Shown piece by piece: positions 1-64,000 of a DNA stretch of 64,000 bases. The first letter of the stretch is position 1. The number at the start of each line of letters is the position of its first letter. Location of the stretch: positions 1-64,000 of the forward strand of contig SUWH01000012.1 of assembly GCA_015061605.1 (NCBI GenBank), written 5' to 3'. The notes beneath the pieces were generated by a model that worked only from the letters and a program-made list of their open reading frames with translations, was not told the origin of the DNA and searched no databases. This DNA is from Lentisphaerota bacterium. Lineage in GTDB: Bacteria; Verrucomicrobiota; Lentisphaeria; Victivallales; Victivallaceae. Both the position numbers and the translations under genes were made by a program.

Positions 1-680
1 TCCGGCTGAATGCTCTCTCAACAGTCCTGAGCAGCGGCGAGTTCTCACAGCCGGAATTTGTTGCACTGATTGGAGATCCGGTGGATTGGCACAAGTATCA
101 GCGATATGCTTACGGAAGCGAAGCCACAGCTTTCAAAAGCTGCTTTGATTATCTGCAAATTTACGCCTTACTGCAGACGGAGAATAAAAAAATCAATTCA
201 TTGAAAAAATATATGCCTTTATTTATGAAGGTCCACTTTCTGAGGGATTACCGTTTTGCATTACAAACTTTTATCAAAGCCTGTACTGTCCCGGCAAATT
301 TATCCGGTCTTGAACAGGCGCAACTTGCCTTAGTCGATGATAACGAAATAAAACGCAATTCATATTTGCTGTCGGGAATGTTTACGCCGGCATTGGGACA
401 ATTGTATGTCAGGAGTGCGCAAATCACAGATGCCCGCCAGATGGCACTCGTAGCCGCCGAAGTTATGGAATATCGCAAACAACACGGAAAACTGCCGGAA
501 GATCTCTCTTTTCTCCCACAGATACCGCTGGCAAAACGGGATCACAAGCCTTTGATGTATAAGAAAACAAAAGACGGTTTCCGGATTTTCAGCCATACCG
601 ATAAAGACAAAAAGCCCGATGAAAAAGATACCCGTTTTTCCTATCGGGTACGGTTGGATGGTAAAAATGAAACTCTTTGA
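1..680 (+). CDS. Hypothetical protein, 5' end outside the window
   Basis: The reading frame is open from base 3 to a TGA at 678-680, so the true start lies upstream. A GTG at 81 lies inside the frame and is probably not the start. The visible C-terminal part is largely helical. It ends with a stretch reading EYRKQHGKLPEDLSFL, then a segment containing PLMYKKTKDGFRIFS. In PVC bacteria this arrangement (a helical region, a 'KHGKLPESL'-type turn, then a short beta tail) is common in uncharacterised membrane-anchored proteins, which is family-level recognition only. The last codons overlap the start of the next gene, suggesting co-translation. No enzymatic motif is visible and the function is unknown. 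Confidence 0.7.
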   Translation, partial: RLNALSTVLSSGEFSQPEFVALIGDPVDWHKYQRYAYGSEATAFKSCFDYLQIYALLQTENKKINSLKKYMPLFMKVHFLRDYRFALQTFIKACTVPANLSGLEQAQLALVDDNEIKRNSYLLSGMFTPALGQLYVRSAQITDARQMALVAAEVMEYRKQHGKLPEDLSFLPQIPLAKRDHKPLMYKKTKDGFRIFSHTDKDKKPDEKDTRFSYRVRLDGKNETL

Positions 681-1662
681 CAAATACTTTCAACCATACG
701 CAGAATACTGTTTGCGAACAACTTTTTCGGAAAATGAACTGAAAGCAGTCTTTGAGAAAGAGTTGCCGCATGTTTTCAGTTTTGCGGCATTCAAAGCGGG
801 ATTTGAAGCAAATAAATTCACCTTTTTCAGACGGAGCAAGCCGTTTCATTTACATCCCGGCATCACCGGCAGAAACTCTTTGCGGGGCGAACTTGCCATA
901 CAATGCGAAAAACCGGAGTATTCGCCTGAAACGATTTTGCATATCACCATTGCTCCGCAGAATATAAGTCTGTTTTGCTGGATTTATCTTTGTTTTGCGG
1001 TGATGATGGGGATTTCGCTTTTATGTGCCGGATCGTGGCAAGCTGTTATTCCCTTGGGAATGAGCGTGTGTTTGTTCGTGTTTCTTGCCATCTGCCGTTC
1101 AGTTGCCGAAAATGAAATTCCCCAAATCCGTCAGGCGTTTGAAAATACTTTGCGGAAATTTGAAGAAAAATACCGTGATAAAACAATTGAATTTCCACAA
1201 GATGAAAATCAGACAAAAAAGATTAATTTTTTCTGGATTGTGTTTTTGTTGACAGTACCTGTCGTGCTTGTTCTTGTATTTGATCCGGCAAGTACACTTT
1301 CACTCCGGAATTTTTTGGAAGATATTGCGAGAACCATATTTTTTATTGATTTTCCTATTGGGATGTGTCTCTTGCATTACTACTATCCGCAATTTTTCCG
1401 ACATCGCAAAAGCGGACATTATTCCATTGTGCCGTGGGGAATATTTTTCCTTGTCTGCTGGGGGATCGTGGCTCTGGAAATGTTTCTTGAAACACAATTC
1501 GGGCGGTATCCGGAGAATGGATTTTCTGTCGTCTCTGCTTACTTTTGCGGCTGGATGTATATCTGGTTTACAATGATTCCCATTGGCTTAATCTACCTGC
1601 TCTTCCGCTGTATTCAAAAATTGTGGAATAAAAGGAGGAAAAAAGTTGAAAAAAAGAATTGA
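667..1662 (+). CDS. Predicted polytopic membrane protein of unknown function
   Basis: About 331 residues. The frame is open from ATG 619, but the ATG at 667 is preferred because GGATGG lies five bases upstream and the overlap with the previous gene shrinks to 14 nt. A soluble N-terminal part of roughly 100 residues is followed by hydrophobic segments near residues 100-140 (two), 185-205, 220-240, 255-275 and 290-315. It is therefore probably an inner-membrane protein with about six spans and a short basic C-terminus (RRKKVEKKN). No conserved catalytic motif was recognised. Its end overlaps the next gene, so the first genes of the window form a coupled cluster. Confidence 0.65.
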   Translation: MKLFDKYFQPYAEYCLRTTFSENELKAVFEKELPHVFSFAAFKAGFEANKFTFFRRSKPFHLHPGITGRNSLRGELAIQCEKPEYSPETILHITIAPQNISLFCWIYLCFAVMMGISLLCAGSWQAVIPLGMSVCLFVFLAICRSVAENEIPQIRQAFENTLRKFEEKYRDKTIEFPQDENQTKKINFFWIVFLLTVPVVLVLVFDPASTLSLRNFLEDIARTIFFIDFPIGMCLLHYYYPQFFRHRKSGHYSIVPWGIFFLVCWGIVALEMFLETQFGRYPENGFSVVSAYFCGWMYIWFTMIPIGLIYLLFRCIQKLWNKRRKKVEKKN

Positions 1663-2053
1663 ATACCTTATTGCAATATCCATTTCCCTTATTCTTCTTG
1701 AGATCGGGTTCTTTTATGCGCTTGCCTGGTACTGGTCCGGTTTTGAGTGGTCGCCATTGGGATATGAAACCTGCGGAATGGAATTTATCGCCATATTGCT
1801 GCTGACTTATCCCGCATTTGTTCTTGGTTTATTGATAAGACTTGGGCTGCTTTTCCGCTGGAAATTCCCGCATTATGTGTGGTATCTGCCTTTGATCCTG
1901 TGCGGCATTGCTTCCTGCGCTATTGCCAAATCCCTTGAAATGGGGATCTTCTGCATTGCTGCCATGCTCGCATTGCCGATCGTGGATTTTTCCGGAATCA
2001 GAAAAGCCGATTGGAAAAAGATCAGGACAACCATTTTGAAGAAGGAGAAATGA
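1646..2053 (+). CDS. Small predicted membrane protein
   Basis: 135 residues starting at a TTG that sits seven bases after a strong AGGAGG site (about 1633-1638), which decides the start. Four hydrophobic segments cover most of the sequence (about residues 8-30, 45-68, 77-95 and 98-115), followed by a basic tail ending KKIRTTILKKEK. It overlaps the upstream gene by 17 nt and the next short gene by an ATGA, indicating translational coupling. No family was recognised. Confidence 0.6.
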   Translation: MKKRIEYLIAISISLILLEIGFFYALAWYWSGFEWSPLGYETCGMEFIAILLLTYPAFVLGLLIRLGLLFRWKFPHYVWYLPLILCGIASCAIAKSLEMGIFCIAAMLALPIVDFSGIRKADWKKIRTTILKKEK

Positions 2054-2253
2054 TCGGGCGGAAAAAATTTGTTTTACTGACGGTATTGGCACTTTTTTCC
2101 TGCAATCTGTTTGCCCATGGAGAACAATGGTTTTCAGCGGTTTTTCTTTTCTGGACAGAGTTATCTGTGTTTTTTACGGAATTCCAGAGGAGTACAATGC
2201 ATTTTGCGCCGGAATACCCGGCTGAAATATCCGGGATCCTGAAATCCGCATAA
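2050..2253 (+). CDS. Short signal-peptide-bearing ORF, possibly a remnant
   Basis: 67 residues from the ATG that overlaps the preceding stop (ATGA), with AAGGAG immediately upstream. The first 26 residues look like a signal peptide (MIGRKKFVLLTVLALFSCNL, then FAHGEQ). The remainder is short and featureless. The last 93 bases run antisense through the 3' end of the convergent AraC-type gene, so either the coding regions overlap or this is the 5' stump of a longer secreted protein cut off by rearrangement. Its reality is uncertain. Confidence 0.35.
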   Translation: MIGRKKFVLLTVLALFSCNLFAHGEQWFSAVFLFWTELSVFFTEFQRSTMHFAPEYPAEISGILKSA

Positions 2254-3078
2254 AGCTGCAATCCCGGCAATTTTCAACTCATCGGAGCTTGCCAGCAGTT
2301 TCTGTGCCGCATCAAGCCGCAAATTGATCAGATAATCATTCATCGTTATACCGAAGTCGTGGCGAAATATTTGCGATGCGTATGAGCGGTTTACTCCCAG
2401 TTCATCGCAGAGCAGAGAACAGTTTATATTTTCAGAAAAATTACATTCCAGATGATATTTTATTTTACGTGCCAGTTTGGAAGTTTCATCCATTGCTGAA
2501 TGAAGTGAACAGAGCAGTTCACAGTAAAGCTGATTGACCAGAGCTTCTGTCAACGGACGGCAGATCATATCTCTGGTACTCTCAATATCATGGATCGCAA
2601 TATCCAATGCCTGACATATTTTCTGCAATGCCCCGTTGCATGGTTTGTCGGTATAGCAATGGATGTTTTCCACAATTCTGCCTTTATCGAAACGCACATA
2701 ATGCAGCCGGACATGGTGAGTGTGAAATACGATGGAAAAACCGCCGTAAGTTGCCGCCGGATTCACCGCTTCTGTGACTGCGTTGTAACTGCCGCAGAGG
2801 ATATCTTTGTCGTGTATGTCTCGGATTCCGACAAGCCCGTCGAATGCCCCACGCATTTGCAGCGTCTTGCCGGTTGGAACTTCAAAAACGCACACCCGCA
2901 TGGTGTAGAGCAATTCGGCACAGCGTTTCTCTCCGGGGTAGGTGAATGCGTAATGAAATTTCCCGGTCAGCGGTTTGTCGATGAAACTTTGCTTGAAGTG
3001 CTCAAGCAGAATCTTCTTATCGGCACTTTCTCCGAGCCATTTTGCCATATCACTTTTTGAATTTTGTTTTTTCTGCAT
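2161..3078 (-). CDS. AraC/XylS-family transcriptional regulator
   Basis: 305 residues. The C-terminal third (about residues 205-305) is a double helix-turn-helix of the AraC type: a first HTH around LLCDELGVNRSYASQIFRHD and a second around IAGIAALCGFQDPGYFSRVF, ending in the usual CTPLEFRKKHR. The N-terminal 200 residues are a divergent sensor domain with no ligand that can be named. It is transcribed divergently from the gene pair at 3321-4255, so regulation of that pair is a reasonable inference. The ribosome binding site is weak (GGGAAAAAG). Assignment to the family is firm; the effector is unknown. Confidence 0.9.
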   Translation of the reverse strand: MQKKQNSKSDMAKWLGESADKKILLEHFKQSFIDKPLTGKFHYAFTYPGEKRCAELLYTMRVCVFEVPTGKTLQMRGAFDGLVGIRDIHDKDILCGSYNAVTEAVNPAATYGGFSIVFHTHHVRLHYVRFDKGRIVENIHCYTDKPCNGALQKICQALDIAIHDIESTRDMICRPLTEALVNQLYCELLCSLHSAMDETSKLARKIKYHLECNFSENINCSLLCDELGVNRSYASQIFRHDFGITMNDYLINLRLDAAQKLLASSDELKIAGIAALCGFQDPGYFSRVFRRKMHCTPLEFRKKHR

Positions 3079-3247
3079 AAAAACTTTTTCCCGGATCTCT
3101 TCCGTATTGCCGGATAATTTAATGCATCCTTATGGATTTGTCAAGCCGATTCCGGGGGAAAATATAACTTTTGTCAATCTGAAAATAAATATTTTCAGGA
3201 CTTTTGTTGTTTATATCGGATTTATGTTTGATGCGGCTGTCATCTGA

Positions 3248-3293
3248 TTGAACAAAGCATATCCTGATGGTAAATTATATCCGTATGATACGG
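3248..3293 (+). promoter_or_regulatory. Promoter and operator-like palindrome before the 3321 gene
   Basis: TTGAAC at 3248-3253 and TAAATT at 3271-3276 are separated by 17 nt. A perfect interrupted palindrome, CCGTAT-G-ATACGG, covers 3281-3293 at the expected transcription start, a typical repressor position. It lies in the 242-bp divergent region (3079-3320) between the AraC-type gene and the 3321 gene. The rest of that region is AT-rich and shows nothing else clear. Confidence 0.5.
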
Positions 3294-3320
3294 TAATCAA
3301 TATGATCAAAGGGAAAAATT

Positions 3321-3767
3321 ATGCTGCGTTATCGTTCGACCGGTGAATTGCACAAAGATTTTCACATCCTGTTTTGCAATACACTGCACTACTTGCAGGA
3401 GAACTTCGGAGAGACTGCGGTTGAGGAAGTTTTGAAAAATACTGCTCAAAACGTTTACCGTTCAATGTATGAAAAACTGCTTGCCGGAGACACTTCAGAA
3501 CTTCTTGAATACTGGGATTATTATTTGAAGCGCGAGAATGCCGCTTATACTGTCGAAAATTTTGATGACGGGATCCGGTTGACCGTTCACTCATGTCCGC
3601 TGTTGTCTCATTTGAAGAACAGCGGTTTGACTCCCGACCCGATCGCCTGCCAAGCTACAGTTATTTTTAACGATTCCCTGTGTGAAAATAGTCCGTTTAC
3701 TGCGGAATTTGAAAAGACCGGAGAGTTTTCCTGTTGTCAGATTTTGAGAAAGAAGGTGACTTTATGA
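3321..3767 (+). CDS. Cys-containing protein, first of a tandem paralogous pair
   Basis: 148 residues with AAAGGGA upstream of the ATG. Helical N-terminal half, then a segment with SCPLLSHL, a later Cys in ACQATV, and a CC pair in FSCCQILRKK near the end. It is related to the next gene: both share an L-EYW-(D/E)-(Y/H) segment, an R-EN motif and a CP-LS motif in the same order. This resembles the L-2-amino-thiazoline-4-carboxylic acid hydrolase-like families of small Cys-rich enzymes, but I cannot confirm that. Role unknown; probably controlled by the divergent AraC-type regulator. Confidence 0.6.
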   Translation: MLRYRSTGELHKDFHILFCNTLHYLQENFGETAVEEVLKNTAQNVYRSMYEKLLAGDTSELLEYWDYYLKRENAAYTVENFDDGIRLTVHSCPLLSHLKNSGLTPDPIACQATVIFNDSLCENSPFTAEFEKTGEFSCCQILRKKVTL

Positions 3768-4255
3768 TCCCCAGCGACCATTTTGTGAAATTTTACAATG
3801 AAGTCTTTAAATTTCTCGATTCCCGCAATTCCGGAGAACTGGGAAAATATTATCAGCTGGTGTCCGGAAATCAGGAGTTTCATTGCCTTGAACTTTTCCG
3901 GAAAAAAGGGCTTGCCGGGATGTATGAATACTGGGAACATATCCGCATCGAAGAGAACTGTGATATGGAAATTTCTCTTGAACCGGAATATTTCCATTGC
4001 AAAATGAAGGTTTGTCCGAGTTTGAGCAAAATCACCGATAATGACGGCGGCGCGTGTCCAAAATATTGCGACCATTGTCCGGGGTGGATCTTACCTCTGA
4101 TGACCAAAGCCGGATTTTTTGTGGTCTACAATATAATCGACCGTACAAAACCGGTATGTGAGTTTTTTGTTTATAAAGATGCCGCCTGTGCCCGGAAAAA
4201 ACGGGCAGAGCTGCTCGAAGTTTACGATAAAGATGTTATAAAATATAATTTTTAG
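3764..4255 (+). CDS. Cys-rich protein, second of a tandem paralogous pair
   Basis: 163 residues. The frame extends upstream to 3734, but the ATG at 3764 overlaps the preceding stop (ATGA) and follows AGAAGGTG, so it is the likely start. It shares EYWEH, R-EEN and CPSLS motifs with its upstream neighbour and adds a Cys cluster, ACPKYCDHCPGW, that could bind a metal or form the active site, plus CEFF and ACARKK further on. This points to duplication followed by divergence. No secure function; an ATC-hydrolase-like enzyme is one guess. Confidence 0.6.
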   Translation: MIPSDHFVKFYNEVFKFLDSRNSGELGKYYQLVSGNQEFHCLELFRKKGLAGMYEYWEHIRIEENCDMEISLEPEYFHCKMKVCPSLSKITDNDGGACPKYCDHCPGWILPLMTKAGFFVVYNIIDRTKPVCEFFVYKDAACARKKRAELLEVYDKDVIKYNF

Positions 4256-4292
4256 TTATTGTCTCAAATTTTGTGAAACTTTTATGTTAATT

Positions 4293-4311
4293 TGTAATGA
4301 TAATCGTTATT
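4293..4311 (+). promoter_or_regulatory. Fur-box-like site upstream of the aldolase-family gene
   Basis: The 19-bp site contains TAATGATAATCGTTAT, which differs at one base from the core of the classical Fur consensus GATAATGATAATCATTATC (15 of 19 positions match overall). A possible -10 (TATACT, 4322-4327) lies just downstream, so a bound repressor would block it. The only downstream gene is the DapA-family gene at 4554. Iron control is inferred from similarity alone. Confidence 0.45.
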
Positions 4312-4362
4312 GTACAAAAAATATACTGCAAAAACAGTAATTTGTCAAACAATAAAACGGTT

Positions 4363-4497
4363 TGATTGCAGTCGGCGGATGCAGTGTGATGCAAGGTCGA
4401 TGGTAAATCAAGGCGATGGTGAGGGAGTGTACTCAGGTACTCGACCGAACCGGAGTCCGAAGATTTGCCAAGAGATTGCGCGCAATGCGCCGCCGCA
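4363..4497 (+). repeat. Intergenic structured repeat element, copy 1
   Basis: The 298-bp gap 4256-4553 contains this GC-richer block in an AT-rich surround. Complementary segments are CGGCGG (4373-4378) with CCGCCG near 4490-4495; GGTCGA (4395-4400) with TCGACC (4441-4446); and GGTAAATC (4402-4409) with GATTTGCC (4462-4469, one G-U pair). A 12-bp palindrome ATTGCGCGCAAT lies at 4475-4486. Its 3' end (4478-4495) matches 16 of 18 bases of the reverse complement of 47843-47860, so it belongs to a dispersed family. It could act as part of the leader of the downstream gene. Confidence 0.45.
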
Positions 4498-4553
4498 GGT
4501 TATATTTTTCACAAAAAATTAGACAAAACCAATTTTTAATATGAGGTGTTATT

Positions 4554-5453
4554 ATGAAAAAAATTGTTATCAGTGCCACTGTTACTCCGCTGCTCGAAGA
4601 CGGTTCGCTGGATAAAGCGGGATTGAAAAAAATATTTGACCGCAATATTGCTCACGGTGTCGATGGTTTTTTCATTCTCGGCAGCATGGGCGAATGGGGA
4701 AGTTTCAGCGATGATTTCAAAGAGGAGTTTGTTTCCGAAAGCTGTAAGATCATCGGGAAACGTGCCAGGCTGCTGGTCGGTATCAATGCCACCAGTCTGC
4801 CGCTTTCTCTGGAAAATATGAAGCGCTATTGCAAGTATGATTTTGACAGTTATGTATTCATGCTTCCCGGCCGGACTTCAGCACTTGATCCGGTGAAATC
4901 CATTCTCTCCGTGCTTGATGCCGCTGACCGTCCGGTCTATTACTACCATTGTCCCCCCAACAACGGCATCGATCTTTCGCTGGCGCAATTTGCAGAAATC
5001 ATGGCTCATCCCAAACTGGCAGGAATCAAAAACTCCTCCGGCAATATGTGGCTCCGCCGTGAATTGCTTAAAATGCGCGCTGAACGCGGCTTCAAAACGC
5101 TTCTCCTCGAAGGTCAGGAATGGGCAGTCGATGAAGCTTTGATCGTCGGCAATGACGGTATGGTTTGCGGTATGGGCGCATTGGCTTCCAAAGTGATGGT
5201 CGATCTGGCAAAGGCGGTCGATGCCGGAAACTTTACCGAAGCGGTCCGGCTGCAGAATATTTTCATCGATGTTTTCCATGGGGTGTACGGCATTGACCTT
5301 GCCAATGTCTGGAACGGCCAGAAATATGCGCTGATGAAACTGGGTTTGTGTTCATCAGCTTACACTGTCGCCCAGGAAATGAGTACGCTTACTGATGCTG
5401 CCAGAGCGCGCATCGAAAAAGCCCTTGCTGATCTCAAAGAGGAACTGGACTGA
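4554..5453 (+). CDS. DapA/NanA-family aldolase (dihydrodipicolinate synthase-like)
   Basis: 299 residues, the normal length of this class I aldolase (TIM barrel) family. The Schiff-base lysine is K159 in AGIKNSSG, and the Tyr of the family sits in YYYHCPP (about residue 130). The substrate-carboxylate loop, usually GTTGE or GSTGE, reads GSMGEWG (residues 43-49). True DapA enzymes need the TT pair, so this is more likely an aldolase for another 2-keto acid (for example an N-acetylneuraminate lyase-like enzyme or a sugar-acid aldolase). Start supported by GAGGTG at 4543-4548. It stands alone behind a long leader. Confidence 0.85.
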   Translation: MKKIVISATVTPLLEDGSLDKAGLKKIFDRNIAHGVDGFFILGSMGEWGSFSDDFKEEFVSESCKIIGKRARLLVGINATSLPLSLENMKRYCKYDFDSYVFMLPGRTSALDPVKSILSVLDAADRPVYYYHCPPNNGIDLSLAQFAEIMAHPKLAGIKNSSGNMWLRRELLKMRAERGFKTLLLEGQEWAVDEALIVGNDGMVCGMGALASKVMVDLAKAVDAGNFTEAVRLQNIFIDVFHGVYGIDLANVWNGQKYALMKLGLCSSAYTVAQEMSTLTDAARARIEKALADLKEELD

Positions 5454-5454
5454 C

Positions 5455-5473
5455 TGCCGGATAAACTTCGGCA
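5455..5473. terminator. Weak hairpin between convergent genes
   Basis: TGCCG pairs with CGGCA around a short loop in the 28-bp gap between the aldolase-family gene and the convergent phosphoesterase gene. No T-run follows, so termination here is only a possibility. Confidence 0.25.
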
Positions 5474-5481
5474 ACAGCCTG

Positions 5482-6762
5482 TTATTCCTGCGGACAGAGG
5501 GCTTTGCCCTCTTTGAATTTGCTGGCGTTGGGAATTATACGTTCCACGATCAAAGGTTTGCCGGTATTGCCGAAACTTTCCACCGGATAGATTTCCACGC
5601 GGCAGAAACTTCCCGGAGTGATCACTTCGGCAGGGAGCTTGTAGACCTGCGGACGTCCGGCGATGCCCTGTAAGCGGTAGAAGTCGCTGATATAGCGTTC
5701 TTCAGCTTTCAGTTCCAGTTTATCATCAATTTTTTCATAAACTTTTACATCGTAAAAGTGGGTGAAGTCTTCGTGAAGTGCCTGATCGAATATCAGATAC
5801 AGATAACCGAAGTCATAACGTATAACCCCGTGGGCATCAGCGGGAAATTCCGGTGCGGTACGTTCCATTTTGCGCTTTGCGGTATATTTTGCCTCCTCCG
5901 GGCGATAGGGTATCGGACAGCTCCAGAGTTTATCCGGTTTTATTTCGCGGCACTCTTCCACATTGTAACGGTGGAGGTCGAAGTGATCCGGATATATCTC
6001 CATAAACATAATGTTCAGCACTTCCCGGGCAAAGGGAACGATGACACTGCAGTTGTTGTAGCACTTTTCCTCCACGCAGGCGTAGGCTAAAGTGGAAGTG
6101 TTGACGGCGGTGAATTCCCCCTGCCAGATACAGCGTTCATCTTCCAGCGGACAGTGGGTGTGTCCGGAAACGGAAACCACCTGTTTGTAGCGGTTGAAAA
6201 GTTCCCGCAGTTCCGGTCTGCCGGAGGATGTGTGACTGCCGCTTACGGTATCAAACGGGTGAAAGTGGGTGACGACAAAGACCGGTTTGTTTTCATCGCG
6301 GGCGATGGCGGCTTTGATCTCATTTTCCAGAGCATCGAGCATTGTTTTTGAGTAGCCATCGGTCATATTTATATCTTCAGAAAGGGCGATGAAATCGTAT
6401 CCGCCGACGACTTCATGGAGCGGATTGGCGTTTTTCTGGCCGATGAGGCGGCTCATTTCGGAGTAGATATATTCCGGCTGGCGTTCGGTGCCGCGCGGCA
6501 CCCAGTAGTCATGGTTTCCGGCGCAGCCGACATGGATGGGCTGCGGATCGAAATATTTTTCCAGAAGTTCGCGGTAAAGTTTGAAAGTATCGAAGTTTGT
6601 CCCGTCTGCCAGATCTCCTGCCATGAGCAGGACATCCGGCTTCATGGGAGAGAGAAACTTCAACGCTTTATTGAGATTGTTCATTCCCCAGTCGCTCAAA
6701 GTGGGGTAGGCCTGGGAATCACTTATAATAGCCACTTTCAATGGCAGGATGCTGTTTTCCAT
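5482..6762 (-). CDS. Calcineurin-like metallophosphoesterase
   Basis: 426 residues from the ATG at 6762, which follows GGAGGAAATT; the frame also has an ATG 12 codons upstream without a site. Metal-binding motifs are in the usual order: a degenerate first motif SDSQAY (normally D-x-H), GDLADG, AGNHDYW, VTHFHPF and SGHTHCP. The first motif has Gln in place of His. No signal peptide, so probably cytoplasmic. The last 130 residues form a beta-rich extension. The substrate (phosphoester, nucleotide or phosphosugar) cannot be told. Promoter TTGATT/TATATT lies at 6787-6814. Confidence 0.85.
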   Translation of the reverse strand: MENSILPLKVAIISDSQAYPTLSDWGMNNLNKALKFLSPMKPDVLLMAGDLADGTNFDTFKLYRELLEKYFDPQPIHVGCAGNHDYWVPRGTERQPEYIYSEMSRLIGQKNANPLHEVVGGYDFIALSEDINMTDGYSKTMLDALENEIKAAIARDENKPVFVVTHFHPFDTVSGSHTSSGRPELRELFNRYKQVVSVSGHTHCPLEDERCIWQGEFTAVNTSTLAYACVEEKCYNNCSVIVPFAREVLNIMFMEIYPDHFDLHRYNVEECREIKPDKLWSCPIPYRPEEAKYTAKRKMERTAPEFPADAHGVIRYDFGYLYLIFDQALHEDFTHFYDVKVYEKIDDKLELKAEERYISDFYRLQGIAGRPQVYKLPAEVITPGSFCRVEIYPVESFGNTGKPLIVERIIPNASKFKEGKALCPQE

Positions 6763-6786
6763 AATTTCCTCCGTTTGCGTGTTGAA

Positions 6787-6814
6787 AATATAACTCAACT
6801 GCGGAGAAAATCAA
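6787..6814 (-). promoter_or_regulatory. Promoter of the phosphoesterase gene
   Basis: On the minus strand TTGATT (6809-6814) and TATATT (6787-6792) are 16 nt apart, 25 bp upstream of the start codon. Confidence 0.55.
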
Positions 6815-6824
6815 GTTCATATCA

Positions 6825-6890
6825 TTGAAAAATATGATGACCTGTGCTAAATTATAAGAGGAAGCAGGGGGGCGGAGATTTCTCCGCCCC
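6825..6890 (+). promoter_or_regulatory. Promoter and strong leader hairpin of the Lrp-type gene
   Basis: TTGAAA (6825-6830) and TAAATT (6848-6853) are 17 nt apart. About ten bases after the expected transcript start lies a GC-rich perfect inverted repeat, GGGGCGGAGA-TT-TCTCCGCCCC (6869-6890), in the 5' leader 38 nt before the start codon. No upstream + strand gene needs a terminator here, so the hairpin may affect mRNA stability or attenuate transcription, or the DNA palindrome may be an operator. Confidence 0.5.
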
Positions 6891-6928
6891 GGTTCTTTGT
6901 ATTCGCACAGTTGGAAGGAAAACACAGC

Positions 6929-7417
6929 ATGAATCTGAAAAATGAGATTTTGAGACTGCTTGCTGAAAACGGGCGTCTCAACAACGCCGCCATTGCCGAA
7001 AGGCTGGACACAGCAGAACAATCAGTACAGCAGGCCGTCGCAGAACTCGAAGCTGACGGGGTTATCGTTGGCTACCGTGCCATGTTTGATGAGACATGCC
7101 TTCCCGAAACTGCGGTCAAGGCTGTTATCGAAGTCAAAATCAAACCGGAACGCAACAGCGGATTCGACCGCATTGCAAAAAGGATCAGCAAATTTTCAAA
7201 AGTTGAATCTGTTTATCTTGTTTCCGGAAGTTACGACTTACTTATCGAAGTACACGGAGAAAGCCTGAAAGATGTCGCCGAATTTGTTTCCGGTAAACTT
7301 GCAACGATCGACGGCGTCATGTCAACTTCAACACAATTTTTGTTGAAGAAGTACAAAGAACTTGGAAAGATGATGCAAAATGAAGAATATAAAGAAAGAC
7401 TTAATATCACGCCCTGA
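6929..7417 (+). CDS. Lrp/AsnC-family transcriptional regulator
   Basis: 162 residues from the ATG at 6929 (GGAAGGA upstream); a TTG six codons earlier is less likely. The N-terminal winged HTH (about residues 5-50, LNNAAIAERLDTAEQSVQQA) precedes a RAM/ACT-type effector domain (about 65-145) with the typical GSYDLLIEV-type strand (VSGSYDLLIEVHG). The stop lies inside the following aminotransferase gene (38-nt overlap), as in the Lrp-like/aminotransferase pairs (yugG-patA type) of Firmicutes. It probably regulates that enzyme in response to an amino acid. Confidence 0.9.
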   Translation: MNLKNEILRLLAENGRLNNAAIAERLDTAEQSVQQAVAELEADGVIVGYRAMFDETCLPETAVKAVIEVKIKPERNSGFDRIAKRISKFSKVESVYLVSGSYDLLIEVHGESLKDVAEFVSGKLATIDGVMSTSTQFLLKKYKELGKMMQNEEYKERLNITP

Positions 7418-8597
7418 ATCTGAAAAATCAAGACTTGCCGGACATATCGCCGGACTTCCCAAAAGCGGTATCCGTGACTTTTTTGAACTCGTCAATAAAA
7501 TGGACGATGTTATTTCCCTCGGAGTGGGCGAACCCGATTTTATCACACCGTGGACTATCCGGGAAAATGCAATTTATTCCCTTGAAAACGGACGGACAAG
7601 CTATACTTCAAATCTCGGTCTTCTTTCGCTCCGTAAAGCGATCTGCAATTATGTCGCAGAAAATTACAAGGTTCGGTACAATCCGGAAAATGAATGTATT
7701 GTAACCGTAGGTGTCAGTGAAGCACTTGATCTTGCTGTCCGTTCCATCACCAATCCGGGAGACGAAATCATTTACCATGAACCATGTTATGTCTCTTATG
7801 CTCCGGAAATAAAAATGGCTTTCGGAGTTCCTGTCGCTGTAAATACCTGTGAGAAAAATGGTTTTGCCCTTGATCCGGAAGATCTGGAACGGGCGATCAC
7901 ACCAAAAACCAAAGCTGTCCTGTTGAATTTTCCCTGCAATCCCACGGGAGCTGCAATCGATATGGAACGAATGAAAGCAATTGCAGAATTGGCAGTGAAA
8001 CATGATTTGATCGTACTTTCTGATCTGATCTATTCGGAACTGGTATACGATTCAGATATTATGCCTGCCATTTCATCTCTGCCGGGGATGAAGGAGAGAA
8101 CCGTTTTCCTGCACGGTTTTTCCAAAGCATTTGCAATGACCGGATTCCGCATCGGTTATGCCTGCGGACCGGCAGATATTATCGATACGATGATGAAAAT
8201 ACATCAATACTCCATGCTCTGCGCTCCGATCACCGCCCAGGAAGCTGCCGAGGAAGCATTGAGAAATTCAGTTTGCGACCGGGAGCTTATGCGACGGGAA
8301 TACCGTTCCCGCAGGAATGTGATTGTAAAACGTTTTAATGATGCCGGATTGCCTTGTGTTATGCCGTCAGGGGCATTTTACGTCTTTCCGAATATAACTT
8401 CGACCGGATTGTCCTCCATGGAATTTGCCCTGCGCCTGATCCGGGAAAAAAAGGTCGCCGTCGTCCCGGGAACTGCATTCGGTGCTTGCGGCGAAGGATA
8501 TGTACGGGCCTGTTATGCTTCATCTATGGAGGGGATTCTGGAGGCGACAGCAAGAATCAGGGAATTTGTAAAAGAATTGAATAAAAATGCCAAATAA
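7380..8597 (+). CDS. Class I/II PLP-dependent aminotransferase (AspC/PatA-like)
   Basis: 405 residues, full length for fold-type I aminotransferases. Visible landmarks: VISLGVGEPDFITP near the N-terminus, the Asn of NFPCNPTGA, the Asp of LSDLIYSELVY, the PLP lysine in HGFSKAFAMTGFRIGY (about residue 247) and the substrate-carboxylate Arg near EGYVRACYA. The N-terminal 20 residues are basic and extra. It overlaps the Lrp-type gene and is almost certainly co-expressed with it. Likely converts an aromatic or aspartate-like amino acid with 2-oxoglutarate; exact substrate not readable. Confidence 0.9.
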   Translation: MKNIKKDLISRPESEKSRLAGHIAGLPKSGIRDFFELVNKMDDVISLGVGEPDFITPWTIRENAIYSLENGRTSYTSNLGLLSLRKAICNYVAENYKVRYNPENECIVTVGVSEALDLAVRSITNPGDEIIYHEPCYVSYAPEIKMAFGVPVAVNTCEKNGFALDPEDLERAITPKTKAVLLNFPCNPTGAAIDMERMKAIAELAVKHDLIVLSDLIYSELVYDSDIMPAISSLPGMKERTVFLHGFSKAFAMTGFRIGYACGPADIIDTMMKIHQYSMLCAPITAQEAAEEALRNSVCDRELMRREYRSRRNVIVKRFNDAGLPCVMPSGAFYVFPNITSTGLSSMEFALRLIREKKVAVVPGTAFGACGEGYVRACYASSMEGILEATARIREFVKELNKNAK

Positions 8598-8666
8598 AAA
8601 GCAAACGCTCTATTCCAACTCCGGAGAGATAATATTTTTTCAATAACTGCACTGTCATTGGAGTAA

Positions 8667-8695
8667 GTTATGCCGCGACAACGGAGCGGCATAAC
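8667..8695 (+). terminator. Stem-loop after the aminotransferase gene
   Basis: A perfect 10-bp stem (GTTATGCCGC / GCGGCATAAC) with a 9-nt loop, 70 bp after the aminotransferase stop. No T-tract follows, so it may be a weak terminator or the edge of a repeat element (see 8698-8733). Confidence 0.4.
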
Positions 8696-8697
8696 AC

Positions 8698-8733
8698 CTC
8701 GCTTTCCTTGAAAAGGGATGAGGGCGGGAGAAG
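8698..8733 (+). repeat. Dispersed repeat, copy in the 8598-8916 gap
   Basis: Its 36 bases resemble the reverse complement of 50059-50097, with shared blocks CTTGAAAA, GATGAGGG/GGTGAGGG and GGGAGA. The other copy lies in the coding leader of the pseudopilin gene. Apart from this repeat, the hairpin at 8667-8695 and the promoters at 8836-8899, the 319-bp gap 8598-8916 shows nothing recognisable. Confidence 0.45.
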
Positions 8734-8835
8734 AGCAATCTTCCCTTATCGGGAATATAGCGAAAGCAAAAGACAGAAAAATCAAGGCAGCAGGAATATT
8801 TTTCATAAAAAACGGTATAACTTTTTTAAAAGCAC

Positions 8836-8899
8836 TTGACAAAATGCGGTGGAGCGGTTTTATTATTAAGTTGACATGTTATTTTAACTGAATTATATT
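8836..8899 (+). promoter_or_regulatory. Tandem promoters before the 8917 gene
   Basis: The first is TTGACA (8836-8841) with TATTAT (8861-8866), 19-nt spacing. The second is TTGACA (8871-8876) with TATATT (8894-8899), an ideal 17-nt spacing. The second would start the transcript almost at the ribosome binding site (AAGGGAG, 8903-8909), so the first may give the usual mRNA. Confidence 0.55.
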
Positions 8900-8916
8900 T
8901 TTAAGGGAGTGAGTTT

Positions 8917-9483
8917 ATGAAAAAGTTTCTGTTGGTCATGCTGTTGAGTGTTGCTGCGGTTTGCACCGTCCGTGCTGAAAATTTCTCCGATATCAACTGG
9001 GGGGAGAAGATCGCATTTTACATTCCCAACCGTATCCTTGATGCATTGGATTTCGTTTCAGTCAATCTGGGTGTCGGTCCCACCGTCGAAGCCCGTTTGA
9101 TGTTCACCCGCTACTGCGATATCGGTGCCGGTTGGAGTGCCGGGACCGCCAAGGCGTTCAAAGATTACAACCGTCAGTACGGAGCCGGCGTGGAAGAGGG
9201 CTGGTACTGGTCTGCGATCTGTGTCGGCGAAGAGGAGTACCGCATGACTGAAGCCACTCCGATGATGGATATGTATGTCGAACGTTTCGCCGGTGTTCCC
9301 AATCCCCTTACCCGCACCTACAACTTTATCAACGGTCCCCGTGATTTCTGGGCGATCGGCGGTTCTCTGGGCTTTATTCTGGATGGCAATCTTTATGTCC
9401 ATCCGCTGGAACTTGTGGACTTTGTTCTCGGTTTCTTCTTTATCGACCTCAAAGAAGACGATTTGACCCTTGACCGCTTCTGA
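8917..9483 (+). CDS. Secreted or periplasmic protein of unknown function
   Basis: 188 residues with a clean signal peptide (MKKFLLVMLLSVAAVCTVRA, then ENFSD). The mature part contains IPNRILDALDFVSVNLGVG, Gly-rich beta-like strands (DIGAGWSAGT) and a Trp/Tyr-rich middle. This suggests an envelope protein, perhaps an outer-membrane-associated beta protein. No named family was recognised. It is the first gene of a tight run with the YkgJ-type gene, gmk and coaC, and has a very strong promoter region. Confidence 0.6.
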   Translation: MKKFLLVMLLSVAAVCTVRAENFSDINWGEKIAFYIPNRILDALDFVSVNLGVGPTVEARLMFTRYCDIGAGWSAGTAKAFKDYNRQYGAGVEEGWYWSAICVGEEEYRMTEATPMMDMYVERFAGVPNPLTRTYNFINGPRDFWAIGGSLGFILDGNLYVHPLELVDFVLGFFFIDLKEDDLTLDRF

Positions 9484-9808
9484 AAAAACTTTTGTCTGCA
9501 GCCGGTGCGGGGAGTGCTGCCGCTGGGAGGGCGCGGTAAAACTGGAAGCTGATGAAGTCGATGCCATTGCCGCGTTTCTCGATATGAGCGTGGAGGAGTT
9601 TCTGAATAAGCACACCCGGCTCACCCCCGACCGTCAGCATCTTTCTCTGTTGGAAAAGGGCAACGGCGAATGCGAATATCTTATCACCGCACCCGACGGT
9701 CTGCCGGGGTGCGCCATTGAATCTGTAAAACCACGCCAGTGCCGGGCGTTCCCTGAAAAATGGAATTTCCCCGACTGGCAGAAGTTATGTAAAGGCTCCT
9801 TTAAATGA
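9470..9808 (+). CDS. YkgJ-family (CxxCxxCC) metal-cluster protein
   Basis: 112 residues. The N-terminal motif VCSRCGECCRW is the CxxCxxCC signature of the UPF0153/YkgJ family, with further Cys in CEYL, GCAIE, RQCRAFP and LCKGSF, all in family order. Such proteins bind a zinc or iron-sulfur cluster; the biochemical role is unknown. The TTG at 9470 is taken as start and overlaps the upstream gene by 14 nt. The end overlaps gmk by ATGA, so the genes are translationally coupled. Confidence 0.8.
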   Translation: MTASEKTFVCSRCGECCRWEGAVKLEADEVDAIAAFLDMSVEEFLNKHTRLTPDRQHLSLLEKGNGECEYLITAPDGLPGCAIESVKPRQCRAFPEKWNFPDWQKLCKGSFK

Positions 9809-10425
9809 TCGAACGCAGCGGAAATCTTATCGTTATCTCCGGCCCCAGCGGTGTCGGCAAATCCACTTTGGTGAAACAGGCGCGGCAGGAGCTGCCTTAT
9901 CTGGAATTTTCGGTTTCCTGCACCACCCGGCAGCCCCGGGCAGGTGAAGTTGACGGCAAAGATTACTTTTTCCTCTCTGAAGCTGAATTTGAAAACAGAG
10001 TTCAGCAGGGGGAATTTCTGGAATATGCCGGTGTTTTCGCTCACCGTTACGGCACGCTCAAAAGTGAAGTGGTCGCCCGGCTCCAGAAAGGTGCGGATGT
10101 CATTCTGGATATTGATGTTCAGGGCGCAAAGCAGATCCGTCAGGCGGCGGCAAATGATCCGGAGATCGCCCGCGCCGCCCAGTTTATCATGATCGTGCCG
10201 CCGGATATGGAGACTTTGGCAAGCCGTCTCGCCGGACGTAATTCCGAAACTCCCGAATCACTTAAACTGCGCCTTTCCGGTGCGCAGAGCGAGTTATCCA
10301 ATTTCCGCGTTTATGACTATCTGGTGGTCAATGATGATTTGAATACCGCCGGTAATGAGTTGATAATGCTGTTGAAAACGATGAAAATGCGTACCAATAT
10401 CGTCAAGGGAGAGCCTTTTGCATGA
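9805..10425 (+). CDS. gmk: Guanylate kinase
   Basis: 206 residues, the usual size. Phosphorylates GMP/dGMP with ATP. The P-loop is SGPSGVGKST (about residues 12-21), followed by the GMP-binding TTRQPRAGEVDGKDYFF and the EYAGVFAHRYGT segment. DVILDIDVQGAKQIR (the DxDxQG motif) and the lid with SRLAGRNSETPESLKLRL are intact. It overlaps both neighbours by four bases. The common bacterial order gmk-rpoZ-coaBC is shortened here: no omega-subunit gene lies between gmk and coaC. Confidence 0.95.
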   Translation: MIERSGNLIVISGPSGVGKSTLVKQARQELPYLEFSVSCTTRQPRAGEVDGKDYFFLSEAEFENRVQQGEFLEYAGVFAHRYGTLKSEVVARLQKGADVILDIDVQGAKQIRQAAANDPEIARAAQFIMIVPPDMETLASRLAGRNSETPESLKLRLSGAQSELSNFRVYDYLVVNDDLNTAGNELIMLLKTMKMRTNIVKGEPFA

Positions 10426-10961
10426 CAGAAGCGGGAAAAAAACTTGTCGTCCTCGGTGTCACCGGGGGAATCGCAGCTTATAAAGCGGCTGACTTGTGCA
10501 GTAAACTTGCCAAAGTTTATGAAGTTCAGGTTATTATGACTGAAAATGCACAGAAGTTCGTCACCCCGCTCACCTTTCAAACCCTTTCCCGCCGTCCGGT
10601 GATAACCTCCCTCTGGGATACCGCCGAATGGCGGCCGCGCCACGTTGAACTTGCCGATGAAGCTGATTGCTTCGTCTGCGCACCGGCGACCGCCAATTTC
10701 CTTGCCAAATATGCTCACGGCATTGCCGATGATGCTCTGACGACTTTCTGTGCCACCTATCACGGACTTTCGGTGGTCGCTCCGGCGATGAATCCCAAAA
10801 TGTGGAGCCAGACCGCCTGTATGGAAAATGTCAATACCTTGAAACTGCGCGGTGTGCAGTTCGCCGGTCCCGCCTGCGGCCACGTTGCCTGCGGTGCCGA
10901 CGGCGCCGGACGGATGATGGAAGCCGCCGAAATCTTTGATATTTTGAGCCGGATGCTTTGA
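10422..10961 (+). CDS. coaC: Phosphopantothenoylcysteine decarboxylase (CoaC domain only)
   Basis: 179 residues, matching only the flavoprotein half of the bifunctional CoaBC. Visible: VTGGIAAYKAADLCSKL (FMN binding), the catalytic His of PRHVELADEAD (about residue 71), the PAMNPKMW motif and the ACGHVACGADGAGRM stretch with the catalytic Cys. It converts phosphopantothenoylcysteine to phosphopantetheine in CoA synthesis. The CoaB synthetase half is absent from this gene and from the window, so it must be encoded elsewhere. Overlaps gmk by four bases. Confidence 0.9.
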   Translation: MTEAGKKLVVLGVTGGIAAYKAADLCSKLAKVYEVQVIMTENAQKFVTPLTFQTLSRRPVITSLWDTAEWRPRHVELADEADCFVCAPATANFLAKYAHGIADDALTTFCATYHGLSVVAPAMNPKMWSQTACMENVNTLKLRGVQFAGPACGHVACGADGAGRMMEAAEIFDILSRML

Positions 10962-10968
10962 GATCTTT

Positions 10969-10981
10969 CCGGATGATCCGG
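10969..10981. other. Short palindrome after coaC
   Basis: CCGGAT-G-ATCCGG is a perfect 13-base interrupted palindrome eight bases after the coaC stop, in the gap before the macroglobulin gene. It could be a small protein-binding site or weak hairpin; there is no T-run. Confidence 0.25.
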
Positions 10982-11040
10982 TGAGAGTGTGTCTTTCAGT
11001 GAGTGTTTTGCAAGCGGTATTATTATCTGGAGTAATAGTT

Positions 11041-14000
11041 ATGAATAATTTGCTGAATTTCGTTCTCACGTTTAAAAAAATCATCCTGACAGGATTGCTT
11101 TTGACCGTACTTCTTGCCGGAAATACGCTTTCTGCCGGTACTCAAAGACTGCAGACTTTGAGAAAACAGGAGTTGTGGAAAGAACTCCGGATCGAAGCGC
11201 AAAAACAGCTCGATGCCATTGCTCCGGACGATCCTCGTGCCGGAAAATACTGGGATTATCTGCTTTGCGGAGTTTTCAACGGCAATGAAGCGGCGCAATA
11301 TGATGAATTGTTTGCCAAATACGCCGCCGGTAAATTTGCTCAAAATGCGGCGTTTTTCGCTTATCCGTGGCAGAAATGGGCAAAAAATTGCGGTTTCGGT
11401 TTTATCATCGACAACAACTTCAAACGCGGAGCCAACCGGGGCAATGCCGGACGGATGGCGACTTGTTTTGAACGCGACCGGGTACAGCAGTTAGCTTTGA
11501 TGTTCGCCCTCGTCCCAAAAGTTTTGAAAAATCCTCAAAGTGCTGATACCAAACACTTTTTCTGTAATTTAGCGTTGCTTTTACTGCAAAACCGCAACTC
11601 CGGCAGCTCCTATAAGCTGCAAACATTGACCGATTTGAAAAAACTTCCTGACTACGATACTCCCGAAGGGCGCGTTACCACCATCAGCCGACCGCCGGTG
11701 AAGCCGGACGGCACTCCCCTTTTCTACAAGCTGCCTGAAACCTGGGAAAGTGCCGCCAATGACGGTGAACGGCTCCATTTCGTCGTTAAACATGCCGACT
11801 GCAAAGAAGCGGAACTCCTCTGGGCGGAGTTTCTCTGCGGGCAATTCGATTTTCTGACTCTGGATCACCGGTTCCGGCAGGAGTATTACCTGACCCCCGC
11901 CATGAAACAGTATCTTTATGACCTTAAAGACAACGAAACCGTTGCCGGACTTGCCGACGGCACGCGCCGCATCACACTGCCAAAGGAATTCAACTACATT
12001 GAACTCTACAAGAAACTCGGCAAACATGAGCAGCTCGGCAAAATCTACGCTTCCAGAATGCAGTTTGAAAAGGCAATTTCTGAATTTGAAAAAGTTCCAT
12101 CTTACATGAAAACCTATGTCGATCAACTCAAAAACAGCTGGGGCAAACCGGAAGCAATGCATGTAACTCCCGCCAATACTGAATTGACCATCCCCTACCA
12201 CTTCCGCAATGCCAAAAAGCTCACCGTCAAACTCTACAAGGTCGATATGACCAAGGCGATGGAACGGCTGCTCGAAATGCTCAAAAATCCGGAATCCAAC
12301 TCCTATTTGATTTCCCAGCCCTTTTCAAACCACAAAGAAAGCAAAAAATTCTGGAACGGTCTTATCAGCAAAACTCCGGAAATCGTCCGTACCTTTGACC
12401 TTTCCCCCCTGCCGCACCACTGGGAATCTATTGCATATTTGAAGTTCGGCAAATTTGCCCCGGGGGTCTTTGCCGCCGAATTTATCCCCGATAATAATGA
12501 AAAATCCCGCGTTTATTCCATGATCTGGAACGCCGATTATGCCCTGACACTTCAGAATGGAGCCGGCAATGGAAAATTCCGGCTCTTTGTGAATGACCCT
12601 GTTTCCGGCAGACCCATTCCAGGTGTCACGCTCAAAATTTATTCTTACTATCACCGTTACGGCGGCAGACAGCGCAAACAGCGCCAGAGCATCACTCCGG
12701 AAGTTACCACATTGAAAACCGATGAAAACGGTATTGCTGAATTTTCCAAAAATATTTTCAAACAGCCCCCAAAAAGCTACATCGCCGCACGTTACATCAT
12801 CGCTGAAACCCCGGCAGGCAAACTTACTTTGCTCAACTGCAGCTATTTTCACCCCAACATTCCCGATTCACCCAATGAATCTCCGCGCACCTTTGTCATC
12901 ACCGACAAAACGATTTACAAACCCGGTGACAAAATCGCCTTGACCGGCTACTGGCGCCGCCCCGCTTACGATGGAAAAATGAGTGTTTTCAAAGGTAAGA
13001 GCGTCACACTCGTTTTCTTTGATCCGCAACATAAAAAGGCGTTCAAAAAAACCGTTCCCTTTGATGCAAAAAGTCAGAGTTTCACCTTTGAAGTGACTCT
13101 GCCGGATGATGCGATGCTGGGCGAATGGCGGGTCAACTGCCGTGAACTGCGTTTCAGTACCGGTTTCCAGGTTGAAGAGTACAAAAGACCCGAATACCTC
13201 CTCACCGTAACGCCGCCAACTGAACCGGTCAAAGCCGGAACGAAGATACCAGTTTCCATCGAAGCAAAATATTATTTCGGTGCCCCGGTGGCAAATGCGG
13301 AGGTCGCTTACAAAGTTTACCGTTCGGAAACTGCTCCCATTTATCCCTTTGCTTTCCTCTGGAACTGGCTCTACGGCAGCCGTTACGCCATTTGCACTGC
13401 AGCATATCAAAATCCCGAAGTCCAAAATATAAATTACGGTCAGGTTCTCATTTGCGATACCAAAGGCAGAACCGATGCCAAAGGTGTGCTGAAATTTGAG
13501 ATCGACTCCGCTGATGCCCTCGCCAGATTCGGCAATAAAGATTTCCGGTACACCGTGGAAGCGGAGGTGAAAGACTCCACCAACCGGATCGTTTCCGCTT
13601 CCGGCAGTATCATTGCCGCCGTGAAACCGTTTGCCGTTCATCTCTACACTCCGTGGGGCTTTGCCCGAACCGGTTCGCGTTATCCGGTCGAAGTCAAGGC
13701 GGTAACTCCGGACGGCAAACCGGTCAAAGGCAGAGGTGTTTTGCAGATTTTCCGCCGCTCCTTGAATAAAGACGGCGTTCCGGCGCGTTCCGGAGCGGCG
13801 TTGAAAACCATTCACTTCACTTTGAGTGACGGAAAAAATTCAGAATTCATCCTGAATGAAGAGGGGGTGTACGAACTCTATGCCGAAGTCACTGCGGAAA
13901 ATGGCATCACCGTTTCTGAATCAATGCCAATTTTCATCGTCGGCGAAAAGCAGGGATCTTCACTTTTCGGCGAATACCCGATAACCGTTTCCAGCGATAA

Positions 14001-16986
14001 ACCCACCTACCGCCCCGGTGAAACGGCGCAGCTCCTCGTTTCCTGTGACCGCCCCGGACGGACGGTCTACTTTATCACCCGTTCCGAACGGGAGGCAAAA
14101 ATCGAATATGTTACATTAAATGGATACTCCAAATTGTTCAGCATCCCCATTGAGAAAGGCGATCAGCCCAATTTCTTTGTCGATGTGATGAGTTATCAGG
14201 ATGGCAAAATGTTGACTTTACAGAAACAGCTCTTTGTCCCTCCGGAAAAAAAGGTGTTGAATGTCGCCGTTTCTCCCAAAGCAGATAAGGTCAAACCGGG
14301 AACGTGTCTGCCGGTCGAAATCGCCGTCACCGGTCTGGACGGCAAACCCATTTCCGGCAATGTGACCGTCGCCGTATATGACAAGAGTCTGGAAGCCCTT
14401 GCCCCAAACCGCATCCCGGCAATTTCTCCATTTTTCTGGGACTGGAAACGGCACGATCAGCTTCATTTCCTCCACAACTTCAGCACTCCGACCGACATCA
14501 GTTATGACCGGGAAATGATGCAGAATATCGAAAACAGTTTTTCACTGCCCTTCCACAACGATAGTGGAGCCGTAATGTATATGATGCGCAACAACCGGAT
14601 GATGCTTACCAAATCCGTCGATGCGGCAAGGCCGGCACCGGCGGCTGAGGCAAAGCAAGTGGAATATTTGAGTTCGCCAGTTGCGATGAGGGCATTGGGG
14701 GCATCTGAAGCAATCCCGTCTGCTGACCGCAAAGCAGCTCCGGTCATACTCCGGAAAAACTTCCGTGACCGGGCGTTCTGGGCGGGGCGCCTCGAATTGC
14801 CCGCTTCCGGCAAAACGACGGTCAATGTGCCGCTGCCGGATGATCTTACCACCTGGGTCGTCCGGGTCTGGAGTTTGACCGGCGACACCCGCGTCGGCGA
14901 AGCCAGAAGTGAAATCATCGTCAGCAAAGATCTGATCGCCCGGTTGGAACTGCCGCGCTTTATGGTTTCCGGCGACACCGTTGATGCGGTGGTTAATATC
15001 AACAACACCTCCAATAAAGATTTGGGTGAATGTACCGTTTCCCTGACCGCTCCCGGACTTTTGAACGGAATGTATCAGAAGAAAGTAACGCTTAAAGCCA
15101 ATGGCAATGTGACTTTCAATGTGCCGTTGACGGCTTCAGCTCCGGGAGAATACACGCTCACTCTGTCGGCACAAAACAAGTTTGATTCTGACGCTCTGGA
15201 GCTGAAACTGCCAGTGCTGGTCAAAGGTATCGACAAGCAGGTCAACTTCTGCGGCAGACTGGATGAGAAAAATAAAAAGACAGTCTTCACGCTCGATATT
15301 CCGGAACAGCGCAAAAAAGAGACCACCGCCTTTGCCCTCCACCTCTCCCCCGGCGCGGCAAAGAATATGGTCGAACTTCTTCCTTATCTGGCGGCGGACG
15401 ATTCCGGAGATGTTTTCGGCGTGGTCAACCGCTTCCTGCCGGCGCTGTCGGCAAAACTCGCACTGCAAAAGCTCAATATCAAGTGGGAAGATGCCGTCGG
15501 CAATAAGACGGCGCGCGATCCCTTGTACGCTGAATATATGCAGCGGTTCAGTTGGAACGGCAAAGCTGTTCCCACTTTCAAAGCAACCGATTTTGACCGC
15601 GTGATAAAGACAAATTTGCAGATGATTTCCAAAATGGTCAACCGTGACGGCGGCTGGGGCTGGTTCGGAGCCTACCGGGAACAGAGCTGGCCCGATACCA
15701 CCGCGTATGTGGTCGATGCATTATCGGAACTTCAAGATAAAAAGTACCGCACACTGGTTGAAAACGGCGTGCTATGGCTGAAAAAATATGCGGAAAAACG
15801 CATCAGTGAAATCAAAAAATATAAATCAGTGAGCAATACCGATGCCCTCGTTGCCCGGGTGCTTGCCAAAGCGGGAAAACCGCACAAAGAGCTGATGAAA
15901 CTTTGTTATGAATACCGTAAATCCCTTGCCCCCTACGGTTATGCGATGCTGGCACTGGCATTCGACAAGGAGAGTGCGGAAAGCCGAATGCTCATCCGCA
16001 ATCTGGAACAGTTTTTGAAAGTCGATGATGAAAACAATACCGCATATTTGAATATTCCCACCGCTTGCTGTTTCTTCTGGTACGGCAATGAAAATGAAAC
16101 TTTATCCGCCTATCTGGAACTTCTGCTGCGCAACGATCCCAACAGCATCATTGCACAGAAAGTTGCCAACTATCTGGTGACCAATGTGCGCAATTCGCCG
16201 TGGCGCAACTCCACGCGTTCACTTGGAGCTGCGGTGCGGGCGTTGGCAAAATATATCGTTGCCAGTGGCGAAGGCAAGCCGGATTTCACCGTCACCGTGC
16301 GGACGAAAAATGCGGAACATAAATACACTTTCAACGCTCAAAATATGTGGCAGAATGATAACCCCGCGCTTTTCATTCCTGCCGGACAACTCAAATCCGG
16401 CAGACAGAATATCGAAATCGAATTTTCCGGCAAGGGCGCGCTTTACTGGAATGGCATGCTCAATTACTTCACTCTGGAAGAAAACATTCCGCCTGCCGGA
16501 CTGGAAATGCAAATCAAACGCAACTACTATCTGCTCCGTCAGGATAATGACGCCGCCGCTCTTCTCGCCGGAAAAGATGGTGCCGCCGTCAGTGAAAAGG
16601 TGCTGAAATATAAACGCATTCTGCTTAAAGATGGTGACACCGTCAATCCGGGCGATCTGGTGGAGGTCGAACTCATTTCCACAGCGAAAAATGATTACGA
16701 TTATGTGGTGTTTCAGGATGCTATGCCTTCCGGATTTGAGTACGTAAACCCGGCGAGCGGCTGGATGTGGCAGTGGTCAAGCCCGATGTATGTGGAATAC
16801 AAGGAGCGCGGAGCAAAATTCTATCTGCGCAATATGGCACGCGGGCAATCCAATGCCTTTTACCGCATCCGCGCCCAGCTTTGCGGCAAAGTCACTGCGC
16901 TTCCGGCAAAAGGATACGGAATCTATGCTCCGGAGCTTAAATGCAACAGCGCACAGCAGATGTTGCAGACTGAAGCTGCAAAATAA
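11041..16986 (+). CDS. Alpha-2-macroglobulin family protein lacking the thioester motif
   Basis: 1981 residues from the ATG at 11041 (GGAG eight bases upstream; an in-frame GTG at 10981 is less likely). A signal peptide or anchor covers residues 1-35. Landmarks: MG-type beta domains, repeated FVITDKTIYKPGDKI and SSDKPTYRPGETAQL segments, the LPDDLTTWVVRVWSL segment (alpha-2-macroglobulin domain), and the alpha/alpha toroid with NRDGGWGWFGAY. In relatives such as YfaS the toroid carries GC(T/V)EQ before the RFLPA-like segment. Here the aligned stretch reads GDVFGVVNRFLPA, Asp1457 replacing the reactive Cys, so covalent trapping is lost. About 450 residues longer than E. coli YfaS. No pbpC partner gene is nearby. 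Probably a periplasmic protease-trapping or envelope-defence protein. Confidence 0.9.
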   Translation: MNNLLNFVLTFKKIILTGLLLTVLLAGNTLSAGTQRLQTLRKQELWKELRIEAQKQLDAIAPDDPRAGKYWDYLLCGVFNGNEAAQYDELFAKYAAGKFAQNAAFFAYPWQKWAKNCGFGFIIDNNFKRGANRGNAGRMATCFERDRVQQLALMFALVPKVLKNPQSADTKHFFCNLALLLLQNRNSGSSYKLQTLTDLKKLPDYDTPEGRVTTISRPPVKPDGTPLFYKLPETWESAANDGERLHFVVKHADCKEAELLWAEFLCGQFDFLTLDHRFRQEYYLTPAMKQYLYDLKDNETVAGLADGTRRITLPKEFNYIELYKKLGKHEQLGKIYASRMQFEKAISEFEKVPSYMKTYVDQLKNSWGKPEAMHVTPANTELTIPYHFRNAKKLTVKLYKVDMTKAMERLLEMLKNPESNSYLISQPFSNHKESKKFWNGLISKTPEIVRTFDLSPLPHHWESIAYLKFGKFAPGVFAAEFIPDNNEKSRVYSMIWNADYALTLQNGAGNGKFRLFVNDPVSGRPIPGVTLKIYSYYHRYGGRQRKQRQSITPEVTTLKTDENGIAEFSKNIFKQPPKSYIAARYIIAETPAGKLTLLNCSYFHPNIPDSPNESPRTFVITDKTIYKPGDKIALTGYWRRPAYDGKMSVFKGKSVTLVFFDPQHKKAFKKTVPFDAKSQSFTFEVTLPDDAMLGEWRVNCRELRFSTGFQVEEYKRPEYLLTVTPPTEPVKAGTKIPVSIEAKYYFGAPVANAEVAYKVYRSETAPIYPFAFLWNWLYGSRYAICTAAYQNPEVQNINYGQVLICDTKGRTDAKGVLKFEIDSADALARFGNKDFRYTVEAEVKDSTNRIVSASGSIIAAVKPFAVHLYTPWGFARTGSRYPVEVKAVTPDGKPVKGRGVLQIFRRSLNKDGVPARSGAALKTIHFTLSDGKNSEFILNEEGVYELYAEVTAENGITVSESMPIFIVGEKQGSSLFGEYPITVSSDKPTYRPGETAQLLVSCDRPGRTVYFITRSEREAKIEYVTLNGYSKLFSIPIEKGDQPNFFVDVMSYQDGKMLTLQKQLFVPPEKKVLNVAVSPKADKVKPGTCLPVEIAVTGLDGKPISGNVTVAVYDKSLEALAPNRIPAISPFFWDWKRHDQLHFLHNFSTPTDISYDREMMQNIENSFSLPFHNDSGAVMYMMRNNRMMLTKSVDAARPAPAAEAKQVEYLSSPVAMRALGASEAIPSADRKAAPVILRKNFRDRAFWAGRLELPASGKTTVNVPLPDDLTTWVVRVWSLTGDTRVGEARSEIIVSKDLIARLELPRFMVSGDTVDAVVNINNTSNKDLGECTVSLTAPGLLNGMYQKKVTLKANGNVTFNVPLTASAPGEYTLTLSAQNKFDSDALELKLPVLVKGIDKQVNFCGRLDEKNKKTVFTLDIPEQRKKETTAFALHLSPGAAKNMVELLPYLAADDSGDVFGVVNRFLPALSAKLALQKLNIKWEDAVGNKTARDPLYAEYMQRFSWNGKAVPTFKATDFDRVIKTNLQMISKMVNRDGGWGWFGAYREQSWPDTTAYVVDALSELQDKKYRTLVENGVLWLKKYAEKRISEIKKYKSVSNTDALVARVLAKAGKPHKELMKLCYEYRKSLAPYGYAMLALAFDKESAESRMLIRNLEQFLKVDDENNTAYLNIPTACCFFWYGNENETLSAYLELLLRNDPNSIIAQKVANYLVTNVRNSPWRNSTRSLGAAVRALAKYIVASGEGKPDFTVTVRTKNAEHKYTFNAQNMWQNDNPALFIPAGQLKSGRQNIEIEFSGKGALYWNGMLNYFTLEENIPPAGLEMQIKRNYYLLRQDNDAAALLAGKDGAAVSEKVLKYKRILLKDGDTVNPGDLVEVELISTAKNDYDYVVFQDAMPSGFEYVNPASGWMWQWSSPMYVEYKERGAKFYLRNMARGQSNAFYRIRAQLCGKVTALPAKGYGIYAPELKCNSAQQMLQTEAAK

Positions 16987-16990
16987 AAAA

Positions 16991-17023
16991 TGCTGCTGCA
17001 AAAACTGATGTTTTGCAGCAGCA
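16991..17023 (-). terminator. Rho-independent terminator for the kor operon
   Basis: A perfect 13-bp stem (TGCTGCTGCAAAA and its complement) with a 7-nt loop. Read on the minus strand it is followed by TTTTTTATTT, so it ends the korDA-korBC transcript about 50 bp past the stop. It may also stop + strand transcription from the macroglobulin gene. Confidence 0.75.
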
Positions 17024-17072
17024 CTATATGTCTTGAGTCTGCCGGACTTCCGCCCGGCAGCAGAACCGCTTT

Positions 17073-18542
17073 TTACTTCAAAGCGGCTTTACCGGCGTCA
17101 TAAGCCTTGACATTCATCTCTACGGCGCCGGGTTTCCTGCCGAATTTTTCTTCGACAGCTTCTTTGAAAGCACGGTCGAAGTCAGCCTGATCCGCTTCAT
17201 TGAGACCGTTGGCAGCCAGAACCGCGGCGAGCGCACCCATAAGCACGCTGTTGGCGCATTTGGCACTGCCGAGCTGATTGGCGGCGATGTCGATGGCATC
17301 GATGCCGTAGGTCCGCACGGTGGCGGGGAGTTCGGGCAGTTTTACCGAAGCACTGTCATAGATAAGAATACCATCTTCTTTCAAGCCGGGGAGATATTTC
17401 TCCAATGCGGTCTGGGTCATGGCGATCATGAGATCGATACCGGTTTCCAGAATCGGAGAGGGGATCATCTTGCGGCTGACGATCACCGAACAGCAGGCTG
17501 AACCGCCGCGCTGTTCCGGACCGTAGGAGGGCATCCAGCTGACGTTGAAGTTGCGGAGCATACCCATGTTGGCGAGCATCACACCCAATGAGAGGATGCC
17601 CTGACCGCCGAAACCGCCGATCTTGACCCGCAGTTCGTTATCGAACATGCTGGAAGTGTTGCGGAAATCTGCGGCGACACTGTCGGCGCGTTTTTCGGTG
17701 AGCAGGATCTTTTCCACTTCGGCTTCGTCACGGATGACGGGGGCGGGCATGGGACGGCTTTCAGTTTCAGCGGTTTTGTCGCGCACCACGCCGAGGGGGA
17801 AGTAGTTCATCATCTGTTTTTCGATGAATTCATTGACCTGTTCGGCGGACATTTTCAAGTTCACAGGGCAGGGGGAAACCACTTCGATCAAGGAAAATCC
17901 CTTGCGTTCTTTAAGGTTCTGGATGCCTTTGTAGACCGCACGTTTGGCGGCGGCGACCCGGGCGGGAGTGGTCAGCGCGACACGTTCGATGTAAACCGGA
18001 GCGGTAAGCGCATTAACGATCTCGCAGACCGGGGTGGGATAACCTTCCGTCAACGGGTTGCGGCCGTAGGGACTGGTGGTGGTCTTCTGTCCGGGAAGAG
18101 TGGTCGGAGCCATCTGACCGCCGGTCATACCGTAGTTGGAGTTGTTGACGAAGAAAACGGTGATGTTCTCTCCGCGGTTGGCAGCCTGCAGAAATTCGTT
18201 GAAACCGATAGCTGCGAGGTCGCCGTCACCCTGATAGCTGATAACATAGTCTTCGGGGTTGGCGCGGGAAACACCGGTGGCAACGGCGGGCGCACGGCCG
18301 TGCGGCACGGAGATGTTGCCGAAGTTGAAGTAGTAGTAAGCGAAAACCGCGCAACCTACGGGGGAGATGAATTTGGTATTTTTCTGGATACCGTAATGGT
18401 CGACCGCTTCGGCAATCAGTTTATGCAGAATACCGTGACCGCATCCGGGGCAGTAGTGCATATTCTTTTTGATCGGTCCCGGGCGGCGGGTGAAGGTATC
18501 AAAGAAGACCGGCGAACGACCGAATTTGACTTTTTCACTCAT
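17073..18542 (-). CDS. korBC: 2-oxoacid:ferredoxin oxidoreductase, fused beta-gamma subunits
   Basis: 489 residues. Residues about 1-260 are the TPP-binding beta subunit: HYCPGCGHGILHKL, SPVGCAVF, and YQGDGDLAAIG followed by VNNSNYGMTGGQ. Residues about 305-489 are a complete gamma subunit: KIGGFGGQGILSLG, SYGPEQRGGSACCSV and a TALEKYLPGLKEDG segment. The two are normally separate genes (KorB and KorC or VorC). Start taken at ATG 18542, eight bases after AAGGAG; a GTG two codons earlier overlaps the korA stop. With korA and korD it makes CO2 and acyl-CoA from 2-oxoglutarate or a branched 2-oxoacid and reduces ferredoxin. Substrate unresolved. Confidence 0.9.
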   Translation of the reverse strand: MSEKVKFGRSPVFFDTFTRRPGPIKKNMHYCPGCGHGILHKLIAEAVDHYGIQKNTKFISPVGCAVFAYYYFNFGNISVPHGRAPAVATGVSRANPEDYVISYQGDGDLAAIGFNEFLQAANRGENITVFFVNNSNYGMTGGQMAPTTLPGQKTTTSPYGRNPLTEGYPTPVCEIVNALTAPVYIERVALTTPARVAAAKRAVYKGIQNLKERKGFSLIEVVSPCPVNLKMSAEQVNEFIEKQMMNYFPLGVVRDKTAETESRPMPAPVIRDEAEVEKILLTEKRADSVAADFRNTSSMFDNELRVKIGGFGGQGILSLGVMLANMGMLRNFNVSWMPSYGPEQRGGSACCSVIVSRKMIPSPILETGIDLMIAMTQTALEKYLPGLKEDGILIYDSASVKLPELPATVRTYGIDAIDIAANQLGSAKCANSVLMGALAAVLAANGLNEADQADFDRAFKEAVEEKFGRKPGAVEMNVKAYDAGKAALK

Positions 18543-18544
18543 TT

Positions 18545-19609
18545 TCACATCTCCTTCATCATATTTCTGACGGCGGCGCAGACATCATCGCAAGTGAGCA
18601 GATTGCCGCCCATACGGTTGCACAATTCCACCGGACGCTGGCATTCGATGGCAAGTTTAACATCCTCGATCATCTGACCGGCGGAAAGTTCCACGCAGAG
18701 GAATTTTTTGGTGCCGCGTTCGACAGCTTTTTTCAGGCTGTTTTTCGGGAACGGGAAGACCATTTTGGGACGGATGAGACCGACCTTGTAACCTTCGGCG
18801 CGGAGCTGTTCGATGGCGCCCTGCGAAACGCGGGAGCTGATACCGTAGGCAACGAGGACCAGTTCGGCATCATCGACGTAGAACTCTTCAACGCTCTGTT
18901 CGGTTTCTTCGATCAGGGCGTATTTGGCCTGAAGTTTTTTGTTCAATGCTTCGAGGTCGTTGGGTTCCATATAGATACTGCTGATGCAGTTGGCTTCGCC
19001 GTTGACGATGTTGCCCATTCTCCATTCGGGGGCGTAGTCATATTTGACCGCAGCCGGAAGTTCGACTGATTCCATCATCTGACCGATAACGCCGTCGGTG
19101 AGGACGTAGGCTGGCATCCGGTACTTTTCGGACATGGTGAATGCCTGATAGGTCATATCGCACATTTCCTGAACCGAATTCGGGGTGAATACCAGACAGC
19201 GGTAGCTGCCGTGACCGCCGCCTTTGACGACCTGGAAATAGTCTGCCTGTTCCGGAGCGATATTGCCCAGACCCGGACCGCCGCGCATAACGTCGACGAT
19301 AACGGCGGGCATTTCATAAGCGGCAAGGTAGCTCACCGCTTCCTGTTTCAAACTGATACCCAGACCGCTGCTGGCGGTCATGGCGCGGCGTCCGGCACCG
19401 ATACAGCCGATGACCATGTTGATGGCACCGATTTCGGATTCCGCCTGGACGAAAGTGCGGTTGAGTTTGGGGAAAAGCAGTGCGGCACTCTGGGCGATTT
19501 CGCTTGCCGGGGTGATGGGATAACCGAAGTAGCAGTCGCAACCGGCGAGCAAAGCACCGTACACCGCCGCTTCATTTCCCTTGAGCAGCATACGTTTCTG
19601 ATAAGCCAT
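18545..19609 (-). CDS. korA: 2-oxoacid:ferredoxin oxidoreductase, alpha subunit
   Basis: 354 residues from the ATG at 19609, which has ideal spacing from GAGGAGG; another ATG at 19615 lies too close. The pyrimidine-binding domain is recognisable from KGNEAAVYGALLAGCDCYFGYPITPASEIAQ (residues about 10-40), then FVQAESEIGAINMVIG, TASSGLGISLKQEA and MRGGPGLGNIAPEQADYFQ. The C-terminal domain follows from about residue 230. Partners are the ferredoxin encoded immediately upstream and the korBC fusion downstream; spacing is two bases or less. Confidence 0.9.
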   Translation of the reverse strand: MAYQKRMLLKGNEAAVYGALLAGCDCYFGYPITPASEIAQSAALLFPKLNRTFVQAESEIGAINMVIGCIGAGRRAMTASSGLGISLKQEAVSYLAAYEMPAVIVDVMRGGPGLGNIAPEQADYFQVVKGGGHGSYRCLVFTPNSVQEMCDMTYQAFTMSEKYRMPAYVLTDGVIGQMMESVELPAAVKYDYAPEWRMGNIVNGEANCISSIYMEPNDLEALNKKLQAKYALIEETEQSVEEFYVDDAELVLVAYGISSRVSQGAIEQLRAEGYKVGLIRPKMVFPFPKNSLKKAVERGTKKFLCVELSAGQMIEDVKLAIECQRPVELCNRMGGNLLTCDDVCAAVRNMMKEM

Positions 19610-19611
19610 GA

Positions 19612-19836
19612 TCATTCCTCCTCAAAGATGGTGATAGCTCCCGGTTCGGGGCACTGATAGAAGCAGGAACCGCAACCGACGCAGCCTTCGGGATTTTCGA
19701 CGATTGCGGGGTAGTAACCCTGAATATTCAGTTCATGACCGCGGGAAAGCAGTTTTTTCGGACACACCATGAGGCAGCGGCCGCAGCCTTTGCACTCATC
19801 AGCGGTGATTTGTACTCTGAATTTTTTTACCGCCAT
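19612..19836 (-). CDS. korD: 2-oxoacid:ferredoxin oxidoreductase, ferredoxin-like delta subunit
   Basis: 74 residues with two 4Fe-4S motifs: CKGCGRCLMVCP and CVGCGSCFYQCP. Each supplies three Cys to one cluster and the last to the other, as in bacterial-type ferredoxin domains. It carries electrons from the TPP/cluster core. First gene of the D-A-BC operon, behind a consensus promoter (19882-19910); GGAGA precedes the start. The stop overlaps the korA ribosome binding site. Confidence 0.9.
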   Translation of the reverse strand: MAVKKFRVQITADECKGCGRCLMVCPKKLLSRGHELNIQGYYPAIVENPEGCVGCGSCFYQCPEPGAITIFEEE

Positions 19837-19881
19837 TTTAAATGTTCTCCTGATTTAAGTGAAGTTGGTTCAAATTTATAT

Positions 19882-19910
19882 AATATACCATCGCAACGTG
19901 GAATTGTCAA
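19882..19910 (-). promoter_or_regulatory. Consensus promoter of the kor operon
   Basis: On the minus strand TTGACA (19905-19910) and TATATT (19882-19887) are separated by exactly 17 nt, about 46 bp before the korD start. Confidence 0.7.
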
Positions 19911-19944
19911 TAGAATTGAGTGATAAAAAGGTATAGAGCTTTAT

Positions 19945-22900
19945 TTACCGTCTTCCGGCATTTCTCTGCCAGACGTCCATGGCATCGGTTCCGCGACTGT
20001 CCACTTCCCTGCGGGCTTGGGTGGAAATGATTCTGCCATTACTGTCCAGAACTATCAGCGTCGGTATTCCGCGTATATTGAATTCCCGTTTCAATTCACT
20101 CCTCTGCGAGTCATTAAATGGAACCGCCAGCCATGGCATGGAATATTTTTTCATATAATTCATCATTGCTTCTGAAGTTCTGTCGCTGCTGACAAGAATC
20201 AGTTCAAAATTTGATTTCTTTATTATCCGCTTATAGAATCTTACCAGTTCCGGAGTGAATTTACGGCAGGGACCGCACCAGGAGGCGGAAAAGTAAAGTG
20301 CGACCATTTTACCTCTTAATGCCGTTGCGGTATTGATTTGCGTACCGTGACGGTTGATAAGTGTTGCCGGTAATTTGTCAACGAACCAATTCTGTGTTCC
20401 TGCGTTCTGTGCCGGTTGTGTTTTTGACAACATATCGCTGTATTTTGCATTGATTTCCAGTGCCATATTCCGCAATTCAACAGAGTTCAAGGCGCGTTCA
20501 TATATCCTTATATGGCGGATGTCGCCGTAAAAGGTTCTTCCGGCAGAATAGTTGGTAAAGCAGAAACTCTCCTGACTCGAATTTCTCATACTCTTGCTTG
20601 GGTTGAATCTGAAATCATCGCTCAATTTGAAGTGCTTCACTTTGCCGTCAAAGATCACTTCCAAACGCTTTTCCGGAATTGAAAACGTCACTTGACAGCT
20701 GTGCCACTTATTCAATTCGACCTCGAATCCGGTCTCAAAAATGACTCTGCCATTACTTAAAGTTACCGCCAATTTACGGTTCGGCAGTGCCAATGCAAAA
20801 TAGCGCATGGGGCGACTCAGTACAAACACCGGATAACTTCTGCTGTATCCACGCGGTGCGCCGGAACGCGGATAAAAGAGTATTGAAACTGAAAAATTCT
20901 GTATCGCCTCTTTGGATATCGGGATCGCGTTGCGCTTTGCTCTGCCGTACTTATCTCTCCATTCTCTGGAATTGGGATAAATGCCGTCAAGTTTCAAAAA
21001 AACATTCTGAAGCATTTGAGGGGTAAAATAATTCCGCTGTTCTTCATTCAATCTGCCAAAATCAATATCATGTTGCCATGCTGTCCGGTTTGCTGTATTT
21101 GAAGTGTTATCCCGATTATCTGTCCGGCGGACGGCTGCTGCCGGATTGATTTTTATCTCACATGAAGCGGGCAGTTTCCAACTGGAACTTTGCGATTTCA
21201 AGTGCGCCGGAATGGTGATGCTTTTTAAATTTGTACAGTCCTCAAAGGCTTTGCTGTTTACAGTTGTTACACTTGATGGAATAACTATTTCAGTAAGTCC
21301 GGAGCACCGATAAAATGCAAATGAATTTATTTCAGTTACACTGTCCGGGATTTTAACACGGACCAGGCGGTCATTGGTACTGAAAAGGCTGGGAGGAACA
21401 GCAGTCACCCCATTCGGGATTTCATATTCCGGTATATTTGGTACATAAAACAATTTTGTTCCGCTGTAATTCAGCAGTGCACCATATTCATCCAATTTGA
21501 AATTCCGGTTGTCAGGAGATAATTTCACAGATGCAATACCCCTTAAAGCTCCAACTGGAAGAGATCTGAGACTGTTCGGCAGCTCCAGCGAGAGTTTTCG
21601 GCAATCTGAAAAGGCAAACATTCCAATTGTTTCCACACTGTCCGGCAGATTTATCTCTTCCAGGTTGTAACAACGTATAAAAGCCCATCTGCCGATACGC
21701 TTCACTCCGTCCGGTAATACGACACGTTTCAAATCATATTTGTCTTTCATGGAGTTATCATCGATCACAGTTACTCCGGGCGGGATGATTGCTTTTTCAA
21801 TATTTTTATTGGTGCATTTTATCAATGTCTTACCATCTGAACTCAATTGGAAATCCCGCAGACTGCTGACGGTCAAATGTTCCTGGTCTGAAACATTAGT
21901 ACTGTTATTCTCTGAATCACTTCTTTTGCTGACCTGCCGGGTGGAGGTTGTACTGCTGACCTGCCGGGTGGAGGTTGTACTGCTGACCTGATTTCCGTAA
22001 ACTTCAATTTTGCACGATGCGGGCAGTTTCCAATTGGAACTCTGTGATTTCAAGTGTGCCGGAATGGTGATTCTTTTCAAGCTGCGGCAATTATAGAATA
22101 TATAGTTCCATGTATGATCTAGTCTATTGCCTGTGTAGTTGTAGAGATGACTGATTTGGATGACACTGTCCGGAATGGTGATCGATTCCAGTTTTTGGCA
22201 TCCTCTGAATGCATTGTTGTAAATACGAGTCACACCATCGGGGACGGTGACAGAAACCATATCTTTATTCAGACATTCCACCAGAATTCTGCCGTTGTTG
22301 GTGATTTTCAATCCCATGCTCTCGTAGTGGGCAGAGAGGGCAGTATTTTCTTTTTCCAGTCCGATATCCACCAGACGGTGGCTGAATCGTTCCGGCAATT
22401 TCAAATTGCTCAATCCCGGACAGTTCATAAATGCCTCCGAACCGATATAATATAGTTTTTTCGGAATGTTGATCGAAGTTAAAGCGGTACAATTCTTAAA
22501 TGCTTCATCTTCAATACGTTTTATCGTGTCCGGCAAAACTGCTTTTTCCAGATTGCGGCAATCTTTGAACATGCCTGAAGAGATGACTTTCAAATCGGTT
22601 TCGATAACGATCTCTTTCAAGCTGCGGCATCCTTCAACGGAATTGTTGTTGAAATTTTTTATTCTCTGCGGTATGACAAGTTTGGTCAAATTGGCGCATT
22701 TACGGAAACATCCGTTTCCGATTCTGGTGATATAATCCGGGATTTCAAAATTTTCAACTGACGGCGGGACGTAGAGCAGAAGTTTTTTCTCCAAATCGAC
22801 TAAAGCTCCCTCCGGTGTGAGCCGGAAATTGTGATTACCGGGAGCAAGTTCGATTTTTTTAACTCCGGTGAATGCGTCTTCGTCGATCCTGATCACCGTG

Positions 22901-24435
22901 GCGGGAATAGTCAATTTCTGCAAATTGTCGCAGTCGGCAAATGCACTTGATCCGATCGACTCCAGATACGGCGGTAATTGCACCTCCTTTATTTCCGGAG
23001 AATTACTGAATGCAAAGTTCATGATCGACTGCACCGTATCCGGGATGACCATTTTTGCACTCTTTTTTTCACATCTTACCAGCTGGGTCATGGCGGGATT
23101 GAAAATCATACCATCCCGGGTCGGGAACGGATCAGGATATTGGGAGGCCGGGAGTGTCTCATCTCCGGGGGGATTCAACTTGCCGTATATGATGAAACCG
23201 GCGATGATCAGACCGCTTATCGCCATAACAGCCAGAAATCCCTGCCATATTTTACCCATAACGGATGATTTGCCGGAAAGTTTCAGTTTGGGCAGTTTTA
23301 AATCCAGTTTGCGTTTTTTGCTTTTTCCGGATTTCAACTCGTCGAGCAGTTTTCCGAAGTCATCCGGGCGGTCTTCGCGCTTTTTTGCGGTCATTCTGGC
23401 AATAAGCATTGAGGTTTTAAGCGAAATTTCCGGATTGACTTCATGCGCCACAGGCAGATCTTTTTCCAATACATTGCACATCACGCCGAAAACCGATTCT
23501 GCTTCAAAGGGGCGTTTGCCGGTCAGCATGTGGTAAAGTGTTGCACCCAGACTGTAAATGTCGGCGCGGCAGTCGACCTGATGTGAGGAACGCAACTGTT
23601 CCGGTGAAGCATAGTTCGGTGTGCCAAGTACGGCATTATCCAGAGTCAATGTAACATTTTGTTTGCCGTCGCTTTCAACTTTGGCGATACCCAGGTCGGC
23701 AACTTTTATCTCCCCGGTACGGCTCAACATGATGTTGGCGGGTTTGATGTCGCGGTGAGTTATTTTATGTTCGGCAGCGACCTTCAACGCTTCGGCAACT
23801 TCGGTTATGATTTCCAATGCGCGTTCTTCCAGCATCGGGCCGTCAACTAAAATCTGTTCGATGGAAACACCATCGACATACTCCATGACGATATAACTTG
23901 AAGCGGATTTTTCATCTAACTCCGCATCCAGTACCGCAATAAGATTTTTGTGCTGGATCTGACTTGCCAGCCGCGCTTCACGGAGCAGACGCGCCCGCAT
24001 TTCCGGGTCATCTTTGGCAATATCGTGCTTCAACAGCTTCAATGCACAGCGGTGATTGAGCAACGTGTGTTCGACCAGATAGACTTCGCCCATGCCGCCG
24101 ATACCCAGACAGCGGATCACCCGGTATTTGCCGATGATATCGCCGGCTTTGTAAGTGGCAGTCTTGAGCATTTCAGTATGCTTCGGGGATTCCGGCAGAT
24201 ACTTTGCCGAATCCTCACCCAGAGAAAGTATGATACTTTTCTGACAATGGGGACAGCTGCTTGATGAACCCAGCATCCAGATGGAAATATCCAGCATCCC
24301 GCCGCACTCCGGACAGGGATAGATGATCTGTTTGTCAACGACATTCACCGTTCCGGTACAATTCGGACAGCGCACCTTGCTCCCGAGCGAATCGGCCGAA
24401 ACATAAAACTCATAGTGACAATGTTTGCAAAGCAT
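19945..24435 (-). CDS. Membrane Ser/Thr kinase with LRR, LamG and thioredoxin-like ectodomain
   Basis: 1496 residues. Order: two zinc ribbons (C3-C6-C23-C26; C41-C44-C61-C64); a Hanks-type kinase (about 104-360) with GIGGMGEV, Lys133, HRDIKPAN (Asp229), DLG (Asp247) and GTPNYASPEQL, so probably active; a basic linker; one membrane span (about 398-418); a dozen or more BspA-type LRRs (IPDSV...AFxxCxxL) in two blocks separated by a Ser/Thr-rich linker with an exact 27-bp DNA repeat; a LamG/concanavalin-like region (about 1140-1320); and a thioredoxin/nucleoredoxin-like domain with WCGPC (1387-1390) and cis-Pro GIPT. The kinase is cytoplasmic and the rest periplasmic or surface-exposed. Ligand and substrates unknown. 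It follows ahcY by 29 bp; a ten-G run lies just before the start. Confidence 0.9.
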   Translation of the reverse strand: MLCKHCHYEFYVSADSLGSKVRCPNCTGTVNVVDKQIIYPCPECGGMLDISIWMLGSSSSCPHCQKSIILSLGEDSAKYLPESPKHTEMLKTATYKAGDIIGKYRVIRCLGIGGMGEVYLVEHTLLNHRCALKLLKHDIAKDDPEMRARLLREARLASQIQHKNLIAVLDAELDEKSASSYIVMEYVDGVSIEQILVDGPMLEERALEIITEVAEALKVAAEHKITHRDIKPANIMLSRTGEIKVADLGIAKVESDGKQNVTLTLDNAVLGTPNYASPEQLRSSHQVDCRADIYSLGATLYHMLTGKRPFEAESVFGVMCNVLEKDLPVAHEVNPEISLKTSMLIARMTAKKREDRPDDFGKLLDELKSGKSKKRKLDLKLPKLKLSGKSSVMGKIWQGFLAVMAISGLIIAGFIIYGKLNPPGDETLPASQYPDPFPTRDGMIFNPAMTQLVRCEKKSAKMVIPDTVQSIMNFAFSNSPEIKEVQLPPYLESIGSSAFADCDNLQKLTIPATVIRIDEDAFTGVKKIELAPGNHNFRLTPEGALVDLEKKLLLYVPPSVENFEIPDYITRIGNGCFRKCANLTKLVIPQRIKNFNNNSVEGCRSLKEIVIETDLKVISSGMFKDCRNLEKAVLPDTIKRIEDEAFKNCTALTSINIPKKLYYIGSEAFMNCPGLSNLKLPERFSHRLVDIGLEKENTALSAHYESMGLKITNNGRILVECLNKDMVSVTVPDGVTRIYNNAFRGCQKLESITIPDSVIQISHLYNYTGNRLDHTWNYIFYNCRSLKRITIPAHLKSQSSNWKLPASCKIEVYGNQVSSTTSTRQVSSTTSTRQVSKRSDSENNSTNVSDQEHLTVSSLRDFQLSSDGKTLIKCTNKNIEKAIIPPGVTVIDDNSMKDKYDLKRVVLPDGVKRIGRWAFIRCYNLEEINLPDSVETIGMFAFSDCRKLSLELPNSLRSLPVGALRGIASVKLSPDNRNFKLDEYGALLNYSGTKLFYVPNIPEYEIPNGVTAVPPSLFSTNDRLVRVKIPDSVTEINSFAFYRCSGLTEIVIPSSVTTVNSKAFEDCTNLKSITIPAHLKSQSSSWKLPASCEIKINPAAAVRRTDNRDNTSNTANRTAWQHDIDFGRLNEEQRNYFTPQMLQNVFLKLDGIYPNSREWRDKYGRAKRNAIPISKEAIQNFSVSILFYPRSGAPRGYSRSYPVFVLSRPMRYFALALPNRKLAVTLSNGRVIFETGFEVELNKWHSCQVTFSIPEKRLEVIFDGKVKHFKLSDDFRFNPSKSMRNSSQESFCFTNYSAGRTFYGDIRHIRIYERALNSVELRNMALEINAKYSDMLSKTQPAQNAGTQNWFVDKLPATLINRHGTQINTATALRGKMVALYFSASWCGPCRKFTPELVRFYKRIIKKSNFELILVSSDRTSEAMMNYMKKYSMPWLAVPFNDSQRSELKREFNIRGIPTLIVLDSNGRIISTQARREVDSRGTDAMDVWQRNAGRR
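21928..21990 (-). repeat. Exact 27-bp tandem repeat in the kinase/LRR gene
   Basis: Two identical 27-bp units (21928-21954 and 21955-21981) and a 9-base third partial unit. They encode QVSSTTSTR twice plus QVS in the Ser/Thr-rich linker between the LRR blocks. The unit is a whole number of codons, so copy changes would alter linker length without a frameshift. Confidence 0.9.
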
Positions 24436-24441
24436 ATTCTG

Positions 24442-24451
24442 CCCCCCCCCC
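24442..24451 (-). promoter_or_regulatory. Ten-G homopolymer just upstream of the kinase start
   Basis: Ten consecutive Cs on the + strand, i.e. ten Gs on the coding strand, end six bases before the ATG, where the ribosome binding site should be. No other good site is visible. Slippage in this run could change translation. Confidence 0.7.
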
Positions 24452-24464
24452 GGAGATAACTTTA

Positions 24465-25871
24465 TCAGTAACGGTAGTGCTCGTTTTTATACGGGCCGTC
24501 GACATCAACGCCGATGTAATCCGCCTGTTCCTGTGTCAAGGTGGAAAGTTTCGCTCCCATTTTGCTCAAGTGGAGCCGCGCCACCTCTTCATCGAGTTTC
24601 TTGTCCAGCAGATAGACTCCGACTGCGCGGCCGGGGTTGCGGGCGATATCCAGCTGGGCAAGCACCTGATTGGTGAAACTGTTGGACATCACGAACGACG
24701 GGTGTCCGGTGGCACATCCGAGGTTGACCAGACGGCCCTCTGCCAAAAGATAGATGCGGTGACCGTCTTTGAATGTATAGTAACTGACCGGACAGGAGCT
24801 GTCTTTGAATTCGGTCTTTACCGCATCCGGACATTTTTCCAGTTCAGCTACTTCAATTTCGTTGTCAAAGTGACCGATATTGCAGACGATCGCCTGATCT
24901 TTCATCTTTTTCATGTGTTCGAGAGTGATGATGCGGCAGTTGCCGGTGGCGGTCACATAGAGGTCAGCATAAGGCAGGGCATCTTCAACGGTACAGACCT
25001 GAAATCCCGCCATGCACGCCTGAAGTGCGCAAATCGGATCGACTTCAGTCACCAGGACCCGGGCGCGTTCATTGCGCAATGCTTCGGCACATCCTTTACC
25101 GACATCGCCGTAGCCGCAAACCACGGCAGTTTTTCCGGAAAGCATCACATCCAGTGCGCGCTTTATGCCGTCAGTCAGGCTGTGGCGGCAGCCGTAGATG
25201 TTGTCGAATTTGCTTTTGGTCACGGAATCGTTGACATTCAGTGCGGGGAAGAGCAATTCGCCGCGCGCCATCATCTGTTCGAGTCGGTGTACTCCGGTAG
25301 TGGTTTCTTCGGAGACTCCGCGGATGGTTTGAGCGAGTTTGCTCCAGCGGCCGGGATGTTCTTTGAGTTCGCGCTTGAGCAGAGCGTTGATGATCTTGAG
25401 TTCTTCGACTTCAGTCGGCTCATCGAGGATAGCGGGATCTTTTTCGGCGGCAACGCCCCGGTGGATGAGCAAAGTGGCATCCCCGCCGTCATCCACGATC
25501 TGATCCGGTCCGGAACCGTCCGGCCAGGTGAGGGCATCGAGGGTGCATTGCCAGTATTCTTCCAGAGTTTCGCCTTTCCAGGCAAAGACCGGAACTCCGG
25601 CGGCGGCGATGGCGGCTGCGGCATGATCCTGCGTGGAAAAGATATTGCAGCTTGCCCAGCGGACATCGGCGCCGAGGGCAACGAGTGTTTCGATAAGCAC
25701 CGCAGTCTGGATGGTCATGTGCAGACTGCCGGAAATTTTAACTCCTGCCAGCGGTTTGGACGGACCGTATTTTTCCCGGCACGCCATCAGACCGGGCATT
25801 TCATGTTCGGAAATGGCGATATCTTTGCGGCCGAAATCCGCAAGATCGATATCTCTTACTTTATAGTTCAT
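24465..25871 (-). CDS. ahcY: Adenosylhomocysteinase (S-adenosylhomocysteine hydrolase)
   Basis: 468 residues, the bacterial size. Hydrolyses SAH to adenosine and homocysteine using bound NAD. Visible: [44 protein letters not shown], the NAD-binding [24 protein letters not shown], and the C-terminal ending [11 protein letters not shown] with the family's conserved Lys and Tyr. It is the third gene of metK-kinase-ahcY, with a 27-bp gap to the gene before. Confidence 0.97.
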
Positions 25872-25898
25872 TGCTCTCTTTATCCTGTATATAAAAGT

Positions 25899-26876
25899 TT
25901 ATTTAATAATCTTCATCACCTGCTGCCAGAGCTTATCCGGTATCCTTGAACCGGGAACGGCAGTTGCTGCTCCTCCCAGAACGGAACCGTAAAATCCGCA
26001 CTTATCCAGAGTTTCGCCTTTGGCAAGTCCGTAAAAGAAACCTGCCGCATAATGATCTCCGGCGGCGGTGGTATCGACCGCCGCACCGAAACTGTACGCC
26101 GCGATCCGGATGAACGATTCTCCTCTCCGTTTGACCAGAGAACCTTTTGCCCCGAGTTTCACGACTGCCAGACCGCACAGATCTGCCAGATATTCCACAT
26201 TTTTTTCCGGAGAACCGACTCCGGTCAGGGCACTTGCTTCATCGGAATTGCAGAAGATAAGGTCAACGCCTTTTTTCAGCAGTTCCGGCATGGTTTTCCC
26301 GAATCTGCGGGCAAGTTCAATACTGGACAGATCCAGTGCGGTCGAACACCCGGCTTTTTTTGCCAGTTCAAATACCGTTTCAAACCCCGGTATCTGCAGC
26401 ATGTAGCCTTCGGTGAGCAGCCAGGAACATTCCTGCCAACGGCAGTTGGAAAGCTCCTTACGGCTGATTTGAGTCGATACCCCCAGATTGGAACGCATGG
26501 TCCGTTCCGCATCCGGGGTCACCAGTGAAATACAGTAACCGGTTTGACCATCGCTGTTCAACAGCCAATCGGTACTGACTCCGCTTTTTCTCAATTCAGT
26601 ACGGAAATAATTTCCATCTTCATCGTTTCCGGTTTTCCCGAAAAACGTTACATCCACCCCCGCTCTTCCCAGTGCGCAAACCGTATTTGCCGCTGCGCCG
26701 CCGGGGGTCCGCAGTATTTTACTTTTCAAGGCAGTAAAGAGCCGGTTGCGTCCGGCATCGTCAATATTGAGTGTACCGCCTTTGCAACCGGGAATGAACT
26801 CCTGTAAAAAGGAATCATTGACCTCCGCCGTGAAATCCACCAGCGGAGAACCTGCTCCTGCCAGAAAAAATGACAT
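25899..26876 (-). CDS. PfkB-family kinase, probably adenosine kinase
   Basis: 325 residues. N-terminal GSPLVDFTAEV, then PGGAAANTVCALGRAG (substrate lid and Gly-rich motif), and a C-terminal motif DTTAAGDHYAAGFFYG. In most ribokinase-family proteins the last motif is DTxGAGD, so the first Gly is Ala here. The catalytic Asp is in place. Between metK and ahcY the likely job is phosphorylating the adenosine released by AhcY; another nucleoside or sugar is possible. Its start overlaps the metK stop by one base (TAATG). Confidence 0.8.
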   Translation of the reverse strand: MSFFLAGAGSPLVDFTAEVNDSFLQEFIPGCKGGTLNIDDAGRNRLFTALKSKILRTPGGAAANTVCALGRAGVDVTFFGKTGNDEDGNYFRTELRKSGVSTDWLLNSDGQTGYCISLVTPDAERTMRSNLGVSTQISRKELSNCRWQECSWLLTEGYMLQIPGFETVFELAKKAGCSTALDLSSIELARRFGKTMPELLKKGVDLIFCNSDEASALTGVGSPEKNVEYLADLCGLAVVKLGAKGSLVKRRGESFIRIAAYSFGAAVDTTAAGDHYAAGFFYGLAKGETLDKCGFYGSVLGGAATAVPGSRIPDKLWQQVMKIIK

Positions 26877-28069
26877 TAATTCAATTTTGCCGCTTCGGCT
26901 TTAAGTATTTCCACTTTATCGAGCTGTTCCCAGGGGAAGTTGCTCTTGCCGAAGTGACCGTAAGCAGTCGTGTCGGCATAGCACCAGTTGTTACCCGGGT
27001 GCTTGAGCTGCAATTCTTCGATGAGCGCAGCGGGGCGCAGATCAAAGACTTTGCGCACGAGTTTTTCGAGTTTGGTATCATCCAGACTCTTTCCGGTGCC
27101 GTAGGTGTCGACATTGACACTGACCGGTTCAGCTACGCCGATGGCGTAAGCGACCTGGATCTCGCATTTGTCGGCAAATCCTGCCGCCACCAGATTTTTG
27201 GCGATGTAACGGCAGTAGTAGGCCGCAGAACGGTCGACTTTGGAGGGGTCTTTACCGGAAAAGGCTCCGCCGCCATGGGAACCGACACCGCCGTAGGTGT
27301 CGACGATGATCTTGCGGCCGGTGAGGCCGGTATCGCCGTGGGGACCGCCGATCTCAAATCTGCCGGTGGGGTTGACAAAGTAGGTTATTTCCTCTTTGCG
27401 CAATTCTGCGGGGATGACCTTTGCCACCACCTCTTTTACCAGAGCTTGCAGCCATTCGATGGGCATATCCGGGGTGTGCTGATGGGAAACGACCACCGTC
27501 TGCACGGCGACCGGAAGACCATTCTCATAGCGGATCGAGACCTGACTTTTTGAGTCCGGGCGCAGATAGCGGTATTTTACGGGATCGCTCTTACGCAATC
27601 TTGCCAGTTCTTCAACGATCTTGTGGGCGTACAGGATGGTTGCCGGCATGAGTTCGGGGGTTTCATGGCTGGCGTAGCCGAACATCATACCCTGATCTCC
27701 GGCACCCTGTTCCTTGTACAATCCCTCTCCTGCGGTCACTCCCTGGGAAATGTCGGGCGACTGCTGGTGGACGGCGACCAGAACTTTTGCGGAATCGGCA
27801 GAAAATCCGACACCGGTTTCATTGTAGCCGATCTCATTCACCGCATCGAGTGCGATCTGCTGCCAGTCGACCTTTGCTTTGGTGGTGATTTCGCCTGAAA
27901 TCACGATCAGATCGGTGGTGCAGAGCGTTTCGCAGGCGACCCGGCTGGCGGGGTCCTGCATCAGACATGCATCCAAAATGGCATCAGAGATGCGGTCACA
28001 GACCTTGTCGGGATGTCCCTCGGAAACGGATTCACTGGTGAAAATATGTGTATTTTTGATTTTGCTCAT
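26876..28069 (-). CDS. metK: S-adenosylmethionine synthase
   Basis: 397 residues. Makes SAM from methionine and ATP. N-terminal [19 protein letters not shown], the [12 protein letters not shown] motif and the P-loop-like [19 protein letters not shown] are all present in normal order. Located 19 bp after pal and overlapping the kinase gene, so probably one transcript from the pal promoter. Confidence 0.97.
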
Positions 28070-28088
28070 GATTGAATCCCATTGACTT

Positions 28089-28697
28089 TCAGCGCGGCAT
28101 CACCATGGGGATGGGAACACCGCGGCGGTTTTGCTTCCAGATCGATTCACCGGAACCTTCGACGGCGGGTTTATCTTCGCCGAAACTCTGGGTTTTCATG
28201 CGGTTGTCGGCGACATTCTGCTTTACAAGGTAAGCACGGATGGCATTGGCACGGCGTTCGCCCAGAGCGCGGTTGTATTCGTCGGTACCGCGGTTGTCGC
28301 AGTGGCCTTCGATCACCAGACCGAGCTGCGGATGGTTGTTGAGATAGATTGCGATCTTATCCAGATTGGCAGTTTCAGAGGGAACCAGGACATCGGAATC
28401 ATAGGCAAAATAGATCACCGGGAAACCGAGGTTTCTGCCGCTGGGATCAGCCGGGGTCCAGCCGTCGGCATCGGCATTGGCGGCAAGAGCATTGGGATCG
28501 ACCCATTTGCCGCTGTTGGCTCTGGGTTCAAAACCGTTCCCGGGACCGATATTGATACCGCCCGCCGGATCGGGATTGACGGCACCGACATTATCGTTTA
28601 CGGGGGTGGTGTCTTCAATGGTGCTTTCAGACTGGCAACCGGTCAGAAGTGCCAACGCAAAAAAAGCGAGGCCGGCTTTGAACAATGAACTCTTCAT
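28089..28697 (-). CDS. pal: Pal-like OmpA-domain lipoprotein
   Basis: 202 residues. Lipoprotein signal peptide with lipobox LLTGC (Cys21). An approximately 80-residue disordered, Asp/Asn/Gly-rich linker precedes an OmpA/Pal peptidoglycan-binding domain (about residues 90-190): [35 protein letters not shown] and the [16 protein letters not shown] segment. It tethers the outer membrane to peptidoglycan. No tolB or tolQ/R gene is in the window. Ribosome binding site GAGGAG. Confidence 0.9.
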
Positions 28698-28760
28698 TTT
28701 TTACTCCTCATTTGTTTTAAGTTTTTATTATAATTATTTCAGGGAATATGCTTTTTACAC

Positions 28761-28790
28761 AATATAACATCTGAATGGTGATTTTTCCAA
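28761..28790 (-). promoter_or_regulatory. Promoter of pal and the SAM-cycle genes
   Basis: On the minus strand TTGGAA (28785-28790) and TATATT (28761-28766) are 18 nt apart, 63 bp upstream of the pal start. The whole gap 28698-28969 holds this promoter, the ilvE promoter and an AT-rich stretch with nothing else clear. Confidence 0.5.
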
Positions 28791-28862
28791 CCCTGTTTTG
28801 TACCAAAAACGGAAAATTTTTAAAAAAATACACAGATAGTGCCGAGTACTGTTTTCCACAAC

Positions 28863-28891
28863 TTGATTTGATGCCGTTTACGCTGTATATT
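28863..28891 (+). promoter_or_regulatory. Promoter of ilvE-panC-hisD
   Basis: TTGATT (28863-28868) and TATATT (28886-28891) are 17 nt apart. A small hairpin (TGCCG...CGGCA, about 28922-28939) lies in the leader. Confidence 0.55.
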
Positions 28892-28969
28892 ATACTGTTT
28901 TGAATAATGTCGTTTACTAACTGCCGCGCTATGACGGCACAACATTTTAAAAAAAGGAAACCATTTATC

Positions 28970-29980
28970 ATGCAGCAGATTGATTGGTCGAAACTCGGTT
29001 TTGAATTCACTCCGACCCGCAGCAACATCCGTTTCCACTACGCCAACGGCCAGTGGGACGAAGGTAAACTCACCTCCGATTACAGCATCAACATTTCAGT
29101 TGCCGCCAACGTACTTCATTACGGTCAGGCGATCTTTGAAGGTATGAAAGCTTTCCGCGGCAAAGACGGCAAAGTGCGTATTTTCCGTCCGGATGCCAAC
29201 GGCCGCCGTCTCAACAGTTCCGCCCGCCAGCTGGTCATGCCGGAATTCCCGGTCGACAAGTTCGTCGAAGCAGTCCGTACCGTGGTCAAAGACAATATCG
29301 ACTATGTTCCCCCCTACGGTACCGGTGGTTCACTTTACATCCGTCCGGTGATGTTCGGAACTTCCCCGCAGATCGGCGTCAACGCCAGTCTGGAATATGA
29401 ACTGGTGATCATGGTCATGCCGGTCGGTGCCTACTACAAAGGCGGTATCAAGCCGGTCGATGCGATGATCTCTGTTGATTATGACCGTGCCGCACCGCAC
29501 GGTACCGGACACATCAAGGCTGCCGGAAACTATGCCGCAAGTCTGCTTTCCAGCAAAAAGGCTAAAGAACAGCACTTCCCGATCGTCCTTTTCCTCGATC
29601 CCAAGACCCACAAGTATATCGATGAATTCGGCACCAGCAACTTCCTTGCCATCACCAAAGACGGCAAGTATGTCACCAGCAAGTCCGATTCCATCCTGCC
29701 GTCAGTCACCAACGATTCACTGCTCACCGTCGCCGCTGATCTGGGTATGACGGTCGAACGCCGCCCGGTTCCCGTCGAAGAGCTTGCCGATTTCGCCGAA
29801 GTCGCCGCCTGCGGTACCGCTGTGGTCATCACTCCGGTCGGCAAGATCGTCTGGGGAGAAAAGGTTTTCGATTACGGCTGGACCGAAATCGGCCCCACTC
29901 TCAAGAAACTTTACGACGAAATGACCGGTATCCAGTACGGCGAACGCCCGGACAAACACAACTGGCTGGTGGAGTGCTGA
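28970..29980 (+). CDS. ilvE: Branched-chain amino acid aminotransferase
   Basis: 336 residues from the ATG at 28970 (AAAGGA upstream); the frame extends to 28907 without a site. Fold-type IV PLP enzyme: LHYGQAIFEGMKAFRG near the N-terminus, the YIRPVMFGT segment, the PLP lysine in HIKAAGNYAASL, and EFGTSNFLAI. It makes Leu, Ile and Val from their keto acids. Only five bases separate it from panC. Confidence 0.95.
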   Translation: MQQIDWSKLGFEFTPTRSNIRFHYANGQWDEGKLTSDYSINISVAANVLHYGQAIFEGMKAFRGKDGKVRIFRPDANGRRLNSSARQLVMPEFPVDKFVEAVRTVVKDNIDYVPPYGTGGSLYIRPVMFGTSPQIGVNASLEYELVIMVMPVGAYYKGGIKPVDAMISVDYDRAAPHGTGHIKAAGNYAASLLSSKKAKEQHFPIVLFLDPKTHKYIDEFGTSNFLAITKDGKYVTSKSDSILPSVTNDSLLTVAADLGMTVERRPVPVEELADFAEVAACGTAVVITPVGKIVWGEKVFDYGWTEIGPTLKKLYDEMTGIQYGERPDKHNWLVEC

Positions 29981-29984
29981 AAAA

Positions 29985-30824
29985 ATGCAGATTTTCACGA
30001 CCCGGCGCGAACTTCAGCAGTTTGCGCTGGGAGCTAAACGTTCCGGAAAGAGCATCGCTCTGGTCCCCACCATGGGATTTCTCCACGAGGGGCATACTTC
30101 GCTGATGGACATTGCCAGGGGAAAAGCGGATATCGTTATTGTTTCGATATTTGTCAATCCCAAGCAGTTTGCACCGACGGAAGACTTTGACCGCTATCCC
30201 CGCGATTTTGAGGGCGACCTTGCCAAGTGTGAAGCGCACAAAGTCGATGTGGTTTTTGCTCCGGAAATATCTGAAATGTATGACGTAAACTCTTCGACCT
30301 GGGTCGAGGAAACGGTTCTTGCCAAGCCGCTGTGCGGGGCTTCCCGCCCCACCTTTTACCGTGGAGTTACCACCGTGGTCGCCAAACTCTTTCTGCTGGC
30401 ACAGCCTGATTATGCGGTGTTCGGTTTGAAAGATGCCCAGCAATGTTTTGTCATCCAGCGCATGGTGCGCGATCTGGACTTCCCGGTCGAGATCATCCCC
30501 GCTCCGCTGGTGCGCGATGCTGACGGGTTGGCTTTGAGTTCCCGCAACCGTTATCTGTCTGCGGATGAACGCCGCCGCGCGCTTTCCATCCACCAGTCTC
30601 TGCTCGGTGCAAAAGCACGTATTATCAGCGAAAAAACTTTTGCCCCGGCGATTTCTGAAGCGGTGGAAAAGGTTTCTGCCGCCGGAGGAAAGGTCGATTA
30701 TATCGAGATCCTTGACTGCGATACCATGGCTGCACCCGATGAAAATTCCAAACGGGTGATTCTGGCGGCGGCGGCGTTTTTCGGAACCACGCGCCTTATC
30801 GACAACGAAATTTTTGAACTTTAA
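29985..30824 (+). CDS. panC: Pantothenate synthetase
   Basis: 279 residues. Joins pantoate and beta-alanine with ATP. The nucleotidyltransferase motif VPTMGFLHEGHTSLM, FVNPKQFAPTEDFDRYPR, the FGLKDAQQ pantoate site and the KMSKS-like LALSSRNRYL are all visible. The middle gene of ilvE-panC-hisD. With coaC, it is the second CoA-pathway gene in the window. Confidence 0.95.
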   Translation: MQIFTTRRELQQFALGAKRSGKSIALVPTMGFLHEGHTSLMDIARGKADIVIVSIFVNPKQFAPTEDFDRYPRDFEGDLAKCEAHKVDVVFAPEISEMYDVNSSTWVEETVLAKPLCGASRPTFYRGVTTVVAKLFLLAQPDYAVFGLKDAQQCFVIQRMVRDLDFPVEIIPAPLVRDADGLALSSRNRYLSADERRRALSIHQSLLGAKARIISEKTFAPAISEAVEKVSAAGGKVDYIEILDCDTMAAPDENSKRVILAAAAFFGTTRLIDNEIFEL

Positions 30825-30843
30825 CTTTTGAAGAATATCCGAC

Positions 30844-32124
30844 ATGAAAAAGATCATCTACGGCAGTGCTGATTTTGACAAACAGCTGCAATCTCTCTAT
30901 GACCGCCCCGCGTTTCCGCCCGCCGCTGAAGAAGCTGCACGGCAGATCATCGCCGGGGTCAAAGAACGCGGCAACGCCGCATTGACTGAATATGCAGAGA
31001 AATTCGATCATGCCAAACTTACCGCCGATGAATTTTTCATGCCGCTTGATCAGGCAAAAAAAATCGCTTCGACCCTGCCCGCCGCCGACAAACGCGTGAT
31101 CCGGCAGGCGTTGAAGCAGATCACCGCTTTTGCCAAGCTCACGACCCCGCGCAACTGGATGAAAACCATACGGCCGGGAGTTAAAGCCGGTGAAAAGTTC
31201 ACCCCCATGGATCGGGTCGGTGTCTACATCCCCGGTGGTACTGCGCCGCTGGTTTCAACGGTTCTCCACACCGCCGGTATCGCCCGTGCCGCCGGAGTGA
31301 AAGAGATCGTCGCCATCACTCCTCCGGGAAATATGCACCCGGCGGTTCTCTATGCCATGCTTCAAGCCGGTGTCACTCAAATCTGCCGTCTGGGCGGAGT
31401 TTACGGTATTGCCGCATTGGCACTGGGTACTGAAACGATCCAGCGCGTTGAGAAGATCTGCGGTCCGGGCAACGCCTATGTCACCGCCGCCAAAAAACTG
31501 CTCTACGGCGAAGTCGGTATCGATCTCGTCGCCGGACCTTCGGAAATTCTGGTCATCGCAGACCACACCGCTGAACCGCGTTTCATCGCCGCCGATTTGC
31601 TCAGTCAGGCAGAACACGGCAGCGGTCTGGAACACGCCGTGATGGTCACTACCGATAAAACTCTTATCGACAAGGTGGAAAAAGAACTGTATATCCAGCG
31701 TGATACGCTGAAGCGTCAGGCGACGATCGACAAAGTCATCGCCAACGGAATTTTCCTCATCTATGCTCCGGACATAAAGACCGCCTGTGCCATCGCGGGT
31801 GATTACGCTCCGGAACATCTTGAAATCCATACGGAAAATCCCGAAGCTGCCGCGAAACTCATCACTGCCGCCGGAGCTATTTTTCTCGGTCAGTGGACGC
31901 CCGAACCCATTGGAGATTTCTGCGCCGGACCGTCACACGTTCTTCCCACTGCCGGAAGTGCCAAGCGTTTCAACGGTTTGGAAACGGTCAGTTTCTTCCG
32001 CCGTACCAGCTTGATCAAATACAGCGAAAGTGCCCTCAAACGGGAGGCGGAGATCGCCCACCGTTTCGGTTGTATGGAACAGCTTGATGCCCACGGACGG
32101 AGTGCAACCATCCGGGTGAAATAA
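30844..32124 (+). CDS. hisD: Histidinol dehydrogenase
   Basis: 426 residues. Oxidises L-histidinol to histidine in two NAD steps with a bound zinc. Motifs: VGVYIPGGTAPLVSTVLH, KICGPGNAYVTAAK, DLVAGPSEILVIAD, LSQAEHGSGLEHA, PEHLEIH and GPSHVLPTAGSA, which carry the zinc and catalytic residues. No other his gene is nearby. It probably shares the ilvE promoter. Confidence 0.96.
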   Translation: MKKIIYGSADFDKQLQSLYDRPAFPPAAEEAARQIIAGVKERGNAALTEYAEKFDHAKLTADEFFMPLDQAKKIASTLPAADKRVIRQALKQITAFAKLTTPRNWMKTIRPGVKAGEKFTPMDRVGVYIPGGTAPLVSTVLHTAGIARAAGVKEIVAITPPGNMHPAVLYAMLQAGVTQICRLGGVYGIAALALGTETIQRVEKICGPGNAYVTAAKKLLYGEVGIDLVAGPSEILVIADHTAEPRFIAADLLSQAEHGSGLEHAVMVTTDKTLIDKVEKELYIQRDTLKRQATIDKVIANGIFLIYAPDIKTACAIAGDYAPEHLEIHTENPEAAAKLITAAGAIFLGQWTPEPIGDFCAGPSHVLPTAGSAKRFNGLETVSFFRRTSLIKYSESALKREAEIAHRFGCMEQLDAHGRSATIRVK

Positions 32125-32155
32125 TTTTCCTGCTTTGTGCGGGAGTTATTTGCGT

Positions 32156-32200
32156 AAATATGACAGTTTTACTTGAAAATATGTCAGGTGGTGTTATATT
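32156..32200 (+). promoter_or_regulatory. Promoter and direct-repeat operator of the glycosidase island
   Basis: TTGAAA (32173-32178) and TATATT (32195-32200), 16 nt apart. Two near-identical 11-mers, AAATATGACAG (32156-32166) and AAATATGTCAG (32177-32187), start 21 bp apart, two helical turns, and the second lies in the promoter spacer. The local GntR/LacI-type regulator at 37714 is the obvious candidate to bind here. Confidence 0.45.
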
Positions 32201-32240
32201 ATTCAGAAAATAACTTCCATACAATGAACAGGGAACGGTA

Positions 32241-34250
32241 ATGAATTCTGTTGTAAGCAAAAGTTTTCAGGATTGTTTTGTCAACTTTGACGGATGCTGT
32301 TTGAGACTTGGCAACAGTTGTTTTGTCCGCGAATTTGATCTGTCAAAAAATCTGCTTCATACTGTGAGTATGAAAAAGTCTGACGGTACGGTTATTGCAT
32401 CGGAAAGCAATGCACCGTCAGACTTTTACTTTTACGGAGACCGCTGTACTCCGGAAGAGATGAATTATCAAACTCCGTATGTCGGTGCATGCGTTGTCGA
32501 CCGCCTTTACGGAACTGCTCCGCATCTGCATGTTACCGTTTCGCTTTATGAAGCGTTTCAGCAGCTTACTTTACGCAAAGATTTCTATATTTATCCGGAA
32601 CTTCCGGCGCTGGCGATGCGCTGCCGGATCGTTTCTCCGGTTTTCCCGCTTGCGGTATGGAACTGCCGCCGCCCGGTGCGGGAACGTTACCAGAGCCGCG
32701 CCAGAAGCGGACTGGTTTTTGAAGGGTGTGTAGACCGTATCAATCCGGTCTCCGGTTTTGTCCCAACTGAATGTGTGGAATTCCGGGCGCAGACCGACTA
32801 TAATGATGAACAGATCATCCACCATCCTTACACGGAAAATAAAACGCTCAACGGGAATTTATTTTATCTGAAAAATCAGGATCAGAGTGAACTCTTTTAT
32901 TTTCAGGAAGCTCCTCCGAGTGAAGAGCGGCGCGATCTGGAAGATTATGATTTCCGCATGGAAAACGGTGAAGTTATTTCTGCTTCATGGAATTTGAATC
33001 CGGGGGAACTCGGCAACAGAAAAGAGTGGCGTTCACCGCGTCATGTCCTCTTTTGCTGTGAAAACAGCGATGATGGTGAACGTTTCCTCAAAGAATATCT
33101 TCGCCGCCGTTATCTCCCGGAACGCTTTCCCCATTATATCACCGTCAACCCGTGGGGGGACTGTGATTTTTACGAAAAAGTTTCAGAAAAATTCCTGCTG
33201 GATGAAGTTGAAGCAGCTTCTCAATGCGGAGCTGAACTCTATCAGGCCGATGATGCCTGGCAGTCCGGCGGTGTTCTCGTCGATATAAGCGGATACAATA
33301 AACTGCTTTCAAGTAAAGAGTTCTGGCAGGTCAACCCCGCATTGTGGCAGGGAGATCTGACTCCGGTAAGTGTGCGCTGTAAAGAAAAAACAGTCGATTT
33401 GTCACTCTGGATCGCCCCCTTTGCCAATGTAGCTTACCGGGATTGGAAGGAAATGGCAGAACATTGCCTTGAGCTTCACCAAAAGTATGGCGTTACCGCA
33501 TTCAAAGTAGATGCGATTAACCTGGTCAATTCAGAGGCGGAACGCAACCTTGAACTGATGCTGCGTACTATCCGCCGCCGTTCAAAAAAACAGATTTCAT
33601 TTCACTTTGATGTGACAGCATGGGGATTGCGGCAGGGGATCTACCGGTTTCTGGAATATGGAAGCGTGTTTCTGGAAAACCGTTACACCCGGATCATCCG
33701 TAAAGCACTTTATCATCCGGAACGCACCTGGAGAAACTTCTGGCGTTTGAGCCGTTATGCCCGGATACAGGAAATTCTGTGCGAAGTTCCGTCTCCGGTC
33801 AATATCGATCATGAGATGTATCGTGCCAAAGGTGAAACGCCTCCGGATGTTTACAGTTGGGAATACTGGCTTGCCATTTCACTTTTTGCCCAGATGCTGA
33901 TGTGGTTTTCCCCATCACAGCTTCCGGAAGATTTGCGGCAGACTGCTGCCCGTTTTACTGATTGGAGAAAAAAGCATGACCGGGAGATACTTTCTTCCGA
34001 AGTCCGTCGTTTCGGCAGTGAACCCGATGGAACTGTTCTCGGCGGATTGTATACGGTTTCAGATTCTCCACTGCTTCTTGCTTTGCGGGAAAAGGATTCA
34101 AAGGAGTCAAAAATTTTTGTGCCGTGCGGCAATGAAAATACCAGATGGAAATTGGTTTTCGGTAATGGAACGGCAGTTCCATGCTCCGGAGGTGTGATGA
34201 TAAATATTCCCGATGCTCCCGGTTTTGCGGTCTGGGAAACGGAAAATTAA
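32241..34250 (+). CDS. Alpha-galactosidase-like glycoside hydrolase (GH-D clan, GH36-like)
   Basis: 669 residues, no signal peptide. A beta-rich N-terminal part (about 1-300) precedes a TIM barrel with YQADDAWQSG (residues 335-342), LSLWIAPFA and TAFKVDA, where Asp424 is the expected nucleophile. In GH36 the acid/base Asp lies in a W-x-SDNTD-like segment after the FD... strand; here the equivalent region reads SVFLENRYT (Glu479-Asn480), so the acid/base is not the usual one. A short beta C-terminus follows. It probably acts on alpha-galactosides or related sugars in the cytoplasm. First gene of the island. Confidence 0.8.
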   Translation: MNSVVSKSFQDCFVNFDGCCLRLGNSCFVREFDLSKNLLHTVSMKKSDGTVIASESNAPSDFYFYGDRCTPEEMNYQTPYVGACVVDRLYGTAPHLHVTVSLYEAFQQLTLRKDFYIYPELPALAMRCRIVSPVFPLAVWNCRRPVRERYQSRARSGLVFEGCVDRINPVSGFVPTECVEFRAQTDYNDEQIIHHPYTENKTLNGNLFYLKNQDQSELFYFQEAPPSEERRDLEDYDFRMENGEVISASWNLNPGELGNRKEWRSPRHVLFCCENSDDGERFLKEYLRRRYLPERFPHYITVNPWGDCDFYEKVSEKFLLDEVEAASQCGAELYQADDAWQSGGVLVDISGYNKLLSSKEFWQVNPALWQGDLTPVSVRCKEKTVDLSLWIAPFANVAYRDWKEMAEHCLELHQKYGVTAFKVDAINLVNSEAERNLELMLRTIRRRSKKQISFHFDVTAWGLRQGIYRFLEYGSVFLENRYTRIIRKALYHPERTWRNFWRLSRYARIQEILCEVPSPVNIDHEMYRAKGETPPDVYSWEYWLAISLFAQMLMWFSPSQLPEDLRQTAARFTDWRKKHDREILSSEVRRFGSEPDGTVLGGLYTVSDSPLLLALREKDSKESKIFVPCGNENTRWKLVFGNGTAVPCSGGVMINIPDAPGFAVWETEN

Positions 34251-34266
34251 AAAAGGAGACTTGTCC

Positions 34267-37200
34267 ATGAAAAAATTGTGGTTATTGATTCTGTCACTCT
34301 TCAGTACGGCAGTTCTGACCGCTGATGATGCTGTTGCAGAAAAGATGCTGTTGCGGCAGTGGGCTGGAAATGTTTCAATGAATATTCCGTTTATTGCTCA
34401 CAAGGTCAATATTGACGGCAATATCAATGGTAAAGAATGGGCAAAGGCGGCTGAGATCGCCGGCTTTTCGCTGCTCAAAGGTAACTATGTCTCCTGCGGA
34501 AGCGGCGCATTGAAACTTATGCGCGATAAAGACAATCTCTATATCGCCATCCGGATGAGTGCTGTAAACAATGAACCCGGCGGCGGTCTGCGTGCCGCTG
34601 TTACCGATCGTGACGGACAGGTGTATTTTGATGATTCAGTGGATATTCTGCTGATTTCCGATCACAACTCAAAAATCATGTATCAATTCATCATCAATCC
34701 GCTGGGGACACTCTGGGATGCCAGGCGTGATTTGGCTTTGAACGATGCCGTTGATCTCAAATGGAATTTGAAAAATGCCCGGGTCAAAGCGCAGGTCGTC
34801 AATGGTTTCTGGGATATTGAAGCTGCCTTCCCGCTTGCCGGTATCGGAATACCCAAAAAGTATCTCAAAATAAATGTCGGGCGCAATTGGAAAGAAGCAG
34901 GTCCCGCTCTGCTTAACGCGGCAAGTAAATATTTCACTGTTGACCGGATGGTCACTGTCCGCTGGGATAAAAAACGCGGTACGATGAGGCAACCTGATTT
35001 CGGCGCGATCGGCAACGGTGAGTGGAAAATAGCTTTGAGTGCCGACAATCCGACTGATAAGGAGCTTTGTCTGGCTGCGATGCTGCGTCATTACACTTAT
35101 TCTCCGGATAAAAAGCAGAAAATAATGCATAAAGATGTGATGAAAAGTGTTCCGGTAGCTCCCGGAAAATCGGCGTCGTTTTCTGCTGAATTTACCGCTC
35201 CGGGGGTGGAAAAATATTATTTTACTTCAGTGCTTTATGATCCCGTGACCCGTCTGGTCCATGCGTCAAGAAGTTTCACCGGTGAACGCGGCTCGACCGA
35301 ACGCCATCCGTCAAGTGCAGTTTTTGTTCTTCCCGGTCTGGGCACCGGAGAATGCCGCTACTATCCGGGGTATGACCGTGCCACTTTGCATTTCCGTACC
35401 GGTAATGGAAATATCAAAAATGCGGTGCTTATTCTGCCGGACGGTAAAGAAATTTCAGGGAAATTTGAACGGGGCAGTTTCTTTTTCCGTTTTCCGGTTC
35501 CAAAAACTGTCGGCAAATATGAGTTTGGCATGAAGTTTCCCGGAGTTAAAGGTAAAGATCTGTTTCCGAAAGCCTTTGCGCTGGAAAAACGCTCTTTTGC
35601 GTGGTTGGGGGCAAAGACCGGTTGTGACAAAATCGTGCTGCCGCCATTCAAGCCGCTTGAAGCCGGAAATGACGAGGTGAAGCTGCTTTTGAGCAAAGTC
35701 AAACTCAATTCTTCAGGGGTTTGGGATGATTTTGAAGCAGAAGAACATAAAATGCTCGCAGCTCCAATGTATTTTGAGGTTTCCTGCAACGGCAATACTG
35801 AACGTTTTGAGCCGGGTCAGCTCTCTGCTCCAACTGTGGAAGCTCAGGGATATGCCCTCAATCACAGTTTTACTTCGCGTACAAAATCCGGAATTGAACT
35901 CGGCGGTACTTCGCGCTGGGAATATGATGGTTTCCAATGGTTGAAAATGAAATTGTCCGCTTCCGGAAAGAAGATCGACCGCCTTACTTTATGCATACCG
36001 TTAAAAGATTCAGAAACACCTCTGTTTCATGTCGTTTCAAACTTTATCCGTAAAAATCCGGCAGGCTTGATACCCGGCGGCTCCGGAATCGTCTGGGACG
36101 GAACAAAATTGCCGAGAGTCAATGCGCAGGGTGTGGAAACACTTCATCCGCAAGGAGTCCCCTATATCTGGCTGGGAGGTGCTTCACGCGGCCTGGCATG
36201 TTTTACCGAGAGCAACGCCGGTTACAGTCTTGACCGCAAGCAAAGTTCTGTCCGGCTCATCCGCAAAGACGGTGTATTGACATTGGAATGGGATTTTATC
36301 AACACTCCGGTCAAACTGGGGAAAAATGCACGTGACTTTGAATTCGGTTTGATGCCGACTCCGGTCAAAAGAGTCGACCCGCGGCTCAATGAATATACTC
36401 ACGATGCCTATGGCGTCGGCGCTCGCGGGATGAAAAATTTCACCTTCGTTGCGCGGCAGTTGATGGGATTTACCTACTGGCCGCATGAACCATTCAATAA
36501 AGATTTCACTTTGTTCCGCGCTGCCTGCCGGGCTGTCCGCAACGGCGGCAAAGATAATATGAAAGCTGATCTTGATCTGTGGATGAAAAACTACGGTAAA
36601 CAGGTTTTTGACGAGATGTCGCGCGTGCCCAGCGCCGGAAATACTCCGACTCACTACGACAAGGTACGTGTGAACTATTGGCGTGCCCAGATGGACAGAC
36701 CGGAACGCCGTCCGGGAGTGCCGTATAAATATTCCGATCCCAAACTGATGTGGATGTTTGAAGATATTCCGGAATATTTCCGTGCTGAATGGTATAATCC
36801 GGCTCCGCAGAATTACTTCGGTGCGCGCCGGGTTTCGCTCACTCCATCGGAGATAGATTACATGATCTACTGCCTCGAACAGGAATTGGATAACGGTTGT
36901 CACGGCATCTATCTGGATGATATGTTCCTGATGCCGGATCCCAATCCGGAAACCATTGCCGTCCGGGATAATGAAGGAAATTTTCATCCCTCCAACGGTA
37001 TTCTCGGAATGCGCGAACTGGTTAAGCGTATTGCGGTACTTCAGCATAAACGCAATCTCTATCCGCGTCTGATCCAGATACATATGACCAATGCTTTGCT
37101 CATTCCCTGTTTCAGTCTGGCGACCAGTACGCTGGGGTGGGAAGACCATTACGGTGAAAAGCCCCATCCGGAACGCTTTCGTATCGATGAGATACTTGCA

Positions 37201-37707
37201 ACTGATTCCGGAACCCAGCTCGGTGTGGAATGCTGTATACTCGCCGGTATTTTCCGTCAGACTACCCCGAGAGATCAATGGGGAAAAAAGTTACGCAAGC
37301 TCACCCGCAGTATGATCGCGCTTTCGCTGCCGTTCAATGCAAAGTACAAATCTCCGATAAATACCGGTGCCGATGCGAAGTTTTATTACCGGATAATTTC
37401 GCTTGCCTCTGACTTCGGTTTCTGGAAAAAGGAGTGTAAATTTGTTCCATTCTGGCATCCGGATGCCGTTGCGCTTCGGGTCAATGATGACAAAGTATTG
37501 GCAAGTTCGTGGCGTTTCCCCGGTAAAGTTATGTTGATATTGGGCAATACGGACAAGTCAGGAAAAACTTTGAAATTGACCGTTGACCGCAAAGCGTTGC
37601 AGCTGCCGGACAGCTTTAAGCTTGTCGATGCTGAAACCGGAAAAGCGGAAAAACCATCCTCAATCATCGTGGACGGTTATGACTTCAAACTTCTTATCTT
37701 GGAATAA
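34267..37707 (+). CDS. Secreted CBM9-like protein with glycosidase-like domain (DUF6067 type)
   Basis: 1146 residues from the ATG at 34267 (AAGGAG nine bases upstream). Signal peptide ends near LTADDAVA. Residues about 35-210 form a CBM9-like beta-sandwich (AHKVNIDGNINGKEWAKAA, DNLYIAIRM, YFDDSVDILL). A large region of sandwich and TIM-barrel character follows, with GIYLDDMFLMP, AEWYNPAPQNYFG and GWEDHYGEK as candidate active-site segments. It resembles the large glycosidase-like proteins of Lentisphaerota and Planctomycetota usually called DUF6067. The substrate is unknown. It probably acts outside the inner membrane on a complex glycan, upstream of the cytoplasmic enzyme before it. Confidence 0.75.
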   Translation: MKKLWLLILSLFSTAVLTADDAVAEKMLLRQWAGNVSMNIPFIAHKVNIDGNINGKEWAKAAEIAGFSLLKGNYVSCGSGALKLMRDKDNLYIAIRMSAVNNEPGGGLRAAVTDRDGQVYFDDSVDILLISDHNSKIMYQFIINPLGTLWDARRDLALNDAVDLKWNLKNARVKAQVVNGFWDIEAAFPLAGIGIPKKYLKINVGRNWKEAGPALLNAASKYFTVDRMVTVRWDKKRGTMRQPDFGAIGNGEWKIALSADNPTDKELCLAAMLRHYTYSPDKKQKIMHKDVMKSVPVAPGKSASFSAEFTAPGVEKYYFTSVLYDPVTRLVHASRSFTGERGSTERHPSSAVFVLPGLGTGECRYYPGYDRATLHFRTGNGNIKNAVLILPDGKEISGKFERGSFFFRFPVPKTVGKYEFGMKFPGVKGKDLFPKAFALEKRSFAWLGAKTGCDKIVLPPFKPLEAGNDEVKLLLSKVKLNSSGVWDDFEAEEHKMLAAPMYFEVSCNGNTERFEPGQLSAPTVEAQGYALNHSFTSRTKSGIELGGTSRWEYDGFQWLKMKLSASGKKIDRLTLCIPLKDSETPLFHVVSNFIRKNPAGLIPGGSGIVWDGTKLPRVNAQGVETLHPQGVPYIWLGGASRGLACFTESNAGYSLDRKQSSVRLIRKDGVLTLEWDFINTPVKLGKNARDFEFGLMPTPVKRVDPRLNEYTHDAYGVGARGMKNFTFVARQLMGFTYWPHEPFNKDFTLFRAACRAVRNGGKDNMKADLDLWMKNYGKQVFDEMSRVPSAGNTPTHYDKVRVNYWRAQMDRPERRPGVPYKYSDPKLMWMFEDIPEYFRAEWYNPAPQNYFGARRVSLTPSEIDYMIYCLEQELDNGCHGIYLDDMFLMPDPNPETIAVRDNEGNFHPSNGILGMRELVKRIAVLQHKRNLYPRLIQIHMTNALLIPCFSLATSTLGWEDHYGEKPHPERFRIDEILATDSGTQLGVECCILAGIFRQTTPRDQWGKKLRKLTRSMIALSLPFNAKYKSPINTGADAKFYYRIISLASDFGFWKKECKFVPFWHPDAVALRVNDDKVLASSWRFPGKVMLILGNTDKSGKTLKLTVDRKALQLPDSFKLVDAETGKAEKPSSIIVDGYDFKLLILE

Positions 37708-37713
37708 GTACCA

Positions 37714-38679
37714 ATGAGTAAAAATAAGTTTTCCAGCAGCGGTTTCATCCGCCACTTGCAGGGATTGATAAAAAACGGATACTTTCCCCGGGATAAAAAG
37801 CTTCCAAGCGTCCGGCAGTTGGCGGAACAGTTCGGGGTCGGACGGCAGATCGCACTTTTTTCACTGGGGCAACTGGTAAAGCAGCATATTTTGATCAGCG
37901 TCAACCGCAAGGGATACTTTATCAATCCGGAATATTCCGCCGGTAAATTTTACCGAATCGGATTTCTTGACAATGAAAGCAATTCTCTACGCAACGCATA
38001 TTCGTCCCAATTTTACTATGCTGCATTGAGTTACGGCTATCAGCTGATCCCGGTCAACCGCTTCGAAAATGATGAAGAACTTCCGGAAATGCTCAAACGT
38101 TATCCCGATATTGACGGTATCATTGTCACCGGCAGACATATCACCGACCGGATGCTTGTTCCGCTTGCCAGGGGAAAAATTCCCTATGCAGTATTCGGGA
38201 CTTATAATATTTCATCGCGTCATCCGGCGGTAAATTTCCGCAATCCTGAAAAACGTTTTGATTCTGTTGCCCGATGGATTTTGGAACATGACATAAAATC
38301 TGCCGCCATTGTCGCCGGTCCGCAAAGTTCTTTCAGTGAACAACATACGCTTTCTTTATGGCAAACTTCCCTGATGCGTAAAGTTCCGGGATGCCGTATT
38401 ATTCCGGTTCACGCTTTGAATGACGGTTACCGGGAAGTCAGCATGCTTCTTGAAGACCCGGTTCCGCCTGAATTGTTCATTTTCTGCGGTGAACACTGTA
38501 TGGGATACAAGCAGTATGCATTTGATCACCCGAATGTGAAATTGCCGCGGGCAATAATTTCGCAAACCTGGCAGATCCCGATGCCGGAGGAGTTGGTGGA
38601 TTTTATCATCCCGTCTCCGTCGCGGGAAGATTTTTTGATCGTTATGAAAGAGATATTGGAGAAACTCAACTGTATTTAA
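37714..38679 (+). CDS. GntR-type transcriptional regulator with sugar-binding domain
   Basis: 321 residues. The N-terminal winged HTH (about 8-72) reads LPSVRQLAEQFGVGRQIALFSLGQLVKQH. The rest (about 85-320) resembles a LacI/periplasmic-binding-type effector domain (IGFLDNE..., DIDGIIVTGRHIT). It lies inside the island, six bases after the glycosidase-like gene, and probably senses the sugar that the island handles. Likely target: the operator-like repeats at 32156-32187. Confidence 0.85.
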   Translation: MSKNKFSSSGFIRHLQGLIKNGYFPRDKKLPSVRQLAEQFGVGRQIALFSLGQLVKQHILISVNRKGYFINPEYSAGKFYRIGFLDNESNSLRNAYSSQFYYAALSYGYQLIPVNRFENDEELPEMLKRYPDIDGIIVTGRHITDRMLVPLARGKIPYAVFGTYNISSRHPAVNFRNPEKRFDSVARWILEHDIKSAAIVAGPQSSFSEQHTLSLWQTSLMRKVPGCRIIPVHALNDGYREVSMLLEDPVPPELFIFCGEHCMGYKQYAFDHPNVKLPRAIISQTWQIPMPEELVDFIIPSPSREDFLIVMKEILEKLNCI

Positions 38680-38692
38680 ATAGGAGAAAATC

Positions 38693-39502
38693 ATGAAAAA
38701 GTTTCTGTTTACTGTCGGAGTATTACTGCTGTTTGTCACGCTCAATGCCGCATTGCCGCCGGTAATAAGTATCCGCTGCGGTAAGTTGGATTTCAAATTG
38801 AGCAACTATCAGTCGTGGAATTTGTGCGAAATCAACTTCAATAAGGTCAATGTCTGCCGCAACATAAGCTACTTCGGCAATGTGGCGATGTTCAAAATCA
38901 ACGGCAAAGACAGCTGGGTCGGTTCCGGTCACAAGGATAACGCTAAAAAAGGTGAAACTGAAGTCAAAGTACAGTTTTTCGCCGATGGCAAAGAGTTTAC
39001 GCCGGATAAAAAGATGCGCGAAGTTACAGAATTTGAACTTAAGAAAAGTTCCGTTCTGCTCGATTTGAAAATCGAATATACCCTGAAAGTCAAGGACAGC
39101 GAAATTTATGAACACGCAAAAATAACCGTACTCCGCGATAATTATGTGAGATTACTTTATCTTTTTATGCACCCGTGGTGTCCGATATTCACCCGTGCCG
39201 ACTTTGATCTTGGCAACGGAAAGATCGAAACTGTCGAACTTGCCGGTAAACGGGCACTTTCCCGCCCCAAAGGAGCAATGTCTGCCACCTATTACGCTCC
39301 GGAACAGAAGTTCATTACCACCACTCAAGTCAAAGCGATAAAACCATTTTACAATGGCGAAGATAATATCTTTCATCTCTGGAACCGGGGTGATAAACAT
39401 GACCGCAAACTCTATTTCCAAGCTGTAAACAAGAGAAATATGAAAACCGGTGAGAGCGGCGAATATGAGGCGGTAACCAGATTTTTTATCTCTGAAAAAT
39501 GA
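38693..39502 (+). CDS. Secreted protein of unknown function in the sugar island
   Basis: 269 residues, with GGAG upstream of the ATG. Signal peptide MKKFLFTVGVLLLFVTLNAA. The mature protein is beta-rich, Lys-rich and has no metal-binding or catalytic motif that stands out; blocks such as SATYYAPEQKFITTTQVK suggest a carbohydrate-binding or lyase-like sandwich. Its stop overlaps the next frame's upstream ATG, so translation is coupled. Not recognised. Confidence 0.65.
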   Translation: MKKFLFTVGVLLLFVTLNAALPPVISIRCGKLDFKLSNYQSWNLCEINFNKVNVCRNISYFGNVAMFKINGKDSWVGSGHKDNAKKGETEVKVQFFADGKEFTPDKKMREVTEFELKKSSVLLDLKIEYTLKVKDSEIYEHAKITVLRDNYVRLLYLFMHPWCPIFTRADFDLGNGKIETVELAGKRALSRPKGAMSATYYAPEQKFITTTQVKAIKPFYNGEDNIFHLWNRGDKHDRKLYFQAVNKRNMKTGESGEYEAVTRFFISEK

Positions 39503-39510
39503 GGTGTTTT

Positions 39511-41283
39511 ATGATGAAACGCACTGTTCTGTTTTTGTTGTTTTGTGCGGCATCATTTCATCTTTTTGCCGCGCCGCGTAAAGCGGTTTATGTTCCGGAA
39601 ATTTCCGGAATTGTGAAAATTGACGGAAAAATGGATGAGTCTGTCTGGCTCCGGGCGGCTCTTATTGAAAACTTTTATCAGTTTAAAACCGCAAAAGCTT
39701 TTCCGGGAAAAATTTCAGCCAGATTGTGGCGCGACAGTGAAAATCTTTATATCGGCATCAGAGTTCCATGTCCGCAAGGCGTCAAAGTCAAGCCGTGGAG
39801 TGCCAAAGTTGAACTGCTTGCCGGAAATATTGATGAGCCGGAATTTTACAATCAATATATCTGGATGGGAGGACGTGTCCGTTATGACGGTGCCGGTTCA
39901 AGTGATAACTGGAAAAGTGCAAACCGCTTTTCCGGCGATGTATGGACTTCGGAAACTGCGATCCCGTTGTCGCACTTCAGTTTCCGGGATGGCGGGATGC
40001 TTTTCAACCTCTGCATCACTCCGCCTGACAGTAAAATTTCAGCCGTCTGGGAAAATTGCGGGAACAAATTATACAATCTTGCCAATTACGGTGAATTGCT
40101 GCTGATCGATTACGATACCGCAGCACGTTTGCGCAAAAAGGCGGCTCCGGCAGAAAAGTTGTCCGGAGAAAAATATCAGACATTGGCGGATCGTCCCATT
40201 TCCATTTTCGGTCCCTGGCTTCATGCTCCGGAAAAGTCCGGCATCAGCATCGGTTTTATTTCCTCCGTTCCGGCGACAGCTGCCGCCCGTTACCGGATCA
40301 AAGGTACATCCCAATGGCAAACGCAAGCCGGAGATATTTTATGGGGCGCAAAGAGTCTGGTCAAAAAGAATCATCAGCTGCACTTGAGTAATTTGAAGAA
40401 CGGAGTTACTTATGAATATCAGATCGGTATTATTCCTGCCGGAGAAAATGCAGTTGAGTTTTTCCCTGAAATACGGGAATTTACTCTGCCGTCAGCTGCA
40501 CAGGAAAATCTCACTTTCGCAGTCGTTTCCGATATTCATAACTTCCGTCAGCGTCTGAATAAACTTATGCCTTTGGTCAACGGATGCGATTTCCTGGTCA
40601 ATCTGGGCGATATGGTCAATATCGCCAATGCGCCGGGATTCTTTTTGAATGGCTATCTTGCCGGAGAACTGGAGTTTGCCGCTTCACGTCCGCTGGTCAA
40701 TTTGCGCGGCAATCACGAATTCCGCGGTTTGATGCCGGAGCTCTTTTTTGAATATTTCCGCCGCCCGGATAATAAACCGTATTTTTTAAGCCGGCTGGGA
40801 AACCTATGCATCATCGGTCTGGATGCCGGTGAAGACGGCAGAGAACCCATATCCATGACCATTTTAAATGGTGAACGCCAATGGTTGAAGTCGGCAGTCA
40901 GAACCCCCGAGTTTCAAACTGCCAAACACCGCATCATACTTATCCACATCCCGCCGATGCAGAATAATTCCACCACACAGCGGGTGACTTCTTTAATCGA
41001 CGGGATTTTTACCGGAGATAATGCCGAAAAGATCGATATACTTTTGGCGGGACACACTCACAAGGCGAGTTTTACTCCGGCAAACAGTTCAGAGTGTACT
41101 GTTTATGAGCCGAAAATGCAAAAACTTCAGGTGGTGAAAATGCCGTTCCCGGTCATCTGTAACAGCGGCATGGGAGAAACATTGCTCAAAGTTGAAGTAA
41201 AAGGTGATTCTCTGGAAGTTATTTGCTTGCGTAAAGACGGAAGCGAACTTTTCCGCCACCGGATCCATAAGCCGCAAAAATAA
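39511..41283 (+). CDS. CBM9-like domain plus secreted metallophosphoesterase
   Basis: 590 residues. Start taken at ATG 39511 after GAGG; 39499 is possible but lacks a site. Signal peptide ends near LFAAPRK. Residues about 25-200 are a CBM9-like sandwich (VKIDGKMDESVWLRAA, ENLYIGIRV). An Fn3-like segment (about 245-325) with YEYQIGIIP follows. Then a calcineurin-type phosphatase with SDIHNF, LGDMVN, LRGNHEF, LIHIPP and AGHTH. Architecture is close to purple acid phosphatase-like proteins with an added sugar-binding module. It may remove phosphate from glycans outside the cell. Last gene of the island. Confidence 0.8.
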   Translation: MMKRTVLFLLFCAASFHLFAAPRKAVYVPEISGIVKIDGKMDESVWLRAALIENFYQFKTAKAFPGKISARLWRDSENLYIGIRVPCPQGVKVKPWSAKVELLAGNIDEPEFYNQYIWMGGRVRYDGAGSSDNWKSANRFSGDVWTSETAIPLSHFSFRDGGMLFNLCITPPDSKISAVWENCGNKLYNLANYGELLLIDYDTAARLRKKAAPAEKLSGEKYQTLADRPISIFGPWLHAPEKSGISIGFISSVPATAAARYRIKGTSQWQTQAGDILWGAKSLVKKNHQLHLSNLKNGVTYEYQIGIIPAGENAVEFFPEIREFTLPSAAQENLTFAVVSDIHNFRQRLNKLMPLVNGCDFLVNLGDMVNIANAPGFFLNGYLAGELEFAASRPLVNLRGNHEFRGLMPELFFEYFRRPDNKPYFLSRLGNLCIIGLDAGEDGREPISMTILNGERQWLKSAVRTPEFQTAKHRIILIHIPPMQNNSTTQRVTSLIDGIFTGDNAEKIDILLAGHTHKASFTPANSSECTVYEPKMQKLQVVKMPFPVICNSGMGETLLKVEVKGDSLEVICLRKDGSELFRHRIHKPQK

Positions 41284-41382
41284 TATCTGTGATGTTTTTT
41301 TTGTTTTTGTTGTGGTAATCGCTGCATTGCAATGCTATATTATTATGATGCAGTATGCTCAAACTAATTTAAGGAGATCATT

Positions 41383-42636
41383 ATGTCTAAATCTTTTATT
41401 GTACGTCCGGAAAAAGGAGAATACGTTTATACTGATAAAAACGGCAAACTTCAGGTGCCGGATACTCCCATTATCAGCTTTATCGAGGGTGACGGTACCG
41501 GTCCTGATATTATGAAGGCCTCACTTTACATGTGGAACGCCGCCATTGAAAAAGCCTACGGTAAAAAGCGTTCCATCGCCTGGCAGGAGATCTATGCCGG
41601 AGAAAAAGCCAACGCCGTCTACAATGAAACCATCTGGCTCCCCGAAGAGACCGTCGAAGAGATCTCGCGCTGTCTCGTCGCTATCAAAGGACCTTTGACC
41701 ACCCCGGTCGGCGGCGGATTCCGTTCCATCAACGTTTCTTTGCGTCAGAAACTGGATCTCTACGCCTGCGTCCGTCCGGTTCGTTACTTCAACGGAGTGC
41801 CTTCTCCGGTTCTCCATCCGGAAAAGACCGATATGATCGTTTTCCGTGAAAATACCGAAGATATCTATGCCGGTATCGAATGGAACGCCGGTACTCCCGA
41901 AGCCAAACAGGTCATCGAGTTTCTCCAGAAGACCATGAATGTCACCAAGATCCGCTTCCCCGAAACTTCCAGTATCGGTATCAAACCGGTTTCACAGGAA
42001 GGCAGTGAACGCCTGATCCGCGCCGCTATCGATTATGCGGTCAAAAACAACCGTAAGAGTGTCACCTTTGTCCACAAGGGCAACATCATGAAGTTCACCG
42101 AAGGCGGTTTCAAAAACTGGGGTTACGATCTTGTCCGCCGCGAGTATGCCGATGTGGCGATCCCCGCTGATGACTGCAATTGGCAGCCGCCCGCAGGTAA
42201 AATTCTGGTCAAAGACTGCATCTGTGATGCCTTTTTGCAGCAGATACTCACCCGTCCCGATGAATACGATGTCATTGCCACATTGAATTTGAACGGCGAC
42301 TACGTTTCCGATGCGCTCGCCGCCTGTGTCGGCGGTATCGGTATCGCTCCGGGAGCGAATATCAACTATCTTACCGGTCACGCACTCTTTGAAGCGACTC
42401 ACGGAACTGCTCCCAAATATGCCGGTATGGACAAGGTCAACCCCTGCAGTCTGGCGCTTTCCGGAGAAATGATGCTCCGTCATCTGGGATGGACCGAAGC
42501 TGCGGATGTCCTTATTTCCGGTATCGCTTCAGCGATCTCCGATAAGGTCATGACCTACGATCTGGCGCGTCTGGCGGCAAATGCGACTGAAGTGAGCTGT
42601 TCCGGATTTGCCAAAGCGGTCGTCGAACGGATGTGA
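41383..42636 (+). CDS. icd: Isocitrate dehydrogenase (NADP-dependent type)
   Basis: 417 residues, the size of the E. coli enzyme. Substrate-binding [22 protein letters not shown], the [14 protein letters not shown] segment, [13 protein letters not shown] and [13 protein letters not shown] are present. HGTAPKYAG is the region that selects NADP in this class. Oxidative decarboxylation to 2-oxoglutarate in the cytoplasm. AAGGAGAT precedes the ATG. It leads a packed run, three bases before the ATPase gene. Confidence 0.95.
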
Positions 42637-42639
42637 TCT

Positions 42640-43944
42640 ATGAGCGGAAGTGAGTTGTCAGCCGCATTGAATGCCTTTGAGGTTCTTTTCTGTCTTCCCG
42701 ATGAAGAGGGACGGTTGAAAAGTTCCTCAAATACGCCTTTGCCCGCGCTTGGCAATTTTCTTAAGGCGTTGAATGTTGAAGCAGTTCCCGGTATGGCAAG
42801 TGCCGCAGATTATCTCAATACTCTGTGCAAAGCTGCCGGGAAAGGCGATTTTGCCGATCTTCTGGCCCGCGAAGTTTTTGATGCGCTGATAACGCTGAAT
42901 ATTTTTCCGGATGATCTCGCTGATGCTTCTGCTGAAAGCGACAGCAAGTTTCTGTTGGAAAATATTTTGACTTTGTTCCGTTTCCTGCGGAAATATGATC
43001 GTTCACAAATTCCCGGTGGTGCAGAGAAACTTCTGCCCCGCGCCCGCACGCTGTTCGGAAATATCCCGGACAATGTTGAAAATGTCATTGAATTGCTCAA
43101 AAAGAGTGATCCCTTCAGTTCCGGACGGGTTTTCTGTTACCGGCAGCGCCGTTTTGTCGCAGTTGAACCGTCTTCGGTGCGGGATGTCAGCAAATTTTAC
43201 GGTTATCCCGGAGTACGTAATGCCTATGAGGATCACTTCCGGGATTTTGCCTGCGGCAGAACCAATCTGCCGCTTCTCATCAACAGTTTGCCCGGTTACG
43301 GGAAAACCAGTATGGTCATATCCTACGCTCTGGCACAGAAAAATATCATCCCCATTCTGGCTGAGCCCGATGCTCTGGAAGAAAACTGGACGCCGCTTAT
43401 CCAATCGCTTGCCAAACGGAATGATCACCGGTTTGTGATATTCTTTGACGATATCGATCCGGCAAAGGTCGACTGGTACAGTTTCCGCACCAATGTCGGC
43501 GGCGCTTTTGCACCTCCGGATAATGTGATGCCGGTTTTGACTGCCAACTATGAATTTCCTGCCAGTATACTTTCGCGGGGCAGAAAGATCACCTATCCGG
43601 TCTTTGATGAATTGCGCTGTTCGGAGATGATCGAAGATTTCCTGCGCGGTTTCGGTATGCAGCGGCCTCCGGTGAATCTGATTTCACTCATCGGAGCGGA
43701 ATACACCAACGAGTTCGGGCAGAAGAAGTTCACTGAACTTTCTCCGCGTACTTTGATCCGCTATCTCGGCATTTATGAGCGTGATCAGAATAAACGCCGT
43801 ACTATGATCGAACTTGCTTCCGGAGAGATGATCACCCGTCCTGATCCGGAACTGTTTTACGAATTCAATATCAACTTGATGCGTACCCTCTACGGAGAGG
43901 AGTATATTCAGCGTCTGCTTAAAGAGAAGTTGCGCGAATTATGA
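42640..43944 (+). CDS. AAA-type ATPase (DUF815-like)
   Basis: 434 residues. A helical N-terminal half (about 1-200) precedes an ATPase core: a variant Walker A NSLPGYGKTS (about 213-222) and Walker B RFVIFFDDID (about 264-273), then a sensor-like PVLTANYEFP. The order GKTS, FFDD, PDN, (T/S)AN matches DUF815-family ATPases, which have no assigned role. It lies between icd and mreC and overlaps mreC by ATGA, so it is co-expressed with cell-shape genes. Confidence 0.75.
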   Translation: MSGSELSAALNAFEVLFCLPDEEGRLKSSSNTPLPALGNFLKALNVEAVPGMASAADYLNTLCKAAGKGDFADLLAREVFDALITLNIFPDDLADASAESDSKFLLENILTLFRFLRKYDRSQIPGGAEKLLPRARTLFGNIPDNVENVIELLKKSDPFSSGRVFCYRQRRFVAVEPSSVRDVSKFYGYPGVRNAYEDHFRDFACGRTNLPLLINSLPGYGKTSMVISYALAQKNIIPILAEPDALEENWTPLIQSLAKRNDHRFVIFFDDIDPAKVDWYSFRTNVGGAFAPPDNVMPVLTANYEFPASILSRGRKITYPVFDELRCSEMIEDFLRGFGMQRPPVNLISLIGAEYTNEFGQKKFTELSPRTLIRYLGIYERDQNKRRTMIELASGEMITRPDPELFYEFNINLMRTLYGEEYIQRLLKEKLREL

Positions 43945-44795
43945 GTGTGCCTCCATCAAAACCGGATAAACTTATCATCATCGGCGCATTGGTGCTGGCG
44001 GTGATCCTGCTGCTTACAGCGGGATTCAGAATGCTTGGCTTTGCGGTATCCCGGGCTGCCAACGGTTTTTTCTATCCCTATTTGAAAGCAGCCAAAGGTA
44101 CTACCGGAGAGATTCAGGATAAAAGTCTGCTTTCACTTGACCGTCTCGCTCTGGCACGGCAGGTCGAAAAACTCGCTCAACGCAACCGCGAACTGGCTGT
44201 ACGCAGTACCGCTGCCGCCGGGATTTTGGATGAAAACCGTATTTTGCGGGATAAATTGAAACTTTCCGCTCCGCCGGGATGGAAATTTGTCACCGGAGAA
44301 ATAATTTTGCGTGATCCTCTGCATTTCCGGGATGGTTTTTCCATCGACCGGGGAACAAGAGATGGCATCGCAGTCGGTGATGCGGTCGTCGACACCACTA
44401 CTGACGGCAGATTGTTCCTTATCGGCGTGGTGAGGGAGTGTTCTGCCCGGACGGCCCGGATCTCAACGGTGAGTGATCCGGCATTGCGGGTTTCCGGCCG
44501 GTTGACCGGGGGCGCAGTGGGGTTTACCAATACCGGCAATCTGCCGGCACATTCATCCCTTATCCGTTTCGGAATGCTCGCCAATGAAGGCAGTTACACT
44601 CCCGGAGAAGCGGTGGTCACCACCGGATATGAACGGGGCATACCTGAAGGTATCAAAATCGGAGAACTGGTGATAAACAATGAACCGCATCCGGGAAGTG
44701 AACCGGATTTCAGTTGTATGCTCAAACCGGCAGTGACTTTTGAAGAGCTGCGTTTTGTCACCGTCATCTCCCGCAACCAAGATCTGCTGCAATGA
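43941..44795 (+). CDS. mreC: Rod shape-determining protein MreC
   Basis: 284 residues. One membrane span at the N-terminus (about 10-32), a coiled coil (about 60-105, ARQVEKLAQRNRELAVRS and ENRILRDKL), then the periplasmic beta domain with GEIILRDPLHFRDGFSIDRG(T/R)DGI and GVVRE...ARISTVSDPALRVSGRL. Couples the cytoplasmic MreB filaments to wall enzymes. Overlaps its neighbours by four bases each. No mreB gene in the window. Confidence 0.92.
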   Translation: MSVPPSKPDKLIIIGALVLAVILLLTAGFRMLGFAVSRAANGFFYPYLKAAKGTTGEIQDKSLLSLDRLALARQVEKLAQRNRELAVRSTAAAGILDENRILRDKLKLSAPPGWKFVTGEIILRDPLHFRDGFSIDRGTRDGIAVGDAVVDTTTDGRLFLIGVVRECSARTARISTVSDPALRVSGRLTGGAVGFTNTGNLPAHSSLIRFGMLANEGSYTPGEAVVTTGYERGIPEGIKIGELVINNEPHPGSEPDFSCMLKPAVTFEELRFVTVISRNQDLLQ

Positions 44796-45358
44796 AAAAC
44801 TTTATCTGCTGTTCGCTGACTGCACTTTTTCTGGTACTGGACATGCTCGCCGGAAACATCTCTCTGTTTCCGGCATTCAGCGTTTATGCCGCACTGATAT
44901 TTTTTCTTGCTTACGGTTGGAAATACGGTGTTGTTTCAGCGTTGTTTTCCGGGATGGTTCTCGATGCGCTTTACGGACACAGTTTCAGTTATTTGAGTTT
45001 GATCTTTCTCATTGCAGTCATACTTGGTGCAATCACTGCGGAAAGGGGACACCGTCAACTGTTATCACTCTTTGCTGCGGGTGCAGTTGCCGGAAGCGTT
45101 GTTGCTCTGGGAATAATTTTTGCTGTAAAAATTTCCGGCGGCACGCTTCCTGCTCCGGACAGAATAACCTATTTGCTTTTTGGCGCAGGTGCCGGCGGAT
45201 CGTGGATGCTGATCGCGGTCATGCTGTTTGATTTTTTCGCTGTGCGGGCGAATCTGCCCCGCTGTGTACGCAATGTTTTCTCTGAACCGGTGCGGCACCG
45301 GCGGCGTCCGGTCTCCCGGACTGCTTCCGGGGTCAATTCAGGGAGGAAACGTCCGTGA
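44792..45358 (+). CDS. mreD: Rod shape-determining protein MreD
   Basis: 188 residues with five or so hydrophobic segments; YAALIFFLAYGWKYGVVSALFSG-like helices and GMVLDALYGHSFSY are typical of MreD. A basic C-terminal tail (RRRPVSRTASG) is longer than usual. Position between mreC and PBP2 supports the call. Overlaps both. Confidence 0.85.
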   Translation: MKNFICCSLTALFLVLDMLAGNISLFPAFSVYAALIFFLAYGWKYGVVSALFSGMVLDALYGHSFSYLSLIFLIAVILGAITAERGHRQLLSLFAAGAVAGSVVALGIIFAVKISGGTLPAPDRITYLLFGAGAGGSWMLIAVMLFDFFAVRANLPRCVRNVFSEPVRHRRRPVSRTASGVNSGRKRP

Positions 45359-47235
45359 AAAATCAGAACCGTTTCCGCAACAACAATCAAATCGGCTTGC
45401 TGGATGATTTCCGTTTCCGGATCGTCATACTGGCATTTATAATGCTGAGTCTGTTCGGGATATTGTTTTTACGCGCCTACTACTTGCAGCTGCATCACGG
45501 CGAAGAGCACCGCGCGGAGATCGCCCGCCAATCGGTAAGACGGATACGCATCCCCGGGCGGCGCGGAAATATTTACAGCGCTGACGGCGAAATACTTGCC
45601 GGAAACCGTATCGTGTACGATCTGGTATTTTATCCTGAAGGTATGCGTACCGGCGGCGGCCGCAGACGGACTCTGGATACCATGTGCCAGACTGCCAATA
45701 AACTTTCCGCTATCATCGGCAGGACAAATTACCCTGACCGGCGCGCCATCCAGCGCCATTTGAATATCTCTCCCGGAATGCCGCTGACGGTCTTTCCCGA
45801 TCTCAATGAAAAAGAACGGGCACTGCTTCTTGAAGCGGCACGCGATATGAAAGGGCTGGATATTCAAATTTCCACCCAACGCATCTATCCGCAGCGGAGT
45901 CTGGCGGCTCATATCATCGGTTACTCCCGCAAGTCAGAAGCCAATACCGCTGCTGACCGGGAAAACTTTTCCTATTATCTGCCCGACACCGAAGGACGGG
46001 CAGGAATCGAATTTGTCTACGACAAACTTCCGGGATCAGAAAGCAATCCATCCGGACTCGGATTGCGTGCCTATCCCGGATGCCAGATCGTACAGGTCAA
46101 CAATGTCGGTTTTGTCCGCCGCGAACTTCTGGGCAAAATCGATCCGGTCCACGGCAATGATGTCTATCTTACCATCGACAGCCGCGCCCAGAGGATCGCT
46201 GAAAAACTTCTTGAAGGTAAATGCGGTTCTCTTACTGTTATGGATGCTGACAACGGTGACATCATCTGCGCCGCGACTTCACCATCTTACGATTTGAAAC
46301 AATTTACTCCGCGGCTTTCTCCCAAGTATTACAATTCGCTTTTGAACGATGCTTCACGACCGCTGATAAACCGTTCCACCGGCGGCATTTATCCGCCCGG
46401 TTCCACCTTGAAACCGCTCATCTGTCTGGCTCTGCTCAAAGGCGGTATCGACCCCAAAGAGACCGTTTTCTGTTCCGGAAGTATCGAAGTATTGGGTACA
46501 ACTATCCGTTGCCTCGCCCACCGCTACACCGAAGCCGATGTCGATATGGGATTGGCTCTGGAAAAATCCTGCAATACTTATATGATCGTCCAATCGCTTA
46601 AAGCCGGGTTTCCGTTTCTGGAATCAATGCTGAAAACTGCCGGTATCGGACAGAAAACCGGCGTGGAGATCCACGAAAATGCCGGAAATTTTCCCGATCC
46701 GGCGCGCAAGAAGAAACTTTACCGTATCCCGTGGAACGATACCGATACCGCGCTGCTTTCCATCGGGCAGGGATTTATCAGTATGACTCCGCTGCAGATG
46801 GTGCGTTATACCGCCGCGCTGTGCAACGGCGGCAAACTTTACCGGCCGCATCTGGTCAGCCGGGTTTCTGACAGTTCCGGCGAAGCGGTTTTCAACCGTG
46901 ATGTGATCTGTGACGGTGAGCTCGGCGTGACTCCGGAACAGTTGGCTCATGTCCGGCAGGGGATGTTCCGGGTGGTCAATGCCCCCCGCGGTTCCGGCCG
47001 TCGCGCGAAATCCGATGCCCTTGTTATTTACGGCAAGACCGGAACCGCCGAAACCGGTCCGCGTGACAACCGTAAAAATATGATCCACTTTATCGCTTTT
47101 ACCAGTTACAGACTCCGCAATTACGCCCTTGCGGTGACCGTTGAACACGGTGATGCCGGAGGTTTGACCTGCGCTCCGATGGCAAAAGAATTTTTTGAAC
47201 GCTTTTTACAACCGGAAATCGAGGAGATACAGTAA
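45355..47235 (+). CDS. mrdA: Penicillin-binding protein 2 (peptidoglycan D,D-transpeptidase)
   Basis: 626 residues, starting at GTG overlapping the mreD stop. A membrane span (about 22-43) precedes the dimerisation domain with RIRIPGRRGNIYSADGEILA. The transpeptidase motifs are SxxK in PPGSTLKP (Ser350-Lys353), SxN in EKSCNTY (Ser405-Asn407) and KTG in YGKTGTAE (561-563). Cross-links wall peptides during elongation. No rodA follows; recR does. Confidence 0.94.
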   Translation: MKNQNRFRNNNQIGLLDDFRFRIVILAFIMLSLFGILFLRAYYLQLHHGEEHRAEIARQSVRRIRIPGRRGNIYSADGEILAGNRIVYDLVFYPEGMRTGGGRRRTLDTMCQTANKLSAIIGRTNYPDRRAIQRHLNISPGMPLTVFPDLNEKERALLLEAARDMKGLDIQISTQRIYPQRSLAAHIIGYSRKSEANTAADRENFSYYLPDTEGRAGIEFVYDKLPGSESNPSGLGLRAYPGCQIVQVNNVGFVRRELLGKIDPVHGNDVYLTIDSRAQRIAEKLLEGKCGSLTVMDADNGDIICAATSPSYDLKQFTPRLSPKYYNSLLNDASRPLINRSTGGIYPPGSTLKPLICLALLKGGIDPKETVFCSGSIEVLGTTIRCLAHRYTEADVDMGLALEKSCNTYMIVQSLKAGFPFLESMLKTAGIGQKTGVEIHENAGNFPDPARKKKLYRIPWNDTDTALLSIGQGFISMTPLQMVRYTAALCNGGKLYRPHLVSRVSDSSGEAVFNRDVICDGELGVTPEQLAHVRQGMFRVVNAPRGSGRRAKSDALVIYGKTGTAETGPRDNRKNMIHFIAFTSYRLRNYALAVTVEHGDAGGLTCAPMAKEFFERFLQPEIEEIQ

Positions 47236-47837
47236 TGAAAACTTATCCGGCGGCAATCGAGGAATTGATGCTCTTTTTGAAACAGCTCCCCGGAGTCGGC
47301 AAACGGGGCGCGGAACGCATGGTGATGGATATTCTGGATTGGGACAAAAGCGATATTGCCTCATTTGCCAACGCGGTATTGAAAATCGCTACCGATATCA
47401 CCTTTTGCCCGGAGTGCGGCAACTGTGCCGAACACGGTCAATTGTGTTCGATTTGTTCCGACCCCCGGAGAGACAACTCCACTTTGTGTGTAGTTGAAAC
47501 CATTCCCCAGCTGCTCGCAGTCGAATCCGGCGGCAGTTACCGTGGAAAATATCTGGTGCTGGGCGGCAAACTGTCGCCGCTTGACGGGGAAAACGGTGAA
47601 AATCTCAACTTCGATCTGCTTTTGAAACAATCCGCCAAGCCGGAACTTAAAGAGATCATCCTTGCTTTGAGTTCCGATGTCGAAGGGCGGGCGACCATGA
47701 TCTATCTGACTGAATTGCTCAAAGATTTTTCCGGTGCCCTGACCCGTCCGGCACAGGGACTTCCCGCCGGTGCAAATTTATCCTTTGCCGACAGCGCAAC
47801 TGTCGCCGCAGCATTTACCGGTCGTACCAGCTTTTAA
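47235..47837 (+). CDS. recR: Recombination protein RecR
   Basis: 200 residues. An N-terminal HhH (LKQLPGVGKRGAERM), the four-Cys zinc finger CPECGNC...CSIC, and the Toprim region (LCVVETIPQLLAVESGG, YLVLGGKLSPLDGE, ALSSDVEGRATMIYL) are visible. Acts with RecF/RecO in gap repair. Overlaps PBP2 by one base (TAATG). Confidence 0.95.
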   Translation: MKTYPAAIEELMLFLKQLPGVGKRGAERMVMDILDWDKSDIASFANAVLKIATDITFCPECGNCAEHGQLCSICSDPRRDNSTLCVVETIPQLLAVESGGSYRGKYLVLGGKLSPLDGENGENLNFDLLLKQSAKPELKEIILALSSDVEGRATMIYLTELLKDFSGALTRPAQGLPAGANLSFADSATVAAAFTGRTSF

Positions 47838-47842
47838 TATTA

Positions 47843-47912
47843 CGGCGGTGCATTGCTCGCACTGCATCCATCGGTCTTCGCGTAAAGCTCCGCCCTGACA
47901 AGCCGATTGCAG
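47843..47912 (-). repeat. Intergenic repeat element, copy 2
   Basis: Read on the minus strand, its 3' end GCGAGCAATGCACCGCCG matches 16 of 18 bases of 4478-4495, and a GGAG...CGAAGA segment precedes it in both. It is shorter in the middle than copy 1. The 309-bp gap 47838-48146 otherwise holds the promoter-like site at 47932-47960 and AT-rich DNA. Confidence 0.4.
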
Positions 47913-47931
47913 CAGCGTTTTAATATCAGTT

Positions 47932-47960
47932 TTGACAAATCATGGCTCGCGCAGTATCTT
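47932..47960 (+). promoter_or_regulatory. Promoter-like site without an obvious gene
   Basis: TTGACA (47932-47937) and TATCTT (47955-47960) are 17 nt apart. Downstream on this strand there is no credible coding region before the convergent kinase-like gene. A small inverted repeat (ATCA...TGAT) followed by seven Ts lies near 48045-48061, so a small RNA of about 90 nt is conceivable. Confidence 0.35.
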
Positions 47961-48146
47961 GTTGTCATAAAAGTTATCTCAATCAGAGTTATCAACGTTT
48001 CACAAAATTCAGGACATTACCCGATATTTGTAAATTGCAAGCAATCACTGTGATATTTTTTTACACGCTTTTGTTTGATTTTGCCCTGTTCCCATCCCGT
48101 AAAAAGAGCTTTTCACCTCCTCCTGTCAGTAAACAGAACATTGATT

Positions 48147-49298
48147 TTATCTGCCCAGGATGATGTCGGCGCGTTTTTTTACTCCGGTCTGTTTGATATA
48201 ATTTTCTTCCAGCGGTATCCAGCGGGACGCGAAGATTTTTGCTTTTTCTCCGCCGTTACGCTTTTTGATGCGTTTCATCTGTTCGGCAGGAGTGATGTCG
48301 AAAAATATTTTCAAATCAGCATAATTGCCAAATTCCGGGTGCAGACTGTATGCGCCCTCAACGACGCGCCACTTGCCGCTGGGGACGGTACACTCCGCTC
48401 CGGGAACCATCTTTGAACAATCAAATCTGCGGTAGGCAAAGCCGCTTTCTTTACGCAAATCCGGCAGGACTTCCGCTTTGAATCTCTCATAATGCACATT
48501 GCCTCCGGCTTCAGCAAATCGGGCGGGCGTACGTAAATTTTGCGGTAAAAAGAAGTCGTCCATGTGAACGACTCCGGCTTTGAGTATCTTTGCCAACTGT
48601 CCGGCAACGGTCGTTTTGCCCGATGCCGCTCTCCCGTCGATGGCGATGATTTTTACTCCGTTTCCCGGAAGTGCCGCCGCTGCTTTCAGTACCGGAAGCA
48701 CGGTGAGAAAACGGGTGCTGACGATCCGGTAGGATGGACGGTTGGCTTTTACATATTCGCGCGAATGGTGGACTGCTTCACCGCGGTGATGTTTGATGAA
48801 TTCCGCCATTTCTGCGGCACTTTCCGGATAGAGCGCAGTGATTTGTTCAAGGTAGTTTTTGAACAGTGCGGCACTGTCAGGGAAGATTTCCGTTGAGGCA
48901 AGAAACATATTGAACAACCACTTTTCGGGCAGTTCAGCCTTTTTCCATGCTCCCAGATTTATCCGGCAGTAATCCGGCGAAATGATTTCAACCAGTTCAA
49001 TCTCTTCTGCCGGGACACTGCCAAACTCCCGGGAAAAATACTCCCATGCTCTTTTCCGGTCTATAACTGCATGTCCCGCCCCGAATGCCCCCTGATATGC
49101 CTGTTTGATCAAATCGCGCAGCTTGAACTTTTTCCGCAGGGAAGTTTGTTTTTTAACGCAATCGGAAAAGCTGACCTCTCTGCCATCGGCAAAAAGTCTG
49201 GTGCGCTTGCCGCAAAATTCCATGGAATAGTTTTTTGCTTCTGCTCCATTGCAGCACGCCACAGCCGCAAGGATCGTAACAAGTATATGTTTTATCAT
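48147..49298 (-). CDS. P-loop kinase-like (uridine-kinase-like) protein with apparent signal peptide
   Basis: 383 residues. The C-terminal part (about 215-383) reads as a uridine-kinase-like P-loop domain: IAIDGRAASGKTTVA, VHMDDFFLP, VVEGAYSLHPEFGNY, KIFFDI, and a lid with RIKKRNGG. The N-terminal part (about 45-200) has LRDLIKQAYQGAFGAGH and no clear function. Residues 1-22 ([22 protein letters not shown]) look like a signal peptide, odd for an ATP-using kinase. The start is well supported by GGAGGG six bases upstream and a TGATG overlap with the pseudopilin gene; the next Met (27) has no site. Either the leader is not cleaved or the protein works outside the cytoplasm. Confidence 0.7.
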   Translation of the reverse strand: MIKHILVTILAAVACCNGAEAKNYSMEFCGKRTRLFADGREVSFSDCVKKQTSLRKKFKLRDLIKQAYQGAFGAGHAVIDRKRAWEYFSREFGSVPAEEIELVEIISPDYCRINLGAWKKAELPEKWLFNMFLASTEIFPDSAALFKNYLEQITALYPESAAEMAEFIKHHRGEAVHHSREYVKANRPSYRIVSTRFLTVLPVLKAAAALPGNGVKIIAIDGRAASGKTTVAGQLAKILKAGVVHMDDFFLPQNLRTPARFAEAGGNVHYERFKAEVLPDLRKESGFAYRRFDCSKMVPGAECTVPSGKWRVVEGAYSLHPEFGNYADLKIFFDITPAEQMKRIKKRNGGEKAKIFASRWIPLEENYIKQTGVKKRADIILGR

Positions 49299-50113
49299 CA
49301 GAAGCCCTCCAGTGTCTCTTTACTCCGGTCAACTTTGCCGGAGTTGAATATCGTATTCACCAGTACCGCATCGTCAACATCCGGAAAACCCTCTTTACAC
49401 GGAACTTTGTTCTTTTCCCGGCTTTCAGTATGGCCGTCGGCAAAGACCACCGCCGCCCGGTTGTTGTGGCGGAAATACGCCGCCCGGTTGGGGCCGATAT
49501 TGCCGGTAACGTGTTTGCCCGTACTGTTTACGGCATCTGAACCATAACACAAATGTCCGTAATTTTCCACCAGCATCGCCGTCTGGCTCGCACTTCGCAG
49601 CGAACTTGTTTTCAATCCCTTGCCGTTGTCTGTGGCGATAAGATAGTTCAAACCGTAATTAGTGGTGATGTCAACTTCGGCATCCTCCACCGGACAGCGC
49701 AGAACATCCACTCTTTCCGTTGAGGCATTCTGTCTGGCAAGATAGTACAACACCACTCCGTCCAGCCAGTTTTTGGCACTGATACTTTCCCCGCCCGGGG
49801 TGAAGCCGCCCAGCAGATTATCCCGGCACGGCAGATAACTGTTGTAGTCATCAGCGTAAAATAAATATATGGCCCCCAGCTGCTTGGCATTGGAAACACA
49901 ACTTATCGCCTGACTCCGTGCCCGCGCATTCTGCAGCGCCGGAAGCAGTATCGCCGCCAATATCGCAATGATCGCGATAACCACCAGCAATTCTATTAAA
50001 GTGAAAGGCTTTATGGGAGAGGGGAAAAACTTCTTTTCACGGGAAAAGAGGTTTTTCCCCTCTCCCAAACCCTCACCCTTTTTCAAGAAAAGCGGAGTAT
50101 TTTTTTTGTTCAT
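49298..50113 (-). CDS. Pseudopilin-like protein with prepilin N-terminal motif
   Basis: 271 residues. The motif [20 protein letters not shown] begins near residue 36, so an unusually long leader of about 35 residues precedes the prepilin peptidase site. The C-terminal half has the [14 protein letters not shown] segment of the PVC-type DUF1559-like pseudopilins. Such proteins are processed at G/F-type sites and form periplasmic filaments or surface adhesins. The leader ([20 protein letters not shown]) is encoded by a 25-bp inverted repeat and adjoining dispersed repeat. It is coupled to the downstream kinase-like gene. AAGGAGA precedes the ATG. Confidence 0.85.
50014..50067. repeat. 25-bp inverted repeat inside the pseudopilin leader
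   Basis: Arms 50014-50038 and 50043-50067 are complementary at 24 of 25 positions around a 4-nt loop. The arms are A/G-rich on one side (GGGAGAGGGGAAAAAC core). It is in frame and encodes part of the leader peptide. Confidence 0.9.
50059..50097 (-). repeat. Dispersed repeat, copy in the pseudopilin leader
   Basis: On the minus strand this 39-base segment resembles 8698-8733 on the + strand (shared CTTGAAAA, TGAGGG and GGGAGA blocks). It encodes [12 protein letters not shown]-like leader residues and overlaps the right arm of the inverted repeat. Confidence 0.5.
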
Positions 50114-50144
50114 GATTTTCTCCTTGTTATTATTTATTTTATTT

Positions 50145-50188
50145 TCGTAATACTTTTAATATTATTTATTTCAAAATCGTAATACTTT
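50145..50188 (-). promoter_or_regulatory. Operator-like direct repeat before the pseudopilin gene
   Basis: The exact 12-mer TCGTAATACTTT occurs at 50145-50156 and again at 50177-50188, 32 bp (about three helical turns) apart, 32-75 bp upstream of the start codon. It lies in an otherwise very AT-rich stretch and probably marks a regulator site. Confidence 0.5.
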
Positions 50189-50225
50189 ACTGTTTGTTTA
50201 TTCCGGCGAAAAAATTTTTATGAAA

Positions 50226-50651
50226 TCAGCGGTGTTGGCAACCGGCGACGGAAGTTATGACGAATTCCGCTTGGATGATGCCCTTGAGTTTGCGTATGGA
50301 GTTGACCAGTTCTCTTATGTCGTTGCCGATGCCTTCAACGGTGATCATCACGGTCGAAGCATTTTCATCGAGCGCAAAGCGGCTCATCCCCAGAGTCCGG
50401 GGAACGGAATCATCGAGGACTTTATTGAGTTTGGCTTCTATTCCGGAACTGTTTAAATTGCACAGCACACTTATGGTGCCGATAACTTTGCCGTCAACCG
50501 AACAGAGTTTGCGGGTCAGTTGTTTGCGGATCATATCCCGGATGAATTCGGAACGGTTGTCATAACCGGATTGGACAAGCAGAGTTTCCAACTGTTCAGA
50601 GAGTTCTTCCTCAATAGAGAAACTCATTCTTACCAGCTCTGTTTTTTTCAT
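50226..50651 (-). CDS. NikR-like ribbon-helix-helix regulator without nickel ligands
   Basis: 141 residues. N-terminal RHH (VRMSFSIEEELSEQLETLL, then SEFIRDMIRKQL) and a C-terminal ACT-like domain in NikR order, beginning GTISVLCNL. In E. coli NikR, His76, His87, His89 and Cys95 bind nickel. The aligned region SRFALDENASTV has Arg, Ala and Ser at the positions of His87, His89 and Cys95, and the region of His76 (DDSVPRTL) has no His. The regulator therefore senses something else, or nothing. No nickel gene is nearby. Its promoter carries TATATT. Confidence 0.85.
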   Translation of the reverse strand: MKKTELVRMSFSIEEELSEQLETLLVQSGYDNRSEFIRDMIRKQLTRKLCSVDGKVIGTISVLCNLNSSGIEAKLNKVLDDSVPRTLGMSRFALDENASTVMITVEGIGNDIRELVNSIRKLKGIIQAEFVITSVAGCQHR

Positions 50652-50706
50652 TTCTGCAATCCCTGATTTGTTGACGTTCTGATAATATACATTGAAAAAT
50701 CATATT

Positions 50707-52722
50707 TTACAAATCATATAATTTTTTTTCTCCCTGTCCGGAAAGCTTGATACAGGGATAGCCGCCGCGTTCGATACGTTCAAGGTCGCCGGAGTCGAGC
50801 AATGCCCGGATGATCTGTTCGACATTGCTCTGTTTCAGTTTACGCAGTACTCCGAAACAGGCGTTGCGGTGCCAGTTCCCGGCAACGATCCCGGCACTGC
50901 GGCTTCCGGCAAGGATCTGCGCCATCTTTCCGGCACCGATACGGCCGTTGAAAAGTTCCGCCGCCCGCAGTACGATCCGGATATCTTTGTCGCTGATACC
51001 TTTATTTTTAAGTGAATCAGGTGAATTTCCGGCGCAGTTGTCGCAAATGCCGCAGTGCCACGAATCATTTTTTTCACCGAAATATCCGATAAGCTCTTTC
51101 TGGCGGCAGTTGTGTGTTGAAGCATATTTTACCACCGCATCAAGGCGATTCTGCTCATAGTCCCGCCGCTGATCGAGTTCCTTGTCATCCAAGGGCGGTT
51201 CAACTTGTTCCGGGTTTGCAAGTTCGATCGCCCGTCCGGCAAAACCGTTTTCCCAAACGAGCACATCGCCGTTGAGCGCATTGAGCACCCGGCGTATCTG
51301 TTCAGTTGAAAGTCCGGCGATCTGCGCCATTTCATCGACAGTTATATCCATAAATTTCCGGAGTTTTTCTCCGAATTCCAATATCATCCGGTGGATGAAG
51401 CGTGAACGCTGGGTCTTTTCCAATTGGTGAATTATCCGCAGTTGAGCGATGTCGGAAGTAAAAGATATTCTGCCGTTGCCGGTTTGCCGGGGACGGCGGA
51501 TGATGGCTCCGGATTTTTCCAGTATTCCCAATGCGGCGGAAATCTGTCCGTCACTGGCAGAGCCGGAGACCATTTTCTGCAATTCTGCGGCACTTATTTC
51601 CAACACCGGTTTTTCCGGATGGCGGAAATATTCCGCCCGCAGTACCCGGTAGACTGAACGGACGAGCGACGGCGGCGGATTGTTCATCTCAATGAGGAAA
51701 TTCTGAATATAGCGGTCGGCATAGCTGAAAAGCAGCAGGCAATCGGCACTTTCACCGTCCCGTCCGGCACGTCCGGCTTCCTGATAATAGGCTTCCAGAG
51801 ACCCGGGCAGCTGATAGTGGATGACTCTTCTCACATCCGGGCGGTCGATGCCCATGCCGAAAGCGTTGGTTGCCGCCAGTACCGGTGAGGGATCACACAT
51901 AAAATATTCCTGTGCGGCATTGCGTTCTTCGTTGCTCATTCCGGCGTGATAACCGCGCACTCCGGGGAGGGCGGACAACTCATCCACCGCCTGCCGGGTG
52001 GCGGCATAGATGATGGTCGCTCCGGAAATCTTTTCTTTGAGCAACTTTTTCAGTACGGCAAGTTTCACATCTTTGCCGCCCTGACAATTCTGTACTTTGA
52101 AATTCAAATTGGGGCGGCGGAACCCGGCGGCTACCAGCTTCATTTCCGGACGCAAAAGCTGATGCCGGATATCTTCGCTCACCTCCGGTGTGGCGGTCGC
52201 GGTAAAGGCGCAGATGTGGGAAATGCCCGCTTTTTGGGCGATTTTTCCGATATGACGGTAACTGGGACGGAAGTCATGACCCCATTCGCTGATACAGTGC
52301 GCCTCATCGACCACCAGCATCGCGGGAGGATGGTTCATCAGGAACTCGTGAAAGTGGTCTGTTTGAAGCCGTTCCGGCGCGACATAGAGCAGCTTTACTT
52401 CACCTGCGGCGCAGCGGTACAAGGCGTTGCGCTGTTCGGCAAAGGTGATGGAACTGTTGATGAATGCCGCCGGTATATTCCGTTTCTGCAAGGCGGCGAC
52501 CTGATCCGCCATCAAAGCGATCAGCGGGGAAACGATAAGGGTATAAGACCCCTTTATCAATGCCGGGAGCTGGTAACAGAGTGATTTACCCGCTCCGGTG
52601 GGCATGACTACGCAGAGGTCAACTCCGGCAACGATATCTTCAATGACCTCTTTCTGGTGGTCGAGAAAAGATTCAAAGCCGAAGTAACGCTGTAAAAGTG
52701 TCTCAAGAGCTGGTAAACTCAT
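50707..52722 (-). CDS. recQ: ATP-dependent DNA helicase RecQ
   Basis: 671 residues. Helicase motifs: Q motif region FLDHQKEVIEDI, Walker A PTGAGKS, DEAH (VVDEAHCISEWGHDFRP), TATATPEV, GMGIDRPDVR and QEAGRAGRDG. The zinc-binding segment HNCRQKELIGYFGEK, then CGICDNC is present. An HRDC-like C-terminus is not clear; the C-terminal tail is divergent with a wing-like region. 3'-5' helicase for recombination and repair. Last gene of the aas-eda-Ntn-recQ run. Confidence 0.95.
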   Translation of the reverse strand: MSLPALETLLQRYFGFESFLDHQKEVIEDIVAGVDLCVVMPTGAGKSLCYQLPALIKGSYTLIVSPLIALMADQVAALQKRNIPAAFINSSITFAEQRNALYRCAAGEVKLLYVAPERLQTDHFHEFLMNHPPAMLVVDEAHCISEWGHDFRPSYRHIGKIAQKAGISHICAFTATATPEVSEDIRHQLLRPEMKLVAAGFRRPNLNFKVQNCQGGKDVKLAVLKKLLKEKISGATIIYAATRQAVDELSALPGVRGYHAGMSNEERNAAQEYFMCDPSPVLAATNAFGMGIDRPDVRRVIHYQLPGSLEAYYQEAGRAGRDGESADCLLLFSYADRYIQNFLIEMNNPPPSLVRSVYRVLRAEYFRHPEKPVLEISAAELQKMVSGSASDGQISAALGILEKSGAIIRRPRQTGNGRISFTSDIAQLRIIHQLEKTQRSRFIHRMILEFGEKLRKFMDITVDEMAQIAGLSTEQIRRVLNALNGDVLVWENGFAGRAIELANPEQVEPPLDDKELDQRRDYEQNRLDAVVKYASTHNCRQKELIGYFGEKNDSWHCGICDNCAGNSPDSLKNKGISDKDIRIVLRAAELFNGRIGAGKMAQILAGSRSAGIVAGNWHRNACFGVLRKLKQSNVEQIIRALLDSGDLERIERGGYPCIKLSGQGEKKLYDL

Positions 52723-52731
52723 TGCAGGAAC

Positions 52732-53844
52732 TTATTTCCCCGCAGATTCGATTTTGAGCAGAGTTTCCGCTTCTTTCCAGATCTTGTATGCGGTGGCGTT
52801 GAGCAGTTTGACCGCTTCGGCGCGCTTGCCATTGTCAAGAAGCTTGCGGGCATCGGCTTTGGCTTTGGCATATTTTGCCTTGGAGTCAGCTTCAAACTTC
52901 ATCCATTCACAGGGAAGCGGATTTGCAAAACCGTTTTTGTCACCACGCTTGAAAGAGGCCCGCGACCAGGCGTAACTGCCCATGGATGGCAGAACCTTTT
53001 CCGCACAGACTGGAATGGGGACATAGACGGTATTGCGGGGATGTCCGATGGCGGCATAGATGGTTGAGAGTACATCCGGATACGGGATATCGACCTCGAT
53101 GGTACTGCCGGAATTGGTGGTTTTACCGCAGACGGAGCGGTTCGGATACTCTCCGCTTGGAAGTTTGCAGATACGGGAGATTTCCGAGATACCGGCAACG
53201 GTGATTTTTCCATCTTTATCCATCATTTCATTCAATCCGGAAAGCGCGATGTAGGCTCTGGCACTGCTGTGCAGATAGGATTTATAAGTACCGCGGGCAC
53301 GGGCGGCCATGCCGGGGTTATGCCAGATGTTGGCGCGAACAACATAGTTGCTGTTGTAACGCTGAACTGACATGAATTTGGTAGTGAATTCGCAGATGTA
53401 CCCCTCTTTGGTGTCCACAAACAGGAAGGTGGAACCGCTGTCGGAATGGTAGTAATCTCCGGATTTTACCAGTTCATCAAGCTTTTTCACCGCCTGAGCC
53501 GCAGTATCGCAGGAGTTCAGGATCTCAAGCAGCAGCGCCGGGGTGCTTTTTTTATCTTTGGGATTGGGGGCATCGGAAGTTTTTTCACCGCTGTTCATGG
53601 CGCCTGCCAGACCGGAGCAGTTCACTCCGGTGTTGGTAAGTCCATTAGTGCCGATAGCGACCCATTTGCGTTTGGCTCCGGCGGGACTGATATACGCCGC
53701 AACCCGGCGTTCTTTGGAGTCGCGGTTCTTGTGCAGTATATTGGTATTGTTTTTGGTGAAGTCTTTGAAGACCATCCAACTGGTGCAGGCAAAAACCGGC
53801 ATTGCCAGTGCAGAAAACAGCAACAGCGAAAGCGATTTTTTCAT
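52732..53844 (-). CDS. Secreted Ntn-hydrolase (C69/C45-like acyltransferase or peptidase)
   Basis: 370 residues with GGGGGAT upstream of the ATG. Signal peptide MKKSLSLLLFSALAMPVFA, then Cys20 in CTSWMVFKD. Cleavage after Ala19 would expose Cys20 as the N-terminal nucleophile, as in secreted Ntn hydrolases. KNRDSKERRVAAYI matches the conserved NRD-type segment. A long helical Lys/Ala-rich C-terminus (about 320-370) is extra. It may hydrolyse an amide such as a peptide, penicillin-like or bile-type conjugate; substrate not readable. Between eda and recQ in one operon. Confidence 0.75.
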   Translation of the reverse strand: MKKSLSLLLFSALAMPVFACTSWMVFKDFTKNNTNILHKNRDSKERRVAAYISPAGAKRKWVAIGTNGLTNTGVNCSGLAGAMNSGEKTSDAPNPKDKKSTPALLLEILNSCDTAAQAVKKLDELVKSGDYYHSDSGSTFLFVDTKEGYICEFTTKFMSVQRYNSNYVVRANIWHNPGMAARARGTYKSYLHSSARAYIALSGLNEMMDKDGKITVAGISEISRICKLPSGEYPNRSVCGKTTNSGSTIEVDIPYPDVLSTIYAAIGHPRNTVYVPIPVCAEKVLPSMGSYAWSRASFKRGDKNGFANPLPCEWMKFEADSKAKYAKAKADARKLLDNGKRAEAVKLLNATAYKIWKEAETLLKIESAGK

Positions 53845-53865
53845 AACATCCCCCTGCTTTACGGC

Positions 53866-54522
53866 TTAACAGTTTTTGCTCAATTCGACTGCGGCTTTGA
53901 CGGCGGTGCGGATACCGTCCCAGTTGCCGCTTTCGATATCGCTGCTTTTGCCCAGCCAGGTGCCGCCGACGGCGACGATCTCTTTGACCGCCAGATAGTC
54001 AGCTACATTGGCGGTGGTTACTCCGCCGGTAGGCATGAAACGGACACCGAGGTGTTTGTAAGGGGCGATGAGGGATTTGAGGAAGTTGATGCCGCCGGAA
54101 GCTTCGGCAGGGAAGAATTTGAGGAAACGGCAGCCGTATTCCATCGCCTGTTCAACTTCGCTGGGAGTGCAGACACCGGGGGCGAAAGCAAATCCGTTGG
54201 CGACTGCCTCTTTGACGATGGTCGGATTGAATCCGGGCGCAACGGCGAATTTGGCTCCGGCATCAAAGGCGCGGTGCAGATCGCGGGAGTTGAGAACGGT
54301 TCCGGCGCCCAGATAAAGTTCAGGGAATCTACTGGAAGCCGCTTTGATGACCGCTTCGGCGGCGGTGGTGCGGAAAGTTATTTCGGCGGCAGGCAGACCG
54401 CATTCGGCGAGGACTTCGCACATTTTCAAGCCGGAATCAACATCGTTGAGAACCAGCACGGGGACGATACGGATGGCGGAAAGGGTTTCCACCGCCGTCT
54501 GACAATTTTTCTGAAAGCTCAT
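53866..54522 (-). CDS. eda: KDPG/KHG aldolase (2-dehydro-3-deoxyphosphogluconate aldolase)
   Basis: 218 residues. EITFRTTAAEAVI with the general-base Glu, LGAGTVLN, the Schiff-base lysine in LKFFPAEASGG, and FMPTGGV are all in family positions. Cleaves KDPG to pyruvate and glyceraldehyde 3-phosphate; may use 4-hydroxy-2-oxoglutarate. No edd in the window, so an Entner-Doudoroff role is not shown here. CGGAG before the start. Confidence 0.92.
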   Translation of the reverse strand: MSFQKNCQTAVETLSAIRIVPVLVLNDVDSGLKMCEVLAECGLPAAEITFRTTAAEAVIKAASSRFPELYLGAGTVLNSRDLHRAFDAGAKFAVAPGFNPTIVKEAVANGFAFAPGVCTPSEVEQAMEYGCRFLKFFPAEASGGINFLKSLIAPYKHLGVRFMPTGGVTTANVADYLAVKEIVAVGGTWLGKSSDIESGNWDGIRTAVKAAVELSKNC

Positions 54523-54547
54523 TTTCTGCTCCGGAAATTATTGGAAA

Positions 54548-56827
54548 TTAAAGTTCTGCCGCCATGTCGCGGAGTTTGACCAGATCAAGTTTGCCGCTTC
54601 CAAGCAGCGGGAGTTCGTTGATTTTGACGAAGTCATCGGCTTTGGGGATCCAGATGTTGGGGATACCTTCTTTACGCAGCGCATCCAGAACCGCCGGAAT
54701 ATCGAAGTCATCGGCAGTGTAGAATACCACCAGACGTTCACCTTTGCGGCTGTCTCCGCGGCCGGCAACGGCGATCTCCCGGTTTTCCCGGGCGCGGATG
54801 CGGGCGATGGCATCTTCAACACCTTCGTGGGGGACCATTTCGCCGCCGATCTTGCTGAAACGGCTGGCGCGTCCGGTGATATAGACGTAACCTTCCTGAT
54901 CCATTTTGGCGATGTCACCGGTGTCGTAGTAGCCGTCCTGAATGACACGGGCGGTGAGTGCTTCGTCATTGAGGTAACCTTTCATCACCGAACCGGCAAG
55001 CACCTGCATTCTGCCGCTGGATCCGGGGTTGAGTTCCACCCCGGTATCCGGATCGACGATACGGATGTGGATGCCCGGCAGAGGACAACCGATACTGCCC
55101 GGATGGTCAGCTTTGGCTCCGAGGTTGAAAATTGAATTGCTCAAGTTGATGGTGGCAATGGGGGACAATTCAGTACAGCCGTAGCCTTCGATAATGTCCC
55201 GTCCGGTCATTTCGCGGAATTTGGTGGCGAGTTCCGGACGGAGTTTTTCGGCGCCGGTGACGACCAGACGGAGAGTTTTGAGATCTTCTCCGGTGGCTTT
55301 CATCAGGTATTTCTGCAAAAAGGTCGGAGTGGCGGTGAGAATGGTAAGTTTCTGTTCACGAACTGCTTTGACCAGAGCGGCACCATCCAGCGGGTTGGGC
55401 AGAAGTGAGGACATGGTTCCGAAAATGGAGGGGAAGGCAAATCCGACCATAAAGCCGTAAGCGTGGAACATCGGCAGGTTGCCGGCGATCCGGTCAGTGC
55501 CGCGCATCAGGTCGACCACCCGTACAAAGGAAAGGGTGTTGCAGGTGAGGTTGTGGTGGGTGAGCATGACCGCTTTGGGTACTCCGGTCGAACCGCTGGA
55601 AAAGAGCAGTACTGCCTGATTGTGCATATTGTAGCAGCTGGAAGGCGCAATGTTGCGGATGATGGTGCGCGCCGGAAGCAAAAGTGCCATGAGAAGTGCG
55701 CGGATCTTGTCGCCTTTGGTGATCGTTTTGGCGAGATCTTCGAGCAGAACCATTTCGGGGAATTCCTCCCATTTGAGTTTGTCGAGGAATTTCCGGCTGG
55801 TCAGGATCTTTTTGATACCGGCACGGCGGGCGGCGGCAAGAGCAACCTCCTGACCGCTGGAAAAGTTGATCATCGCCGGAGTACGGTCGGAACACATCAC
55901 CGCCAGAAGTCCGACCGCAGTGATCGGCATATTGGGCAGCAGTACACCCGTGTACTGGGTGTTGTCGCCTCTGTTGAGCTTGCGGAGCAGTCTGGAGAAG
56001 ATGATGACCCGGACGAGGGTGTTGAAGTTATTGACCATATCTCCGGTCATGCCATCGGCGAAAGTGGTTTTAAAGGGATGGCGTTTGGCATTCAAAATGA
56101 AGTGGGTATGCAGGGGTTTTTCGCCCGGCTGGATCTGTTTTTCGGCGCGGGCACCGAGTTCGGAAATTTTCTGGCGCAGCTCAAAGGCGGAGAGTTTTGA
56201 ATCAATGGGTTCTCCGATATTGATGGAATAGTCCACCGGCATATTCAGAGGGGAACGCAGATGGAGTTTGCCATTGTGGATGCCGCTCATTCTGCCGGAA
56301 ATCATGCCGAGACGGATCGGAACTACCGGAATATCCAGTTCCGGCGGCAGCAGCGGCTGAACTCCGGAACGGAAACGCATCAAACTGCCGTTGCCGGAGA
56401 TGGCACCTTCCGGGAAGAAGCAGAGGATCTCGCCTTTGCGCAGCCGGTTCTGGGTGTTTTCAAAAAATTTGAGCATCGCTTTGGGGCGGCGCATATTGGG
56501 TACTTCAATGACCCCGAGATAGCGGAAAAGCCAGCTGATGGGCAGGAAGCTCACCAGACTTGTATGCACCATAAAGCGCACCCGGCGGCGGGAAACCGCC
56601 TGGATCATGATCAAGTCCAGCAGAGAGATGTGGTTGGATACCAGAAGCACCGGACCGGAATAGGGAATATTGGCTTTACCGTGGATGCGCACCCGCAAAA
56701 ATACTAATCGCAGCAACCGTCCGACAAATTTCACAAACAGTTTCGGTGAAAGCAAAACGTACAGTGCTGCAAGTGCAACCAATGCCCAAATCACGGGCTG
56801 CCAATGTTCATTCAACCATTCGATCAT
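54548..56827 (-). CDS. aas: Aas-like acyltransferase / acyl-ACP synthetase
   Basis: 759 residues. Two membrane-associated N-terminal helices (about 8-50), a PlsC-type acyltransferase with NHISLLD and FPEGAIS (about residues 65-190), then an AMP-dependent synthetase with LLFSSGSTGVPKAVM, GYGCTELSP and YDTGDIAKMD. The order and length match E. coli Aas (719 residues), which re-acylates lysophosphatidylethanolamine. No lplT-like transporter is fused or adjacent. Start ATG 56827 behind AAAGGAG and the promoter 56876-56903. Confidence 0.85.
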   Translation of the reverse strand: MIEWLNEHWQPVIWALVALAALYVLLSPKLFVKFVGRLLRLVFLRVRIHGKANIPYSGPVLLVSNHISLLDLIMIQAVSRRRVRFMVHTSLVSFLPISWLFRYLGVIEVPNMRRPKAMLKFFENTQNRLRKGEILCFFPEGAISGNGSLMRFRSGVQPLLPPELDIPVVPIRLGMISGRMSGIHNGKLHLRSPLNMPVDYSINIGEPIDSKLSAFELRQKISELGARAEKQIQPGEKPLHTHFILNAKRHPFKTTFADGMTGDMVNNFNTLVRVIIFSRLLRKLNRGDNTQYTGVLLPNMPITAVGLLAVMCSDRTPAMINFSSGQEVALAAARRAGIKKILTSRKFLDKLKWEEFPEMVLLEDLAKTITKGDKIRALLMALLLPARTIIRNIAPSSCYNMHNQAVLLFSSGSTGVPKAVMLTHHNLTCNTLSFVRVVDLMRGTDRIAGNLPMFHAYGFMVGFAFPSIFGTMSSLLPNPLDGAALVKAVREQKLTILTATPTFLQKYLMKATGEDLKTLRLVVTGAEKLRPELATKFREMTGRDIIEGYGCTELSPIATINLSNSIFNLGAKADHPGSIGCPLPGIHIRIVDPDTGVELNPGSSGRMQVLAGSVMKGYLNDEALTARVIQDGYYDTGDIAKMDQEGYVYITGRASRFSKIGGEMVPHEGVEDAIARIRARENREIAVAGRGDSRKGERLVVFYTADDFDIPAVLDALRKEGIPNIWIPKADDFVKINELPLLGSGKLDLVKLRDMAAEL

Positions 56828-56875
56828 ATAAAAACTCCTTTTGAAAAATTACTTTTTACTGAAAGATAATTGCAT

Positions 56876-56903
56876 AATATAGCACACAATTATAATTTTT
56901 CAA
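56876..56903 (-). promoter_or_regulatory. Promoter of the aas-eda-Ntn-recQ run
   Basis: On the minus strand TTGAAA (56898-56903) and TATATT (56876-56881) are 16 nt apart, in the short gap between ligA and aas. Confidence 0.6.
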
Positions 56904-56913
56904 TTACTTTATA

Positions 56914-58800
56914 TTAAAAAAGTTCTCCTCTTTCCCATGCTTCGCTTAAATCCGGCTCTTTTATTTCCGCATCCGGTGTCGGGTTTTCGCGGAGGAACTC
57001 TTCCAGAGAGAGGATTTTTACTCCGTATTTACGTGCGGCGGCAAGTTTGGAGCTGTTTCCTGAAATATCGGCGGCAACCAGAATGGAAAGGGAAGCGTTG
57101 ACACTGTCTACCGGGCGCAGATTGCGTTCTCTGGCAAGCTTTTCATAGAATGAACGTTTTTCCGGCATTTTCCCGGTGAAACAGATGGTCGGCAAATCTG
57201 CATTGACCTTTTCCGGCTGCTGACAAGTGACGACCGACAGGAGTTTTTCCAACTCATCATATTTGTTTATAAAGGTGCTGACGATCGCTCCGGCACGTTC
57301 CGGACCGATGCCGGGGATGGCGGCGAGAGTATCGGCATCGAGAGTACGGAGTTCTGAAAGAGAGTGTTTTTCCAGAAGCAGCGCGGCGATATTCATACCG
57401 ACATTGGGGATATTCAATGCAGCAATGATATTGGCTTCGGTGGTATTGCAACTGCGGGCAAGTTCATTGGCAAGGTTGTCGGCACTGCGCTTCTGGAAAC
57501 CTTCAATTTTAAGCAAATCTGCGGAAGTGAGAATGAGAAGCTCATGGAGAAAGCGGATGTTGAATTTTTCCATCAACTTCCGCAACGTAGGTTCTCCGAG
57601 CCGTTCAATGCCGAAACTGCGGACTGAAGCCAGAAGATTGCAGAGCAGAGTTTCCGCACAGTCCGCATTGGGACAGCACAGCTCCGGACCGCGGCGGATG
57701 AGCGCAGTTTTACACGCCGGACAGTCGCTTATCCACGGCGAAGTCCGTTCTTTCCCCGGTACACTGGCGGTAATATAAGGTATCACATCTCCGGCACGTT
57801 CAACGGTGACGGTATCACCGATCATGATCTGCATATCTTCCAGATTCTGGGCATTGTGGAGGGAGGCACGTTTGATGGTGATGCCGGAAAGATCGACCGG
57901 AGCAAGCTGTGCCACCGGAGTGAGACAGTTTTTTCCGAAGCTCCACTCCACACCGACCAAAGTGGTAACTGCACTGGAATTGGTGAATTTATAGGCAATT
58001 TCTCCTCTGGGGTGGTGGGCGGTCGCTCCCAGAGAATCACGGTAACTTTTATCTGCTATTTTGAGAACGATGCCATCCATGGGGTAGGGCAGACCGGCGA
58101 GAGATTGTTTCAAATTTTCCCATTGAGTTTCCAGATCACAAAGTTTGACCTGCTTTGAGATCAGATTGTAGTCGACCAGCGTGAGCTTGGCGCCCTGTAT
58201 CTGCATTTCAAAAATATCTTTCAATCCCATGATACCGGCGACGGCGTTGCGGGAGTTTTTATAAGTCCCGCCGCCCTTTTTCTGTATATGGGAATATATG
58301 TTTATAAAGTCATCGTTGCGGATGACGATCTCCCCTCTGGCGGGACGGTCGACATTTCCGGTGTAGCCGGGAGCTTCCAGTTCGATGAGCGGCAGTTTGT
58401 CAGAAATGTTTTCTCCGGTTTCCCCGTCGCCCCGGGTAGAGAGTATTTTTCCGTCGAAACTCGCTGAAATACCGTCATATTTCGGTTCGACCAGCAGCAG
58501 TTCCTCCTGATCGCGGGCATATTTTTTTGCCCATTCAAGCAGTTCTTCCAGAGAATAGGCTTTATCTAAAGAGAGCATCGGGGTCTTGTGATGCACCTTG
58601 CCGGAACTCTCCACGGCAACGGCATTGACGCGGGTAACGAGAATGTGTTCCGGATCGATTTTGCGCAATGCTTCGACCAGCTGATCGTACTCCTGATCGC
58701 TGATTTCCGGGGTGTTGGTTTCCCAATACAGTTTATCGTGATAACTTATAAGCTCTGCCAGCTGTGCGGCATTGAGATTTTCCGGGGCGATATTCAGCAT
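56914..58800 (-). CDS. ligA: NAD-dependent DNA ligase (divergent LigA)
   Basis: 628 residues, a little shorter than typical LigA (about 670). Ia domain with YWETNTPEISDQEYDQL, adenylation Lys107 in EPKYDGIS, TRGDGETGE, then DGIVLKI and GEIAYKF. The OB fold, four-Cys zinc finger (CPAC...CCPNADC), HhH region and BRCT-like domain (about 550-605) follow. The nucleotidyltransferase core differs from common LigA (KYDGISASF rather than KxDGLAISL, KNSRNAVAG rather than NPRNAAAG). It could be a second, accessory ligase. Its promoter overlaps that of asd. Confidence 0.88.
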   Translation of the reverse strand: MLNIAPENLNAAQLAELISYHDKLYWETNTPEISDQEYDQLVEALRKIDPEHILVTRVNAVAVESSGKVHHKTPMLSLDKAYSLEELLEWAKKYARDQEELLLVEPKYDGISASFDGKILSTRGDGETGENISDKLPLIELEAPGYTGNVDRPARGEIVIRNDDFINIYSHIQKKGGGTYKNSRNAVAGIMGLKDIFEMQIQGAKLTLVDYNLISKQVKLCDLETQWENLKQSLAGLPYPMDGIVLKIADKSYRDSLGATAHHPRGEIAYKFTNSSAVTTLVGVEWSFGKNCLTPVAQLAPVDLSGITIKRASLHNAQNLEDMQIMIGDTVTVERAGDVIPYITASVPGKERTSPWISDCPACKTALIRRGPELCCPNADCAETLLCNLLASVRSFGIERLGEPTLRKLMEKFNIRFLHELLILTSADLLKIEGFQKRSADNLANELARSCNTTEANIIAALNIPNVGMNIAALLLEKHSLSELRTLDADTLAAIPGIGPERAGAIVSTFINKYDELEKLLSVVTCQQPEKVNADLPTICFTGKMPEKRSFYEKLARERNLRPVDSVNASLSILVAADISGNSSKLAAARKYGVKILSLEEFLRENPTPDAEIKEPDLSEAWERGELF

Positions 58801-58840
58801 AAAAACTCCATTTTTTCAAAATAAAAAATATTTGTTGTGA

Positions 58841-58869
58841 AATATAACTCTTGATATTGAATTTTTCAA
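58841..58869 (-). promoter_or_regulatory. Promoter of ligA
   Basis: On the minus strand TTGAAA (58864-58869) and TATATT (58841-58846), 17 nt apart, 40 bp upstream of the start. Its -35 region interleaves with the divergent asd promoter. Confidence 0.6.
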
Positions 58870-58885
58870 CCTTGACAGCTATATT
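58857..58885 (+). promoter_or_regulatory. Promoter of the asd operon
   Basis: TTGAAT (58857-58862) and TATATT (58880-58885), 17 nt apart. Its -35 box lies in the spacer of the divergent ligA promoter. Confidence 0.55.
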
Positions 58886-58954
58886 ATAAAGCTATTAAGT
58901 TGGAGTATATTGATTTCGTGTCAATGTCATTTCAAAAGAAAGAGAAATAGAATA

Positions 58955-59959
58955 ATGTCAAAAAGCTACACTGTTGCTGTTGCCGGTGCCACCGGTGCTG
59001 TCGGCGTCGAAATGATCAAAACGCTGGAAAAACGTAATTTTCCGGTGAAAAATCTTAAACTTCTGGCCTCTGCCCGTTCCGCCGGTAAAACTATGGAGTT
59101 CCGCGGCGAAAAACTCGTCATCGAAGAGATGACAGAAAACTCCTTCAAGGGAGTCGATATCGCGCTCTTTTCTGCGGGCAGCGATATTTCCCGCGCCTAC
59201 CGTCAGATCGTGGTCGATGCCGGTGCGGTGATGATCGACAACTCCAGCGCTTTCCGTATGGAAGATGATGTGCCGCTGGTCGTCCCCGAAGTCAACCCTG
59301 AAGACATCGCCAGACACAAAGGTGTCATCGCCAACCCCAACTGCACCACCGCTATCATGCTGGTCGCGGTTGCTCCCTTGCACCGTGCGAAAAAACTCCG
59401 CCGTCTGGTTGCTTCCACCTATCAGGCTGCCTCCGGTGCCGGAGCAAAAGGTATGCAGGAACTTATCGAACAGACCAAACAGATCCTCAACGGCGAAGCC
59501 ATCGAGCCCAAAGCCTTTGCCCACCGGATCGCATTCAATCTGATCCCCCACATCGACTCCTTCTGCGATAACGGCTACACCAAAGAGGAGTTGAAAATGG
59601 TCAATGAATCCCGCAAAATGCTCCATATCCCCGATCTGATGGTCAGCTGCACCAGCGTCCGTATCCCGGCTCTGCGCGCCCACTCTGAATCACTCAACAT
59701 GGAATTTGCCGAAGACATCACTCCGGAAGAAGCCCGTGCCATCCTCGCCGCCGCTCCCGGTGTGACCGTGGTCGATGACCCCGAAGCCAAGCTCTATCCG
59801 ATGCCGGTCGATGCCACCGAAAAATATGATGTGCTCGCCGGCCGTATCCGTCAGGACATCTCCCGCGCGGATAAGCGCGGTCTGGAAATGTTCGTTTCCG
59901 GTGACCAGCTGCTCAAAGGCGCGGCGCTCAATGCGGTCCAGATCGCTGAAAATCTGTAA
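58955..59959 (+). CDS. asd: Aspartate-semialdehyde dehydrogenase
   Basis: 334 residues from the ATG at 58955; the frame extends 15 codons up to a GTG or ATG-like start without a good site. NADP loop VAGATGAVGVEM, SAGSDISRAY, the active-site Cys in NPNCTTA (about residue 132), QAASGAGAKGMQEL and the His in RIPALRAHSESL. Leads to lysine, threonine and methionine. It shares a run with a lipoprotein, a small HTH-like gene, an IMP cyclohydrolase and a polymerase gene. Confidence 0.96.
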   Translation: MSKSYTVAVAGATGAVGVEMIKTLEKRNFPVKNLKLLASARSAGKTMEFRGEKLVIEEMTENSFKGVDIALFSAGSDISRAYRQIVVDAGAVMIDNSSAFRMEDDVPLVVPEVNPEDIARHKGVIANPNCTTAIMLVAVAPLHRAKKLRRLVASTYQAASGAGAKGMQELIEQTKQILNGEAIEPKAFAHRIAFNLIPHIDSFCDNGYTKEELKMVNESRKMLHIPDLMVSCTSVRIPALRAHSESLNMEFAEDITPEEARAILAAAPGVTVVDDPEAKLYPMPVDATEKYDVLAGRIRQDISRADKRGLEMFVSGDQLLKGAALNAVQIAENL

Positions 59960-59970
59960 GATAACACAAT

Positions 59971-61599
59971 ATGAAGCTCATCCGGTACGGCAGGCTCATC
60001 AGGAGCTTTTCAACAGCGGCGATCTTCTGTGCCGCGTTGCTGTCTGCCGGATGTGCGCATAATTCAAGTGAACGGGATTTTGCCGCTGTTTCCGCTCATC
60101 TGGAGCGCGGCGGCACCGTTTACGGAATATTTACCCGCAATGCCTCTCTGCTTGACGGGATGAAAAACTGTTTTGAACAGTTTGAACAAATCATCAGCAG
60201 TGCAAAATATACCGAAGCCGAAAAGAATGCCGCAAGACAGCGTATCGCCGGTGTACAGGCGGCGTGGCATCTTGCCGGATTTCATAATATCAACGGTTTG
60301 GGGATGAGTTCAGTACCGAAAGACGGAGGGATTTTTTCCAACCGGATATTTTTATCTGCCGATCCGGGATCTGACGGAGCATTGAACCGGCTCGTGTGCC
60401 GGGAAAATAAGGATGTTTCCATCCTTTTTGAGCGTTTGCCCCGTGAAACTTTTCTTGCGGCAGGAATCAATGTTTCCGGTAAAAATATTTTGACTTTGCT
60501 CAATGAATCCGGTTCTGCCGGAGAAAGAATACTGCGGGGACTGCCTCCGGGATTTCCGGTCGAAGTTTTTGCTTCGGTCGAAGGGTGGCTGATTTTGGCT
60601 ATTGCCCGCAACGCGCTTTTGCCTCCTTCTGAAAACTGTATCATGCTGCAGATCCCTGATCCGGAGGGAAAACTTTTTGCGCTGGCAGCTGTGATCGTCC
60701 GCCGCAGACAAGCCGCTCCGATGGAAACCCGCATCGTTCTGCCGCTGGTCGATGAAACCATTTATCTTGATAGTCCGGTGGTAAAAAAAGCTGACGGCAA
60801 GCTGTTTATTTACAGCAGTGCCAAAGCGGAAGAGCTTTTTGAAAAACGCTCCAATGGAACTTTGCTGAAGCATCCGGAATTTCTCCGTTACGCCAAAAAT
60901 ATCCGTCTCAATGGCAGTGCATTTACTTACAATCGCAAACTTGCCGTCCCCGGCAGAGCTTTTGTCAGTGAAATACCGTTTGCCGGAGTTTTGATCCCGC
61001 TTGAAGAATGCGGCAATTTCGGGGTGTTGAGTTGTCATAAGAACGGCTGGCTGTGGCAGGAAAACAGCGACAGTGATTTGTCCGGAGCCGCCGGAGATGC
61101 CGGACTTTACCGCCTGGCCGGTAAAATGATCCTGCCGCAGAAAAAGAATTCCACACCGGGAAAAACTGCCGCCGTAAACAGAACGATCCCGCGTCCGGCA
61201 GGTGACCATTGTCCAAAAGCATTGAAAAAACTTTATGCCGATCTGACCAGATATGCTGAACAAAATCAGAATAAATTTCCGGAATTTGCCGGAATCAAAT
61301 CTTTGAAACAGGTTTTTCCAAAATTCCGGAATCCTGCCGGAGGGAAAATTTTCTATTTCGGAGCATCCGGGCGGCAGGCAAATCTCCCGCTGGCAATAAG
61401 CTGTCACCGCAAACTGTTCGACAGTTTCTGCGTGCTGTACGCAGACGGTACAGTGCGCACATATAAACTTGAACGTGCCGGCAGCTGCCGGAGAATAATA
61501 AGTTTTCTTTACACCGTCCACCGGTGGGAAGCAAAGTTGTTTCAACACCTGATAAGGCAGGCTCAACAGCTGGATGAAGAGTCCGCAAAAAAGGAGTAA
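59971..61599 (+). CDS. Large lipoprotein of unknown function
   Basis: 542 residues. Signal peptide with lipobox LLSAGC (Cys28). The mature protein has no known catalytic motif. A middle region of beta strands and a C-terminal part with KKLYADLTRYAEQNQNKFPE and VLYADGTVRTY, which resembles the C-terminal segments of pseudopilin-like PVC proteins. Twelve bases after asd and seven before the HTH-like gene, so in an operon. Function unknown. Confidence 0.65.
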   Translation: MKLIRYGRLIRSFSTAAIFCAALLSAGCAHNSSERDFAAVSAHLERGGTVYGIFTRNASLLDGMKNCFEQFEQIISSAKYTEAEKNAARQRIAGVQAAWHLAGFHNINGLGMSSVPKDGGIFSNRIFLSADPGSDGALNRLVCRENKDVSILFERLPRETFLAAGINVSGKNILTLLNESGSAGERILRGLPPGFPVEVFASVEGWLILAIARNALLPPSENCIMLQIPDPEGKLFALAAVIVRRRQAAPMETRIVLPLVDETIYLDSPVVKKADGKLFIYSSAKAEELFEKRSNGTLLKHPEFLRYAKNIRLNGSAFTYNRKLAVPGRAFVSEIPFAGVLIPLEECGNFGVLSCHKNGWLWQENSDSDLSGAAGDAGLYRLAGKMILPQKKNSTPGKTAAVNRTIPRPAGDHCPKALKKLYADLTRYAEQNQNKFPEFAGIKSLKQVFPKFRNPAGGKIFYFGASGRQANLPLAISCHRKLFDSFCVLYADGTVRTYKLERAGSCRRIISFLYTVHRWEAKLFQHLIRQAQQLDEESAKKE

Positions 61600-61605
61600 A
61601 TCATT

Positions 61606-62157
61606 ATGCCGGAAGATCAAAACAATAATAAACGGGAAGCTAAAAAAGTCAATAACGACTTTTTCCGCGCTCTCGATGAATGTGCTGAAGCACTCTCTCT
61701 GGATGAGCTTTCCAGAATCAGCGGAGTGAAAATCGAACTGCTGCGCCGCTATCTTGACCGTAAAGTGCGTACCGTCCGCACGGAGACCTGGGACAAAATA
61801 TACCCGGTTCTCAAACCATACCTCGAAGGTCCCGTCCCGCCGCAGGAACCCCCGCCGCGTATCGGCAGTACCTACCGCCGCCACCCCGAACTGGTGGAAA
61901 TGCTCAGCGAACAAAAAGTCCTGCTCGATGAATTTGCCATATTCTCCGATGCGGAGAAAAAAGGTATCATCAAAGAGTTTACCGAAGTTCTGGGAAGTAA
62001 AGCCGCCCCAACGGAATTTGAAAGTCTCAACAATCTGGAAAATCAGATCATGGGGCTTTTCCTCGCCATGGAACCATCTGTGCGCGAAGAGCAGTTGTCC
62101 AAACTTACGGCACGTGCCACCGCTGAAGTGCGCCGCCGCCGCAATAATTTATTTTAA
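61606..62157 (+). CDS. Small HTH-like protein
   Basis: 183 residues, AAGGAG upstream. An N-terminal helical part contains LSLDELSRISGVKIELLRRYLDRK, a likely helix-turn-helix of the lambda-repressor-like type, followed by a Pro-rich linker (PVPPQEPPPR) and a helical C-terminal half. It may bind DNA or a partner protein. Not recognised beyond that. Confidence 0.55.
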   Translation: MPEDQNNNKREAKKVNNDFFRALDECAEALSLDELSRISGVKIELLRRYLDRKVRTVRTETWDKIYPVLKPYLEGPVPPQEPPPRIGSTYRRHPELVEMLSEQKVLLDEFAIFSDAEKKGIIKEFTEVLGSKAAPTEFESLNNLENQIMGLFLAMEPSVREEQLSKLTARATAEVRRRRNNLF

Positions 62158-62177
62158 TCATCATAGGAGAAAAAATC

Positions 62178-62813
62178 ATGTATATCGGAAGAATCGTCGC
62201 TTTCGGAATGACCAAAGACGGACGCCCCTGCGCCATGTACCGCGTTTCATCCCGTTCGTTCCCCAACCGCCGCGCGGTTGAAAACAACGGCAACATCGCC
62301 ATCATTCCCCGTGAAGGCGCCGAAGGCGATCTCGCCAAAAACCCATATATCAGCTACAACTGTCTGCGTGTCGCCGGTGAATGGGCGATCGCTACCAACG
62401 GTTCCCAGACCGACCCCATCACCGAGAAGATCGCCGCCGGTATGCCGGTTCGCGATGCCATCACCATGTGCCTTCTGGCGATGGATTATGAAAAAGATTC
62501 CCTTGACACCCCGCGCGTGGTCGCCGTGGTCGGACGCAAATCCAAACTCGGCTATCTCGGCATCGTCCGCAAAGATGCGGTGATGGTTCGTGAATTCAAA
62601 CTGGAACCCGGTGTCGCCCGCTACATCTCCACCTACGAGTGCAACGCTCCCTGCGACACCAATGTCGATACCGACTTTGATGCCGCCTGTGAAAACTGCG
62701 CGGTCCAGTATGTGGTCAACGGCGGTGTTTTCGCCGACTTTGAAAACCCGGTGACCAGTGCCGCCGCCATCGCTACCGAAGACGGATTTGCTCTGGCGAC
62801 CCTCGTTTGCTGA
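62178..62813 (+). CDS. purO: IMP cyclohydrolase (PurO-like)
   Basis: 211 residues. Begins MYIGRIVAFGMTKDG, then YRVSSRSFPNR, YISYNCLRV, AIATNGSQTDPI, the family signature order for PurO-type IMP cyclohydrolases, better known from archaea. Such enzymes close the ring of FAICAR to make IMP. GGAG upstream of the ATG. In many bacteria this step is done by PurH, so either the organism uses PurO or this is a paralogue with another role. Confidence 0.8.
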   Translation: MYIGRIVAFGMTKDGRPCAMYRVSSRSFPNRRAVENNGNIAIIPREGAEGDLAKNPYISYNCLRVAGEWAIATNGSQTDPITEKIAAGMPVRDAITMCLLAMDYEKDSLDTPRVVAVVGRKSKLGYLGIVRKDAVMVREFKLEPGVARYISTYECNAPCDTNVDTDFDAACENCAVQYVVNGGVFADFENPVTSAAAIATEDGFALATLVC

Positions 62814-62825
62814 AAGAGTTGAGCT

Positions 62826-64000
62826 ATGGACAGGATCGTTGCTGCTGAAGTCACCGCTTTGAATGCGGAGATCTTTGTCCGTGATACTGCCGGGAAACTT
62901 TCCCGGCAATTTATGCCCTTTTCCCCCTGGTGTCTGGCGGAAAAGGGCGTTTCTGTACCGGAGGGGGCGGTGGAGACCGCACTTTCCGGTACGGCTCCGC
63001 TGAACCGGCGGTTTGAATTTTCTTCACTTGAAGTTTATGAAAACGCGCTGCCGGAGTTGAAAAAAACTCCCGGTGTACTGACCGTCCGCGATTTGAGCTG
63101 TCAATTTTTCAGCACATCAAACTTGCGGCTCTTTGCCGGAATGGATTTCAACGAACTTGTCCGGATGCAGTTCGCTGTTACCGTTTCAGCAGATGAAAAA
63201 TCGGTCGAAGCAATTGAAGTTTCTGACAACAGAGGTTTTGCCGCCCGGTTCGATATTGACAATTGCGGCGGTGAATTGGAGATACTTGCCGCATTCAATG
63301 CGGCAGTCAAAGAGCGCGATCCTGATTTAATTGAGGGCTTCAATATCTTCCGCACCGATTTGCCGTTTTTGGAAAAACGGGCGAAAAAGTTGAAGTTCAC
63401 CTTTGACTGCGGCAGAGACGGGAAAGGTTTTTCCTCCCGCAAAAGCCGTTTCCCGGTGGCGGAAAAACAGATCAGTTGTACCCGTTATGCTCTTTACGGA
63501 CGGCATATTATCGATATTTACCATTTACTGCTCTTTTACGATGCTGTTCACCGCGATTTTGAGACTTTTGAACTTGAATATCTGAAAAGTTACTTCCACA
63601 TTCCGGAAAATTCCGGGATCTGCGACACGGTGCGGGAGTTGAGCGCACTTCTGCTTCCCGCCTCATTTTACAAGTGCTGTACCTTGCCGTTGAATCTGCA
63701 AGATGCCGTCCTGCGCGGTTCCGGTGCGGCCCTGGATGCTCTGTTTATCGCCGAATATCAGCGTGCCGGAGCTTCTGTACCCTATCCGGAAGAAGCCCGC
63801 CGCTTTGCCGGAGCATTGACCGGCGCCGGAGAAGCCGGAGTTTATCATAATGTGCGCCATTGTGACGTGCGTTCACTTTATCCATCATTGCTATTGTATC
63901 TTGACCGTGCTCCGGTGCGGGATGAGCTTGGAATATTTTTAAAACTGCTCCGGCAGCTGCGTGAGTTCCGGTTGAATGCCAAAGACCGCGCCAAAGCTGC
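62826..64000 (+). CDS. polB: Family-B DNA polymerase, 3' end outside the window
   Basis: An ATG at 62826 opens a frame with no stop to the end of the window (391 codons visible). Exonuclease motif II (IEGFNIFRTDLPFLEKRAK, Asp178) and III-like (GRHIIDIYHL, Asp230) are present. Polymerase motif A is HCDVRSLYPSLL (Asp347). Exonuclease motif I, normally F-D-I-E-T, reads F-A-V-T-V (Ala117, Thr119), so proofreading is probably lost. The frame is confirmed by these motifs. It follows the IMP cyclohydrolase gene by 12 bp. Confidence 0.85.
   Translation, partial: MDRIVAAEVTALNAEIFVRDTAGKLSRQFMPFSPWCLAEKGVSVPEGAVETALSGTAPLNRRFEFSSLEVYENALPELKKTPGVLTVRDLSCQFFSTSNLRLFAGMDFNELVRMQFAVTVSADEKSVEAIEVSDNRGFAARFDIDNCGGELEILAAFNAAVKERDPDLIEGFNIFRTDLPFLEKRAKKLKFTFDCGRDGKGFSSRKSRFPVAEKQISCTRYALYGRHIIDIYHLLLFYDAVHRDFETFELEYLKSYFHIPENSGICDTVRELSALLLPASFYKCCTLPLNLQDAVLRGSGAALDALFIAEYQRAGASVPYPEEARRFAGALTGAGEAGVYHNVRHCDVRSLYPSLLLYLDRAPVRDELGIFLKLLRQLREFRLNAKDRAKA

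Follow-up and report, generated by a model that had tools for sequence, protein, structure and literature searches.

The window that we analysed, a stretch of DNA of 64,000 nucleotides, encodes on its minus strand a protein of 1496 amino acids (P0001) which, judging by its domains, its motifs and its predicted topology, is a single-pass receptor-type Ser/Thr kinase, and whose external part would consist of leucine-rich repeats (LRR), a LamG domain and, at the far end, a thioredoxin (Trx) domain. This arrangement is new but its kind is not, because an earlier example exists of a thioredoxin-like domain in the external part of a kinase. The coordinates of the original prediction, which did not give the strand, are correct, and the reading frame is unbroken. 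The features of the gene are the following.

19945..24435, minus strand, whole open reading frame P0001 (1496 aa), read from 24435 to 19945 with 0 internal stops
24442..24451, minus strand, tract of 10 G (sense strand), 6 nt from the ATG, at the ribosome-binding position
24244..24435, minus strand, zinc ribbon region with four CxxC pairs, predicted cytoplasmic, aa 1-64 (motifs)
23365..24126, minus strand, Hanks-type Ser/Thr kinase domain, aa 104-357 (Pfam Pkinase, E = 7.1e-46)
23173..23250, minus strand, predicted membrane span with the N-terminus inside, aa 396-421 (hydropathy and charge bias)
21991..23145, minus strand, BspA-type LRR block 1, aa 431-815 (LRR_5; limits set by eye), ending in AHLKSQSSNWKLPASC
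21927..21990, minus strand, perfect 27-bp repeat in 2.4 copies, QVSSTTSTR linker joining the two LRR blocks
21136..21885, minus strand, BspA-type LRR block 2, aa 851-1100 (LRR_5; limits set by eye)
20476..20901, minus strand, LamG (Laminin_G_3) domain, aa 1179-1320 (Pfam; 56-58% identical to that of the C5 paralog)
20029..20313, minus strand, Thioredoxin_8 domain, aa 1375-1469, with WCGPC at 1386-1390 and GIPT at 1456-1459 (Pfam, E = 5.9e-30)

The kinase domain is above the Pfam cut-off and its catalytic motifs are intact (GIGGMGEVY at 111, HRDIKPAN at 227, DLG and ASPE), which agrees with the earlier description of an apparently active Hanks kinase, activity being predicted; the nearest solved structure is that of PknB (7e-50). 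The two zinc ribbons that had been proposed stand only in part: the four N-terminal CxxC pairs are present, but the Pfam Double zinc ribbon (DZR) match on the kinase protein reaches only E = 0.039. Hydropathy and charge indicate one membrane span, as had been anticipated, 396-421 being the single hydrophobic stretch. The 30 residues before it include 11 K/R and 1 D/E, the 30 residues after it 2 K/R and 4 D/E; because of this imbalance in K/R, the N-terminus of the kinase is most likely inside and all that lies past the span outside.

The two LRR blocks are well above the Pfam cut-off, since LRR_5 matches five stretches with E = 1.5e-98 and 325.9 bits (cut-off 27.7). The ends of the two blocks are 88% identical across 68 nt. 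The LRR matches in the PDB are 4fs7, 4gt6 and 4h09, all deposited under generic names, the last of which matches aa 909-1081, in block 2. The LamG-like region also has statistical support: in the full protein, Laminin_G_3 is slightly under its cut-off of 27.6 bits (25.6 bits, E = 1.5e-5), but the isolated domain is over it (30.2 bits, 6e-7), and the idea of a chance match was then dropped. The LamG domain of the C5 paralog, once isolated, passes the cut-off too (27.8 bits), and its homolog in the related genome G029 has no Pfam match. The jelly-roll fold expected of a LamG domain is putative here: a profile search of LamG against the PDB gives a best E of 0.085, the LamG models are of low quality, and modelling the ectodomain as a whole yields a mean pLDDT of just 39. 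When the 137 genomes of the order are searched for this LamG subtype, matches of domain length are found only in kinase proteins (3/3: this protein, C5 and the G029 kinase), which suggests that the pairing of kinase and LamG is older than the addition of Trx; one more match, in G021, is a fragment of 54 aa.

The thioredoxin domain with WCGPC and a GIPT cis-Pro loop is confirmed, Thioredoxin_8 being above its cut-off and both motifs intact. The closest solved structures are tryparedoxins. The AlphaFold2 model of aa 1100-1496 has a mean pLDDT of 51.5, with blocks of 71-84 in the Trx part (aa 1350-1469) and a poor LamG part, and tryparedoxin-I tops the PDB matches in a fold search with this model. 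The domain thus has the fold, the CxxC and the cis-Pro of a tryparedoxin, and its thiol-disulfide activity is predicted.

Searching the order for this domain at 1e-6 gives a match in 26 of 137 genomes, that of the fusion (G000) included. The full-length relatives amount to 20 genes in 18 of the 136 other genomes (42-59% identity, WC[GP]PC), and weaker relatives occur in 7 further genomes (25-48% identity, none in a frame longer than 379 aa); over the 137 genomes, the fusion itself is the only frame of more than 574 aa with a Trx match. In the same genus, a full-length relative is present in 10 of 33 other genomes, and in G029, the nearest relative of G000 by SahH (95% identical), the fusion is absent and no standalone gene matches the Trx. 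A signal peptide is seen in 20/20 full-length relatives when a lenient hydropathy rule is applied, which indicates that this domain is normally outside, where the predicted topology also places the fused copy. Three of the 20 (L146, L160, L161) are larger two-domain proteins, and none of the 20 genes has a kinase match. A standalone copy of the fused Trx was not found in G000 (88.7% complete), where Thioredoxin_8 has just one further match, a marginal one (4.6e-4) to a frame of 103 aa. In a tree of 22 rows, the fused domain falls among the standalone ones at a position that lacks resolution, and its end branch (0.82) is the second longest of the 22 (median 0.43, longest 0.87).

The Trx module is most likely a secreted thiol oxidoreductase, of the tryparedoxin/TlpA type, that was captured by a receptor kinase, since its 20 full-length relatives bear signal peptides and none of them is fused to a kinase, and since the kinase cassette is shared with other ectodomains. 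Direct adjacency of a kinase gene and a Trx gene is seen at one of the 20 loci, in G024 (L157), where the kinase gene lies directly upstream of the standalone Trx gene, on the same strand; by eye, its product has a span and a Cache-like external region.

L157:2115-5422 (G024), membrane-type kinase gene upstream of a secreted Trx gene

At the G031 locus (L143), 1.7 kb and other genes separate the Trx gene from a shorter kinase gene upstream of it, and none of the remaining 18 loci, some of which are short stretches, has a kinase match. A kinase of G031 (L105:1079-2758) has at its end a segment that weakly resembles Thioredoxin_7 (E = 0.007, below the cut-off) and that by eye has no CxxC; it is maybe another kinase with a Trx ectodomain. 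In a genome of another class (G209, L132:184-4473), a 1430-aa protein with a signal peptide, as judged by eye, has a related Trx end (WCPPC) and no HRDxK motif.

The search for the same architecture in related genomes, which the original prediction called for, shows that the exact combination of BspA-type LRR, LamG and distal tryparedoxin-type domain occurs in none of the 136 other genomes of the order, 0/136 of which have a kinase fused to a Trx of the same kind. In a sample of the phylum (387 genomes), at least 139 have a Trx match at 1e-10. Eleven regions, picked from the longer frames of this sample and of the Thioredoxin_7 matches listed for the order, contain no H[RC]D[LIVM]K in ORFs of at least 150 aa, a screen that detects kinases by that motif only; further long frames in these two sets include those of G197 and G337 (about 510 aa). 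The named genome collection gives 10 loci, each with LRR or Trx matches only. The viral contigs have no match to the whole kinase protein; they contain 50 weak Trx relatives, a few of which served as alignment rows. Among open-licence PMC papers, we found no report of LRR, LamG and thioredoxin on one kinase.

In its general form, the statement that no kinase had been described with a redox domain in its ectodomain is wrong, since PknE (Rv1743) of M. tuberculosis has a DsbA-like ectodomain. According to PMC3792642 (2013), PknE is a single-pass Ser/Thr kinase (kinase 1-289, span 337-359) with an extracytoplasmic DsbA-like domain (377-566) that has a CPPC motif and a Thr-cis-Pro. PMC1262709 (2005) describes a kinase of M. 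tuberculosis, identified there by its gi number, whose extracellular region contains a DSBA-like domain for which a catalytic role was suggested; we infer that this kinase is PknE. The portions of PMC2877116 and PMC6213207 at hand mention no second redox ectodomain on a kinase. Like PknE, the present protein is a Hanks kinase that crosses the membrane once and has, on the extracytoplasmic side, a thioredoxin-fold domain with a CxxC and a cis-Pro. Unlike in PknE (566 aa), where the DsbA-like domain comes soon after the span, this domain is of the Thioredoxin_8/tryparedoxin type and lies at the far end of an LRR/LamG ectodomain of about 1075 residues, about 950 residues from the span, and the DSBA family is absent among the Pfam matches. 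The PASTA kinases (PknB/PrkC) share with it the kinase, the single span and the sensor ectodomain, but it has no PASTA match among the Pfam families listed, and its score for NF033483 is 272.8 bits for a cut-off of 450. The secreted tryparedoxin/TlpA-like proteins of the order (20 genes) have a Trx domain 42-59% identical to its own and, unlike the fusion protein, are short, carry signal peptides and have no kinase. PknE would thus be joined by a second bacterial kinase whose extracytoplasmic part includes a thioredoxin fold; the two cases are apparently independent, as the domain here belongs to another thioredoxin family and is located beyond LRR and LamG modules. Two independent cases would make the extracytoplasmic thiol state more credible as an input of Hanks kinases.

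The cassette formed by the zinc ribbon region and the kinase has at least 12 matches in G000, its own gene included, and three paralogs of this genome share it at 77-86% identity, with ectodomains that differ. In the C50 paralog (L029, 1485 aa) the cassette is 85-86% identical and the LRR are shared, the ectodomain being LRR only by Pfam; in the C5 paralog (L030, 1620 aa) the cassette is 77% identical and the LamG is shared, next to long regions that have no Pfam match. Neither has a Trx match. The DNA is 88.8% identical to C50 over a stretch that begins 10 nt before the start codon and runs to codon 368, past which C50 aligns only in short LRR pieces (30-98 nt, 71-90%), and 77.9% identical to C5 up to codon 372, after which LamG alone aligns (65%). 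Because the identity stops near codons 368/372, the cassette is shared, and what follows, the membrane and external part, was either swapped or changed past recognition. The kinase of G029 (G029:C6, L091, 1294 aa) has a cassette 74% identical and a LamG homolog (37%), and no LRR or Trx match. The paralog set is a clear natural case of sensor swapping, with one conserved cassette and varied ectodomains.

We note that in C50 a 655-aa LRR protein (L029:6587-8554), whose start resembles by eye the N-terminus of the kinase, adjoins the kinase gene, and that the stretch between the two (L029, 5970 to 6587) contains a degenerate kinase fragment (aa 176-208); this is perhaps a decayed tandem copy of the kinase. 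Another unusual arrangement is seen in four relatives of the same genus, where one protein combines a kinase that has CxxC pairs at its N-terminus with a type II/IV secretion ATPase (T2SSE, E from 7e-70 to 1.5e-101).

L094:815-4654, kinase-T2SSE fusion
L096:809-3607, kinase-T2SSE fusion
L097:409-3969, kinase-T2SSE fusion
L102:758-3784, kinase-T2SSE fusion

Is the protein real? The fusion is known from a single metagenome-assembled genome (G000, 2.56 Mb in 52 contigs, 88.7% complete), as assembly sequence only, and its paralogs share the LRR and LamG segments, which could have misled the assembler into joining two or three genes. We consider this very unlikely, considering that 1496 codons lie in one open frame, that no second Trx copy was found in G000 as the source of a wrong join, that the G+C content shows little step at the LamG/Trx junction (44% vs 46%) and that the modules of exported type are all on the outer side of the membrane. 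The gene is internal to a contig of 90,300 bases and its domains have a G+C content of 42-51%. A frameshift or a read-through fusing two genes was rejected, since the frame has no internal stop.

The sequence itself shows which domains and catalytic motifs the protein has, its topology, which paralogs it belongs with and that the Trx relatives have signal peptides. On this basis, we tentatively propose that the kinase is involved in sensing linked to thiols or redox state, a reading to which we give somewhat less than even odds. The LRR blocks and LamG would bind a partner at the cell surface or in the environment; the Trx domain, to which the DsbD of G000 would supply electrons, would swap thiols with that partner or report the redox state beyond the membrane; and a change in the pairing of the ectodomains would then activate or silence the kinase through trans-autophosphorylation, a mode of control which is established for the receptor kinase family and is assumed here. 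PASTA kinases are controlled by ectodomain pairing, according to PMC6213207. DsbD is encoded at C14, with DsbD_TM and Thioredoxin_7 in the same frame and, by eye, an N-terminal domain bearing cysteines. This reading is weakened by the fact that the fusion is known from one genome, that G029 lacks it and has no Trx match, that the model of the ectodomain is poor, that kinase and Trx genes are adjacent at one of 20 loci and that kinases are abundant in the genomes of the order that were searched.

Two other readings, a tethered reductase and a binding module, agree with the data nearly as closely. If the protein were a tethered enzyme, the LRR/LamG part would capture surface or periplasmic proteins whose disulfides the Trx domain reduces or isomerises, the kinase would report occupancy, and redox chemistry would be the output. 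The intact WCGPC and cis-Pro, the resemblance of the Trx relatives to secreted oxidoreductases, the DsbD of G000 and the catalytic role proposed in PMC1262709 for the mycobacterial DSBA-like domain all speak for such an enzyme, which nevertheless has no need of a kinase in the same chain and lacks a known substrate; we regard it as rather unlikely. It may also be that the Trx fold was recruited to bind other proteins or to stabilise the ectodomain, its chemistry being irrelevant to signalling. The paralog ectodomains vary freely, the end of the G031 kinase is Trx-like with no visible CxxC, and the end branch of the fused domain is long, all of which would fit; but WCGPC and GIPT are both intact, so that we find this option improbable. 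Sensing of thiols or redox state remains the reading that we prefer.

The 10-G tract that precedes the start codon is the only run of at least 9 G or C in the window, and one of two runs of at least 10 in G000, the other being located between two likely genes. Such tracts are not enriched, because a random sequence of the size of the genome, with all four bases equally frequent, is expected to have about four; assuming 2300 genes, the 20 nt that precede each start make up about 2% of the genome. The C50, C5 and G029 paralogs have ordinary purine-rich sites at the ribosome-binding position. The location of the tract is suggestive of a possible slippage, or phase-variable, site. It is conceivable, at long odds, that the protein is a switchable redox receptor, in which LRR and LamG capture a partner, a mixed disulfide with Trx gates the kinase and slippage in the 10-G tract sets the amount of receptor; covalent thiol capture would then be the way in which this receptor kinase senses.

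The kinase gene starts 29 nt past the stop of sahH, so that the two may be co-transcribed. The order metK-pfkB-sahH is kept in the five relatives that were opened (metK is cut by the end of the contig in one), ompA is present in four, and the kinase is absent after sahH in all five, over stretches of 0.9 to 9 kb; the kinase gene looks like an addition to the sahH site. A link to the SAM cycle through the sahH cluster is unsupported, since the cluster is kept in these five relatives without the kinase. Elsewhere in the window, positions 10981-16986 encode a bacterial alpha-2-macroglobulin of 2001 aa (MG2, A2M and bait region).
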